45,034 bases of DNA from an uncultured Bacteroidales bacterium (GTDB lineage Bacteria > Bacteroidota > Bacteroidia > Bacteroidales > Bacteroidaceae). The DNA lies in the NCBI GenBank assembly GCA_902776455.1, contig CACYQI010000028.1, positions 1-45,034 of the forward strand, given 5' to 3'. The position numbers were made by a program, and so were the translations under genes. The notes under the pieces were generated by a model. It was not told the origin of the DNA and made no database searches. It worked only from the letters and a program-made list of their open reading frames with translations. Of this stretch, positions 1 through 45,034 are shown one piece after another (position 1 is the first letter of the stretch; each line of letters starts with the position of its first letter).

Positions 1-1
1 G

Positions 2-211
2 TTCGGATTGCTGTCCTTCGTGATATTACGTTTCGGCTTATTCTCGGTTATAATAAGTCGTGTCTTGCCACCTACGGCGTTGACCAAGTTGAGTCTCGTT
101 CGGCCTTGCGAGCTTATATTCCTCTTTGCCCTTGTCGGCCTGATGCTCCCCGGCTTGATGCTTAAAAGGAAAGACCCCCTAACCCCCTTTAGGGGGAATA
201 AGGATTCCTAA
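2..211 (+). CDS. C-terminal end of a membrane protein, 5' end outside window
   Basis: The frame is open from the first base to a stop at 209-211, giving about 69 residues of a protein that begins outside the window. Two hydrophobic stretches (around LLSFVILRFGLFSVII and LIFLFALVGLMLPGLML) suggest membrane segments. The last dozen residues (KDPLTPFRGNKDS) are encoded by a GC-rich palindromic repeat (CCCCTTTAGGGGG) that recurs elsewhere in the window, so the natural C-terminus has probably been replaced or extended by the repeat. The next gene encodes a winged-helix regulator on the same strand, so the two may be co-transcribed. I do not recognise the family from this fragment. Confidence 0.5.
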   Translation, partial: FGLLSFVILRFGLFSVIISRVLPPTALTKLSLVRPCELIFLFALVGLMLPGLMLKRKDPLTPFRGNKDS

Positions 212-227
212 AGCCTCTTTAGCGAGA
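173..227. repeat. GC-rich palindromic repeat (CCCCTTTAGGGGG type)
   Basis: The run GACCCCCTAACCCCCTTTAG is followed by GGGGG and a related second half (CCTAAAGCCTCTTTAGCG). The first half matches the arms found inside the mannose-6-phosphate isomerase gene (38483-38585). It overlaps the 3' end of the upstream gene and supplies its stop codon region. Confidence 0.7.
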
Positions 228-232
228 GAAAA

Positions 233-264
233 ATGGTAAATGGTAAATGATTAAATGGTAAATG
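233..264. repeat. Heptad array, unit GGTAAAT
   Basis: Four units of the 7-nt motif GGTAAAT/TTAAATG lie directly before and into the start codon of the regulator gene. The same family recurs at 5735-5812 and, inverted, at 11441-11475. Confidence 0.75.
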
Positions 265-567
265 ACGATGGCTTTCCAACCATTAGACCCGTTACTGCAC
301 GCCGAGTTGCGCCTCGCGGTGATGTCTTTGCTCATCGCCGACGTGGAGGCCGAGTTCCCATACATCAGGGAGCAGACGGGAGCGACGGCAGGCAACCTGA
401 GTATTCAAATAGATAAACTGTCTTCGGCGGGTTACATCAAAGTGAAGAAGACGTTCAAGGGGAAGCGACCATGCACGATTTGTCGCATCACAGCAAAGGG
501 TCAGAAGGCTTTCACGGCGTACGTCGAGGCCCTGAAAGGTTACCTTGAAATAAAAAACAAGGATTAG
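262..567 (+). CDS. Winged-helix transcriptional regulator (HTH_34/MarR-like)
   Basis: This 101-residue protein is a single winged-helix DNA-binding domain. Recognisable features are the LHAELRLAVMSLL first helix, the recognition-helix region TGATAGNLSIQIDKLSSAGY (about residues 40-59) and the wing KKTFKGKRPCTICRITAKG (about 62-80). This is the pattern of the small HTH_34 family common in Bacteroidota, where the gene usually follows a membrane protein, as it does here. It probably represses its own operon in response to an unknown signal. The start is ambiguous between ATG 262 and ATG 268. The GGTAAAT heptad array runs into the first ATG, so 268 (MAFQPLDPLLH) may be the ancestral start. Confidence in the domain is high, in the role low. 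Confidence 0.85.
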   Translation: MTMAFQPLDPLLHAELRLAVMSLLIADVEAEFPYIREQTGATAGNLSIQIDKLSSAGYIKVKKTFKGKRPCTICRITAKGQKAFTAYVEALKGYLEIKNKD

Positions 568-592
568 AGAATGAGAATTGAGATTTATTTCG

Positions 593-600
593 TAACTTTG
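593..600 (+). promoter_or_regulatory. Bacteroidota -7 box TAACTTTG
   Basis: TAACTTTG matches the TAnnTTTG consensus and lies 56 nt before the ATG of the small membrane protein at 656. No clear TTTG -33 box is at the expected distance. Confidence 0.55.
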
Positions 601-601
601 T

Positions 602-650
602 ACCGCAATTTAATTCTTAATTCTTAACTCTTCATTCTTAATTCTCTGAA
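602..650. repeat. Heptad array, unit TTCTTAA
   Basis: Repeated TTAATTCTTAATTCTTAACTC with 7-nt period lies between the promoter box and the next start codon. The family recurs at 2640-2661, 12907-13019, 16599-16636 and 34068-34138. Confidence 0.75.
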
Positions 651-655
651 GCACC

Positions 656-1135
656 ATGAAGCGAGCTGTCATACTTCCTGCCGTTGCCATCATCCTGCTG
701 GCCGTCTATGCGGGGCCTTATCTGTTGCTGCTTTTGCTTGCCATTCCCATCGGTTATTTCTTCATCAATCGGCTGGAAAAGGCTGCTCCGAAGCGCGTCA
801 CCTACGCCAATATCGAGGAGGTCGAAGCGAAGTACGGGCAGCCGGATGATGTTGTGGTGCTCAACGCGACGAGGGCCAACGAGTTGCAAGCCCTGATGCT
901 CTTCTACAAGTCGCAGGACAAGGTGATTGTCTGCGGCGAGGAGATGAAGTTGAGCGACTTGGAGGGCGTGATGATGAAGAACATGGCGACGCCCTACACG
1001 ATTGACGAATATGCCGTAGTTATTGCGACGAAAGACCCTCAGCGGCCCACCATTCATCTGCGTGTAGGCTACGACGGCGGCCTTGCCGGCGAGCTTACCG
1101 CACAGATTGACCGGCATATCGGCCCAAAACATTAG
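656..1135 (+). CDS. Small membrane-anchored protein of unknown function
   Basis: The 159-residue product has one long hydrophobic N-terminal stretch (about residues 5-38, possibly two short membrane segments) followed by a soluble region of about 115 residues. The soluble part reads like a mixed alpha/beta domain (VTYANIEEVEAKYGQPDDVVVLNATRA at its start). It has no metal-binding cysteines and no catalytic motif that I recognise. The gene has its own -7 promoter box and is followed by a 547-bp gap, so it is probably monocistronic. It could be an inner-membrane protein with a cytoplasmic domain. No function is assigned. Confidence 0.7.
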   Translation: MKRAVILPAVAIILLAVYAGPYLLLLLLAIPIGYFFINRLEKAAPKRVTYANIEEVEAKYGQPDDVVVLNATRANELQALMLFYKSQDKVIVCGEEMKLSDLEGVMMKNMATPYTIDEYAVVIATKDPQRPTIHLRVGYDGGLAGELTAQIDRHIGPKH

Positions 1136-1682
1136 TTTGACAAAATGTAAGCAAAATCGAGGAAATGCTTACAACTCCGTTTTTGGAAAACGCGCGAGAA
1201 TCGCTTCAAATGGTCTCGGACAAGGTTTGGGTCGTTTTTTCAAAGAAAAGCGCTTAAATAGAATGCATGCTGAAACTCAACGAGTTGCAAATCGTGTTTC
1301 TCGGCTCAACGTGTGCGATTGACAACCGCAGTTGGCAAAATCGGCCATTTTTACGCGTTTTTGCACACTTTTTGGCGTGAAGTTTCACCCGAAACAACGT
1401 GGTTAAAATTCAAATTCAACGTGGAGTGTTGGTCAACACAACGTGGAGCATCGCGAGAGACAACGTGTAGCATTCGCCAAAACGACGTGTTTTGGTCGCT
1501 TTTGGTCCACTTTGTGTTGTGTGCAATAATAGCAAATAGTAAGCGATGAGGCTTGTTATGTTGTCAAATTGACAGTTCGGTGTTTGTCGTTTTGCTGTAC
1601 TTTAAGAATAAATTCTGAAGGCTGAACTATGAATTTCGAACTATTTTTCGTACCTTTGCACGCAAATTAAAAAGTCCTTATA
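1136..1682. other. Intergenic region with degenerate ACGTGGAG repeats
   Basis: I see no convincing gene in these 547 bp. The short open frames have no start context or recognisable composition. Between about 1390 and 1495 the motif AACGTGGAGCATCG and variants occur four or five times at irregular spacing. This is the reverse complement of the CTCCACGTTGCATCGG unit of the 22-nt arrays at 10715, 25720 and 39053, so it is probably a decayed array. The purL promoter lies at the right end. Confidence 0.6.
1651..1658 (+). promoter_or_regulatory. Bacteroidota -7 box TACCTTTG for purL
   Basis: TACCTTTG followed by GC matches TAnnTTTG exactly and lies 25 nt before the purL ATG at 1683, giving a very short leader. 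Confidence 0.7.
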
Positions 1683-4600
1683 ATGATTACTTTTTTCAAG
1701 ACACCCCAGCAAAGTATCATCGCAACAGAGAGCAATCACCCGCTTACGGCAGCAGAAGTCGAGAAACTCTGCTGGCTCTATGGCGGAGCAACCCTCGAAG
1801 AGGAGAAGAACCTCACGGGCCAGTTCATCGGTCCTCGCCGCGAGATGATTACCCCTTGGAGCACCAACGCGGTGGAAATCACGCAGAACATGGCCATCGA
1901 GGGCATTACGAGGATAGAGGAATACTTCCCAGCCCCCTCCCCCGACCCCTCCCCCGAGGAGGAGGGGAGCACGGCGTCTGAAAGCCTCCCTCCTCGGGGG
2001 GAGGTTGGAGGGGGGCTTTTTGACCCCATGCTCCAGCGCCTCTATCAGGGCCTCGACCAGGGCATCTTCACCATCAACAAGCAGCCCGACCCCATCATCA
2101 GCATCGAGAACCTGGAGGAATACAACGAGAAGGAAGGTCTCGCCCTGTCGCCCGAAGAGATAGAATACCTGCACAAAGTGGAGGGTCAGCTCGGCAGGAA
2201 GCTCACCGACAGCGAGGTCTTCGGCTTCGCTCAAATCAATAGCGAGCATTGTCGGCACAAGATATTCGGCGGTACCTTTATCATCGATGGCGAAGAGAAA
2301 GAGTCGTCCCTCTTCCAAATGATAAAGAAAACGACCCAAGAGAACCCCCATCACATCATCTCCGCCTATAAAGATAATGTGGCGTTTGCCGAAGGTCCGG
2401 TCGTTGAGCAGTTTGCTCCGAAGGACCACAGCACGAGCGATTGGTTCCAGGTGCGCGACATCGAGAGCGTCATCAGCATCAAAGCCGAGACACACAACTT
2501 CCCGACGACCGTCGAACCCTTCAACGGAGCCTCCACCGGCACAGGCGGCGAGATACGCGACCGCATGGGTGGCGGCACCGGTTCATGGCCCATCGCAGGT
2601 ACTGCTGTGTATATGACGGCCTATCCTAGGCGAAATGAAGAATTAAGAATGAAGAATGAAGAATCTGCTGCCGCCCTCAATCCCGCGCAGGATGGAGCGC
2701 GTGATAAGGACAGAACTACAGCGGAAGCAAATTCTTCACTCTTCACTCTTCACTCTTCACTCGCGCCTTCGATGAAGGCGCGCAAGTGGCTCTACCAGAC
2801 GCCTGAGCAGATTCTCATCAAGGCTTCCAACGGAGCGTCGGACTTCGGAAACAAGTTCGGACAGCCACTCATCTGCGGTTCGGTGCTCACCTTCGAGCAT
2901 CAGGAGAAGTCCATTGACCATTCATCGGCATCTGAAGGCAAAGGCAATAATGGTCAATGTTCAATGTTCAATGGTCAATCACCTATGTACGCTTACGACA
3001 AAGTCATCATGCTGGCTGGCGGCGTAGGCTATGGCACGAAGCGCGATTGCCTGAAGAAAGAACCGCAGAAAGGCAATAAGATTGTGGTCGTTGGAGGTGA
3101 TAACTACCGCATCGGACTTGGCGGCGGCAGCGTCTCCAGCGTGGACACAGGCCGCTACTCGAGTGGCATCGAGCTGAACGCCGTACAGCGCGCCAACCCC
3201 GAGATGCAGAAGCGAGCCAACAATCTGGTAAGGGCTTTGTGCGAAGAGGAAGTGAATCCCGTCGTCAGCATCCATGATCATGGAAGCGCAGGCCACGTCA
3301 ACTGCCTCTCCGAGCTTGTAGAAGATTGCGGCGGCCTCATTGATATGACGAAGCTTCCCATCGGCGACCCGACGCTTTCGGCTAAGGAAATCATCGCCAA
3401 CGAAAGCCAGGAACGCATGGGTCTCCTCATCGACGAGAAGCACATCGAGCACGTCCGCCAGATAGCCGAAAGGGAGCGCGCCCCGCTTTACGTCGTCGGC
3501 GAGACCACAGGCGATGCCCATTTCGCCTTCCAGCAAGCGGATGGCAAGCGCCCGTTCGACTTGGATGTGGCCCAGATGTTTGGCCACTCGCCCAAGACCA
3601 TCATGCGCGACAAGACCGTGGAGCACAAGTACGCCCCCGTCGAATACCAGAAAGACCTAGTACAACTAGTTTCACTAGTCTTACTAGAGTATCTAGAAAG
3701 GGTCCTCAGCCTTGAGGCCGTTGCCTGCAAGGACTGGCTGACGAACAAGGTGGACCGCTCCGTGACGGGCAAGGTGGCACGTCAGCAATGCCAGGGCGAA
3801 CTGCAGTTGCCGCTGAGTGACTGTGGCGTGGTTGCCCTCGACTATCGTGGCGAGAAAGGTATTGCCACGGCTCTTGGCCACGCACCACAAGCCGCTCTTG
3901 CCAATCCGGCTGCAGGAAGTGTCCTTTCTGTTGCAGAATCTCTGACAAATATCCTTTGGGCGCCGCTCGAAGAAGGACTCGACAGCGTCAGCCTCAGCGC
4001 GAACTGGATGTGGCCATGCCGTGCTCAGGAAGGTGAGGATGCACGTCTGTATCAGGCAGTTGAAGCGCTGAGCGACTTCTGTTGCGCTTTGCAAATCAAC
4101 GTCCCGACGGGCAAGGATTCGTTGAGCATGACGCAGAAATATCCCGACGGCACTAAGGTGATTGCTCCCGGAACGGTCATCGTCTCCAGCGGCGGCCAGG
4201 TGAGCGACATCAAGAAGGTCGTTTCGCCGGTCATTCAGAACTGCCCCTCTACATTATATCATATAGACTTCTCGTTCGACGAGCTGCGTCTGGGCGGCTC
4301 CGCCTTTGCCCAAAGCATGGGGAAAGTCGGGAGCGATGTGCCTACGGTACGCGACCCGGAGTACTTCCGCGATGCCTTCAACGCCATTCAGGACCTGATA
4401 AAACGCGGTCTCATCCTCGCCGGACACGACATCTCGGCAGGCGGTCTCGTCACTTGTCTGCTGGAGATGTGCTTCGCGAACACGAAGGGCGGACTCGAAA
4501 TCAACTTGAACAAGATAAAGTGCGACGACCTTGTGAAGGTCCTCTTTGCTGAGAACCCGGGCATCGTGATACAGGTGGCCGACAAGAACCGCACGGAAGT

Positions 4601-5735
4601 CAAGAAGTTGCTCGAGGATGCAGGCGTCGGTTACGTCAACATCGGCCGTCCTTGCAGCGAGCGGCATATCCTCGTCCAAAAGGGCGAGGCACAGTGGCAG
4701 CTTGACATCGACAGCCTGCGCGACGTTTGGTTCCGCACATCTTACCTGCTCGACCAGAAGCAAAGCTTCAACGGAAAGGCCAAGGAACGCTATGAGAATC
4801 TGGGCAAGCAACCGCTCAAGTGGCAGATGCCCAAAGGCTTCACGGGCAAACTCAGCCAGTACGGACTCAACCCCGACCGCTGGAAAAATGGTCAATGGTC
4901 AATGGTCAATGGTCAATCTCCAAAGGCCGCCATCATCCGCGAGAAAGGCACGAATGGCGAGCGCGAAATGGCCTACATGCTCTATCTGGCAGGCTTCGAC
5001 GTGAAGGACGTGATGATGACCGACCTCATATCGGGTAGAGAAACGCTCGACGAGGTGAACTTCATCGTCTTCTGCGGCGGCTTCTCCAACAGCGATGTCC
5101 TCGGCTCGGCAAAGGGTTGGGCAGGCGCTTTCCTCTACAATCCCAAGGCGAAAGAGGCCCTCGACCGCTTCTACGCACGTCCCGACACACTTTCCCTCGG
5201 CGTCTGCAACGGGTGCCAGCTCATGGTGGAACTGGGTCTCATTGACCATTCACCATTGACCATTGACCATTCAGGTAGCGCAAAAGATAATGGTCAATGG
5301 TCAATGGTCAATGGTCAATCAGTAAGGATGTTGCACAACGACAGCCATAAGTTCGAGTCAGGCTTCGTCGGCTTGACCGTTCAGCCCAATAAGAGCGTCC
5401 TGCTCGAAAGCCTGAGCGGGTCGAAGCTCGGCATCTGGGTGGCTCACGGCGAAGGCAAGTTCAGTCTGCCCGGCAAGGAGGAAGACTACAACATCGTGCT
5501 CAAGTACAGCTACGACGGCTATCCTGCCAACCCGAACGGCAGCGACTTCTCGGCCGCAGGCATCGCTTCGGCCGACGGTCGTCACTTGGCTATGATGCCG
5601 CACCTCGAGCGTGCCTTCTTCCCCTGGCAATGTGGATTCTATCCCGCTGAACGCCAACAGGAAGATCAAGTAACGCCTTGGATAGAGGCTTTCGTCAATG
5701 CAAGGGAATGGATAAAACAGCATGCGAGCCAATGA
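1683..5735 (+). CDS. purL: Phosphoribosylformylglycinamidine synthase with six in-frame repeat insertions
   Basis: PurL makes FGAM from FGAR, ATP and glutamine in purine synthesis. All parts of the long single-chain form are present: N-terminal domain, linker (LTDSEVFGFAQINSEHCRHKIF), two AIRS-type ATP-binding halves, and a C-terminal class I glutaminase with nucleophile Cys1175 (GVCNGCQ) and His/Glu in the MPHLERAFFPW motif. At 1350 residues it is longer than relatives, which I recall as about 1230-1300. The excess is explained by six low-complexity segments encoded by repeats: about residues 83-113, 320-361, 410-435, 657-672, 1069-1080 and 1187-1213. The last begins only about 12 residues after the catalytic cysteine. 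No frame is broken and all motifs are intact, so the enzyme is probably active. The gene is preceded by its own promoter. Confidence 0.97.
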   Translation: MITFFKTPQQSIIATESNHPLTAAEVEKLCWLYGGATLEEEKNLTGQFIGPRREMITPWSTNAVEITQNMAIEGITRIEEYFPAPSPDPSPEEEGSTASESLPPRGEVGGGLFDPMLQRLYQGLDQGIFTINKQPDPIISIENLEEYNEKEGLALSPEEIEYLHKVEGQLGRKLTDSEVFGFAQINSEHCRHKIFGGTFIIDGEEKESSLFQMIKKTTQENPHHIISAYKDNVAFAEGPVVEQFAPKDHSTSDWFQVRDIESVISIKAETHNFPTTVEPFNGASTGTGGEIRDRMGGGTGSWPIAGTAVYMTAYPRRNEELRMKNEESAAALNPAQDGARDKDRTTAEANSSLFTLHSSLAPSMKARKWLYQTPEQILIKASNGASDFGNKFGQPLICGSVLTFEHQEKSIDHSSASEGKGNNGQCSMFNGQSPMYAYDKVIMLAGGVGYGTKRDCLKKEPQKGNKIVVVGGDNYRIGLGGGSVSSVDTGRYSSGIELNAVQRANPEMQKRANNLVRALCEEEVNPVVSIHDHGSAGHVNCLSELVEDCGGLIDMTKLPIGDPTLSAKEIIANESQERMGLLIDEKHIEHVRQIAERERAPLYVVGETTGDAHFAFQQADGKRPFDLDVAQMFGHSPKTIMRDKTVEHKYAPVEYQKDLVQLVSLVLLEYLERVLSLEAVACKDWLTNKVDRSVTGKVARQQCQGELQLPLSDCGVVALDYRGEKGIATALGHAPQAALANPAAGSVLSVAESLTNILWAPLEEGLDSVSLSANWMWPCRAQEGEDARLYQAVEALSDFCCALQINVPTGKDSLSMTQKYPDGTKVIAPGTVIVSSGGQVSDIKKVVSPVIQNCPSTLYHIDFSFDELRLGGSAFAQSMGKVGSDVPTVRDPEYFRDAFNAIQDLIKRGLILAGHDISAGGLVTCLLEMCFANTKGGLEINLNKIKCDDLVKVLFAENPGIVIQVADKNRTEVKKLLEDAGVGYVNIGRPCSERHILVQKGEAQWQLDIDSLRDVWFRTSYLLDQKQSFNGKAKERYENLGKQPLKWQMPKGFTGKLSQYGLNPDRWKNGQWSMVNGQSPKAAIIREKGTNGEREMAYMLYLAGFDVKDVMMTDLISGRETLDEVNFIVFCGGFSNSDVLGSAKGWAGAFLYNPKAKEALDRFYARPDTLSLGVCNGCQLMVELGLIDHSPLTIDHSGSAKDNGQWSMVNGQSVRMLHNDSHKFESGFVGLTVQPNKSVLLESLSGSKLGIWVAHGEGKFSLPGKEEDYNIVLKYSYDGYPANPNGSDFSAAGIASADGRHLAMMPHLERAFFPWQCGFYPAERQQEDQVTPWIEAFVNAREWIKQHASQ
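1929..2024. repeat. In-frame GC-rich inverted repeat in purL (site 1)
   Basis: Left arm AGCCCCCTCCCCCGACCCCT and right arm ending GGAGGTTGGAGGGGGGCT are inverted around a short loop. Each arm also holds an inner palindrome of the form CCTCCCCCGAGGAGG. In the purL frame it encodes APSPDPSPEEEG...PPRGEVGGGL between EEYFP and FDPMLQRLYQG. Confidence 0.85.
2634..2763. repeat. In-frame heptad-array element in purL (site 2)
   Basis: Left arm GAATTAAGAATGAAGAATGA (7-nt period) and right arm of four CTTCACT units (2730-2762) are imperfectly inverted around a loop of about 68 nt. It encodes roughly NEELRMKNEESAA...SSLFTLHSSL between AYPR and the conserved ARKWLYQTPEQILIKASNG. Confidence 0.85.
2911..2985. 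repeat. In-frame TGGTCAA heptad element in purL (site 3)
   Basis: A short left arm CCATTGACCATTCA and a right arm AATGGTCAATGTTCAATG with two further units flank a loop of about 25 nt. It encodes SIDHSSASEG...NGQCSMFNGQS. The codon that would be TGA in the consensus array is TCA at 2922-2924. Confidence 0.85.
3655..3703. repeat. In-frame CTAGT array in purL (site 4)
   Basis: CTAG recurs five times with an exact 9-nt period (CTAGTACAA, CTAGTTTCA, CTAGTCTTA, CTAGAGTAT, CTAGAAAGG), encoding LVQLVSLVLLEYLER. The phase keeps every CTAG in the CTA frame, avoiding the TAG stop. A related array lies between trpF and trpA (7816-7872). Confidence 0.75.
4886..4918. repeat. In-frame TGGTCAA heptad array in purL (site 5)
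   Basis: Four units of TGGTCAA encode [11 protein letters not shown]. There is a single arm only, in the orientation that is stop-free in all three frames. Confidence 0.9.
5240..5320. repeat. In-frame TGGTCAA inverted heptad element in purL (site 6)
   Basis: Left arm of four CATTGAC units (5240-5273) and right arm of four TGGTCAA units (5289-5320) surround a 17-nt loop. It encodes IDHSPLTIDHSGSAKD plus [11 protein letters not shown], immediately after the glutaminase nucleophile helix. In-frame TGA codons expected from the left-arm consensus read TCA at 5250-5252 and 5271-5273. Confidence 0.9.
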
Positions 5736-5812
5736 GATGGTAAATGGAACTCCGCGCATTAAAAAGCGCGCCTTGTTTCTAAAGAATACAAGAAATGATT
5801 AAACGGTAAATG
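5735..5812. repeat. GGTAAAT heptads flanking two small hairpins
   Basis: GATGGTAAATGG after the purL stop and AAACGGTAAATG before the next start bracket two possible stems (GCGC...GCGC near 5755-5772 and CTTGT...ACAAG near 5773-5791). The right heptad provides the ATG of the chromate transporter gene. The inner part could act as a weak terminator for purL. Confidence 0.55.
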
Positions 5813-6352
5813 TGGGAACTCTTCAAGACTTTCTTTCAGGTAGGCCTCTTTACGATTGGGGGCGGATATGCTATGATACCGCTCATCGAACAGAAGGTTG
5901 TCGATGAAAAGCATTGGGTGAGTCGCGACGAACTGCTCGACTTGATTGCCGTCGCACAGTCGTGTCCGGGCATCTTCGCCGTGAATATCAGCATCTTCAT
6001 CGGCAATAAACTGATGGGCAACAAAGGCGCTCTTGTCAGCGCCATCGGCACGTGTCTGCCTTCGTTCCTCTGCATCCTGGCCATCGCACTCGTGTTCCAG
6101 CAGTTCCGCGAGAACGTCTATGTGGAGCACTTCTTCCGCGGCATCCGCCCGGCAGTCGTGGCGCTCATCGCGTTGCCCGTCTTTAGGATGGCCAAGAGTG
6201 CCAAGATAAACCGCTACAACGTCTGGATACCTCTCGTCGCAGCCTTCCTTATCTGGATGCTCGGCGTTAGCCCTATCTTCGTAGTCCTCGCGGCAGGTGT
6301 GGCAGGATACGTCTATGGAAAGTATCTCAAAGATGACTTCGTTAACTCGTAA
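5810..6352 (+). CDS. Chromate transporter family protein, first half-size subunit
   Basis: This 180-residue protein is a short-chain member of the CHR (ChrA) family. It has the hallmark N-terminal FxxGxFTIGGGYAMIPLI motif (residues about 10-26), the conserved AQSCPGIFAVNISIFIGN segment (about 49-66), and a second hydrophobic half with FRGIRPAVVALI (about 108-119). Short-chain members work as pairs from adjacent genes, and the partner follows after 6 bp. The family exports chromate in some bacteria, but the natural substrate in anaerobic gut bacteria is unknown, so chromate resistance should not be assumed. The ATG lies in the end of a GGTAAAT repeat. Confidence 0.9.
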   Translation: MWELFKTFFQVGLFTIGGGYAMIPLIEQKVVDEKHWVSRDELLDLIAVAQSCPGIFAVNISIFIGNKLMGNKGALVSAIGTCLPSFLCILAIALVFQQFRENVYVEHFFRGIRPAVVALIALPVFRMAKSAKINRYNVWIPLVAAFLIWMLGVSPIFVVLAAGVAGYVYGKYLKDDFVNS

Positions 6353-6358
6353 CGCCTT

Positions 6359-6940
6359 ATGATAACGCTTCTACTACAGCTTTTCTGGACCTTTTTCCTT
6401 ATCGGTCTCTTCGGATTCGGCGGGGGTTATGCCATGCTTTCTATGATACAAGGCGAGGTCGTAGGGCATTATCATTGGATGACAATGGGGCAGTTCACGG
6501 ACATAGTGGCTGTGAGCCAGAGCACTCCGGGACCCATCGGCATCAACTCTGCCACGTATGTGGGCTATACGTCGCTCGTCAACGCGGGCTACGAGCCGTA
6601 TTGGGGCGTGCTGGGAAGCTTTGTTGCCACCTTCGCGGTGGTGTTGCCGAGCTTTGTCGTGATGTTGATTGTCAGTAAGTTTCTGATGAAGCACAGGAAC
6701 CATCCTGCTGTCGAGAGCGTCTTCAGCGGCTTGCGTCCTGCTGTCGTCGGCTTGATTCTGGCGGCTGCGCTCCTCTTGATGAACAGCGATAACTTCGGTT
6801 CCTTGAGCGAGAACCCTTGGCGTTTTCTGCTCAGCATCTTCCTTTTCTGCTTCGCTTTCGTTGCCCAGAAAGTCTATCGTCTTGGCCCGATTCTCGTCAT
6901 CCTCCTTTGCGGAGTGGCCGGCATCGTGTTGGGACTTTGA
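6359..6940 (+). CDS. Chromate transporter family protein, second half-size subunit
   Basis: This 193-residue protein is the second short-chain CHR protein of the pair. It shows FFLIGLFGFGGGYAMLSMIQ (about residues 11-30), VSQSTPGPIGINSATYVGY (about 52-70) and FSGLRPAVVGLILAA (about 121-135), the same three blocks as its neighbour. It is therefore an ancient duplicate with the expected divergence. The 6-bp spacing indicates co-translation. The two probably form a heterodimer with antiparallel topology, as known for paired members of this family. The gene converges on the 3' end of the trp operon. Confidence 0.9.
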   Translation: MITLLLQLFWTFFLIGLFGFGGGYAMLSMIQGEVVGHYHWMTMGQFTDIVAVSQSTPGPIGINSATYVGYTSLVNAGYEPYWGVLGSFVATFAVVLPSFVVMLIVSKFLMKHRNHPAVESVFSGLRPAVVGLILAAALLLMNSDNFGSLSENPWRFLLSIFLFCFAFVAQKVYRLGPILVILLCGVAGIVLGL

Positions 6941-6948
6941 CGACAATA

Positions 6949-6996
6949 CACGTGATGTCCGCCAACTTCACACGTGAACTTCGCCGACTTCACGTG
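6949..6996. repeat. Three CACGTG palindromes in the chrB-trpA convergent gap
   Basis: CACGTG occurs at 6949-6954, 6971-6976 and 6991-6996, embedded in a degenerate 20-22-nt repeat (CCAACTTCACACGTGAACTT). The region lies between convergent genes, so it is more likely a repeat or terminator region than an operator. Confidence 0.6.
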
Positions 6997-7005
6997 CTTT
7001 GTCGG

Positions 7006-7785
7006 CTAATCCTCCGAGAGTGCCTTGAAGAGTTCGTCAAGAGCAGGCTCCGGAGACCCGTGCTTGTCGAGCAAAGTAACGAACTTGCTGCCGATGATAG
7101 CACCTGCCGCGTTGGCCTGAGCGCTTTGGAGAGTCTGCCGATTACTAATACCGAAACCGATCATGCGGGGGTGCTTGAGCTGCATCTTGTCGATGCGTGC
7201 GAAGTAAGCCTGCTTGGCCTCGTCGAACTCCTTCTGTGCGCCGGTGGTTGCTGCGGAACTGACCATGTAGATGAAACCGTCGGTGTTTTCGTCGATGAAG
7301 CGTATGCGTTCGTCGCTCGTCTCGGGCGTGATGAGCATGATGACCCTGATATCGAAGCGGTCGGCTATGGGTTTCACCTCGTCCATATAGTCCTTGAACG
7401 GCAGATCCGGAATGATGACGCCATCGACATCTACTTCCTTGCAGCGCCGGAAGAAAGCCTCGTAGCCCATGTGGTAAATGGGATTCATGTAGCCCATCAG
7501 TATGAGGGGGATCCGGACGCCTTGTTTCCTGAGCGGTTCCAACTGGGCGAAGAGCTTCTGGAGGCTCATTCCGTTGCGCAAGGCCTTAGTGGCTGCGTCC
7601 TGAATGACTGGGCCGTCGGCCATCGGATCACTAAAGGGAATGCCCACTTCGATGAAGTCTATGCCCTTGTTTTCCATTGCCTTGATGATGTCGGCCGTGC
7701 TGTCGAGAGTCGGATGTCCAGCACAAAAATAGAGCGATAGTAAGCCTTTGCTCTTCTGCTCAAAAAGGGAGTTTATTCTGTTCAT
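7006..7785 (-). CDS. trpA: Tryptophan synthase alpha chain
   Basis: TrpA cleaves indole-3-glycerol phosphate to indole and glyceraldehyde 3-phosphate, and passes indole to TrpB through the complex tunnel. The 259-residue TIM barrel carries catalytic Glu46 (EVGIPFSDP) and Asp57 (MADGP). It also has the GVIIPDLPFKD strand (about 132-142), the loop-6 region MVSSAATTGAQ and the phosphate-binding GFGISNRQ and GAIIGSKFV motifs. It is the last gene of trpBEGDCFA. Length is normal and no repeat insertion lies within the gene, in contrast to purL. A 9-10-nt CTAGT array separates it from trpF. Confidence 0.98.
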   Translation of the reverse strand: MNRINSLFEQKSKGLLSLYFCAGHPTLDSTADIIKAMENKGIDFIEVGIPFSDPMADGPVIQDAATKALRNGMSLQKLFAQLEPLRKQGVRIPLILMGYMNPIYHMGYEAFFRRCKEVDVDGVIIPDLPFKDYMDEVKPIADRFDIRVIMLITPETSDERIRFIDENTDGFIYMVSSAATTGAQKEFDEAKQAYFARIDKMQLKHPRMIGFGISNRQTLQSAQANAAGAIIGSKFVTLLDKHGSPEPALDELFKALSED

Positions 7786-7815
7786 ATTGTTTTTTATGTC
7801 TTTGGGGTGTTCTGG

Positions 7816-7872
7816 ATTGTCTAGTAAAACTAGTAGAACTAGTTAGAACTAGTAGAAACTAGTGGAACTAGC
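7816..7872. repeat. CTAGT array between trpF and trpA
   Basis: Six CTAGT-type units at 9-10-nt spacing (CTAGTAAAA, CTAGTAGAA, CTAGTTAGAA and variants). It is the same family as the in-frame array in purL at 3655-3703. Confidence 0.8.
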
Positions 7873-8482
7873 TCTTTCTGAGGGCTGTTATGAACTGCTT
7901 TATCTTTTCTATGTCCTTGATGCCTGGCTCGATTTCAAAGCGCGAGTTGATGTCGAAACCGAGGCATTTGTCGTGGTGAAACTGCCGAAGTTGCTCAGCA
8001 TCCTCAGGGCCGATGCCTCCCGAAAGCAGGAAGGGCAGCTCGCCTCGGTAGCTGGAGAGGATGTCCCAGTTGAACTTCTGGCCGCTTCCGCCGATGGTCG
8101 CGCACTTGGTGTCAAAGATGAATATGTCAGCGGCGCATTCGTACTGATTGGCAAGCTCGAGGTCCGCTTCCGAATTGAAACTGATAGCCTTGATGACCTT
8201 GCATCCTGTCTTCTCCCGAACTGCCTTGCAAAACTCGGGCGACTCCGTGCCGTGAAGCTGGATGAAGTTGAAACCGAATGCTTTCGTGCGCTCCAAAACA
8301 TAGTCGAGCGACGGGTTGACGAAGACGCCGACGCGCTTACAATCAGGCAGATAGGCAGGCACTTCGCGCACATATCGCGGTGAGCCTTCCCAGCAGATGA
8401 AGCCCATCATGTCGATGCCCAAACGCTCCACTTCCCGAATGTTCTCGGCATCCCGCATCCCACACACCTTTATATAATTCAT
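7868..8482 (-). CDS. trpF: Phosphoribosylanthranilate isomerase
   Basis: TrpF isomerises N-(5-phosphoribosyl)anthranilate to the carboxyphenylamino deoxyribulose phosphate in step 3 of tryptophan synthesis. The protein begins MNYIKVCGMRDAENI, with the catalytic cysteine in KVCGM. It carries VGVFVNPSLDYV, FIQLHGTESPEFC, the catalytic aspartate region IFDTK, and the phosphate-binding FLLSGGIGPEDA and GFDINSRFEIEPGIKD. The ATG at 8480-8482 is preferred because family members start one or two residues before IKVCG. Upstream in-frame ATGs (8503, 8545) exist, but they lie in or beyond a GAATTAT heptad array, so the start codon itself comes from the repeat edge. Confidence 0.95.
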   Translation of the reverse strand: MNYIKVCGMRDAENIREVERLGIDMMGFICWEGSPRYVREVPAYLPDCKRVGVFVNPSLDYVLERTKAFGFNFIQLHGTESPEFCKAVREKTGCKVIKAISFNSEADLELANQYECAADIFIFDTKCATIGGSGQKFNWDILSSYRGELPFLLSGGIGPEDAEQLRQFHHDKCLGFDINSRFEIEPGIKDIEKIKQFITALRKS

Positions 8483-8583
8483 AATTCGCAATTCATAAAT
8501 CATAGTTATCGTTTCCTTCAAGCTCTCATGCCGTTCACTTCGCATCCATATTATTATGAATTATGAATTACGAATTATGAATT
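8478..8583. repeat. GAATTAT heptad inverted element between trpC and trpF
   Basis: Left arm ATAATTCGCAATTCATAAAT (8480-8502) and right arm TTATGAATTATGAATTACG and onward (8553-8582) are inverted around about 48 nt. The left arm contains the trpF start codon and the right arm the last codons and stop of trpC (IIRNS). Confidence 0.8.
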
Positions 8584-9355
8584 CTTTGAGCGCACGGCCT
8601 GGGTCGTCGGTCTTCATGAAGCTTTCACCGATGAGGAAACCCCTGTAGCCGGCCTCGCGAAGCAAGCGGATGACGTCCGGACCTGCGATGCCGCTCTCGC
8701 TGACCAGCACGCGGTCCTCGGGCAGACGGGCTGCCATGCGGAACGAGTTCTGCACGTCTGTGACGAAAGTTCCCAGGTTGCGATTGTTCACGCCGATGGC
8801 ATCGACGGACAGGTCGGCGTAGTCCAACTCGTGCTCCGCATGCAGTTCCAGCAGGACTTCGAGCGCCAGTTCATGCGCCATGGCTGTGAGCGAGCGAACT
8901 TCCTCCTTTTTGAGGTCGGCGGCGATGAGCAGTACGGCATCCGCTCCGGCGTGTCGTGCCTGGAAAAGCTGGTATTCGTCCACGATGAAATCCTTGCGGA
9001 GAATGGGAATCTTGACCAGCGGCCTGGCCCGGCGGACAAAGTCGAGCGAGCCGCCGAAGTACTTCTCGTCGGTCAGGATGCTGAGGGCTGCGGCCCCGTT
9101 CTGCTCGTAGGCGAGGGGAATCTCCTCCGGTTTGCCGTCCTCCTTAATCCATCCCTTCGACGGACTCTTGCGCTTGAACTCGGCGATGATGCCGTAGTCG
9201 TTCTTTGTCAAAGCTTGGCTCAGACTGCGTTTCTCCACGCCTTCTGCCATCATTCGCTCCACCTCGGCATAGAGCTTCCGCGGCGGCATCTGCTCCTTCT
9301 GCGCGGCAACTTCGATGTGCTTGTGCGCCACGATTTCTTCAAGTATGTCTTTCAT
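8561..9355 (-). CDS. trpC: Indole-3-glycerol phosphate synthase
   Basis: TrpC closes the indole ring in step 4 of the pathway. The 264-residue TIM barrel has the N-terminal helix, then IIAEFKRKSPSKG with catalytic Glu59 and Lys61, LSILTDEKYFGGS, and LRKDFIVDEYQ with the catalytic Lys121. The VLLELHAEHEL, GVNNRNLGTF and VSESGI strands follow, ending in the phosphate-binding GFLIGESFMK. All catalytic residues expected for the family are present. The final residues FIIRNS and the stop codon fall inside a GAATTAT heptad array, so the C-terminus has been recut by the repeat. Confidence 0.98.
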   Translation of the reverse strand: MKDILEEIVAHKHIEVAAQKEQMPPRKLYAEVERMMAEGVEKRSLSQALTKNDYGIIAEFKRKSPSKGWIKEDGKPEEIPLAYEQNGAAALSILTDEKYFGGSLDFVRRARPLVKIPILRKDFIVDEYQLFQARHAGADAVLLIAADLKKEEVRSLTAMAHELALEVLLELHAEHELDYADLSVDAIGVNNRNLGTFVTDVQNSFRMAARLPEDRVLVSESGIAGPDVIRLLREAGYRGFLIGESFMKTDDPGRALKEFIIRNS

Positions 9356-9366
9356 TTGTTATTTTG

Positions 9367-9450
9367 TGGTTAGTGGTGAGAGGTTAGTGGTAAGAGGAAT
9401 GTGGTGGAAGGTGGTATTCTCTAACCTCTAACCCCTAACTTCTAACCTCT
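9367..9450. repeat. GGTTAGW heptad inverted element between trpD and trpC
   Basis: Left arm GTGGTTAGTGGTGAGAGGTT with following units, and right arm CTCTAACCTCTAACCCCTAA, are inverted around about 25 nt. The same family, with a different loop, occurs at 42779-42864 before pdxS. Confidence 0.85.
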
Positions 9451-9454
9451 TTCT

Positions 9455-10450
9455 TTATGAGTTAATCTCGATGAACGCCTTCAGGCATTGCAAAGCCTTG
9501 CCGCTTTCTATGCTCTCGCGGGCCATTGCGACGGTGTCCGAGATGGGGAGGTTCGGGTTCATCAGACTGATTCCGCAGGCGGCGTTGGCTACGACGACGT
9601 CCGTCTGAGCACGCGTCGCCTTGTTTTCCAGCACGTTGTCGAAGATGCTCCGGGCTTCTTCGGCAGTCGTTCCGCCGTAGATGTCCTCCGGTTTTACATA
9701 GGAGAGTCCCATCTCGATGGGCGTATAAACCTTCTCGAAATGCCGCGTCACGAACTTGAAACCGCTGGTGAGCGAGATTTCGTCGTAGCCGTCGTAGCTC
9801 GAGACGACGCCGTAGTTGTCGCCGATGCGCTGGTGCATGCTGGTGTAGAGGCGCAGTTGGGTGGGCGTTGCGGTGCCGTGGAGCGAGTTCTTCGGCGTGC
9901 AAGGATTGATGAAGGGGCCAAGCAAGTTGAAGCACGTCGGCACGGCCAACGCCTTACGCACCGGGCCGATGAACTTCATGGCATTGGCGAAGAGGGGTGC
10001 GTGGAGGTAGCAGATGCCGGCTTTCTCTATGGAGCGTCGGAGCTGGTCCTCGTCGTCGGTGAACTTCACGCCATGTGCCGCGAGCACATTACTTGCGCCG
10101 CTCACGCTCGTGCTTGCGCCGTTGCCGTGCTTCGAGACCTTGAATCCCGCTCCGGCCACCACGAAGCAGGCGCAGGTGCTGATGTTGAAAGTGTTCTTCC
10201 CGTCGCCCCCTGTGCCCACGATGTCCAGCGTGTCGTAGCCGTCGAGGTTGATGTGTTTGCCCGTTTCGAGCAGGCCGTCGCGGAACCCCAGCATTTCGTC
10301 CACCGTTGCGCCGCGTGTCTGCATCGCCATCAGCAAAGCCGCAATCTGCTCGGGCGGATAGGCCTGATGAGTGACGCCTACTAATATATTATGTGTGTCC
10401 TGCCGCGAAAGTGTCTCGCCGGCAATGAGTCGTTGTAGATACTGCTTCAT
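9455..10450 (-). CDS. trpD: Anthranilate phosphoribosyltransferase
   Basis: TrpD transfers phosphoribose from PRPP to anthranilate in step 2. The 331-residue protein has the family's small N-terminal helical domain and the PRPP-binding GTGGDGKNTFNIST loop (residues 79-92). It also has KHGNGASTS (107-115), NLLGPFINP (about 186-194) and the C-terminal DEISL and GGTTAEEARSIF segments. Length and motifs are standard. It is a stand-alone TrpD, with the glutaminase encoded separately by trpG. The gap to trpG is unusually long for an operon (408 bp) and is filled with repeats. Confidence 0.98.
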   Translation of the reverse strand: MKQYLQRLIAGETLSRQDTHNILVGVTHQAYPPEQIAALLMAMQTRGATVDEMLGFRDGLLETGKHINLDGYDTLDIVGTGGDGKNTFNISTCACFVVAGAGFKVSKHGNGASTSVSGASNVLAAHGVKFTDDEDQLRRSIEKAGICYLHAPLFANAMKFIGPVRKALAVPTCFNLLGPFINPCTPKNSLHGTATPTQLRLYTSMHQRIGDNYGVVSSYDGYDEISLTSGFKFVTRHFEKVYTPIEMGLSYVKPEDIYGGTTAEEARSIFDNVLENKATRAQTDVVVANAACGISLMNPNLPISDTVAMARESIESGKALQCLKAFIEINS

Positions 10451-10473
10451 CTTGCATTTACAATTTATTCATT

Positions 10474-10650
10474 TAAGTTTCGGGAGTTATAAGATGAAGT
10501 TAAATAGGGAGTTAAGCCTGCTTTGCAGGCTGGAAGTTAAGCACTGCGTGCTGGACGATAGCTTTGGATTATATGGTATTGTCCATTTTAACTTCCACGA
10601 GCGGAGCGAGTTTACTTCCATTTTAACTTCCATTTTAACTTCCGAAACTT
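10474..10650. repeat. AAGTTTCGG element with two hairpin units (copy 1, trpG-trpD gap)
   Basis: The element opens AAGTTTCGGGAGTTATAAGA and closes with the inverted CCATTTTAACTTCCGAAACTT. Inside are two GGAAGTTAAGC units, each followed by a hairpin (AGCCTGC/GCAGGCT and GCAC/GTGC). A closely related copy is at 14201-14317, and a fragment forms the 3' end of the ResB-like gene (23530-23596). Confidence 0.8.
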
Positions 10651-10714
10651 CAGTTATTCATTTATCATTTACTATTTATTACCCTCTTCTCGGAGAAGGG
10701 AGCAGAGCGTCGTC

Positions 10715-10809
10715 TCACGCTCCACGTTGCATCGGCTTACGCTCCACGGAGCAAAGGCTCACGCTCCACGGAGCATCGGCTTACGCTCCACGTTGTGTAA
10801 AACTGCCCC
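10715..10809. repeat. Array of four 22-nt units ending GTAAAACTGCCCC (copy 1)
   Basis: Four direct 22-nt units of the type TYACGCTCCACGGAGCAWMGG, or with CTCCACGTTGC, end with TGTAAAACTGCCCC. Copies with the same unit number and end are at 25720-25813 and 39053-39146. Confidence 0.85.
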
Positions 10810-10858
10810 TAATGCTTGTCAGTCTGCCGACCCTTGTTGTCGGTGCTTTTCCTCCCCT

Positions 10859-11437
10859 TTAAGTGAAGTCAGAGAGGGCATCTAACCAGTTCTTTATTAT
10901 CGTTTTACCGACGGGCGTAAGCACGCTTTCGGGGTGATACTGAATGCCGCGGATGTCGTACTCGCGATGTCTGAGCGACATGATGAAACCCTCCGGGCTG
11001 ACGCTCGTCACTTCGAGGCAGTCGGGGAAGCCTTTCGTATCGACCACCCACGAGTGGTAGCGGCCCACCTCGAACGTGCTTCCGAGGCCCTCGAAGAGGT
11101 AGTCGTCGGCCGTCACGGTGACGGGCGTCGCCACACCATGATAGACGTCTTGGAGGTTGGTCAACGTGCCGCCGAACACTTCGCCGATGGCCTGATGGCC
11201 GAGACACACGCCGAGGATGGGCTTGCGGCCTGCATAGGTCTTGATGACGTCGAGCAGCAGTCCCGCTTCGCTCGGGATGCCCGGACCGGGGGAGAGTATA
11301 ATCTTGTCGAACGCCTCGAGTTGCGGCATCTCGAACTGGTCGTTGCGAAAGACCGTGACCTCTGCGCCAAGCTCCTTCACCAAGTGGCTCAGATTGTAGG
11401 TGAACGAGTCGTAATTATCGATGATTACTATCTTCAT
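10859..11437 (-). CDS. trpG: Anthranilate synthase component II (glutaminase)
   Basis: TrpG releases ammonia from glutamine for TrpE. The 192-residue class I amidotransferase has YDSFTYNLSHLV at the start, LSPGPGIPSEAG (48-59), nucleophile Cys78 in GVCLGHQAIGE, and the His/Glu pair in QYHPESVLTP. The HGVATPVTV and RYHSWVV segments support TrpG/PabA. In this operon the TrpG role is clear, though the subunit could also serve a PabB elsewhere. It is not fused to TrpD or TrpE. Start ATG 11435-11437 agrees with the family (MKIVIIDNYDSF). Confidence 0.97.
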   Translation of the reverse strand: MKIVIIDNYDSFTYNLSHLVKELGAEVTVFRNDQFEMPQLEAFDKIILSPGPGIPSEAGLLLDVIKTYAGRKPILGVCLGHQAIGEVFGGTLTNLQDVYHGVATPVTVTADDYLFEGLGSTFEVGRYHSWVVDTKGFPDCLEVTSVSPEGFIMSLRHREYDIRGIQYHPESVLTPVGKTIIKNWLDALSDFT

Positions 11438-11440
11438 ATC

Positions 11441-11510
11441 ACATTTACCATTTAATCATTTACCATTTACCATTTGTTTCCCCCACCTTTGGAGGGGTTA
11501 GGGGAGGCTG
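11441..11510. repeat. GGTAAAT heptads plus GC-rich repeat at the trpE 3' end
   Basis: CATTTACCATTTAATCATTT and two further units (11441-11475) adjoin CCCCCACCTTTGGAGGGGTT (11479-11498). The trpE stop codon (TTA on the plus strand, 11467-11469) lies in the heptad array. The residues ASPNPSKGGGNKW come from the GC-rich part. Confidence 0.8.
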
Positions 11511-12897
11511 TTCCTGCTGCTTCTATGGCTCGGCGCAAAGCCCCAAGCTTGTTGTTGACCTCTTGGAGTTCGTACTCGACGTTGCTTTTGGCCACGATGC
11601 CTCCACCGGCCTGGAACCAAAGTTCGTTGTTGCGGCTGACGAAAGTGCGTATCGTGATGGCCTGGTTCAAGTTGCCTTGGAAGCCGATGAACCCGATGCA
11701 ACCGCCGTAGGCACCGCGGTTGTGCGGCTCGTAGGCAGAGATGAGTTGCATGGCCCGCACTTTCGGGGCGCCCGACAGCGTGCCTGCGGGGAACGTGTCG
11801 ATGAAGGTCTTGATGGGGTCTGCCCCTTCGTCCAACTCCCCGCTGACGCGGCTCACGAGGTGGATGACGTGGCTGTAGAACTGCATGTCCTTGTAGAAAT
11901 CGACCTTGACGTTGTGGCAGTTGCGACTCAGGTCGTTGCGGGCCAGGTCAACCAGCATGACGTGTTCGGCGTTCTCCTTCGGGTCGTTGCGCAGGTACTC
12001 CGCGTTGCGGCGGTCGGTCTCGCTGTCGCCGGTGCGCTTCGTGGTGCCCGCAATCGGGTCGATGTATGCGCGACGGTTCTCGATGCGGCAATGTGTCTCG
12101 GGCGACGAGCCGAAGATGCGGAACCCGCCGAAGTCAAAGTAAAAGAGGTAAGGGCTGGGGTTGATGCTTCGCAAAGCACGGTAGAGCCGGAAGTCGTCGC
12201 CTTCGTAGCGTTGCTTGAAGCGGCGCGAGAGGACGATTTGGAACACGTCGCCTCGCAGGCAATGCTGTATGCCGCGGCGGATGTTCTCGCGGTGCTCGTC
12301 GTCGGTCAACGTGCTCTGGCAGTCGCCGACGGGTTGGAAACCGAATGTCTGATAGTTGCGACTGGCCAGGTCCCGCTCCAGCTGGTCGAGGTCGTCCTGT
12401 TCGCCGTCGGCAAGAAGCTCGATGAGTGTCAGCTCATTTCGGAAGTGGTCGAACACGACAACATCTTTATATAAGATGTAAAGCATGTCGGGTGCGTCGT
12501 TCTCCGGCTGCGTCTCGTCCTTGACGTCGATGTGCTCGAAGTAGCGGACCGCGTTGAACGTCGTGTAGCCATACAAGCCGCAGTAGTTCACGTCGTTGCC
12601 CTCGATGTGGAACCTTCCGAGGAAGTCGTTCAGGAGCCGTGCCGTGTCGTAGTCTTCGCCGATGGCGTGGCGCTCTTCCGTGCCGTCGGGAAAGCGGAGG
12701 AAGCCCGTGCCGTGTTCGATGCCGACGCTGGCGATGGGATGGAGCGCGATGAAGGATTTTGCATTCTCGCCCCCGTGATAGTCGCTACTTTCCATAAGTG
12801 CGCTCTGCGGATACGCGTCCCGCACCTTCAGATAAGCGCTGACGGGCGTAATGAGGTCGCCCAGGACCTTCTTGCTTGCTGTGTGGTAATTATACAT
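11467..12897 (-). CDS. trpE: Anthranilate synthase component I
   Basis: TrpE makes anthranilate from chorismate and ammonia, the committed step. The 476-residue chorismate-binding enzyme has the N-terminal feedback motif LMESSD (residues 34-39), where tryptophan inhibits other TrpE proteins. It also has QIVLSRRF, PSPYLFYFDF, GSSPETHCRIENR, PIAGTTKRTGD, ENAEHVMLVDLARND, FPAGTLSGAPKVRAM, GGCIGFIGF and QAGGGIVAKS. All active-site blocks are present. The C-terminal tail ASPNPSKGGGNKW is encoded by two abutting repeat elements, and its stop codon is in the repeat. Allosteric control is inferred from the motif only. Confidence 0.98.
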   Translation of the reverse strand: MYNYHTASKKVLGDLITPVSAYLKVRDAYPQSALMESSDYHGGENAKSFIALHPIASVGIEHGTGFLRFPDGTEERHAIGEDYDTARLLNDFLGRFHIEGNDVNYCGLYGYTTFNAVRYFEHIDVKDETQPENDAPDMLYILYKDVVVFDHFRNELTLIELLADGEQDDLDQLERDLASRNYQTFGFQPVGDCQSTLTDDEHRENIRRGIQHCLRGDVFQIVLSRRFKQRYEGDDFRLYRALRSINPSPYLFYFDFGGFRIFGSSPETHCRIENRRAYIDPIAGTTKRTGDSETDRRNAEYLRNDPKENAEHVMLVDLARNDLSRNCHNVKVDFYKDMQFYSHVIHLVSRVSGELDEGADPIKTFIDTFPAGTLSGAPKVRAMQLISAYEPHNRGAYGGCIGFIGFQGNLNQAITIRTFVSRNNELWFQAGGGIVAKSNVEYELQEVNNKLGALRRAIEAAGTASPNPSKGGGNKW

Positions 12898-12906
12898 AAT
12901 AGCTTT

Positions 12907-13019
12907 TTCATAATTAAGAATTAAGAGAGAAGAATTAAGAATTGTTACATCCCCATATCCCTTTCGTCCTTAATCCTTAACTGTTAATTCTTCTTTCTTA
13001 TTCCTTAATTCTTAATTTT
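12907..13019. repeat. GAATTAA heptad inverted element between trpB and trpE
   Basis: Left arm CATAATTAAGAATTAAGAGA and right arm ATTCCTTAATTCTTAATTTT, with further units on both sides, are inverted around about 35 nt. The right arm provides the last codons and stop of trpB (KIKN). Confidence 0.8.
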
Positions 13020-14189
13020 GAGATATGTCGCGAGGTCTTTGTCGCCGCGGCCGCTGACGGTAAGCACGACCACATCCTCTGGTTTGAATTGCAGGCGGTG
13101 CAACAGGGCGAGGGCGTGACTGCTTTCGAGCGCGGGGATGATGCCCTCGAGGCGTGTCAGCTCGAAGGCAGCTGCGAGGGCTTCGTCGTCGTTGACTGCG
13201 AGCACTTTCGCCCTGCCGGTCTCGAAGAGATTGCAATGCAAAGGGCCTGTTCCCGGGTAGTCCAGGCCGGCGCTGATGCTGTAGGGTTCGATGATCTGGC
13301 CGTCTTCGGTCTGCATCACTTTGATGCGACTGCCGTGAAGAATGCCGACGGTTCCGATGTTTAGGGACGCCGCAGTCATCTCCGTCTCCATGCCTTTGCC
13401 CCCGGCCTCCCCGAGAACAATCTTCACGCGCTCGTCGTCGAGGTAGTGATAGACGGTGCCTGCCGCATTACTTCCCCCGCCGACGCAGGCGATGAGGTAG
13501 TCGGGCCAGTCGCGTCCTTCCTTTTCCTGAAGCTGAAAACGTATTTCCTTGCTGATGACGCTCTGCAGCTTGGCCACCATCTCGGGGTAGGGATGCGGCC
13601 CGACCGTACTGCCTATTATATAAAAGGTGTCGGAGGGATGGCAGCACCAGTCGCGGATGGCCTCGTTGGTCGCGTCTTTGAGTGTCTTGTTGCCGCTCTC
13701 TACGGGAAAGACTTCGGCACCAAGCATCTTCATCCGCTCCACGTTAACGTGCTGACGCTGAACGTCGAGAGCGCCCATATAGACGCGGCACGGCATGTCC
13801 ATCAGCGCGCAGACCGTAGCCGTAGCCACGCCGTGCTGACCGGCTCCTGTCTCGGCTATGATGCGCTTCTTGCCCATGCGTCGTGCCAAGAGGATTTGAC
13901 CGATGGCATTGTTTATCTTGTGTGCGCCGGTATGGTTCAAGTCTTCTCGCTTCAGATAGAGCTTGCAACCGTACTTCTCGCTCATGCGTCGGGCATAGTA
14001 GAGCGGGCTGGGCCGGCCCACATAGTCGCGCAGGAGTTGGTAATACTCCTGCAGGAAGTCCTCGCTGTCGATAATCTGTTCGTACTGTTCGCGCAGGTCC
14101 TGCAGCGTCCCATAGAGGATTTCGGGGACGTATGCCCCGCCGTACTGGCCGTAGAAGCCGTTTTGGTCAACGTGATAGCTCATATACAT
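13005..14189 (-). CDS. trpB: Tryptophan synthase beta chain
   Basis: TrpB condenses indole with serine using pyridoxal phosphate. The 394-residue protein has [13 protein letters not shown] near the start, [14 protein letters not shown] with the PLP lysine at residue 91, [12 protein letters not shown], the phosphate-binding GGGSNAAGT and the C-terminal LESSHALA and VSGRGDKD motifs. This is the TrpB1 type that pairs with TrpA. The start is at 14189 or 14183 (MSYHVDQN). It is the first gene of the operon, as usual in Bacteroidota, and follows a 256-nt leader with an attenuator. The last residues KIKN come from a heptad repeat. Confidence 0.98.
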
Positions 14190-14200
14190 TATATTTATTT

Positions 14201-14317
14201 AAGTTTCGGAAGTTATAGAATGAAGTTAAATGGGAAGTTAAGCCAGCGTTGCTGGCAGGAAGTTAAGCACTGCGTGCTGGACGATACAATGGGGACTTCC
14301 GTTTTCTCAGTTAAATA
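14201..14317. repeat. AAGTTTCGG element with two hairpin units (copy 2, trp leader)
   Basis: Opens AAGTTTCGGAAGTTATAGAA. Two GGAAGTTAAGC units each carry a hairpin (GCCAGC/GCTGGC and GCAC/GTGC), followed by GACTTCCGTTTTCTC. It lies between the attenuator terminator and trpB and matches copy 1 at 10474-10650. Confidence 0.8.
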
Positions 14318-14320
14318 GAA

Positions 14321-14350
14321 AAGAGGCCCGTCGCTATCGACGAGCCTCTT
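14321..14350 (-). terminator. trp attenuator terminator hairpin
   Basis: On the minus strand AAGAGGCTCGTCG and CGACGGGCCTCTT form a 13-bp stem with one G-U pair and an ATAG loop, followed by TTCTATTT. It lies 45 nt after the stop of the leader peptide and 131 nt before trpB. Its 5' strand (14340-14347) can alternatively pair with an upstream segment (14375-14385), as expected for an attenuator. Confidence 0.88.
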
Positions 14351-14374
14351 CCTATTTCTTTCAGTATGGCACAT

Positions 14375-14417
14375 GAAGGCATCGTGCTTCGCGACTATAG
14401 AATCATCGAACCACGCC
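14375..14417 (-). promoter_or_regulatory. Alternative trp leader pairings (segments 1:2 and 2:3)
   Basis: Segment 1, GGCGTGGTTCG (14407-14417), overlaps the end of the Trp codons. It can pair with segment 2, CGAAGCACGATGCC (14378-14391), giving about ten pairs with one mismatch and a bulge. Segment 2, ACGATGCCT, can instead pair with AGGCTCGT (14340-14347), the 5' half of the terminator stem, forming an antiterminator with one bulged base. The geometry is that of classical ribosome-mediated attenuation. Pairings were drawn by hand. Confidence 0.75.
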
Positions 14418-14445
14418 ACCACCAGAAGTGTACTGAGTTTTGCAT
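14395..14445 (-). CDS. trpL: trp leader peptide MQNSVHFWWWRGSMIL
   Basis: This 16-codon open frame encodes MQNSVHFWWWRGSMIL, with three consecutive TGG codons (14416-14424) seven codons after the start, and ends with TAG. Three adjacent tryptophan codons in a very short frame are most unlikely by chance, and the frame lies between a strong promoter and a Rho-independent terminator ahead of trpBEGDCFA. A ribosome stalled at the Trp codons would cover segment 1 and free segment 2 to form the antiterminator. A ribosome reaching the TAG would cover segment 2 and allow termination. This is the established logic of enterobacterial trp attenuation, applied here by inference. The ribosome binding site is weak (ACAGAGA), as is common in Bacteroidota. 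Confidence 0.88.
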   Translation of the reverse strand: MQNSVHFWWWRGSMIL

Positions 14446-14477
14446 ATTCTCTGTGTTATTTTTGTGTTATCCGTCGG

Positions 14478-14508
14478 CAAAGGTACGCATTTCTTTCAAC
14501 GCGCCAAA
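14478..14508 (-). promoter_or_regulatory. trp operon promoter, TTTG-N19-TACCTTTG
   Basis: On the minus strand TTTG (14505-14508), a 19-nt spacer and TACCTTTG (14478-14485) match both boxes of the Bacteroidota housekeeping promoter. Transcription would start about 20-25 nt before the leader peptide ATG. Confidence 0.85.
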
Positions 14509-14726
14509 CTTTTTGGCCAACTTTTTTGCGTTTTACCCTATAATTCATGCATAAGGGCAACTTTGGTGAATAATTATTTGGACTTGGAGCATCGGCGGAC
14601 GGAAAAGGTTGTGACATGCTTCGACGCTCTTGGACCAAAGCGCGATGGCCGTAACGGAAGAAGCGGGAAACGGGCTGGGAGAAAGGTGCTCGCGGCTTGT
14701 GCGGAATCACTCCTACAGCTGTGTTG

Positions 14727-14772
14727 CCAGTACTACCGCGGTGGTACTCCAGTACCACCGCGGTAGTACTGG
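14727..14772. terminator. 46-nt near-perfect palindrome after sulP
   Basis: CCAGTACTACCGCGGTGGTA... reads the same on both strands for 22 bp on each side of a 2-nt centre. It lies 66 nt past the sulP stop. No T-run follows, so it may be a repeat-derived structure rather than a classic terminator. Confidence 0.5.
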
Positions 14773-14837
14773 AGTTTCCCCGTGGAGGGACTGGAAATGC
14801 TGCACGCTGTGTCGTTTCCCCTCGGCTGAGGGCCGCG

Positions 14838-16571
14838 TCATTCGCCCAGGAACTCGCGGGCCTTCTGGAGTGCCACGTCGATGTGCGGACAGATGTGGTC
14901 GGCGTCCATGAGGTCGTAGAAGCGGGCCTTCTGCAACTGGCTGTGTACCTTCGGGTTCACGCCGGAGAGGATGACGTGGATGCCTTCCTCGTGGTTCAGT
15001 TCGATGAGCGTCTGCAGATTGTGTATGCCGGTGGAGTCGATGAAGGGCACCTTGCGCATTCGGATGATGCGGACACGCGGCTTCTCGTGCCCGATGTTGG
15101 CCATGAGGTCGTCAAACTTGTTGGCGATGCCAAAGAAGTACGGGCCGTTGATCTCATAGACGGCACAGCCCTTGGGGATAGTCAAGTGTTCCTCGTTAGC
15201 AGCCATGTCCGAAGCGTCGCCCATGTCGATTTCGTCCTTGATGACGGAAATTTCGGTGGTTTCCATGATGCGCTTCATGAAGAGAGCGCAGGCAAGGATG
15301 AGTCCCACCTCAATGGCGATGGTGAGGTCGAAGACGACCGTCAGCAGGAACGTCACGCAGAGCACGATGACGTCGCTCTTCGGGTTCTTCAAGAGGCCTC
15401 GAATCGTGCGCCATCCGCTCATGTTGTAGCTGACGATGACCAGCACGGCGGCCAGCGAAGCCATAGGGATGTACTCGGCATAAGGCATGAGTAACAGCAA
15501 GATAGCCAACAGCACGAAGGCATGGATGATGCCCGCCACGGGGGTGCGTCCGCCGTTGTTGATGTTCGTCATGGTGCGGGCGATGGCTCCCGTGGCAGGG
15601 ATGCCGCCGAAGAGCGGCGTCACCATGTTGGCCACCCCCTGAGCGATAAGCTCCATGTTCGAGTCATGCTTGTCGCTAATCACGCCGTCGGCAACCGTGG
15701 CGGAAAGCAGGCTCTCGATGGCTCCGAGGATAGCAATCGTGAAAGCTACCGGCATGAGTTGCTTGATAAGGTCAAAGGTGATGCTCGGCACCACCATCTT
15801 CGGCAGCTGAGCCTGAATGTGGAAGCGGTCGCCAATGGTGTCGATGCCTTCGATGCCCTGCTGCTTCAGCAGGAGCACAGCCACCGTGCCGAGCAGGATG
15901 CCCCATAGCGAACCGGGTATCTTGCCCAGCCCCGGAACCCTCCGCAACACTTTGGGCGAGAAGATGATGACCAGCAAAGAACCGATGGCAACGATGAAGT
16001 TCCAGAGGTTGAACGTGCCGATGTTCTCGGCGTAGCTAATCCATTTGCCCACGAAGTCGCCCGGCGTCTTCAGGGGAATGCGGATGACTTCGCCAGAAGT
16101 GCTTGTGGCCGTCTGCGTCAAGCCGAGGATGTCGCTGATTTGCGTCGTGAAGATGGTCAGCGCGATACCTGCCGTGAAACCTATGATGATAGGGTAGGGG
16201 ATGAACTTAATGACGACGCCCAGGCGGAAAGCGCCCAGCGCGACGAGTATCACGCCTGCCAGAATGGTGGCGATGAGCAAGCCTTGCAGGCCGTATTCGG
16301 GGTTGTTGACGATGCCATAAATGATGACGATGAAGGCTCCCGTCGGGCCGCCTATCTGCACTTTCGTGCCGCCGAGAAGCGAAATGATGAAGCCTGCCAC
16401 GATGGCCGTAATGATGCCTTTCTCCGGAGTCACGCCCGAAGCGATGCCGAAAGCGATGGCAAGGGGCAAAGCCACAATGCCGACGATGATGCCTGCCATG
16501 AGGTCTTTCGTGAACGTCTCCTTGTCGTAACCCTTCAGGCAACTTACAATTCTTGGTGTTAATCCTTTCAT
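14838..16571 (-). CDS. SulP family anion permease with STAS domain
   Basis: This 577-residue inner-membrane transporter belongs to the SLC26/SulP family. The N-terminal DLMAGIIVGIVALPLAIAFGIASG motif (residues about 24-47) and the GGTKVQIGGPTGAFIVI block (about 68-84) are diagnostic. GFTAGIALTIFTTQ and the GIPATGAIARTMTNINNGGRTPVAGIIHA segment follow. About ten or more hydrophobic segments precede a C-terminal cytoplasmic STAS domain (about 455-575) with the PFIDSTGIHNL phosphorylation-site-like motif. Substrates in the family include sulfate, bicarbonate and dicarboxylates. None can be chosen from sequence alone. It is transcribed alone from a TACTTTTG promoter. Confidence 0.95.
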   Translation of the reverse strand: MKGLTPRIVSCLKGYDKETFTKDLMAGIIVGIVALPLAIAFGIASGVTPEKGIITAIVAGFIISLLGGTKVQIGGPTGAFIVIIYGIVNNPEYGLQGLLIATILAGVILVALGAFRLGVVIKFIPYPIIIGFTAGIALTIFTTQISDILGLTQTATSTSGEVIRIPLKTPGDFVGKWISYAENIGTFNLWNFIVAIGSLLVIIFSPKVLRRVPGLGKIPGSLWGILLGTVAVLLLKQQGIEGIDTIGDRFHIQAQLPKMVVPSITFDLIKQLMPVAFTIAILGAIESLLSATVADGVISDKHDSNMELIAQGVANMVTPLFGGIPATGAIARTMTNINNGGRTPVAGIIHAFVLLAILLLLMPYAEYIPMASLAAVLVIVSYNMSGWRTIRGLLKNPKSDVIVLCVTFLLTVVFDLTIAIEVGLILACALFMKRIMETTEISVIKDEIDMGDASDMAANEEHLTIPKGCAVYEINGPYFFGIANKFDDLMANIGHEKPRVRIIRMRKVPFIDSTGIHNLQTLIELNHEEGIHVILSGVNPKVHSQLQKARFYDLMDADHICPHIDVALQKAREFLGE

Positions 16572-16590
16572 ATCTGTTCAAATTACGCTG

Positions 16591-16598
16591 CAAAAGTA
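16591..16598 (-). promoter_or_regulatory. -7 box TACTTTTG for sulP
   Basis: On the minus strand TACTTTTG followed by C lies 19 nt before the sulP start. It is divergent from the promoter of the peptide transporter. Confidence 0.6.
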
Positions 16599-16636
16599 CA
16601 AATAATTCTTAATTTTTAGCTCTTAATTCTTAATTT
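16599..16636. repeat. TTCTTAA heptads in divergent promoter region
   Basis: AATAATTCTTAATTTTTAGC and TCTTAATTCTTAATTTC lie between the two divergent promoters. Confidence 0.65.
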
Positions 16637-16641
16637 CTTTG

Positions 16642-16649
16642 TATCTTTG
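16642..16649 (+). promoter_or_regulatory. -7 box TATCTTTG for the peptide transporter
   Basis: TATCTTTG matches TAnnTTTG and lies 33 nt before the ATG at 16682. Confidence 0.65.
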
Positions 16650-16681
16650 TGGGCAAATTATTAATTTAAATCAACTAAACT

Positions 16682-18187
16682 ATGTTTGAAGGTCAACCAA
16701 AAGGCTTGTGGACACTCGCACTTGCCAACACCGGCGAACGCTTCGGCTACTACACGATGCTCGCTGTCTTTGCACTCTTTCTCGGTGAAAATTTCGGCTT
16801 TGCCGCTGGTACGGCAAGCGAAATTTACACTTGGTTCTTAACCGCCGTTTACTTCCTTCCGCTCATCGGAGGCATGGCTGCCGACCGTTGGGGCTACAGC
16901 AAGATGGTCGTCATCGGCATCCTGATCATGTTCCTCGGCTATCTGTTGCTGTCCGTTCCCCTGGGAGGCGGCACCGTAGCCATTGCCGCTATGGGCGCGG
17001 CCCTGCTGCTCGTCAGCCTCGGAACGGGTCTGTTCAAGGGCAACTTGCAAGTAATGGTGGGCGACCTCTACAACGCTCCTGAGTTTGCCGACAAGCGCGA
17101 TTCGGGCTTCTCCCTGTTCTACATGGCTATCAACGTCGGTGCTTTGTTCGCTCCCACCGCTGCCATCAAGATTATGGACTGGGCACAGACCTCGCTCGGC
17201 TACAGCAAGGCAGACTCTTATCACTTTGCCTTCGCCGTCGCCTGCGTATCGGTTATCGCCTCTATCCTTATTTATTTCTTAGGCCGAAGCACTTACAAGC
17301 AGGTGCTCACAGTCAAGAAGGACAAGGCTTCTTCTGCTGAGGAGAAGGCCGAGGAGATGTCGCCTGCCGAGACTCGCGAGCGCATCGTCTGCCTCTGCCT
17401 CGTGTTTGCCGTCGTCATCTTCTTCTGGATGGCCTTCCATCAGAACGGCTTGACGCTGACTTGGTTTGCAGATGAATTCACCGCTCGCTCTGCCACAGGC
17501 ATCACCGGCATGGAGTTCAACGTGATGAATCTCATTTGGTGCATCCTCATCGTCTATGGCCTCTGCGGCCTCCTCAGCGGCGGAAGTTCGAAGTCGAAGC
17601 TCATCAACACGTTGCTCATCCTCTGCCCTGCAGCCATACTTTACTATAATTATCAGCAGACAGCGGGCGAAGTGGTGACCGTCGATGCACCCATCTTCCA
17701 GCAGTTCAACCCTTGCTTCGTCGTAGCCCTTACGCCCGTGAGCATCGCTCTCTTTGGCTGGCTCGGCAAGAAAGGCAAGGAGCCTAAAGCTCCAGTCAAG
17801 ATAGGTCTGGGCATGCTCGTAGCGGCTTGTGCCTATCTCCTAATGACTGTCAGCAGCATCGGCCTGCCTGCAACCGACCATCCTAATCACGTCTATGACT
17901 TCAATCCCAACCTGCTCGTCAGCACTTACCTCATCCTGACCTTTGCCGAACTGTTGCTTTCGCCCATCGGCATCTCGTTTGTGACGAAGGTGGCTCCTCC
18001 GAAGTACAAGGGTATGATGATGGGCGGATGGTTCGTAGCAACGGCTCTCGGCAACAAGCTCGTCAGCATTCCGGGCCACATGTGGGACTTGCCGCTCTAT
18101 ATCGTTTGGGGAACTTTGATGGGCATCTGCTTGCTTGCCGCCCTCTTCATCTTCTCCATCATCAAGAAGCTCAATAAGGTGGCGTAA
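16682..18187 (+). CDS. POT family proton-coupled peptide transporter
   Basis: This 501-residue protein takes up di- or tripeptides with protons. The N-terminal NTGERFGYYTML carries the ExxERFxYY-like signature of the POT/PTR family (residues about 16-27; here the first Glu of ExxER is not conserved). GGMAADRWGYSKMVVIGI (loop between TM2 and TM3) and FSLFYMAINVGALFAPT (a second signature, about 142-158) follow. Twelve to fourteen membrane segments are expected, with a charged loop around 210-235. Bacteroidota members are often annotated as peptide MFS transporters. It is followed after 40 bp by an NhaC gene, with a TGGTCAA-type heptad array in the gap. Confidence 0.95.
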   Translation: MFEGQPKGLWTLALANTGERFGYYTMLAVFALFLGENFGFAAGTASEIYTWFLTAVYFLPLIGGMAADRWGYSKMVVIGILIMFLGYLLLSVPLGGGTVAIAAMGAALLLVSLGTGLFKGNLQVMVGDLYNAPEFADKRDSGFSLFYMAINVGALFAPTAAIKIMDWAQTSLGYSKADSYHFAFAVACVSVIASILIYFLGRSTYKQVLTVKKDKASSAEEKAEEMSPAETRERIVCLCLVFAVVIFFWMAFHQNGLTLTWFADEFTARSATGITGMEFNVMNLIWCILIVYGLCGLLSGGSSKSKLINTLLILCPAAILYYNYQQTAGEVVTVDAPIFQQFNPCFVVALTPVSIALFGWLGKKGKEPKAPVKIGLGMLVAACAYLLMTVSSIGLPATDHPNHVYDFNPNLLVSTYLILTFAELLLSPIGISFVTKVAPPKYKGMMMGGWFVATALGNKLVSIPGHMWDLPLYIVWGTLMGICLLAALFIFSIIKKLNKVA

Positions 18188-18192
18188 GTTCT

Positions 18193-18235
18193 TTGACCAT
18201 TGACCATTGACCATTGACTATTGACCATTGACCGC
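18193..18235. repeat. Intergenic TTGACCA heptad array
   Basis: Six units of TTGACCA, one with TTGACTA, lie between the peptide transporter and nhaC. Its TGA triplets are intact, unlike the in-frame copies in purL. The last unit provides the TTG start of nhaC. Confidence 0.9.
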
Positions 18236-19673
18236 GAAGCGCCTTCCTCCTCTTTGGCTATCGTGTGTGCCGCTGGCAATGCTGGTGGCGCTGGTGGCGA
18301 CGGTTGTCAGCATCTTCGGTGACGAAACGCTGGCCGGGGCGTCGCAGATGGCTTTGCTGGTGGCAACGGCGTTTTGTGTCTCGATAGGCATCGCGTCGCG
18401 TCTCATCACATGGGACGACTTCGAGCGAGCCATAAGCGTCAAAGTGGGAAGCGTCAGCTCGGCCATCATCATCCTGCTGCTCATCGGAGCGCTCGGCGGC
18501 GCATGGATGGTGAGCGGCATCGTACCTTCTATAATATATTATGGTATGGGGATGATGAGTCCGAAATGGTTCCTTGTCTCCGCTTGCCTCATTAGTGCTT
18601 TGGTGAGTGTGCTGACAGGATCGTCGTGGACGACAGTCGCAACCATCGGCATCGCCTTGATGGGCATCGGCAAGGCACTCGGCTTCGAGGAGGCCTGGAT
18701 AGCAGGCGCGGTCATCAGCGGCGCGTACTTCGGCGACAAAGTCTCGCCCATGAGCGACACCACCGTGTTGGCTTCCAGCACAGTCGGCACGCCGCTCTTC
18801 ACGCACATCCGCTATATGCTCTACACCACCGTGCCGACGTTCCTCATCACCCTTGCTGTCTTTACGGCCGTAGGCTTAGGCCAGGGCGATGCCGTCACCT
18901 CGCATGTCGCTATGGTTCAGCACGCTTTGCAGCAGACCTTCTGCATCTCTCCGTGGTTCATCGTCGTGCCGGTGCTGACGTTTATCCTTATTATGATGCG
19001 TCTGCCGTCGATGGTTGTGCTCTTCCTCGCCACGTTGATGGGTGTAGTGGCTGCTGTCTGGTGCCAGACGCACCTGCTCGACGCGATAGCCGGCAACGCG
19101 CATGAGGGGTTGGCTCAGCGTGTCCGAGGCGCCTTCATCATAGTCTATGGCAGCACAGACCTCGATACGGGTGTGCCCGACCTCAACGCGCTGGTGGCTA
19201 CCAGAGGCATGGCCGGCATGCTCAACACCATTTGGATTATCCTCTGTGCTATGGCTTTCGGCGCAGCCATGACAGCTACCCGGATGCTCGACAGCATTAT
19301 GCAAGCCCTGCTCCGACTGGTTCGCGGCACCGTCAGCCTTGTGGCCAGCACGGCTTTCTCCGGCATCTTTCTCAACACCATCTGTGCCGACCAGTACCTC
19401 AGCATTATCCTTACGGCCACGATGTTCAGCGATACTTACCGGAAGAACGGTTATGAGTCGCGCCTCCTGAGCCGTACTTGCGAGGACAGCGCCACGGTGA
19501 CGTCGGTGCTCATCCCGTGGAACACATGCGGCATGACGCAGGCCAACGTCCTGGGTGTCAGTACGCTTGTCTATGCGCCCTACTGCTTCTTCTGCTACTT
19601 AAGCCCTGTTATGACCATCCTTGCGGCAGCAATGCTGAAGAAAAGGTTAAAAGGTGAAAAGTTGAAAAGGTAA
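18228..19673 (+). CDS. NhaC family Na+/H+ antiporter
   Basis: This 481-residue membrane protein shows NhaC features: GALGGAWMVSGIVPSIIYYG (about residues 85-104), SVLTGSSWTTVATIGIALMGIG (about 126-147), GAVISGAYFGDKVSPMSDTTVLASSTVG (about 158-185) and IFLNTICADQYLSIIL near residue 385. It exchanges Na+ (or, in some relatives, malate/lactate) for protons. No ATG precedes the conserved start region. The reading frame opens at TTG 18228 inside the heptad array, and the next ATG is at 18279 (MLVALVATVV), which would remove 17 residues. The C-terminus RLKGEKLKR is encoded by a GAAAAGGT-type repeat. Possible loss of native ends by repeat insertion should be considered. Confidence 0.92.
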   Translation: MTAKRLPPLWLSCVPLAMLVALVATVVSIFGDETLAGASQMALLVATAFCVSIGIASRLITWDDFERAISVKVGSVSSAIIILLLIGALGGAWMVSGIVPSIIYYGMGMMSPKWFLVSACLISALVSVLTGSSWTTVATIGIALMGIGKALGFEEAWIAGAVISGAYFGDKVSPMSDTTVLASSTVGTPLFTHIRYMLYTTVPTFLITLAVFTAVGLGQGDAVTSHVAMVQHALQQTFCISPWFIVVPVLTFILIMMRLPSMVVLFLATLMGVVAAVWCQTHLLDAIAGNAHEGLAQRVRGAFIIVYGSTDLDTGVPDLNALVATRGMAGMLNTIWIILCAMAFGAAMTATRMLDSIMQALLRLVRGTVSLVASTAFSGIFLNTICADQYLSIILTATMFSDTYRKNGYESRLLSRTCEDSATVTSVLIPWNTCGMTQANVLGVSTLVYAPYCFFCYLSPVMTILAAAMLKKRLKGEKLKR

Positions 19674-19730
19674 AAAAGAGAAAAGGTGAAGAGTTGAAAA
19701 AGTAAAAAGTTGAAAAGTTGAAAAAGGCAA
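19645..19730. repeat. GTTGAAAA octad array between nhaC and GH32 gene
   Basis: Ten or so units of GTTGAAAA/GGTGAAAA run from the last codons of nhaC to the start of the next gene. The same family frames the 33229-33514 region. Confidence 0.8.
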
Positions 19731-21440
19731 ATGAAAAGGAGTCTGTTTGTCCTTCTGGCTGTCTTTGCTCTCTCCGCCCAAAGGGCTGAGAGGACATTCA
19801 AAGTGAAGTGCAAGTACCTGAACCTGCCCATTTCGCAAGGAGAAGAACGCCGCCGGCTGACTTTCCGAGCGAAGGGTGTGGACGACCTCAGCGTTGTGGC
19901 GCGGCTCTCGGAACGCCCTGAGTACTGGGTCTTTAAGGATTTGACGGCTTACAAGGACAAGACGTTGACCATCGCCTTTGACGGCCCGGAGGAAGCCCTC
20001 TCGCTTGTCTATCAGGCAGACACTATCCGGGATGCCTCCACTTTCTACAAAGAGACGTATCGTCCGCAGTTTCACTTCACTTCCCGGCGCGGCTGGCTGA
20101 ACGACCCTAACGGCTGCATTTGGCACGACGGGCTGTATCATCTTTACTATCAGCACAATCCTTTCGAACGCGAATGGGAGAACATGACGTGGGGCCACGC
20201 TACGAGTCCCGACCTCCTGCATTGGACGGAACACGCGCCTGTGCTCCATCCCGACTCGCTCGGCACGATGTTCAGCGGCTCGGCCGTCTTCGATGCGGAC
20301 AACACGTCGGGCTTCGGCACGAAGAAGAACCCGCCGCTCGTCTTTGCCTATACAGCCGACCGTAGCGACAAGGAAGTACAATGCATTGCCTACAGCTTGG
20401 ATGGCGGCATGACGCTCCACAAGTACGAGGGCAATCCCGTTATCGACTCGCACGACAAATGGCAGTCGCACGACACGAGAGACCCAAGGCTGTTTAAATG
20501 GACAGCCTCTCCTAAATCCTCCCCTAAAGGGAAGGACTTAGAGTCACCCCTTCCCTTTAGGGGAGGGGAAGGGGGTGAGGCCTGGGTTCTCGTCCTTAAT
20601 GAACGCAACGGACACAGCATCTACACGTCCGACAACCTTCGCGACTGGACCTATCAGAGCCATGTCAGCGGCTTCTGGGAGTGCCCCGACCTCTTCCCTC
20701 TGGCAGTAGATGGGAACCCGGAGGACGTGCGGTGGGTGATGCTGGGGGCAAGTAATACATACATGATAGGCCGCTTCGACGGCAAGACGTTCACGCCGGA
20801 AAGCGGCAAGCACCGTTTCTCGACGGGCGCCATCTATGCCGCCCAGACCTTCAACAACGTGCCCGACGGCCGCCGCATACAGATAGGATGGGCCAACATC
20901 GACCATCCCGGAATGCCTTTCCGCGGGCAGATGCTGCTGCCGACGGAGTTGACGTTGCGCACTACGAAGGACGGGATCCGCCTCGTGAGCATGCCTATTA
21001 GCGAGGTTGCCTCTTTGCTGAAGCCCCTTTATGCGAGCGACAAGACCTTGAGCGCCCAGGAGGCTAATGCCGCCTTGCAGAGAGTGAACTCTTCACTCGC
21101 GGTGCATCTTCGCGCCACGCTCAACCTCACCTACGCCACCAGCGCTGGCTTGAAGCTCGACGGACAAACGCTTGTCGATTACGACCTCAACCGCAACACG
21201 CTCAACGGCCAGTTCTATTCGCCGCAGGACCCCACGAGCCTCGCTTTGACGATGGACGTCTATATAGACCGCACCTCAGTAGAAGTCTTCATCGACGACG
21301 GGCTGTACAGCTATTCCCTGCCAAGAGAAGTGAAGCGCGAAGACCGTCGTCTCCACGCTTCGCTCCCGTTTCTTGAGTTCTGGGGCAACGCCATCAGCGT
21401 CACGGGCTTGCGACTCGATGCCGTCGAAAGCTGTTGGTAA
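19731..21440 (+). CDS. Secreted GH32 fructanase (levanase/inulinase type) with in-frame repeat
   Basis: This glycoside hydrolase cleaves beta-fructosides. A signal peptide (MKRSLFVLLAVFALSAQ) precedes a short beta-rich N-terminal region. The five-bladed propeller follows, with nucleophile Asp125 in WLNDPNG, the RDPR motif at 250-253, the acid/base Glu317 in WECPD and a C-terminal beta-sandwich (about 430-560, with DRTSVEVFIDDG). All three catalytic residues are present. Residues about 258-284 (ASPKSSPKGK...RGGEGGE) are encoded by a palindromic repeat and sit in the turn between RDPRLFKW and AWVLVLN, which is normally short. No SusC/SusD genes are nearby. The specificity (levan, inulin or sucrose) cannot be read from sequence. 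Confidence 0.95.
   Translation: MKRSLFVLLAVFALSAQRAERTFKVKCKYLNLPISQGEERRRLTFRAKGVDDLSVVARLSERPEYWVFKDLTAYKDKTLTIAFDGPEEALSLVYQADTIRDASTFYKETYRPQFHFTSRRGWLNDPNGCIWHDGLYHLYYQHNPFEREWENMTWGHATSPDLLHWTEHAPVLHPDSLGTMFSGSAVFDADNTSGFGTKKNPPLVFAYTADRSDKEVQCIAYSLDGGMTLHKYEGNPVIDSHDKWQSHDTRDPRLFKWTASPKSSPKGKDLESPLPFRGGEGGEAWVLVLNERNGHSIYTSDNLRDWTYQSHVSGFWECPDLFPLAVDGNPEDVRWVMLGASNTYMIGRFDGKTFTPESGKHRFSTGAIYAAQTFNNVPDGRRIQIGWANIDHPGMPFRGQMLLPTELTLRTTKDGIRLVSMPISEVASLLKPLYASDKTLSAQEANAALQRVNSSLAVHLRATLNLTYATSAGLKLDGQTLVDYDLNRNTLNGQFYSPQDPTSLALTMDVYIDRTSVEVFIDDGLYSYSLPREVKREDRRLHASLPFLEFWGNAISVTGLRLDAVESCW
20503..20582. repeat. In-frame GC-rich inverted repeat in the GH32 gene
   Basis: Left arm ending CCCCTAAAGGGAAGG and right arm beginning CCTTCCCTTTAGGGG are inverted around ACTTAGAGTCACC. 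The element encodes about 27 residues between the RDP motif and the next strand. Confidence 0.88.
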
Positions 21441-21484
21441 GCGTTGCCGAAGCCAGCTTGTTTCGCGGACGGCAACAGCCGCGT

Positions 21485-22102
21485 TTACTGATACTCCGTT
21501 CTGCGGCCTCTCTTGAGGACAGAGCCATTGGCAGACAGGCTGTCGGCTGGTGCTTCGGCATCGCTGCGGGTGGCGGGAGCATAGCGCGGAGCGTAGTATT
21601 CCCAATTGTCGCGACGGCTGTAACCATAGTTGCCGTTGTAGCGCGACCAGTCGTAGTAGTCCACCACTTTGTAGAGGCGGAAAGGCGTCGAAGCCCCGCT
21701 GCAGTAGCCCGTGAACATGCCGTTCGCCATCCGATAGTCACGGATGGAAGTGCTCAGCCCCGGGTCGTAGGGGTAATTGAGATACACGATGCCGTCGCGA
21801 ATCGACCAGTTGAACTTGTAGTACTGGTACTCGTAGGGACCGTAATCATAGTAGTCCACCTGCGTACCCGTGCCGTAGGTGGCGTACTTGAAGTTAGGGA
21901 TGAAGGTGAGGTAGGTGTCGTAGGAGTCGAAGGTACGAATGTTTCCCCAGCGGTCTTCGTACTGGTAGAACATGCCGAAGTCGCCGCGCCATTCGCCGGA
22001 AAGGGTCATCGACTGTCTCGTGTCTTCGTTCATGCACGAGCTGAACAAAAGGGCGGACATCATCAGAATGAGTGCCCCGAGGGAGTAGTATTTCTGCTTC
22101 AT
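21485..22102 (-). CDS. Small lipoprotein of unknown function
   Basis: The 205-residue product begins MKQKYYSLGALILMMSALLFSSCMNEDTRQ, a lipoprotein signal with the lipobox SSC (Cys23), so it is probably anchored to the outer membrane. The mature part is rich in tyrosine, aspartate and tryptophan (for example YYDYGPYEYQYYKFNWSI and YYDWSRYNGNYGY) and resembles the small beta-rich lipoproteins with GEWRGDFG openings seen in Bacteroidota. The last 25 residues look disordered. The start at 22102 is chosen because a TACCTTTG promoter box lies 28 nt upstream, and the longer frame upstream has no support. Function unknown. Confidence 0.8.
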   Translation of the reverse strand: MKQKYYSLGALILMMSALLFSSCMNEDTRQSMTLSGEWRGDFGMFYQYEDRWGNIRTFDSYDTYLTFIPNFKYATYGTGTQVDYYDYGPYEYQYYKFNWSIRDGIVYLNYPYDPGLSTSIRDYRMANGMFTGYCSGASTPFRLYKVVDYYDWSRYNGNYGYSRRDNWEYYAPRYAPATRSDAEAPADSLSANGSVLKRGRRTEYQ

Positions 22103-22130
22103 AACTGTAGGTTTTAGAGGTTTCACGGTG

Positions 22131-22138
22131 CAAAGGTA
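22131..22138 (-). promoter_or_regulatory. -7 box TACCTTTG for the lipoprotein gene
   Basis: On the minus strand TACCTTTG followed by C fits the Bacteroidota consensus and fixes the start of the lipoprotein downstream at 22102. Confidence 0.65.
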
Positions 22139-22302
22139 AGAAATGTTTCTCACACACGAAAGGGAAAAGCAGAAATAGTGCGGGGAAAATCCCTCCGATG
22201 TTACAGCAATCCCCTCTTCTGCCCCTTGGCGCGTGCCGTCCGGCAGGCTTCGGTCGCACGCATTTCCGCCCGCCGCGAGAGCCGATACCCCATGCCAAGT
22301 TG

Positions 22303-22368
22303 ATTGCTCCTTCATGTAGGAGCAAACGCTCTTACATGTAGGAGCAATTGCTCCTACATGAAGGAGCA
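22303..22368. repeat. Three tandem 22-nt palindromes (copy 1)
   Basis: Three contiguous 22-nt units of the type ATTGCTCCTWCATGTAGGAG plus CA, each nearly self-complementary around CATG. The second copy at 32325-32390 also has exactly three units. Confidence 0.9.
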
Positions 22369-22558
22369 ACGAATCCTCCCAGCCATGTTGCTCCTTGCGG
22401 CAAGTGGAACGACCCGCTCCGCCGCTTTCCGCAAGGCCGGCATCCGCGTTGCATCCTCTCGCCCACCACTTTGCCTGAACCGTTTCCTCGCAGACAGCAA
22501 TCCAACGAAATATGTGCAGAAAAATCACATTCCTCTTTCTTTATTCCCAAAATCTTCG

Positions 22559-22566
22559 TATCTTTG
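22559..22566 (+). promoter_or_regulatory. -7 box TATCTTTG for the cytochrome c assembly pair
   Basis: TATCTTTG followed by CATG lies 32 nt before the ATG at 22598. Confidence 0.65.
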
Positions 22567-22597
22567 CATGAGTTAACACTAAAAGAACAACGAAAAG

Positions 22598-23596
22598 ATG
22601 CGTAAGAATGCTTGGGGAATGACGCGGGGCGGCCTTTTCTGCTGCGGCTTGATGGCCGCAGGAATGGCCTTGCAGCTGGCGGTCGGCCCGCTCCGTTGGG
22701 ACGCGCTGGCTTGGCCGCTGAACGGCGTCTGCCTGTTCGTCCTGCTGACTGGCATTGTCCTGATGCACCTGTGCCGCAGGAAAGTCAGGCTCTTCCGCTG
22801 GATGGCAACCCTCCAGGCCGGCATTCCGGCCATGCTGACCTGTGCCATGCTGACCGTGCTGATGGGCGTCACGCGGCAAGTTCCCACGGGGCATGCTCCT
22901 GCAGAACCTTTCGGCATCACCGCCATGCTGTCCTTCTGGCCCTTCGTCCTCGCTTACTTCTGGCTCATGCTGCTCGTCGGGATGGTCACGCTCACGCGGC
23001 TTCGACCCCGCTGGCGCAACGTGCCTTTCCTGCTCAACCACTTGGGCATCTTCATCGCCCTCGTGGCTGGTACGCTCGGAAGTGCCGACGTGCAGACCCT
23101 TCGCATGATGGTGGCCGAGGGAAAGACCGAGTGGCGGGCCGTCGATGTCCGTTACAGGGTACACGAACTGCCTGTAGCCATCGAGCTGCACGACTTTTCC
23201 ATCGAGCAGGAACCGATGCCCGTCTTCAAGTCCGACGTGACCGTCTATACGAAGAACGGCCTTGTGGTGCGCGACACCATCCGCGTCAACAAACCCCTCG
23301 CCGTACGCGGCTGGAAGATATATCAGTATAGCTACGAGGAGTCGCGGCCTGAAGTGGGCGACATCAGCGTGTTCGAACTCGTGCGCGACCCCTGGCTGCC
23401 CTACGTCTATCTGGGCATCTTCATGATGCTTGCAGGCGCGGTGGCGCTCTTCTTCGGAAGGGAAAAAGACGACAGCCAGCAGGCTGAAGGATTCGACAAA
23501 GGCCACAATGTGTCGTCCCCTGTGCTGGCACATAACTCCCAAGAGCGTAGCGAGTTGACTTCCGATTCAAATTCCATTCTTACTTCCAAAACATGA
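22598..23596 (+). CDS. ResB-like cytochrome c assembly protein
   Basis: This 332-residue membrane protein has about four hydrophobic segments in the first 150 residues, then a periplasmic region and a last membrane segment (about 278-295, LPYVYLGIFMMLAGAVALFFG). The block FLLNHLGIFIALVAGTLGSADVQ and the domain with VNKPLAVRGWKIYQYSYE are typical of ResB/Ccs1, the system II partner of CcsA in attaching heme to apocytochrome c. It lies 4 bp before a CcsA gene, which supports the assignment. In many Bacteroidota the two are fused or lie beside nrfHA. Here they are separate and no cytochrome gene is in view. The tail ERSELTSDSNSILTSKT is encoded by a fragment of the AAGTTTCGG repeat family. Confidence 0.85.
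   Translation: MRKNAWGMTRGGLFCCGLMAAGMALQLAVGPLRWDALAWPLNGVCLFVLLTGIVLMHLCRRKVRLFRWMATLQAGIPAMLTCAMLTVLMGVTRQVPTGHAPAEPFGITAMLSFWPFVLAYFWLMLLVGMVTLTRLRPRWRNVPFLLNHLGIFIALVAGTLGSADVQTLRMMVAEGKTEWRAVDVRYRVHELPVAIELHDFSIEQEPMPVFKSDVTVYTKNGLVVRDTIRVNKPLAVRGWKIYQYSYEESRPEVGDISVFELVRDPWLPYVYLGIFMMLAGAVALFFGREKDDSQQAEGFDKGHNVSSPVLAHNSQERSELTSDSNSILTSKT
23530..23596. repeat. Fragment of the AAGTTTCGG element at the resB 3' end
   Basis: AAGAGCGTAGCGAGTTGACTTCC and TCCATTCTTACTTCCAAAAC resemble the right half of the element at 10600-10650 (GAGCGGAGCGAGTTTACTTCC). It encodes the last residues of the ResB-like protein. Confidence 0.65.
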
Positions 23597-23600
23597 TTGA

Positions 23601-24380
23601 ATGCAAATGATCTCGTGGAATGACCTTTGGCTCTTTGCCTTGATTTCCTTGCTGCTGTGGGTGGCGGCATCGTGGCTCTCGCTGCGCGGCGGAAGCCGGA
23701 AGGCCGTATGCCTGCTTGCCATAGGCGGCCTGACGGTCTTCGGCAGCTACATCGGCTTGATGTGGCACTCGCTGGGCCATCCGCCCTTGCGCACCATGGG
23801 CGAGACACGCCTGTGGTACTCCTTCTTCCTGCCGCTCGTCGGACTCATCACCTACAGCCGTTGGCACTACCGCTGGGTGCTTTCGTTCAGCACTATGCTA
23901 AGCACCGTCTTCATCTGCATCAACCTGCTCAAGCCCGAGATACACGACAAAGCGCTCATGCCGGCACTCCAAAGCCCCTGGTTCGCCCCGCATGTCATCG
24001 TCTATATGTTCGCTTATGCCACCACCGGCGTTGCCACCTTGCTGGCCCTCTGGCAGCTATGTCGGAAGCAGGACCAGCTTGCGGCCATCGACAACCTGAC
24101 GCGCGTGGGCCTCTCCTTCCTTACGGTCGGCATGCTCTTCGGTGCGCTGTGGGCGAAAGAGGCATGGGGAAACTACTGGACATGGGACCCGAAGGAGACC
24201 TGGGCTGCTGCCACGTGGCTCTGCTACCTTATCTATATCCATTGGCGCCGCTGCCGACCCGCGGCCGTACGGCCTGCACTTCTCTGGCTCCTGCTATGCT
24301 TCGTCTGCCTGCAGATGTGCTGGTGGGGCATCAACTATCTGCCTTCGGCACAAGGCATGAGCGCACACACCTACTCCTGA
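23601..24380 (+). CDS. ccsA: CcsA/ResC-type heme handling protein
   Basis: The 259-residue protein has about eight membrane segments and the tryptophan-rich heme-handling signature WGNYWTWDPKETW (residues 189-201). Conserved candidate heme-ligand histidines are His131 (PWFAPHVIVYMFAY) and His256 (GMSAHTY). It delivers heme across the inner membrane and ligates it to c-type apocytochromes together with the ResB-like neighbour. ATG 23601 and ATG 23607 are both possible. The 4-bp gap implies translational coupling. A downstream nrf or other cytochrome operon, common in relatives, is absent here. Confidence 0.92.
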   Translation: MQMISWNDLWLFALISLLLWVAASWLSLRGGSRKAVCLLAIGGLTVFGSYIGLMWHSLGHPPLRTMGETRLWYSFFLPLVGLITYSRWHYRWVLSFSTMLSTVFICINLLKPEIHDKALMPALQSPWFAPHVIVYMFAYATTGVATLLALWQLCRKQDQLAAIDNLTRVGLSFLTVGMLFGALWAKEAWGNYWTWDPKETWAAATWLCYLIYIHWRRCRPAAVRPALLWLLLCFVCLQMCWWGINYLPSAQGMSAHTYS

Positions 24381-24419
24381 ACCAAGCAACAAGCATTCAC
24401 CACTAAGCAAGAAAGACTT

Positions 24420-24728
24420 ATGACAAAGCACATTATCCTATGGCGACTGAGGGAAGACCTCACCGAAGAAGAGAAGCAAAACGTGAAGCGCGACATAAAG
24501 GCCGGGCTGGAAGGGCTGGCCGGACGCATCCCCGGTCTGCTCGACATCAAGGTCAACATCGAGGGGCGTCTCGACTCGTCGAATGCCGACGTCATGCTCG
24601 ACAGCACCTTTACCGACGAGGCTGCGCTGCGGGCCTATGCCGTCCACCCAGCGCATGTGGCCGTGGCCGACAGCAAAGTGCGCCCCTTCACCTGCCTCAG
24701 AACCTGCCTCGACTACGAAACGAAGTAA
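24420..24728 (+). CDS. Dabb (stress-responsive A/B barrel) domain protein
   Basis: This 102-residue protein is a single dimeric alpha/beta-barrel domain. It opens [19 protein letters not shown], has a second strand with [10 protein letters not shown] and ends with the helix and strand [19 protein letters not shown], the usual Dabb layout. Members are small cytosolic proteins, mostly of unknown function. In Bacteroidota they occur as single genes. It precedes rfbA by 58 bp with a repeat in the gap, so co-transcription is possible but a functional link is not evident. Confidence 0.88.
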
Positions 24729-24735
24729 ACAACCC

Positions 24736-24776
24736 AACGACGTTATAACGTCATCACGATATAACGAAAAAGAAAA
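24736..24776. repeat. ACGTTATAACGT repeat between the Dabb gene and rfbA
   Basis: ACGACGTTATAACGTCATCACGATATAACG contains a 14-nt palindrome (GACGTTATAACGTC). It is related to the TTCGTTATGAAGTGAT array at 37078-37143. Confidence 0.65.
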
Positions 24777-24786
24777 AACAAGCATT

Positions 24787-25695
24787 ATGAAAGGAATTGT
24801 ATTGGCCGGCGGGTCAGGCACTCGCCTTTATCCCATCACGAAAGGCATTAGCAAACAGCTCATGCCCATCTACGACAAGCCGATGATCTACTACCCCATC
24901 AGCGTACTCATGCAGGCGGGCATCCGCGACATCCTCATCATCTCCACGCCCTTCGACTTGCCTGGCTTCAAGCGTCTGCTGGGCGACGGCAGCGACTACG
25001 GCGTCCGCTTCGTCTATGCCGAACAGCCTTCGCCCGACGGATTGGCGCAAGCGTTTACCATCGGAGCTGACTTCATCGGCGACGACTGCGCGTGCCTCGT
25101 CCTGGGCGACAACATCTTCCAGGGCAACGGCTTCAGCTCCATGCTCCGCGAAGCCGTGCGGACGGCCGAGGAGGAGAGCAAGGCAACCGTCTTCGGCTAC
25201 TGGGTGAACGACCCCGAGCGCTACGGAGTGGCCGAGTTCGACAAGCAGGGCAACTGCCTCAGCATCGAGGAGAAACCCGCCAACCCGAAGAGCAACTACG
25301 CCGTCGTCGGCCTCTATTTCTACCCCAACAAAGTGGTGGAAGTGGCGAAGAACATCAAGCCCAGCGCCCGCGGCGAGTACGAGATAACGACCGTCAACCA
25401 GCAGTTCCTGGCCGACGGGGAGCTGAAAGTGCAGACGCTCGGACGCGGCTTCGCATGGCTCGACACGGGTACATTCGACTCTCTCTCAGAGGCTTCCACC
25501 TACATCGAAGTGCTTGAGAAGCGTCAAGGCCTGAAGGTGGGCTGCTTGGAGGGCATCGCCTATCGCAAAGGATGGATAGACGAAGACCGGATGCGCCAGC
25601 TGGCACAGCCGATGCTCAAGAACCAATACGGGCAGTACCTGCTCAAAGTAATCGAGGACGTAAAGCGCTTCGGCACCGACGAGGACGACCTGTAG
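24787..25695 (+). CDS. rfbA: Glucose-1-phosphate thymidylyltransferase
   Basis: RfbA makes dTDP-glucose from glucose 1-phosphate and dTTP, the first step to dTDP-rhamnose and other deoxysugars. The 302-residue protein starts [16 protein letters not shown] with the nucleotidyltransferase loop (residues 8-18). It has the metal-binding LGDNIF with Asp108, [21 protein letters not shown] and [10 protein letters not shown]. Length is standard for RmlA. The start ATG 24787 gives the family N-terminus. The usual partners rfbB, rfbC and rfbD are not in this window. The stop is followed at once by repeat arrays. Confidence 0.98.
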
Positions 25696-25719
25696 GCGCA
25701 AGCCTCCAGCACCTCAGTC

Positions 25720-25813
25720 TCACACTCCACGGAGCATCGGCTCACGCTCCACGTTGCATCGGCCTACGCTCCACGGAGCATCAGCCCACGCTCCACGTTG
25801 CGTAAAACGCCCC
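25720..25813. repeat. Array of four 22-nt units ending GTAAAACGCCCC (copy 2)
   Basis: Four direct 22-nt units alternate between the CTCCACGGAGC and CTCCACGTTGC types, then end with CGTAAAACGCCCC. The architecture is the same as at 10715-10809. Confidence 0.88.
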
Positions 25814-25839
25814 TCCACGTTGCGCTCATCGACACACTA

Positions 25840-26164
25840 TTATTGCTGTCCGGGGAATAAGCACCGAAGGTGCGAGAGACCACAGACGGGGGTGCCAACC
25901 CCCGGAAGAAGTACAGCAACAAACCAAAGCCCTGAAGGGGCGATAGAATATCTAACTTGTTCGATAACAACTTGCTTAGGTTTCTGTCGTCCCTTCGGGA
26001 CTTTCTGTGTCGTTGCACAATTACCGGGGGGTATCACCCCCGTCTGTAGTCTTTCGTCTCTTCGAGACTATTGGAAAGCCCTCACATGAGCTGCCATTCG
26101 TCCGAAACACCGATGGAAAAGTCTCTAAAAGGAAGAGGGAGAAATTCTCCCCGGACAGCAATAA
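25840..26164. mobile_element. 325-bp MITE-like element with 17-bp terminal inverted repeats
   Basis: TTATTGCTGTCCGGGGA at 25840-25856 is exactly inverted at 26148-26164. Inside, a second inverted pair (AGACCACAGACGGGGG near 25880-25895, and CCCCCGTCTGTAGTCT near 26037-26052) and several small hairpins (CACC-GAA-GGTG, GTCCC-TTC-GGGAC, GTCTC-TTC-GAGAC) give a nested fold. No open frame is credible. Non-autonomous transposition is inferred from the termini only. I could not see a clear target-site duplication. Confidence 0.7.
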
Positions 26165-26201
26165 CACGCTATAAAGTTCGGGCTTCTGTAGCAATATACA
26201 A

Positions 26202-26284
26202 CAACGGATTACCCGGGTTCGACGGACGAAATCTTTACTGATAATCAGTTGGAAGATAGTCCGTTGAATCCGGGTAATCCGTTG
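26202..26284. terminator. 83-bp inverted repeat, possible two-way terminator
   Basis: CAACGGATTACCCGGGTTC plus GACGGA (26202-26226) pairs with 26260-26284 over 25 nt with two mismatches, around a 33-nt loop. It sits between convergent transcription units. A repeat-family origin is equally possible. Confidence 0.55.
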
Positions 26285-26326
26285 TTTCTGCTTTGCGACG
26301 CGCTTTTATGGCGTCGGCATCTTCGG

Positions 26327-27538
26327 TCAGTTCTTGACGTTGGCCTGTACGGTAGCGCCAGCTGCCTTGGTGTAAACGCCGTCCACCTTGATGCCGTAGG
26401 AGTACTTGCCCGTGTTGGCTACGCGGATGGTGCCGGCGTTGACAGTCAGGTTCCCTTTGACCTTGATGCCCATGCAACGCGATTCGTCCTCCGTCTCCTC
26501 GTCCTCGTAGGTGGTTCCGGTGGCGCGTATCTGCATGGTCGTGGTGCTGTATGCTTGGTCCACCAGCATGTTGCCGGCCACCTGAATGCCTCTGCTGCCG
26601 TCGCCCGAAGCCACGAGCGTGAACGTACCACCGTTGACGGTCAGGTCGCAAGGCACTTTGATGGCCTTCGTGTCGTCGTTGGCTGCCGTGATGTCGAGGC
26701 TGCCGCCGCGGATGAACATCATGCCGTTGTCCTCCTTGGTGGCGTCGGGCGTGATGTCGTCGTCAAGCGTCACCTGCTCCACTTGCAGTCCGTCGCCACC
26801 TTGTCCGTAGAGCCTCACCGTGCCGCCGTTCATTTGGAAGTACTGGCCGACGTGCATGGCATCGGACACCGCTCCGTTGACCGTGATGTTGCCCGTGCTT
26901 CGCTTCAGCTGCATGTACTCTTTCGTGGCGATGCCGTGCTTGCTTCGTCCCGTGACGGTCAGCGAGCCGCTGCCCTCCACTTCGAGGTGGCCCTTGCAGT
27001 AGAAGGCTGCCTTCTGCTCTCCACCTGCCGCGTCGGAGATGACGTTCTCGGTGCCGGGATTGAGTATCAGGTCGATGCGTTTGCCGCATTGGATGTTGAT
27101 GGCTGCGCCCTTGGTGCTGTGGAGGTTGAGTCCGTTCAAGTAGAATTTGCACTTGAGCGGCCCTTCGTAGGTCAGCGAGCCATGTGAGCTTTCGCCTTGC
27201 AGCACGAACTCCAGCTCATGTTGCGTGTTGGTGCTGAGGATGTTGACGTTAGCACCTTCGGTTGTTGCCGTTACTTCCGGGGCATGACCCAAATCGACGA
27301 GGGCCGTGTCGCCTGCAAAGGTGACGGTCACGGTATGCACCACCAGGATGCTGTCTATTTCCATTGGGGCATACACAGAGTCGCCCACTTGGATGGCTGT
27401 ACCGTCCTTTAGGAATGTCAGCTCCGAGGTGGTGAAGCGCGTGCTGCTGCCGTTCCTGAATATACGAACTTGCTCCTGTGCCAGCACAGACACGAAGGCA
27501 CAGCACAGGAACAATCCTGTGAAAATAAGTCTCTTCAT
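26327..27538 (-). CDS. Secreted Cthe_2159-like beta-helix carbohydrate-binding protein
   Basis: The 403-residue protein has a signal peptide (MKRLIFTGLFLCCAFVSVLAQ) and a short N-terminal beta module (TSELTFLKDGTAIQVGDSVYAPMEIDSILV). The right-handed beta-helix region follows, with the blocks YLNGLNLHSTKGAAINIQ, NVISDAAGGEQKAAFYCKG, GSLTVTGRSKHGIATKEYM, GSLDITAANDDTKAIKVPCDLTVNGG and SRGIQVAGNMLV. This is the pattern of the Cthe_2159 / DUF4353 family, whose founding member binds polygalacturonic acid and calcium. It is the last gene of a five-gene operon with VTC and DUF4956 genes, neighbours typical of this family. Start 27538 is set by the signal peptide. No sorting domain is visible at its C-terminus. 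The ligand here is unknown and may be the polymer made by the operon. Confidence 0.85.
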   Translation of the reverse strand: MKRLIFTGLFLCCAFVSVLAQEQVRIFRNGSSTRFTTSELTFLKDGTAIQVGDSVYAPMEIDSILVVHTVTVTFAGDTALVDLGHAPEVTATTEGANVNILSTNTQHELEFVLQGESSHGSLTYEGPLKCKFYLNGLNLHSTKGAAINIQCGKRIDLILNPGTENVISDAAGGEQKAAFYCKGHLEVEGSGSLTVTGRSKHGIATKEYMQLKRSTGNITVNGAVSDAMHVGQYFQMNGGTVRLYGQGGDGLQVEQVTLDDDITPDATKEDNGMMFIRGGSLDITAANDDTKAIKVPCDLTVNGGTFTLVASGDGSRGIQVAGNMLVDQAYSTTTMQIRATGTTYEDEETEDESRCMGIKVKGNLTVNAGTIRVANTGKYSYGIKVDGVYTKAAGATVQANVKN

Positions 27539-27581
27539 AGTCTTCTTGTTCTTCTTTAGGGAGAATCGTGGGAAGCTTCGT

Positions 27582-28043
27582 TTACTTCCTGACCTTAATG
27601 GTCTTGTTGCCCATGCGTACAACGTAAACGCCGGTGGGCAGGCCCTCGAAGCTGATGTTGGCGCCTTCCTTGATGTTGGCGATGCTGACGAGCGCTCCGC
27701 TGGTGTTATACACGCGCAGCATGCCGTCGCCCTTGATGGAAAGTGTGCCGTTCTTGAAGGTCAGGTCCTCTGCCTGCTCGGGCAGAGCCTCGATGGCGTC
27801 TGCTTCGTCCTTCTCGGTGAAAGTGATTCTGTCGAGCAGCGTAATGGGGTAGGAGTGCGTGCCTTCAGTTGTTGTGACAACGACATAGCCGTTCTCGAAG
27901 GTAATCCTCTGCACGATGGGCAGCGAGATGTCGCGACCAAGTTCCGAGTCGCTGAGGGTAATGGTGAGATACTTTTGGTTGTCTGCCATTACGCATGTGG
28001 CAATCATGAGCAGCAATGCTGCCAGAATGTTCTTTGTCTTCAT
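27582..28043 (-). CDS. Small secreted protein with T9SS type A sorting domain
   Basis: The 153-residue protein has a signal peptide (MKTKNILAALLLMIATCVMA) and an N-terminal beta module (LPIVQRITFENGYVVVTTTEGTHSYPITLLDRITF). The C-terminal domain of about 70 residues (GTLSIKGDGMLRVYNTSGALVSI...LPTGVYVVRMGNKTIKVRK) is the type A sorting signal recognised by the type IX secretion system, so the product should be exported to the cell surface. The N-terminal module shares the pattern strand, PI/PM, ID-or-LD, ITF/ILV with the start of the next protein. This suggests a common interaction module. It has no catalytic region of its own. Confidence 0.85.
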   Translation of the reverse strand: MKTKNILAALLLMIATCVMADNQKYLTITLSDSELGRDISLPIVQRITFENGYVVVTTTEGTHSYPITLLDRITFTEKDEADAIEALPEQAEDLTFKNGTLSIKGDGMLRVYNTSGALVSIANIKEGANISFEGLPTGVYVVRMGNKTIKVRK

Positions 28044-28075
28044 ACTATTAATATATATAATGTGTGTTTTGTCGC

Positions 28076-28954
28076 TTAGAAACTATACTTGTACCCGATG
28101 TTGATGGCGTGCAGGCGGTCGTGCAGACGCACCACTTCGTTCTCTTCCACGTCGTACATGTCGAAGGTGATGATGTAGGCGAGGGACACTTCGTTGTGCT
28201 TGCGGAACTTATAGGACGAGCCGATGGAGGCGCGAATCTTCTGAAGGAGCATGTGGTCTCCCCTGCTTACGCTGTTGTGGAACTCGGCGGAGACGAAGGG
28301 AGAGAAGGGGTTGCGCTTCTTGTCGAACTCGAACTTGATGCGCGATCGCAGCACTTGGTCGGTGAAAGAGGGTTTTTCTGTGGTCTCCACTTCGTCCGTC
28401 ACGGTCTTCTCGTACCAGGTGATTTCGTTCCAGTCCTCGTCGAAGTCGTACTTCTTCTCGTTGATTTCGCGGTGCTTCAGCTTGTCAACGCTTCTGGCTC
28501 GGCTGTGTGTGAGCTGGTAGCGTTCGCGGAGCGACACCTTGAACCACCCCCAGAACTTGATGCTTCCCGTGGCTTCAGCGCTGAAGCGATGACGCGGAAA
28601 CCAGTACTCGGGCGTGTGGTTGTAGCCTTTTATCCATTCGTCGGAGAACTCTTCGCCCTCGTCTTTGTTCTTGTACTTATCGGGGCGGAAGGAGTAGAGG
28701 AAGTTGTAACCGACGCCCAGCTTGAGGAATTTGAAGGGTTTGTAGCTGGTGCTGAGGCCTGCGGAGAAGCGTGCGCGGTTCTGAGCTCGATACTCTAAGT
28801 CCACGCCCACGTCCCATTTCTTGGTGATTGCTTTCTCCAGTCCAAGCTCCGTCCACACGCCAACTTCGTCGTTGTCCTGTGCCGCGGTTTCCTGAGCAGG
28901 CAGGAGGGCTGGGGCAAGGAGCAGGAGTGCAAGTATGGAATGGCGCAGAGTCAT
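28076..28954 (-). CDS. DUF2490 outer-membrane beta-barrel protein
   Basis: The 292-residue protein has a signal peptide (MTLRHSILALLLLAPALLPAQ) and DEVGVWTELGLEKAITKKWDVGVDLEYR. It then has alternating amphipathic strands (KFLKLGVGYNFLYSF, FKVSLRERYQLTHS, SRIKFEFDKK, SLAYIITFDMYDV) and ends IGYKYSF with an aromatic last residue, as outer-membrane barrels do. This matches DUF2490, a family of uncharacterised porin-like proteins. Its start overlaps the stop of the DUF4956 gene by 4 nt (ATGA), which argues for coupled expression. It may be the outer-membrane exit or receptor of the operon's product. This last point is inference. Confidence 0.85.
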   Translation of the reverse strand: MTLRHSILALLLLAPALLPAQETAAQDNDEVGVWTELGLEKAITKKWDVGVDLEYRAQNRARFSAGLSTSYKPFKFLKLGVGYNFLYSFRPDKYKNKDEGEEFSDEWIKGYNHTPEYWFPRHRFSAEATGSIKFWGWFKVSLRERYQLTHSRARSVDKLKHREINEKKYDFDEDWNEITWYEKTVTDEVETTEKPSFTDQVLRSRIKFEFDKKRNPFSPFVSAEFHNSVSRGDHMLLQKIRASIGSSYKFRKHNEVSLAYIITFDMYDVEENEVVRLHDRLHAINIGYKYSF

Positions 28955-29664
28955 ACACGAGGCATTTTGGTGATTTCTTCTATGCTGTTGCCGCGATCGA
29001 TGGGTTCGTCGTAGTAGATGCGGATGAGGCACGCGTCCTTCAGGAAGTCGATGATGCCTACTTCCACTCGTTCTATCTTGAGTCCGGTGCGTTTCTCCAG
29101 GTCGGCAATCAGTTCGGCCCGTTTGTCGGGGGCTACGAGGGCTACGTTGTCGTACTTGATGAACTTGCTGCAGTTGCTGCTGACGAGTTTTCCGCTCTCG
29201 AAGAGCCAAGCCATGCCGAGGAAGACCAGGTTGACGAAGAGGATGGTGACGACGCCGAAGCCGTCCCAGTAGTCTGCCTTCGGGTGATACTCCGCACGGC
29301 AGAGGGCATTCACTACGCTGAGGGCGATGAGCATGAAGAGGTAGGTCATCTCGCGGATGGGCACGGCTTCTGTGCGGAAACGCATGATGCCGAAGATGGC
29401 AAACAGACCCATTGCGGCTCCGATGTTCATGCCGTCGCCTTCCATGAGGCTAACGAGCAGGAAGATGCTCATAGACATGAGGATGTAGATGAACATGTAG
29501 TCGCGGCGGCGTCCGCGCGGATAGTAGAAGCATCGTGCTATGAGGCTCACCGTCACCAGGTTGATGACGAAGCGCATAAGCAACGAGATGAAGTGCTGGG
29601 GGTCGAAGAGCGTGAGTCCTATCAGATTGCCCAGTTGGTAGTTAATGTCGTTAAAGGCGTCCAT
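28951..29664 (-). CDS. DUF4956 membrane protein
   Basis: The 237-residue protein has about four membrane segments in its first 150 residues (LLMRFVINLVTVSLIARCFYY, YMFIYILMSMSIFLLVSLM, GLFAIFGIMRFRTEAVPIREMTYLFMLIALSVVNAL and FGVVTILFVNLVFLGMAWLF). A cytoplasmic alpha/beta tail follows (LIADLEKRTGLKIERVEVGIIDFLKDACLIRIYY). The FGIMRFRTEAVPIREMTYLF block is diagnostic of DUF4956. Across bacteria the family is genetically linked to VTC-type polymerases, as here (46-bp gap). A role as a membrane channel or anchor for the polymer is a reasonable guess but unproven. Confidence 0.9.
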   Translation of the reverse strand: MDAFNDINYQLGNLIGLTLFDPQHFISLLMRFVINLVTVSLIARCFYYPRGRRRDYMFIYILMSMSIFLLVSLMEGDGMNIGAAMGLFAIFGIMRFRTEAVPIREMTYLFMLIALSVVNALCRAEYHPKADYWDGFGVVTILFVNLVFLGMAWLFESGKLVSSNCSKFIKYDNVALVAPDKRAELIADLEKRTGLKIERVEVGIIDFLKDACLIRIYYDEPIDRGNSIEEITKMPRV

Positions 29665-29710
29665 AGTAATTAGTGTCTTGTTTTAATGTCTTGTGTTGGT
29701 TAATGTTGTT

Positions 29711-30475
29711 TTATGAGTTAGCTATTTTCCTCAGCTTCACCAGTTTTTGCTTGAAGAGGTTCTGCTTGAGGTCGTGGTTTGTCATGATTGAGCCGATGCA
29801 GTACTTGCTGAAGCCGCTTGGCTTGATGCGCAGCTGTCGGAGGATGTCGAGTACCGGGCTATAGACGTTGCCGTCGCGCTTGAGTTCGATGATGACCAGC
29901 GGCCCGACATTCGCTTCTTTGCCCGTCTCCATGTTGTGGAAGTGGACGTCGAAGTCGATAGTGAGTCGTTCCGTCTTGCCGTAGTTGACGAGCGTGATGC
30001 GGTGGAACTGGTTGCGGACGGTTGGGTGAATGTCGGCCAGCCCGAGGTGGACTTTCTCCTGGAGGAACTCTTCGTTGCCGTTTTCTCCTGTGATTTGCTG
30101 GTCGGGCACCGCTACGCGTTTCTTCTTTGTCCGTCCGTGGTTGTTCTTTGTCTTCACTTCGAGGAACGTGTCGTGGCTGTCCATGTAGGTCCTGACGCGC
30201 ACCTTCTGCCTCGGGGCACGTTGGTTGTGGTGCTCCATGTAGAAGCGGTAGTCGTCGGTGTCCCAGTAGGTTGTCATGTAGTTCGCTATCTTGCTGTCAT
30301 TATGGAACTGCGCATAGTATTTGCCTTGAGCCATCTGTAGCAGGCGGACCAGCGTCTCCTTGTTCGTCACGAACTTAGTGTCCGTGCGATTCATCAGACG
30401 GATGTCCTTCATCTCCTCCAGCGTGATGGGCTTCAGATTGGTCAGTAAATCGTCTATGCGGGTGTCTTTTTCCAT
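29711..30475 (-). CDS. VTC-domain polyphosphate polymerase family protein
   Basis: The 254-residue protein is a triphosphate-tunnel fold of the VTC4 type, which in yeast makes polyphosphate from ATP. The tunnel's alternating charged strands are visible: NRTDTKFV (29-36), KVRVRTY (91-97), FLEVKTK (104-110), LTIDFDV (171-177), VIIELKRDG (194-202) and FSKYCIG (222-228, with the conserved lysine). It lacks the yeast SPX domain and membrane part, which DUF4956 may supply. It is the first gene of the operon behind a TATATTTG promoter. Activity on ATP is likely by family, but bacterial members are poorly studied and the polymer could be different. Confidence 0.9.
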   Translation of the reverse strand: MEKDTRIDDLLTNLKPITLEEMKDIRLMNRTDTKFVTNKETLVRLLQMAQGKYYAQFHNDSKIANYMTTYWDTDDYRFYMEHHNQRAPRQKVRVRTYMDSHDTFLEVKTKNNHGRTKKKRVAVPDQQITGENGNEEFLQEKVHLGLADIHPTVRNQFHRITLVNYGKTERLTIDFDVHFHNMETGKEANVGPLVIIELKRDGNVYSPVLDILRQLRIKPSGFSKYCIGSIMTNHDLKQNLFKQKLVKLRKIANS

Positions 30476-30496
30476 TCTTTTTTACGTATTGCGCGA

Positions 30497-30504
30497 CAAA
30501 TATA
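30497..30504 (-). promoter_or_regulatory. -7 box TATATTTG for the VTC operon
   Basis: On the minus strand TATATTTG lies 21 nt before the VTC ATG. It is divergent from the frr promoter 55 nt away. Confidence 0.6.
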
Positions 30505-30558
30505 GCTGTTTTTACACAAATAATGGCGCAAGTCGTAATGTTTTTAACAAAAAATGAC

Positions 30559-30566
30559 TACTTTTG
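30559..30566 (+). promoter_or_regulatory. -7 box TACTTTTG for frr
   Basis: TACTTTTG followed by C lies 51 nt before the frr ATG. Confidence 0.6.
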
Positions 30567-30617
30567 CTAAAGAATAACGCAAAATAACTTATTACAAACC
30601 ATAAAAAGCGAAAGAAA

Positions 30618-31178
30618 ATGATAGATGTAAAGGAAACGCTCGGCTCGGCCGAGGAGAGAATGGAAGAAGCCGTGATGTACCTCGAGGAGACGCTGGCTCA
30701 CATCCGTGCCGGAAAGGCTAACGTGAAGATACTCGACGGCATTCGTGTTGACAGTTATGGCAGCCTGGTGCCTTTGAACAACGTGGCAGCGGTCAATGCT
30801 CCCGACCCGCGCACCATTACCATCAAGCCGTGGGACAAGAGCATGTTCCGCCCCATCGAGAAGGCCATCATGGACAGCAACGTGGGCATCACGCCCGAGA
30901 ACAATGGCGAAATCATCCGCCTCGGCATCCCTCCCTTGACGGAGGAAAGGCGTAAGCAGCTCGCCAAGCAATGTGGCAAGGAGGGCGAACAAGCCAAGGT
31001 GAGCATCCGCAACACGCGGCGCGAGATTATCGAGAAGCTCAAGAAGGGCGTCAAGGACGGCCTCTCAGAGGACGTGGAGAAGGATGCAGAGGAAGACATG
31101 CAGAAGATGCACGACAAGTACATCAAGAAGGTGGAAGAGCTGCTGGCTGCCAAGGAGAAGGAGATCATGACGGTTTAG
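30618..31178 (+). CDS. frr: Ribosome recycling factor
   Basis: RRF splits post-termination ribosomes together with EF-G. The 186-residue protein has the expected length and blocks: [16 protein letters not shown] with the conserved arginine in HIRAGKA (about residue 30), [17 protein letters not shown], the exposed loop [25 protein letters not shown] and the C-terminal helix with NTRRE. The gene has its own promoter and is followed by rsgA, a ribosome-associated GTPase. No repeat interrupts it, as expected for a compact essential protein. Confidence 0.98.
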
Positions 31179-31181
31179 TTA

Positions 31182-31279
31182 ATTCATAATTAAGAATTCA
31201 TAATTCATAATTACTCGTTTTCGCTTTGGATAACGTCCCGAGGCGCAGCCATGAATTATGAATTATGAATTATGAATTG
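31182..31279. repeat. GAATTAT heptad inverted element between frr and rsgA
   Basis: Left arm AATTCATAATTAAGAATTCA with further units (to about 31213) and right arm of four GAATTAT units (31249-31279) are inverted around about 36 nt. The right arm ends one base before the rsgA ATG. Confidence 0.85.
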
Positions 31280-31280
31280 A

Positions 31281-32312
31281 ATGAAGGGTCTCGTCATAAG
31301 GAATACCGGCAGCTGGTACACCGTACAGGCGGACGACGGCCGGCTCTACGAATGCAAGGTGAAAGGCAACTTCCGCCTCAAAGGCATCCGTAGCACCAGC
31401 CCCGTGGCCGTAGGAGATGTGGTCAGCATCATACCCCAACCGATGTCCAACGGCCAGCCTCCCTCGCAAAGCCCCGACGCCCCAATGGTCAATAGTCAAT
31501 GGTCAATGGTCAATAGTCAATGGTCAATGGTCAATGGTCAATGGCCGATTGCGTTGATTGACGACATCGACGACCGCCGCAACTACATCATCCGCCGCGC
31601 TTCGAACCTCTCGAAGCAGAGCCACATCATTGCCGCCAACGTCGATCTGGCCGCGCTGATTGTCACCATTGCCCACCCGGAGACGAGCACCACCTTCATC
31701 GACCGCTTCCTGGCCAGCGCTGAGGCTTACCGAGTGCCCGTGCTGCTGGTCTTCAACAAAGAAGACCTCTACGACTCCGACGAGCAGGAGCGGCTCAATT
31801 CCCTCCTCTCGCTCTATCGGGGCATAGGCTATACCTGCCTCTCCTGCTCTGCCGAGAAGGGGACGGGCATCGCCGAGCTGCGGGCCGAACTTCAAGGCCG
31901 GACGACCTTGCTCAGCGGCAACAGCGGGGTGGGAAAGAGCACGTTGCTCAACCTCCTCGTGCCCGATGCCGATGCCAAGACCGCGGCACTCAGTCCCGTT
32001 CACGACATGGGCATGCACACCACCACCTTCTCGCAGATGTTCTTCCTGCCGGAAGGAGGCTCGCTCATCGACACGCCGGGCATCAAGGGCTTCGGCACTT
32101 TCGACATGGAGCGCGAGGAGGTGTCGCACTACTTCCGCGAGATATTCCGCATCTCCGACGGCTGTCGCTTCGGCAACTGCACGCATACCCACGAACCGGG
32201 CTGTGCTGTGCTGCAGGCCGTAGCCGAGGGGAGCATCGCCGAGAGCCGCTATGCGAGCTACCTCTCGATGCTCGACGACAAGGACGAAGGCAAGTACCGT
32301 GCTGCCTTCTGA
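31281..32312 (+). CDS. rsgA: Ribosome small-subunit-dependent GTPase A with in-frame heptad repeat
   Basis: RsgA (YjeQ) assists late 30S assembly. The 343-residue protein has an N-terminal OB fold and a circularly permuted GTPase with G4 NKED (159-162), then G1 GNSGVGKST (213-221) and G3 DTPG (264-267). The zinc knuckle has Cys295, Cys300, His302 and Cys308. Residues about 68-88 ([20 protein letters not shown]) are encoded by nine TGGTCAA heptads placed in the OB-fold loop between VGDVVSI and [18 protein letters not shown]. The preceding stretch [13 protein letters not shown] (about 56-67) also looks low-complexity. The frame is kept and all motifs are intact. Confidence 0.96.
31483..31543. 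repeat. In-frame TGGTCAA heptad array in rsgA
   Basis: Nine units, mostly TGGTCAA with two TAGTCAA variants. The TAG triplets of the variants are out of frame, so the product reads (MVNSQWS)n without stops. Confidence 0.92.
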
Positions 32313-32324
32313 CAGCAAGGGTCC

Positions 32325-32390
32325 ATTGCTCCTACATGTAAGAGCAATTGCTCCTTCATGTAGGAGCAATCACTCCTTCATGTAGGAGCA
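32325..32390. repeat. Three tandem 22-nt palindromes (copy 2)
   Basis: Three contiguous 22-nt units of the type ATTGCTCCTTCATGTAGGAG plus CA, 12 nt after the rsgA stop. They match 22303-22368 in unit length and number. Confidence 0.9.
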
Positions 32391-32429
32391 ATCAACACAG
32401 CAGTAGGCATCAAACCATACAACGAGTGA

Positions 32430-33251
32430 ATGATGAAAGAAAAGCTTAATATAATAAAGGTAGGAGGCGGCGTGGTGGAGAATGCCGCCTCGCTTGCTTC
32501 GCTGCTGAGCCAGTTTGCACGGATGGATGGCCGCAAGGTGCTGGTGCATGGCGGCGGGCGGTTGGCAACGTCGATGGCAGCGAGCCTCGGCATAGAGAGC
32601 TGCATGGTGGGCGGTCGGCGCATCACGGACGAGGAGATGCTCCGCGTGGTGACGATGGTCTATGGCGGCCTGGTGAACAAGAACATCGTGGCGGGCTTGC
32701 AGGCAAAAGGCGTGCAGGCCGTGGGTCTGACTGGTGCCGACGGCGATGCCATCCGCAGTCACCGGCGCCCTCCGAAGCGCGTCAGGATGGATGACGGCAC
32801 AGAGCAAATGGTCGATTTCGGCTTTGTGGGCGACGTCGATAAAGTGGATGCGCGGTTCCTCTCGCAGCTCATCGAGGGCGGAAGAGTGCCCGTTGTAGCC
32901 CCGCTCACCCATGACGGCGAGGGGCACATCCTCAACACCAATGCCGACACCATAGCGTCCGCCGTGGCCTGCGCCCTGGCGGAACTGTACGAAGTGACGC
33001 TGACGTTCTGCTTCGAGAAAGCAGGCGTGCTCCGCGATGCCGACGACGACAGCAGCGTCATCCCGCTCATCACCGAGGAACAGGCAAGCCGACTGATAGC
33101 AGACGGCATCATCTCGGGCGGCATGATACCGAAGATAGAGAACGCCTTCAGCGCTATCCATCAGGGCGTCCGGCAGGTCGTCATCACCCATTCCGACAAC
33201 ATCGACGGCTCGAAAGGAACAACGATAAAGGGTGAAAAGGTGAAAAGGTGA
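32430..33251 (+). CDS. argB: Acetylglutamate kinase (or N-succinylglutamate kinase)
   Basis: ArgB phosphorylates N-acylglutamate in arginine synthesis. The 273-residue amino acid kinase has IIKVGGGVV (8-16), VLVHGGGRLATSMA (about 37-50), GLVNKNIV, VGLTGADGDAI, PLTHDGEGHILNTNADTIASAVA, and ISGGMIPKIENAFSAI. In Bacteroides fragilis the pathway runs with N-succinyl rather than N-acetyl intermediates, so the same may hold here. The sequence alone does not decide. The tail GEKVKR is encoded by a GTGAAAAG octad repeat. No other arg genes are adjacent. Confidence 0.95.
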   Translation: MMKEKLNIIKVGGGVVENAASLASLLSQFARMDGRKVLVHGGGRLATSMAASLGIESCMVGGRRITDEEMLRVVTMVYGGLVNKNIVAGLQAKGVQAVGLTGADGDAIRSHRRPPKRVRMDDGTEQMVDFGFVGDVDKVDARFLSQLIEGGRVPVVAPLTHDGEGHILNTNADTIASAVACALAELYEVTLTFCFEKAGVLRDADDDSSVIPLITEEQASRLIADGIISGGMIPKIENAFSAIHQGVRQVVITHSDNIDGSKGTTIKGEKVKR

Positions 33252-33514
33252 AAAGTTGAAAAAGGGGGGAGAAGGAGAATCGAAGTGTTGCTTGCTACAT
33301 ATATTATAGATAGGTAGCATCCTGTTCTGGCGGATTTGAAATCCGTCGGAAGCGAGTACAGGCATTTGTAATGCCGACAATCGGTCCTCTCGGGATTGCA
33401 AATCCCTACATTCCTTACGGTCGGACTGCAACTCCGCCTGAACCTGAAACTTGACTCGCCTTATGTCGTAACCCTTCTTTTAACTTTTAAATTTTTAAAT
33501 TTTTTCCCTTTTCA
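33229..33514. repeat. GTGAAAAG octads flanking four hairpins
   Basis: Left arm AAAAGGTGAAAAGGTGAAAA (33229-33262) and right arm TTTTAACTTTTAAATTTTTA (33478-33497) are inverted. Between them four hairpins recur about every 15-30 nt: GGATTTGAAATCC (33332), GGCATTTGTAATGCC (33361), GGGATTGCAAATCCC (33392) and CGGACTGCAACTCCG (33422). No gene is seen in this 306-bp gap. It looks like one repeat inserted into another. Confidence 0.75.
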
Positions 33515-33557
33515 TGTGTAACTTTTGCAGACTTCAATCGTCTATCATAGTAGAGAG

Positions 33558-34061
33558 ATGGAAAATATCAGCTTCCGAACCACCGTTTTGCCACTGAGCG
33601 ACAGGCTCTTCCGCCTTGCTCTTCGCATCACGATGAATAGGGCAGAGGCCGAAGATGTGGTGCAGGACACACTCCTCAGAGTGTGGGAGCAGCGCAGCCA
33701 GTGGGAGCAGATAAACAGCCTCGAAGCCTTTGCAATCGCTACTTGCAGGAACAGGGCGCTCGATGTGCTGAAACGGGCGGGCCGCAACACCAAGTCCCTC
33801 GACGAAGTGGACGATGTGCATTCCCCGATGCCCAACGTGCAGTCTTCGATGGAAGCCCGCGAACAAATCTCTCTCGTCCGCCAACTCATGGACGGCCTGC
33901 CAGAAGTGCAACGCACCATCATGCTCTTGCGCGACATCGAAGGCAAGACCTATCAGGAGATAGCCCAGGCGCTCGGCATCAGCGAGACACAAGTCAAGGT
34001 CTATCTCCACAGGGCAAGGACGAAGATAAAAGAGGGAGTAAAGGTGAAAATGGAAAGTTGA
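33558..34061 (+). CDS. ECF RNA polymerase sigma factor
   Basis: The 167-residue protein has region 2 (LSDRLFRLALRITMNRAEAEDVVQDTLLRVWEQ, about 13-45) and region 4 (LPEVQRTIMLLRDIEGKTYQEIAQALGISETQVKVYLHRARTKIKE, about 117-162) of extracytoplasmic-function sigma factors. The ATG at 33558 is preferred. The longer frame from a TTG at 33525 lies across the probable promoter. The next gene, 89 bp downstream, encodes a protein with a single membrane segment, the usual place of the regulatory partner. Target genes cannot be seen. Confidence 0.95.
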   Translation: MENISFRTTVLPLSDRLFRLALRITMNRAEAEDVVQDTLLRVWEQRSQWEQINSLEAFAIATCRNRALDVLKRAGRNTKSLDEVDDVHSPMPNVQSSMEAREQISLVRQLMDGLPEVQRTIMLLRDIEGKTYQEIAQALGISETQVKVYLHRARTKIKEGVKVKMES

Positions 34062-34067
34062 AGGCGG

Positions 34068-34138
34068 TAGCAAATTCTTCATTCTTCATTTAAAGAGAGC
34101 GGTAGCCAATTCTTCACTCTTAATTCTTAATTCTTAAT
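34068..34138. repeat. TTCTTAA/CTTCACT heptads between sigma gene and next gene
   Basis: AATTCTTCATTCTTCATT, then CAATTCTTCACTCTTAATTC with three further units. It mixes the two unit types that form the two arms of purL site 2. Confidence 0.75.
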
Positions 34139-34150
34139 TAAAAAGAGACA

Positions 34151-34663
34151 ATGGACTACAAATACATAGAACAACTGCTGGAGCGCTACTGGGAATGCCA
34201 GACGACGCTTGACGAGGAGGCTATCCTCCGCACTTTCTTCCGCCAGGAAGACGTGCCGGCAAGCCTGCTTCCCTATCGTCAGCTCTTCCTCGAAGAAGAC
34301 GCTTTGGCCAGCGAACACGTGGGCAAGGAGTTCCAAGAGAAGGTGCTCCGCCTCGTCGGCGAAGAAAGCACGCTTCCCTTCGGCGAGGGAATGGGAGCGG
34401 CCTACTGCAAGGCTCGCCGCATGACCTTCATGCGCCGCCTGCGTCCCTTCTACAGGGCAGCCGGCCTCGTGGCTATCCTCCTGACCATAGGCGACGCGGC
34501 TCAGCAGAGCTTCACCAACGAGGGAGATGCCGCCGCAGCACTCCAAGTGGCCGAACAAACCAGCGCCGACAGCCTGCGGGACATCACCATCGGCCTGCCC
34601 GAACAACAGTCGGCAGCACTCGCCACACAGCCTGTTGACACGCTCAACGCTATGACAAGATAA
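34151..34663 (+). CDS. Single-pass membrane protein, probable sigma-factor partner
   Basis: The 170-residue product starts MDYKYIEQLLERYWECQTTLDEEAILRTFF, an acidic helical domain, has a basic stretch (CKARRMTFMRRLRPFYRAAG, about 106-125) and one membrane segment (about 123-137), then a tail rich in Ala, Gln and Ser. The layout is an N-terminal cytoplasmic domain with a short periplasmic tail. Position after an ECF sigma gene suggests an anti-sigma or related regulator, but no zinc-binding HxxxCxxC motif is present. Similar Bacteroidota proteins carry misleading enzyme names. The role is inferred from context only. Confidence 0.75.
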   Translation: MDYKYIEQLLERYWECQTTLDEEAILRTFFRQEDVPASLLPYRQLFLEEDALASEHVGKEFQEKVLRLVGEESTLPFGEGMGAAYCKARRMTFMRRLRPFYRAAGLVAILLTIGDAAQQSFTNEGDAAAALQVAEQTSADSLRDITIGLPEQQSAALATQPVDTLNAMTR

Positions 34664-34736
34664 TCATTGCTGTATTTTTAAAACAATAATTGCTTAGTAA
34701 AACAATCAATTCTCTCAAAAACATCAAACGACAGAA

Positions 34737-34765
34737 AGGAGCAACCGTGAGGCTGCTCCTTTTCT
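34737..34765. terminator. Terminator hairpin between convergent genes
   Basis: AGGAGCA (34737-34743) and TGCTCCT (34754-34760) form a stem around ACCGTGAGGC, followed by TTTCT. Upstream A residues allow it to work in both directions for the convergent units. Confidence 0.75.
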
Positions 34766-34816
34766 ATTCCCTTCACCGCCCCTGCTGAGGAGCGGCGAAG
34801 ACTTGTTGCTTTGGGG

Positions 34817-35971
34817 TCAAGCCCTTCTGCCTTTGAGCCAGAAGCCCAGCAGATAGAGGATGCCGAGCGCCATGACAAGCACGGCTCCCACCTGTCCCAT
34901 CGCGTCGCTCGCAAAGCCCATCAGCAGCGGGAACACCGTTCCGCCGAAGATGCCCATGATGAGGAGGCCGCTCACTTCGTTCTTCTTCTCCGGCACAGCC
35001 TGCATGGCTCGGGCGAAGATGATGCTGAAGGGGTTGCCGTTGCCGAAGCCCATCAGGGCGACGCTCGCATAGATGACGGCGGTGCTCTCCCCATAGATGA
35101 GGCCGACGGCTGCTGCCACCATCAACAGGACACTCAGGAGCAGGAAGGTCCAGTCCTTGAGGAAACTCATGATGAAGCTGCCGCTGAAACTGCCTACTGC
35201 CTTGGCCACGAAGTAGATAGTGCAGACGAAAGCGGCATCGTTGAGCGTCATGCCGGTACGTTCCATCAGAATCTTCGGGGCTGTGACGCTCGTTCCGACG
35301 TCGATGCCTACGTGGCAGATGATGGCGAGGAAGCAGAGGAGGATGAAGACATTGCCCAGCAAGGAAAACGCTCCGGCGAACTGTTCGCTCACAGGCTTCT
35401 GTTCTTGTGTGGCAGGCTTCTCGTTGATGCGTGTCCCGAAAAGCAGCAGCGTGGCCACGATACCTACGCTTAAATAGATAGGATAGAGTGCTTGCCAGCC
35501 CATGCCGAAAGCATTTGTCGTGGCTCCCCACGAGGCGATGATGGGTGCCAGGAACGAGGCGATGCTCTTGATGAACTGCCCGAAAGTCAACGTGCTGGCC
35601 GAAGCTCCGCCCTTCATCACGCTATCGACAAGCGGATTGAGCGAGGTCTGCATGATGGCGTTGCCTATTCCGAGGAGGGAAAAGGAGAGGAGCAGCATGG
35701 TGAAGTCGAGGGTGAACATCGGCACAGCCATTGCTGCCAACGTCATCACGAGACTCAGCAGGACGGTATTCTTGCGCCCAATCTTGTTCATCAGCAAGCT
35801 CGTAGGGATGCTGAAGATGAGGAACCAGAAGAACACAAGCGAGGGGAGCGTGTTGGCCATCGAGTCGGAGAGACCGAGATCGGCCTTCACGTAGTTGCTG
35901 GCTATGCCTACCATATCGACGAAGCCCATGGCGAAGAAGCACAGCATGACGGGGATAAGCTTCCTGTTCAT
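34817..35971 (-). CDS. Sugar MFS transporter (FucP-like)
   Basis: This 384-residue protein has about twelve membrane segments. It shows MLCFFAMGFVDMVGIASNYVKADLGLSD at the start, the loop motif LLMNKIGRKNTVLLSLVM (MFS motif A, about 60-77) and SLLGIGNAIMQTSLNPLVDSV (about 97-117). The last two are typical of the fucose/glucose/galactose permease group. Its start overlaps the stop of the ROK kinase by 4 nt (ATGA), and a mannose-6-phosphate isomerase leads the cluster, so a hexose, plausibly mannose, is the likely substrate. The substrate is inferred from neighbours. It is the last gene of the unit. Confidence 0.9.
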   Translation of the reverse strand: MNRKLIPVMLCFFAMGFVDMVGIASNYVKADLGLSDSMANTLPSLVFFWFLIFSIPTSLLMNKIGRKNTVLLSLVMTLAAMAVPMFTLDFTMLLLSFSLLGIGNAIMQTSLNPLVDSVMKGGASASTLTFGQFIKSIASFLAPIIASWGATTNAFGMGWQALYPIYLSVGIVATLLLFGTRINEKPATQEQKPVSEQFAGAFSLLGNVFILLCFLAIICHVGIDVGTSVTAPKILMERTGMTLNDAAFVCTIYFVAKAVGSFSGSFIMSFLKDWTFLLLSVLLMVAAAVGLIYGESTAVIYASVALMGFGNGNPFSIIFARAMQAVPEKKNEVSGLLIMGIFGGTVFPLLMGFASDAMGQVGAVLVMALGILYLLGFWLKGRRA

Positions 35972-37062
35972 TGCTCTAACTGATTAAGTGCGAAGTTGTA
36001 TGCACCCAGGTTGATGGCTTTGCTGGCACCCAGTTCCGACACCAGGACGGCCACTTTGCGCTGGGCCTGATAGAGCACCTTCTTGTCGGTATGAGGCACA
36101 TCGACGAAGACATCCTTGTCCTCGAGGAAGGCGGCACGCTGTTCGGGGTCTTCGAAGTTATAGACTTCCGACTGGAGCGTGGGCAGCAGATTGCCGGTGA
36201 AGGTGCCTGCGGGACGTGCGAACTCCTCCATCATGCCGGGCAGAATCCACTTCGAGTTATGGGAGAGACCGCCGCCGATTACTACGATGCCATCGACGAT
36301 GTTCAGCACGTTCACGAGAGCCGCTGCGGTGACTTGTCCCAGCTGGCGGAAGCTTTCCTGAGCTGCCTTCATGTTGCCGGGGCGAGCGCCATTGGCTATG
36401 TCACCGATGTCCTTGGGAGTGAGGTCGCCTATCTCTTCGTGCGACATCTCGGCATACACGCGGCGGACGGCACGGATGCTGACACTTTCCTCGGCGATGA
36501 CGAAGGGATACATGCCGTTGCGCATGCACCAGACGTCGCCGCCGCAGCCGTTGTCGCCCGTCAGCAACACCTTGTCAATCACCACACCACAGCCGAAACC
36601 CGTGCCGAGGGTAATGCCGACGAGGTTCTTGTAGCGGCGCAGGCAACCGTTCTCCTCGAGTGCTTTGTTCACGCGGGGCAGGGCGCCTGCCAAAGCCTCG
36701 CCGTAGGCAAACAGATTGCCGTCGTTGTTCACGAACACGGGAATCTTGAAGACGCTCTCCAGATACGGCCCCAGAGCCACACCGCCACGGAAGGAGGGGA
36801 AGTTGGGCAAGTCGCCTATCACGCCCCGAGCATAGTCGGCAGGTCCGGGAAAAGCAAAGCTGATGGCTACAGGTTCTGTGCCAAGTTTCTCCTTGACGGT
36901 AGTGAAGCCTTGTACGAGCGTGGCCAGACAGCCTTCGGTGTCGGTGGTGACGGCTTTCAGGCGCACGGGTTCTACGATTTCCTCGTTGTCGCAAATAGCT
37001 GAAAACACAAAGTTTGTGCCGCCCGCATCGAGGGTCAGCACGATTTTCTTGTCTTTGTTCAT
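35968..37062 (-). CDS. ROK family sugar kinase
   Basis: The 364-residue protein begins with the phosphate-binding LTLDAGGTNFVF (Asp12 to Asn17). It has the sugar-binding and catalytic VNNDGNLFAYGEA with the likely base Asp114, and GITLGTGFGCGVVIDKVLLTG and IGGGLSHNS in the second half. These are ROK/hexokinase-fold features. The zinc-binding CxCGxxGC motif of classical ROK regulators and glucokinases is not present (NGCGGDVWCMRNG instead). Its neighbours suggest a hexose, probably mannose, phosphorylated before isomerisation to fructose 6-phosphate. Glucose or N-acetylhexosamine cannot be excluded. Confidence 0.9.
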   Translation of the reverse strand: MNKDKKIVLTLDAGGTNFVFSAICDNEEIVEPVRLKAVTTDTEGCLATLVQGFTTVKEKLGTEPVAISFAFPGPADYARGVIGDLPNFPSFRGGVALGPYLESVFKIPVFVNNDGNLFAYGEALAGALPRVNKALEENGCLRRYKNLVGITLGTGFGCGVVIDKVLLTGDNGCGGDVWCMRNGMYPFVIAEESVSIRAVRRVYAEMSHEEIGDLTPKDIGDIANGARPGNMKAAQESFRQLGQVTAAALVNVLNIVDGIVVIGGGLSHNSKWILPGMMEEFARPAGTFTGNLLPTLQSEVYNFEDPEQRAAFLEDKDVFVDVPHTDKKVLYQAQRKVAVLVSELGASKAINLGAYNFALNQLEQ

Positions 37063-37077
37063 AGCAGTTGGGTTTAG

Positions 37078-37143
37078 TTTTTCTGATGTTTCGTTATGAA
37101 GTGATTTCGATGATTCTTCGTTATGAAGTGATAACGTTATTTC
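37078..37143. repeat. TTCGTTATGAAGTGAT repeat upstream of the ROK gene
   Basis: TTCGTTATGAAGTGAT occurs twice, followed by AACGTTATTTCGTTATGACG. It is related to 24736-24776 and lies in the gap between the isomerase and kinase genes. Confidence 0.7.
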
Positions 37144-37168
37144 GTTATGACGACAATTCGCAGGGGCT

Positions 37169-38887
37169 TCAGGTTCTCACCGAGGCCTTGATTGTCATGC
37201 ACTCCTTGTCGAGGGGCTTGATGCGGTAGCGCCCTACGCAAGCGGGGATGATGAATGTCTCGGCATAGTGTACCTCGAAGGGTTCGAACTTGCCTTCGGG
37301 ACTCTCGATGAGGGCTGCTTCGCCATCGACGAGGTTGAGGACGTTGACGCCGCCGCGGGTGTCGTGCTCTACGGGACGGCTGAAGGTGTGGCGGCGCGTC
37401 TCGATGAATTCGTTGGGATGCAGTCCGGTACGCTCCTCCTTGATGCCTTCTTCCTCGCTCAACACTTCGAAGTGGTTGGCTATCTGTGACTTGACGAAAG
37501 GCGTGGTGCGCTCCCATTGGATGACGAACTTGCCGCGCTCCACGTTGATGGGCCTTGGCTTGCCGTCCAGGCCGAGGCGTGCCCAGTCCCACAGCTTGAA
37601 GGTGAAGATGCTGGGCGTAGAGCTTATCTCGAGCACCATGCTGTCGTGGCCGGAACAATGGATGGTGCCGGCAGGGATGAGGTAGTGGTCGTGCTTCTTG
37701 GCTGGCAGTTTGTTGACGTATTTCTCGGCGTCGAACAGTATCTCGCCCCGCTGGGCAGCCCGCAGGTCCTCAATCATTTCTGTTGGATTGATGCCTTCTT
37801 TCAGACCGAGATAGACCACCGCATCCTCGCCTGCATCAAGCAGGTAGTAGCTCTCGTCCTGCGTGTAGGGCAGACCGAACTCCTTCTGTGCGAACTCGTT
37901 GGTGGGGTGCACCTGCAGGCTGAGGTTGCCGCCCTGCATGGTGTCGAGGAAGTCGAAGCGGATGGGGAAACTCTTGCCGAAGCGATGCCACACCTGCTGT
38001 CCGAGCAACTCGCGAGTGTGAGCCAGCACGACGTCCTGCGAAGGCAGTTCGAAGAGCTTGCCGTCGGCCTCCAGGTAGAGACTGTTCTCCTCGGGCACGC
38101 AGTCGAAGCACCAGCCGTAGTTCACCTCCTCGCGAGGCAGGTCGCACACCTCCTTCATCCATTGTCCGCCCCAGGGAGCGGGGTCGAAGAAGGGAACGAC
38201 GCGGAAGGGCTTCCGAGCCGTGCGTTCCAAGCCCTGCCTCATCTGCGCGTCGGTAATCATCTTCGGCTCGTCGCGTCGGTTCGAGTCAATCCAGTACTCG
38301 ATGCGTCCGCTCTGCATCAGATCGTCCTTGTAGCGGTCGATGATGTTCCAGTCGTTGAAGTAACCTCTTTTATATTGCACCGAGGGACTGTCCTCGTGGT
38401 TGTCGATGCCGAGCGCCTTCACCTCGTGTCGGCGGAAGCGCTGCTGAATCTCCCAGCGGGCCATGTCGGCGTAACAAACAGGACCAGACCCCCCGACCCC
38501 CTTTAGGGGGAGAAAGGATGCTGCGCCTGTGCCGATGATGATGGCCGGTTCTGTTACTCCCCCTAAAGGGGGTTGGGGGGTCCAGTACTCTTCCAACCTT
38601 ATGTTCGACATGTATCCGAACAGCACGTCGTCGGTCATGAAGCGTTCCGTCAGCTGTCGGATTTCCTCCTCCGGCCGCATCAGGTCGCGGGTATTGATAA
38701 TTTTTCGGCCAGTCTTGGCGAAGGCTTCGATGAAGTCCTCCTCGTAAGTTCCCGGGTAGAGGTCGATGACCCATACAGGTTCGTCGGCCCATGCCTCGGA
38801 GAGTGTGGCCACGATATTCTCCCATCCCGTAGTCATTTTGCCATCGATGTGCGTGGCAGGCTGCTTGTCGTAATTGCTTTTCCTCAT
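37169..38887 (-). CDS. Class I mannose-6-phosphate isomerase, long form, with repeat arms
   Basis: The 572-residue protein combines an N-terminal domain of about 200 residues (VWVIDLYPGTYEEDFIEAFAKTG, NIIDRYKDDLMQSG) with a cupin-type phosphomannose isomerase domain. The latter carries FDFLDTMQGGNLSLQVHP and LIPAGTIHCSG, which hold likely zinc ligands. It interconverts mannose 6-phosphate and fructose 6-phosphate. The long N-terminal extension occurs in related Bacteroidota proteins. Residues about 104-113 (TPQPPLGGVT) and 125-137 (LPLKGVGGSGPVC) are encoded by two inverted repeat arms bracketing what looks like native EPAIIIGTGAASF. Start 38887 (MRKSNYDKQ) is preferred because a longer frame would run through the promoter. 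Confidence 0.9.
   Translation of the reverse strand: MRKSNYDKQPATHIDGKMTTGWENIVATLSEAWADEPVWVIDLYPGTYEEDFIEAFAKTGRKIINTRDLMRPEEEIRQLTERFMTDDVLFGYMSNIRLEEYWTPQPPLGGVTEPAIIIGTGAASFLPLKGVGGSGPVCYADMARWEIQQRFRRHEVKALGIDNHEDSPSVQYKRGYFNDWNIIDRYKDDLMQSGRIEYWIDSNRRDEPKMITDAQMRQGLERTARKPFRVVPFFDPAPWGGQWMKEVCDLPREEVNYGWCFDCVPEENSLYLEADGKLFELPSQDVVLAHTRELLGQQVWHRFGKSFPIRFDFLDTMQGGNLSLQVHPTNEFAQKEFGLPYTQDESYYLLDAGEDAVVYLGLKEGINPTEMIEDLRAAQRGEILFDAEKYVNKLPAKKHDHYLIPAGTIHCSGHDSMVLEISSTPSIFTFKLWDWARLGLDGKPRPINVERGKFVIQWERTTPFVKSQIANHFEVLSEEEGIKEERTGLHPNEFIETRRHTFSRPVEHDTRGGVNVLNLVDGEAALIESPEGKFEPFEVHYAETFIIPACVGRYRIKPLDKECMTIKASVRT
38483..38585. repeat. Two inverted GC-rich arms inside the isomerase gene
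   Basis: CCAGACCCCCCGACCCCCTT with TAGGGGGAGAAAG (38483-38516) and CTCCCCCTAAAGGGGGTTGG with GGGGTCCAG (38558-38585) are inverted. The 40 nt between them encode EPAIIIGTGAAS, which looks native rather than repeat-derived. Confidence 0.85.
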
Positions 38888-38911
38888 AAGTGAAAATGTG
38901 TTATTTCTTTG

Positions 38912-38919
38912 CAAAGATA
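38912..38919 (-). promoter_or_regulatory. -7 box TATCTTTG for the isomerase-ROK-MFS unit
   Basis: On the minus strand TATCTTTG followed by C lies 24 nt before the start at 38887. Confidence 0.65.
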
Positions 38920-39052
38920 GCATTTTTTATTGATAAATAACGAAAGGTTCCCGCTTTTTTCCGATGCAAGTGCGAAAAAAATACATTTCGACGGCTCTTC
39001 ACTTCCGCCAGCGGGACAAAGTGTGCTGTTGAGAGCCTCGGCAGGGGCAGTT

Positions 39053-39146
39053 TCACGCTCCGTGGAGCATCGCCTCACACTCCACGGAGAAAAGGCCCAC
39101 GCTCCACGGAGCAAAGGCCGATGCTCCACGGAGCGTAAAACCGCCC
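39053..39146. repeat. Array of four 22-nt units ending GTAAAACCGCCC (copy 3)
   Basis: Four direct 22-nt units of the CTCCACGGAGC type (the first CTCCGTGGAGC) and the terminal GCGTAAAACCGCCC. It agrees with copies 1 and 2 in unit number and end. Confidence 0.88.
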
Positions 39147-39319
39147 TCCACGAAGCGTCGATGAATATGGTACGCGATGCCTCAATTTATCACGTGTGAG
39201 AAAAAGGTTCATGGCGTGCCGTCCGAACCATCCCGCCTGCCGGAAGTCGGCAGCAGCCCGTCGGCTTTACCCTGACAGAAAACAGAGGCAAAACTAAACT
39301 TTCACCCCGAAAGTGCCAC

Positions 39320-39409
39320 AATCTGCCACATTTTCGGCAATCTGCCACAAATCTGCAACAGCCATATCCGTTTGTATGTCAATGCGATAAGGTATATCTG
39401 TGGCAGATT
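39320..39409. repeat. AATCTGCCACA direct and inverted repeats
   Basis: AATCTGCCACA at 39320 and 39339, AATCTGCAACA at 39350, and inverted TGTGGCAGATT at 39399. They could be protein-binding iterons or an end of a lost mobile element. Confidence 0.6.
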
Positions 39410-39485
39410 GACAGATTTTTTCGGGAAAAATCTCCCTATGGCGCGTGCGCGCGAGGAAAGCTTAGCGCAGATAAACTCCTACTGA

Positions 39486-39600
39486 AATCAAGGGAAGGCT
39501 TCTCCCTATCCATCTCCCCCAAGCCTCTTCCCTATCCATCTCCTAAGGAAAGGTGGTACTCCTCCTAAAGGGGAGTGGAGGGGCAGAAGTCTCTCCCTTT
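39486..39600. repeat. CCCTATCCATCTCC direct repeat and GC-rich palindrome
   Basis: TCCCTATCCATCTCC occurs twice about 31 nt apart, followed by CTCCTCCTAAAGGGGAGTGGAG, related to the arms found in the GH32 and isomerase genes. Confidence 0.6.
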
Positions 39601-39743
39601 TAACATGTAATTGTCCCACAAAAGAAAGAGGTAGTGCCATAAACGACCACGGATTACACTCTAACTTTGCGGATTTACTACACAAAAGTGTGAAAATATT
39701 GCAAAAATTCCGAGTTTATTAATTCTATTTTATAGAAAATACT

Positions 39744-39751
39744 TAACTTTG
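39744..39751 (+). promoter_or_regulatory. -7 box TAACTTTG for the DUF4143 ATPase gene
   Basis: TAACTTTG fits TAnnTTTG and lies 47 nt before the ATG at 39799, in an AT-rich stretch. Confidence 0.6.
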
Positions 39752-39798
39752 TAAGCCAAACTTTATAATATCGCACAATTTTATAAAACGCAATTTAT

Positions 39799-41052
39799 AT
39801 GAGTATCAGTAAAGATGTCATCAAACAATGCCTGATAAGTAAGCAGCGCGAGGTGGATGAAGCGGTGATTGTGAACCGCCCAATAGAATTTGAAGAGAAC
39901 GGCAACTATGTGATTGTTGGCGTGAGACATGCAGGTAAGTCGTACTTGCTGTATCAGCGTGTGCGTCAGTTGCAGGCTGCAGGAAAGGGATGGGATGAGA
40001 TTCTGTTTGTGGACTTTGAGGATGAGCGTCTGGCAGAATTCCAGACGGAAGACTTCAACAGTCTGCTTGAAGCCCATTTGGAACTGTATGGTAAGAAGCC
40101 GGTGGTGTTTCTGGACGAGGTGCAGAACATTCCGCACTGGGATAAGTTCGTGCGGAGGTTGACTGATGCGAAATACAGGGTGTATGTAACAGGCAGCAAT
40201 GCGAAGATGTTGAGCAAGGAAGTGGCAACTACGCTGGGCGGACGGTTCTTTATCTATGATGCGTACCCATATTCATTCAAAGAGTATCTGGCAGCGCAGC
40301 AGGTGGAACTGAAGGAGCATTGGGAGTATGATACTATCCAAAGAAGCGAAGTGAAACGACATCTGAATGAGTACTTCTATTACGGCGGTCTGCCTGAGAT
40401 TCTGTCGTTTAAGAACAAACGGGCGATGCTTTCAAGCTTGTACCAGAAGATTTACCTTGGTGACATCTGTGCACGAAACAACATTAAGAACGACAGGGTG
40501 CTGAACATCCTGATCAAGAAGATGGCAGAGAGTGTGAAGCAGCCGCTGTCGTATAACAGACTGAAGAATGTGATAGTGGCAACGGGGTCGCCCATTAGTG
40601 TGCCTACAACGATAGACTATGCGGATTACGCCTCTGACAGTTGGCTGATACTGCCCATGGAAAATGAGATTGGGAAGTTGACGGAGAAGGAGTCTCAGAA
40701 GAAATACTACTTTGTTGACAATGGTCTGCTAAACCTGTTCCTGATGAACTCAGAGACATCGCTACTGGAGAACATGGTTGCGGTAGAACTGTGCAGGCGG
40801 TTTGGCAAGGAGAATGTGTTTTTCCTGAACGCGGAGAAAGAAATAGACTTCATTGTGCCTGATGAGAAGCTAGCTATTCAAGTATCCTACAGCATCAAGG
40901 ATGTGACCACTTACAACAGAGAGGTGCCACCATTGGCGAAGTATGCCAAGGCGCACGAGGACTGGAAATGCCTGCTGATTACTTACGATGAGGAAGGCAC
41001 GGAAGAGGGAATACCCGTGGTGCCGGTGTGGAAGTGGCTGATGGGGGTGTGA
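39799..41052 (+). CDS. AAA ATPase with DUF4143 domain
   Basis: The 417-residue protein has an N-terminal AAA ATPase with Walker A GVRHAGKSYL (41-50), Walker B PVVFLDEVQN (101-110) and the sensor-like YVTGSNAKML. The C-terminal DUF4143 part includes YFYYGGLPEIL and a nuclease-like KEIDFIV (about residue 350). Such proteins are common, variable between strains and often found on genomic islands. Their function is unknown. A link with DNA or toxin-antitoxin biology is speculative. By eye its codon use is less GC-rich than the flanking genes and it contains no repeat insertions, so recent acquisition is plausible. Confidence 0.92.
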   Translation: MSISKDVIKQCLISKQREVDEAVIVNRPIEFEENGNYVIVGVRHAGKSYLLYQRVRQLQAAGKGWDEILFVDFEDERLAEFQTEDFNSLLEAHLELYGKKPVVFLDEVQNIPHWDKFVRRLTDAKYRVYVTGSNAKMLSKEVATTLGGRFFIYDAYPYSFKEYLAAQQVELKEHWEYDTIQRSEVKRHLNEYFYYGGLPEILSFKNKRAMLSSLYQKIYLGDICARNNIKNDRVLNILIKKMAESVKQPLSYNRLKNVIVATGSPISVPTTIDYADYASDSWLILPMENEIGKLTEKESQKKYYFVDNGLLNLFLMNSETSLLENMVAVELCRRFGKENVFFLNAEKEIDFIVPDEKLAIQVSYSIKDVTTYNREVPPLAKYAKAHEDWKCLLITYDEEGTEEGIPVVPVWKWLMGV

Positions 41053-41098
41053 CAAGATGAACGCTGGATGGTTCTTTCGTGTCTTTAGATGTTAGTTC

Positions 41099-41767
41099 TT
41101 ATCGGTTGCTTCTTTCGACATGGAGGTGCCCGACCATCTTCAGGAACAGTTCGTGGATGCGGGTGTCGTCGGTCAGTTCGGGATGGAAGGCTGTGACGAG
41201 CATGTTTCCTTGGCGGGCTGCGACGGCTTTTCCTTCGACGGTCGCAAGGATTTCGACATCAGGGCCTGCCTCCTCGATGTAAGGAGCACGGATGAAGGTC
41301 ATGGGGAATTTGCCGATGCCTCGGAAGTTCTCCTCTGTGTTGAAGCTTCCCAACTGACGGCCGTAGGCATTTCGACGAGCCGTGATGTCCATCACACCGA
41401 GGTGGTTGCGGTCGAGCATGATGAGGCCCGCACAGGTTCCGAGCACAGGAAGTCCGTCGAGAATGGCCTGCCGGAGCGGCTCGAACAAGCCTTCGTCCTT
41501 CATAATGCGCATCATGGCCGTGCTCTCGCCGCCAGGGATAGCCAGACCAGCCCTCTCGACCCCCTCCAAACCTCCCCGAGGGGAGGCTTCCTGCCGCGAA
41601 AAACTCTCCCCCTCGGGGGAGATGGAGAGGGGTCGGGAGGGAGGCTTTTGGAAGGTTGAATAGAAGTCGTCCAGATTTCGGATAAGCGTAGTCTCTGTCC
41701 CAAGCTGCCTGAACATCTGTTCGTGCTCAGCAAAAGCTCCTTGCAGAGCAAGTATAGCAATCTTCAT
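41099..41767 (-). CDS. pdxT: Pyridoxal 5'-phosphate synthase glutaminase subunit with in-frame repeat
   Basis: PdxT hydrolyses glutamine and passes ammonia to PdxS for direct synthesis of vitamin B6. The 222-residue protein has [18 protein letters not shown], the PGGESTAM oxyanion-site loop (78-85), nucleophile Cys112 (GTCAGLIM), [18 protein letters not shown] and the His/Glu pair in AFHPELTDD. Typical members have about 190-200 residues. The excess is residues about 42-73 ([20 protein letters not shown]...), encoded by a palindromic repeat just before the PGGES loop. The catalytic set is complete. It lies directly after pdxS on the same strand. Confidence 0.95.
41553..41645. repeat. In-frame GC-rich palindromic element in pdxT
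   Basis: Arms CTCGACCCCCTCCAAACCTC and GAGATGGAGAGGGGTCG are inverted, each with an inner palindrome (CCTCCCCGAGGGGAGG and CTCCCCCTCGGGGGAG). Bases 41553-41635 are identical to 41783-41865. Confidence 0.93.
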
Positions 41768-41782
41768 ATAACTAACTTTTAA

Positions 41783-41873
41783 CTCTCGACCCCCTCCAAA
41801 CCTCCCCGAGGGGAGGCTTCCTGCCGCGAAAAACTCTCCCCCTCGGGGGAGATGGAGAGGGGTCGAGGGGGCC
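41783..41873. repeat. Intergenic copy of the pdxT element
   Basis: It lies between pdxT and pdxS and repeats 83 bp of the element inside pdxT without a mismatch, at a distance of 230 bp. Confidence 0.93.
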
Positions 41874-41876
41874 AGC

Positions 41877-42764
41877 TTATTTCCCCCTCTCCGCCATCAG
41901 CAATTGAATTTCGCTCTCGTTGATGCCTACCATCGCTTCGCCGAGGTCTTCGCTCAGTTGCGCCAAGATGGCCGGGTTGTCGTAGTTTGTGACGGCTTTC
42001 ACGATGGCCTGTGCCCGCTTCTCGGGATTGCCGCTCTTGAAGATGCCGCTGCCTACGAACACGCCTTCTGCTCCGAGCTGCATCATCAGGGCAGCATCGG
42101 CTGGCGTTGCCACACCTCCAGCAGCGAAGTTCACGACGGGCAGCTTGTGGTAGTCGTGGACATAGCGTACCAGGTCGAAAGGTACGCGCAACTGCTTTGC
42201 TGCCTCGTAGAGTTCGTCGTCGCTGAGCGAGACGAGTCTCCTGATTTCGCTCTGCATCAAGCGCATGTGGCGGACGGCCTGAATGATGTCGCCCGTACCG
42301 GGTTCGCCTTTGGTGCGTATCATCGTGGCACCCTCGTTGATGCGTCGGAGCGCTTCGCCCAAGTCCTTTGCTCCGCAGACGAACGGCACGCGGAACTTCC
42401 GCTTGTCGATGTGATAGACGTCGTCCGCTGGGGAGAGCACTTCGCTCTCGTCGATGTAGTCAATCTCGATGGCTTCGAGTATCTGCGCCTCCGCAAAATG
42501 ACCGATGCGGCACTTCGCCATCACGGGAATCGTCACGGCTTCCTGAATGCCCCGTATCATCTTCGGGTCGCTCATGCGGCTCACGCCACCAGCCGCTCGG
42601 ATGTCGGCCGGAATGCGCTCCAATGCCATAACTGCGCACGCCCCGGCAGCCTCGGCAATACGTGCCTGCTCGGGTGTCGTCACGTCCATAATCACTCCGC
42701 CCTTCAGCATCTGTGCCAACTGGCGGTTAAGGGTTTGTCTGTCTTCCACTTTAGAACAATTCAT
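41877..42764 (-). CDS. pdxS: Pyridoxal 5'-phosphate synthase lyase subunit
   Basis: PdxS builds PLP from ribose 5-phosphate, glyceraldehyde 3-phosphate and ammonia from PdxT. The 295-residue TIM barrel has [43 protein letters not shown] (with the substrate-binding lysine region), [23 protein letters not shown] with the second catalytic lysine, [20 protein letters not shown] and [11 protein letters not shown]. All are hallmarks of this highly conserved enzyme. The start ATG (42762-42764) lies in a short CATAATTCG heptad, so the first residues [10 protein letters not shown] may be repeat-influenced. Confidence 0.98.
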
Positions 42765-42864
42765 AATTCGTAATTTTTAGTGGTTAGTGGTTAGAGGTTA
42801 GAGAAGTGTTTGGTGTGCTAATCGGGGACCAAGGGTATTCTCTAACCTCTAACCTCTAACCACT
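42759..42864. repeat. GGTTAGW heptad inverted element upstream of pdxS
   Basis: Left arm AGTGGTTAGTGGTTAGAGGT (with TAGAGA) and right arm of CTCTAAC units ending CTAACCACT (to 42864) are inverted around about 34 nt. It lies between the pdxS promoter and its start codon, so it is transcribed as leader. Confidence 0.85.
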
Positions 42865-42886
42865 CCCTACTTTCCGTTTTCCGCCG

Positions 42887-42894
42887 CAAAGGTA
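42887..42894 (-). promoter_or_regulatory. -7 box TACCTTTG for pdxS-pdxT
   Basis: On the minus strand TACCTTTG followed by C lies about 122 nt before the pdxS start. The heptad element fills the leader. Confidence 0.6.
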
Positions 42895-43051
42895 AGTCAA
42901 GAAAACCGTCCGCGCAACCATCCGTTCCCATTTGGTAAAGCGTTGCTCCGAATAAGACAAGAGTTCCCTCGGCGACGAGCGACAAGTCAATTTTCTCCCT
43001 TCTAAATAAAAAAAAACTTCCTCCCTAATACCTTTTATCTTCTTTTTTTCA

Positions 43052-43059
43052 TATCTTTG
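43052..43059 (+). promoter_or_regulatory. -7 box TATCTTTG for mntA-hepT
   Basis: TATCTTTG followed by C lies 26 nt before the mntA ATG. Confidence 0.65.
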
Positions 43060-43085
43060 CAAGCAGAACAAGTGTTTCGACAGCT

Positions 43086-43385
43086 ATGACCACAGAGGTA
43101 ATGACGCAAAAGATAGCCGAGTACTTCAAGACGCAGCCCGTCCTGAAGGCTTGGCTCTTCGGCTCCTATTCGCGTGGCGAAGAGCGCCCCGACAGCGACG
43201 TGGACATACTTTTCGTGCCCGACATGTCCCGAAGGTTCAGCCTCTTCACTCTCGGAGGAATGTATATGGACCTGAAGGACATTCTGAATCGCGAAGTTGA
43301 CCTCATACCCGAAGACTCCCTTCTGCCCTTTGCCGCAGAAAGTGCTGAACGTGACAAAATCTTGATTTATGAGAGAAGCAATTAG
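43086..43385 (+). CDS. mntA: MntA-type minimal nucleotidyltransferase antitoxin
   Basis: The 99-residue protein is a minimal nucleotidyltransferase with the signature GSYSRGEERPDSDVDI (26-41), metal-binding Asp38 and Asp40, and a third acidic residue Asp72 in REVDLI. In the MntA/HepT (type VII) toxin-antitoxin system the nucleotidyltransferase AMPylates a tyrosine of the HEPN toxin and silences it. The hepT gene follows with a 17-nt overlap, which fits the known arrangement with this gene first. All catalytic residues are present. MNT/HEPN pairs are frequent on accessory DNA. Confidence 0.92.
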   Translation: MTTEVMTQKIAEYFKTQPVLKAWLFGSYSRGEERPDSDVDILFVPDMSRRFSLFTLGGMYMDLKDILNREVDLIPEDSLLPFAAESAERDKILIYERSN

Positions 43386-43749
43386 AGATAAAAACCGCTT
43401 GGAACACATCATAGACCATATAGATAAGGTCTTAGACGCAGCAGAAGGGAAAACTTTTGCTCAGTTCAATGCCGACCCTATCTTGTTCGGAGCGATTGCC
43501 TATTATACAATGGTCATAGGCGAAGCAGCATATATGTTGACAGAGGAGTTCAAGGATTTGCATTCCTGCATTCCCTGGCGACAGATAGAAGGTATGCGTC
43601 ACCACATCGTTCACGGGTATGCCCAAATTAGGAAGGACATGCTGTGGAATGTCGTCTTGGAAGACCTTCGCCCTCTCAAAGCGCAGGTGGAAAAGATTCT
43701 CTCCGAGACCAACTGGGAAGAGTGGGAGCAGGCAAACGACGAAAAATAA
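43369..43749 (+). CDS. hepT: HepT-type HEPN toxin
   Basis: The 126-residue all-helical protein carries the HEPN ribonuclease motif RHHIVHGY (Arg77, His82, with Tyr84 as the expected AMPylation site), in the form RX4HXY. The N-terminal helix DKNRLEHIIDHIDKVLDAA and the YYTMVIGEAAYMLTEEF helix match HepT proteins. It probably cleaves RNA, perhaps tRNA, unless modified by MntA. Its start lies 17 nt inside mntA, so the two are co-translated. Activity is inferred from intact motifs. Confidence 0.92.
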   Translation: MREAIRDKNRLEHIIDHIDKVLDAAEGKTFAQFNADPILFGAIAYYTMVIGEAAYMLTEEFKDLHSCIPWRQIEGMRHHIVHGYAQIRKDMLWNVVLEDLRPLKAQVEKILSETNWEEWEQANDEK

Positions 43750-44067
43750 AGAGAGAGATAGAAACTCTTATTTTTCACTTTTCACTTAAAACCGACCACC
43801 TATGGCATAAACAAAGGAAACTAATCATAATAGACAAAGAAGCGTCCGCTTTAATCTTGTTTCGGAAATTCGCCAAAATAAAAGAAACACACGAGAGTAA
43901 ATGGTCAGACGCTCACGTCAGTTCGACGTGGGCTTTTACTTGTATAAGTGTGTTAGGTGTTTGGCGATACCTCCGAAACGTAGACGAATAAAGTCCACGT
44001 TTTTTTTGTGTCTTAACGAGAACAGACAAACATCAAACCTATTTAATCATTATTTAATTTTAGTATT
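43750..44067. other. hepT-LRR gene gap with structured leader
   Basis: The 318 bp contain no credible gene. The notable part is 43914-44007, with two alternative hairpins and a run of eight T (separate entry). Confidence 0.6.
43914..44007 (+). promoter_or_regulatory. Structured RNA candidate ending in a T8 run
   Basis: CACGTC (43914-43919) can pair with GACGTG (43925-43930). Alternatively ACGTGGGCTTT (43926-43936) can pair with AAAGTCCACGT (43990-44000), directly followed by eight T residues. The two pairings share ACGTG and exclude each other. It could be a terminator for hepT, a small RNA or a leader switch before the LRR gene at 44068. I do not recognise the family. Confidence 0.5.
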
Positions 44068-44613
44068 ATGAACACAAAACATTTACTTTTGAGTCTGCTT
44101 GCCCTACTGGGAAGCACAATACTAAGTGCTTCTGTTCCTATTGGCGACCTTTTTTACAACTTAGAAGCTTCTACTCGCACAGCAACGGTGACTTATAACA
44201 ATAACAGTTCCAGCAAATATACTGGTAGTATCACCATACCTGCAACTGTAACAAGCGGTGGAACGACCTATAACGTAACATCTGTTGGTTATTGGGCTTT
44301 CGGAAATTGCAGCGGCCTGACCTCCATCACCATCCCCAACAGCGTGACCAGCATCGGCAATTCTGCTTTCTATGGCTGCCGCGGCCTAACCTCCATCACC
44401 ATCCCAAACAGCGTGACCAGCATCGGCAATTTTGCTTTCAGTGGTTGCAGCGGCCTGACCTCCATCACCATCCCCAACAGCGTGACAAGCATCAACATTT
44501 ATGCTTTCCAAGGTTGCAGCGGCCTAACCTCCATCACCATTCCAAACAGCGTGACAAGCATCGGTATTGGTGCCTTCACTGGTTTGTATTTAGAGACCTC
44601 TAAACAACTATAA
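44068..44613 (+). CDS. Short BspA-like leucine-rich repeat surface protein
   Basis: The 181-residue protein has a signal peptide ([22 protein letters not shown]) and a short beta region ([32 protein letters not shown]). Four LRR_5-type units of 23 residues ([22 protein letters not shown] and variants) follow, at 44311-44586. BspA-like proteins are surface adhesins that normally have many more repeats and end in a T9SS sorting domain or further modules. Here the frame stops after [14 protein letters not shown] with no sorting domain, so it is probably truncated or a remnant. The 69-bp units are nearly identical at the DNA level, which favours recombination. Confidence 0.8.
44311..44586. repeat. 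Four tandem 69-bp LRR-coding units
   Basis: Units at 44311-44379, 44380-44448, 44449-44517 and 44518-44586 share long identical stretches (for example CCTCCATCACCAT and AACAGCGTGAC), with changes concentrated in the last third. Confidence 0.9.
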
Positions 44614-44887
44614 ACAATGAAAAACATATAGAGATAAATCTCTGTATATCAACCACTTTTAGATTTTAACACTTCGAACTTGCTTTTTGGTAGTTCTCAA
44701 AAATCTGCTTACCTTTGCAACGCATTTCTACCGCGGAGAATTTTGAGGGCTTTTATTTTGCCATCTCGTGGACAGGGTTGACAAAGGTTGACAAGAGTGG
44801 ACAACAAGGATTGTTAATGATTGACTAAGGTTCACTCCGTGGCGGTTTGCATAGAATTGATTGTAAAACCACATAAAAAGGAGTCAA
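44614..44887. other. Gap with promoter and TTGACA-rich stretch
   Basis: After a small hairpin (AGAGATAAATCTCT, 44633-44646) there is a full promoter (44686-44717). A stretch with repeated GGTTGACAA, GGTTGACAAGA and GTGGACAAC (about 44776-44804) follows. No gene seen. Confidence 0.55.
44686..44717 (+). promoter_or_regulatory. Promoter TTTG-N20-TACCTTTG
   Basis: TTTG (44686-44689), a 20-nt spacer and TACCTTTG (44710-44717) match both Bacteroidota promoter boxes. The next gene starts 170 nt downstream, leaving a long leader. Confidence 0.7.
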
Positions 44888-45034
44888 ATGAGAAAGACAA
44901 GAAAATGCGCCTTCTGCGGCAAGGAGTTCACATGTAACAGCGGCTCGCAGAGGTATTGCTCAGAACATTGTGCCGAGGCGGCAAAGGCTCAGCGCAAGAA
45001 GAGACAACAGGACTTTTTGAAGGCTGTCCAGCCT
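44888..45034 (+). CDS. Zinc-finger protein, 3' end outside window
   Basis: The first 49 residues are visible, MRKTRKCAFCGKEF to FLKAVQP. They contain Cys7, Cys10, Cys24 and Cys28 in a CxxC...CSEHC arrangement typical of a small four-cysteine zinc finger, followed by a basic helix (AEAAKAQRKKRQQDF). In Bacteroidota such N-termini often precede a helix-turn-helix domain of the excisionase type in genes near mobile elements, but that part is outside the window. The GAGTCAA before the ATG is not a strong ribosome binding site. Function cannot be assigned. Confidence 0.65.
   Translation, partial: MRKTRKCAFCGKEFTCNSGSQRYCSEHCAEAAKAQRKKRQQDFLKAVQP

Follow-up and report, generated by a model that had tools for sequence, protein, structure and literature searches.

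The stretch of DNA analysed here, referred to as the window, comprises 45,034 nucleotides and is contig 28 of a draft genome of 3.39 Mb (87% complete, 94 contigs) from a gut bacterium with affinity to Prevotella. It harbours purL (Table 1), whose reading frame runs without a stop codon over the whole of 1683–5735 (1350 codons) and whose product matches, with residues 12–1345, the FGAM synthase equivalog NF003672 at a score above its cut-off. PurL was aligned with 109 orthologue rows, consisting of 29 loci of the same genus and order and 80 named records (the best 80 of 590); including the window, the set has 110 rows, 106 of them distinct. Residues of the window PurL found in fewer than 30% of the 109 orthologue rows were taken as inserted, which yielded seven pieces plus the lone residue 1326; two of the pieces make up one insert, leaving six sites. 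The six in-frame segments of the original prediction are thus indeed present. They belong to a GC-rich palindrome, two 7-bp repeats (AATGAAG and AATGGTC) and a (CTAGN5) array. These had been considered four unrelated families; their number held up, but AATGAAG and AATGGTC follow one and the same 7-bp plan.

Table 1. purL, its six insert sites and further copies of the same repeats in the window.
Feature	Position	Strand	Evidence or setting
purL, FGAM synthase, 1350 aa, host of six inserts	1683..5735	+	open frame, NCBIfam match
Site 1: GC-rich palindrome, double hairpin with outer stem	~1931..2022	+	alignment, copy survey, folding
Site 2: AATGAAG array, 66-nt loop, CTTCACT array (inverted pair)	~2632..2765	+	alignment, inverted-partner scan, folding
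Site 3: short CATTGACCATT arm (CATTGAC), loop, AATGGTC array	~2910..2988	+	alignment, folding
Site 4: (CTAGNNNNN)x5, period 9	~3656..3700	+	alignment
Site 5: solo AATGGTC array, x4.4	4887..4919	+	alignment
Site 6: CATTGAC array, 17-nt loop, AATGGTC array, near glutaminase cysteine	5239..5321	+	alignment, AlphaFold, folding
CTAG 9-bp array, relative of site 4	7821..7871		gene start/intergenic
AATGGTC-class array	18193..18233		gene edge/intergenic
GC-rich palindrome copy in predicted gene, 66-bp difference versus a relative	20494..20583	+	copy survey, relative comparison
AATGGTC array inside rsgA, between RsgA_N and GTPase domain	31483..31544	+	gene calls, domain scan
GC-rich palindrome copy in predicted gene	41554..41640	-	copy survey
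GC-rich palindrome copy, intergenic	41784..41870	-	copy survey

Judged by its coordinates, site 6 begins at residue 1186, 11 residues past the glutaminase Cys1175 and hence close to the roughly 12 residues originally proposed. In an AlphaFold model of residues 1000–1350 (mean pLDDT 82.5), the nucleophile is followed by a helix and then by this insert, which is modelled as coil (block pLDDT 46–50), and site 5 appears as coil as well (block pLDDT 65). The model of residues 1–720 is poor (mean pLDDT 57.3), with site 1 in a low-scoring stretch flanked by better ones. Solved PurL structures include 9n9w and 1t3t; the alignment to 9n9w omits residues 312–371 (site 2) and has a gap at site 3. Folding as single-stranded DNA, evaluated against dinucleotide shuffles, revealed strong structures at two sites, 6 (z −10.3) and 2 (z −5.3), and moderate ones at another two, 3 (z −2.2) and 1 (z −1.9), and neither site 4 (z −1.6) nor the structureless site 5 (z +0.5) stood out against the shuffles. 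With the insert sites removed, PurL gave dN/dS values of 0.045–0.082 relative to five relatives, dS exceeding 1 for two of these.

The proposal that each of these repeats has relatives between genes of the window applies to AATGGTC, the CTAG array and the GC palindrome, but not to the exact AATGAAG array, for which the intergenic DNA of the window offers only AATTAAG-type cousins; positions 2638–2664 of site 2 recur as an identical 27-bp stretch in a predicted gene at L132:1844–1870. Both CTAG arrays, at 3656–3700 and 7821–7871, present this tetranucleotide every 9 bp. The window further contains 22-bp tandem arrays (10705–10792, 22306–22369, 25721–25797, 32325–32392 and 39053–39134), some with palindromic units such as GCTCCTACATGTAGGAGC, as well as a 69-bp direct repeat of 3.7 copies at 44307–44564, which resembles leucine-rich-repeat coding sequence. 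A search of the window against Rfam gave no hit at or above a family's gathering score.

To place these elements in a genomic context, tandem arrays were counted by period (1–40) in 445 kb, i.e. the window plus 400 kb of stretches from the same genome. Period 7 dominated with 59 arrays, followed by period 22 with 43 and period 9 with 11; every period from 1 to 21 other than 7 gave 0–11 arrays, and after mononucleotide shuffling of these 445 kb the same threshold left none of any period from 1 to 40. In 80 other Bacteroidales records, 719 kb of sequence surrounding purL contained 34 arrays of period 7 and 4 of period 22. In our own sample, 37 of the 43 22-bp arrays are intergenic, and the 59 heptamer arrays divide into 27 within predicted genes, 8 at gene edges and 24 between genes, the latter distribution still amounting to a depletion in genes because 79% of the sample is predicted coding sequence. 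The 27 genic arrays sit in 16 of 281 predicted genes. Their products were scanned against Pfam or NCBIfam, not every one against both, which identified 12 of the 16: PurL, RsgA, PurM (with a match below the cut-off of its model), an ArgC-type semialdehyde dehydrogenase, ProA, an M24 peptidase, a GH43 protein, a RecD/PIF1-like helicase, AlaRS, PssA, LpxB and a DUF3822 protein. The host in L129 gave a weak match, and those at L125:8377, L132:1 and L126:11372 gave none in the single library tried. Within the M24 peptidase gene, at L125:15396–15606, three AATGGTC arrays 66 bp apart and an AATTATG array are separated by a repeated GAGCCGGGCGAAGC spacer, resulting in a higher-order tandem within one gene.

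Altogether, the 59 arrays represent 19 unit classes, with AATGGTC contributing 16 arrays. Of the 59, 18 are accompanied by an inverted partner no more than 200 bp away, sites 2 and 6 being examples, and the remainder are solo at this criterion. The GC palindrome of site 1 has 27 copies in the 445 kb, 13 of them genic, 11 intergenic and 3 at gene edges. Under a stricter length rule, applied to stretches of the own genome and of relatives, 23 copies (16 genic, 7 intergenic) span 80–102 bp, their termini being extrapolated from the queries. When the palindrome copies were aligned and folded together, the ends misaligned and the consensus structure was consequently poor.

Comparison with relatives reveals lineage-specific insertions, in support of the original prediction: in a DNA alignment of purL that took in eight near relatives, most of the inserts at the six sites are absent from these relatives, and the insert boundaries point the same way. 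Site 4 exceeds the near relatives by only about 20 nt and is common to the window and its nearest relative, G013 (L012), in which the CTAGs of the array and their spacing are kept and the spacer bases differ. G013 also carries an altered AATGGTC array at site 5, and of the palindrome at site 1 it has the left portion only. At site 6, G005 (L013) has an inverted pair of another heptamer, AATTATG, and G018 (L010) has an inverted pair of the AAAGTTG class at site 2. Outside purL, a genic insert of 51 bp in the DUF3822 gene is missing in four relatives. At a permissive threshold, 16 of the 106 distinct PurL genes (window included) carry at least one heptamer array, adding up to 25 species-site cases in sites 2–6, four of which are the window's own, and 2 elsewhere in the gene. 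Each of these sites was found with several unit classes, up to seven at one site, and the units in the other PurL genes usually differ from those of the window. A few nevertheless recur: the window shares AAGAGTG at site 2 with L044, which in turn shares AACTCTC at site 4 with L106. Species free of arrays have their insertions of five or more residues mostly at the same PurL loops, and also at 762, 948 and 998–1002; these loops therefore tolerate changes in length, and it is there that the arrays gather. Neither of the two circumstances named as speaking against the original prediction holds. The segments are not conserved in distant Bacteroidales, and arrays at matching PurL positions in further assemblies, including that of the isolate Xylanibacter rodentium PROD (L078), make an assembly error unlikely.

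Selection on the reading frame, another element of the original prediction, was assessed by comparing own stretches with sequences of relatives and pairing collinear matches, which gave 28 insertion rows. In the 11 rows (ten distinct places) located in predicted genes, all length differences are divisible by three; the other 17 split 6/6/5 over the remainders. If lengths were random, ten multiples of three out of ten would arise with a chance of about 2 in 100,000, keeping in mind that the gene class here presupposes an open frame. A target-site duplication was not apparent by eye in the 28 rows, whose flanks have diverged, nor did we see a clean empty site among them, leaving room for local growth or template switching. 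Stop codons were analysed in 36 genic arrays, 27 of our own sample and 9 from relatives. Whatever its frame, a heptamer repeated in tandem is read as one and the same set of seven codons, so that a stop-bearing unit will stop in any frame if the array is long enough. In 30 of the 36, the unit is stop-free in its coding orientation, and among 24 arrays with a unit open in one orientation only, 20 adopt that orientation (p 0.0015), a statistic that is partly circular, since our own gene caller defines genes as open frames and a stop-containing array would not count as genic. Seven genic arrays would stop in frame if the repeat were perfect, and each deviates at that very codon; in the reverse arms of PurL site 6 and PurM, TCA and TTA replace the TGA of the unit. 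Independent support for stop avoidance comes from PurL and PurM being proteins of known identity. Selection on frame is thus visible, as is selection against stops, the latter with the caveat that it partly inherits the circularity of the gene calls.

The heptamer arrays show signs of a modular build. Their lengths cluster at 26–34 bp (61 arrays), with a dip of 5 at 23–25 bp and 34 arrays of 17–22 bp that look chance-like. Copies of 31–33 bp at distant loci carry the same odd unit. Fifty-two arrays of 26–36 bp, taken from our own sample, from relatives and from the 80 public loci, contain a single variant unit. In 29 of these it is the third, with different heptamers involved and against a null of 0.29 from a detection simulation; this excess is suggestive only, because the arrays share ancestry. 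The flank motifs GGGCGTA/GCGTAGC occur beside AATGGTC, AATTATG and AAGAATT (5 arrays each), and the flanks of AAGGGGC, AGGGGGC, AACCACT and AACCCCT have AGGATTG and ATTCTCT in common. Of the 25 occurrences of the core motif GGGCG[TCA]AGC in our own sample, 8 are no more than 40 bp away from an array, but only 1 of 11 in relatives. None of these counts are independent, as clustered arrays share flanks and arrays are related by descent. The small number of unit classes, the shared odd units and the shared flank motifs favour dispersal of preformed modules, with a later change of unit, over local growth. The shared period, the length of about 31 bp and some of the flanking motifs point to one process behind the heptamer families, but the GC palindrome and the CTAG array are elements of another kind. 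The original interpretation is therefore supported in part: several of the repeat families do behave alike, whereas one general mechanism making or spreading all such arrays is a hypothesis. Arrays of AATGGTC were also noticed on three contigs of a viral collection (L184:11741–11772, L185:8776–8813 and L186:6155–6200); with 3 viral stretches matching a 28-base AATGGTC pattern exactly, phages are not an evident main carrier of this unit.

We consider it most plausible, with a probability of roughly 0.7, that PurL was struck by several populations of short dispersed repeats filtered by selection, the inserts being passengers rather than functional parts. At least six hits would have reached the gene, in this species or in recent ancestors, from populations comprising a GC-rich double hairpin of about 90 bp, heptamer arrays of about 31 bp, solo or as inverted pairs, and the 9-bp CTAG array. 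Such repeats would insert into DNA regardless of frame, and the surviving genic copies would be those that measure a multiple of three, lie in length-tolerant loops and read free of stops, either by virtue of orientation or by deviation of the offending codon from the unit. The inserts are most likely translated as floppy loops. They would be neutral or slightly harmful, and the heptamer modules of about 31 bp were probably copied in preformed state from place to place instead of being grown on the spot. The observation itself is real and genome-wide and is well explained by insertion plus selection: sequence comparison demonstrated the insertion, the frame pattern, the repeat populations shared in and between genes, and the recurrence of other units in the same loops.

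Among other explanations, local replication slippage would let heptamers grow in place, seven bases fitting the polymerase footprint, without any movement between loci. The excess confined to period 7 among short periods, in our own sample and in the 80 other Bacteroidales loci, would be in line with this notion, as would the over-representation of heptamers described, together with the polymerase-footprint proposal, in sections of PMC4692102. We nevertheless regard slippage as unlikely, since it is at odds with few unit classes being common to many loci, with the length peak at 26–34 bp and the dip below it, with the same odd unit in arrays at distant loci, with inverted partners for 18 of the 59 arrays and with inserts that also contain non-repeat sequence; the GC palindrome would be left unexplained. 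Movement in trans of non-autonomous elements of the MITE or REPIN type by a genome-encoded transposase appears slightly less improbable, though doubtful. The palindromic or paired-inverted architecture and the dispersed copies would fit, as would the patchy abundance of AATGGTC: a 26-base pattern of this unit has 24 exact matches in the own genome (overlapping ones counted apart), 13 in G005 and 1 in G013, and is present in 12 of 61 genus genomes and in 2 of 295 of the class, own included, with zero matches for the reversed-pattern control. For PF01797 (Y1), two matches in the own genome (G000) score above the cut-off of 23 (25.9 and 24.1 bits) and one below, and G013 has a clear match (67.7 bits). 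However, four of the six genomes, all incomplete, gave no PF01797 match (G005, G008, G018 and G004), including the array-bearing G005, and a target-site duplication was not apparent by eye, as mentioned above. Despite the matches in G000 and G013, a Y1/RAYT transposase was therefore rejected as a necessary driver and retained solely as part of this broader transposase explanation.

That the inserts are adaptive parts of PurL or its mRNA, serving as regulatory hairpins or linkers, is quite improbable in our estimation: strong hairpins at sites 2 and 6 and the repeated use of the same loops could be read in this way, but sister species lack the inserts or have other units at the same place, many unrelated genes are affected, and loop length varies without arrays too. 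An assembly or binning artefact might come to mind for an 87% complete draft in 94 contigs, yet is scarcely credible for a frame that stays intact through six inserts, with sites 4 and 5 common to the window and G013 and arrays at the same sites in other assemblies, one of them of an isolate.

A more far-reaching and quite tentative idea is that the heptamer arrays constitute one undescribed class of mobile elements of Prevotellaceae. Its module would be about 31–32 bp long, with four and a half 7-bp units and a marked third one, occurring singly or as inverted pairs beside a short core, and would spread into genes and intergenic DNA by a templated or array-copying activity. If true, the identity of the heptamer would be swapped as a whole while core and site persist.

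Known repeat systems share some of these features. REPINs, which are associated with RAYT transposases, are dispersed as solo modules or as inverted pairs with a short spacer in between. The arrays described here resemble them in having inverted modules round a short spacer, solo or paired, but differ in that the modules are tandem heptamers and in that no Y1 match was found in four of six incomplete genomes. BrickBuilt, a MITE of Porphyromonas gingivalis, likewise combines tandem units and inverted repeats in Bacteroidales, the units residing within an inverted-repeat element; according to the excerpts of PMC4596501 it is, unlike our arrays, always intergenic. Heptameric SSR or STRR are known from cyanobacteria, Xanthomonas (GGGAATC) and Beggiatoaceae (TAACTGA), with few copies per array and several units in some genomes (portions of PMC4679880 and PMC4692102). 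The former source, in the portions at hand, describes TAACTGA heptamers of Beggiatoaceae, cyanobacteria and five Bacteroidetes as mostly intergenic and includes a TAACTGA pair in purC of Flexibacter litoralis; heptameric repeats of this kind are described as mainly located between genes, the genic cases being mostly at gene ends or in hypothetical proteins. The over-representation of period 7 (59 versus 0–11 arrays for other periods from 1 to 21) and the few copies per array are thus shared, whereas 27 of the 59 arrays here are genic, often in core enzymes, and 18 have an inverted partner. Our results bear on the cause of heptamer over-representation in bacteria.

The comparison with the RPE elements of Rickettsia, drawn in the original prediction, is apt in kind. 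As described in parts of PMC2229807, RPEs are short palindromes, stem-loops of 105–146 bp, found between genes and in frame in conserved protein genes, with an experimentally studied guanylate kinase product; reference titles in the same source point to coding palindromes of Wolbachia and Methanocaldococcus jannaschii. The GC palindrome likewise occurs between genes and in frame in genes (11 and 13 of 27 copies, plus 3 at edges). The likeness is one of description; in contrast to RPEs, we are dealing with double hairpins of 80–102 bp, heptamer arrays of about 31 bp and heptamer-armed hairpins in Bacteroidota. A literature search for heptamer tandem repeats in Prevotella returned no report, and among the matches listed for heptamers, palindromes and in-frame repeats in open-licence literature none in Bacteroidota was like the present case; the combination of families and the switching of units at the same site thus seem new. 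For annotation, such loops should be viewed with caution, since they can be recent insertions rather than conserved domains. The close relatives form a natural presence/absence series, in which the origin of coding repeats, their spread and their loss can be traced. Coding palindromes have been known mainly from Rickettsiales and an archaeon, and the gut lineage studied here adds several families at once in core enzymes.
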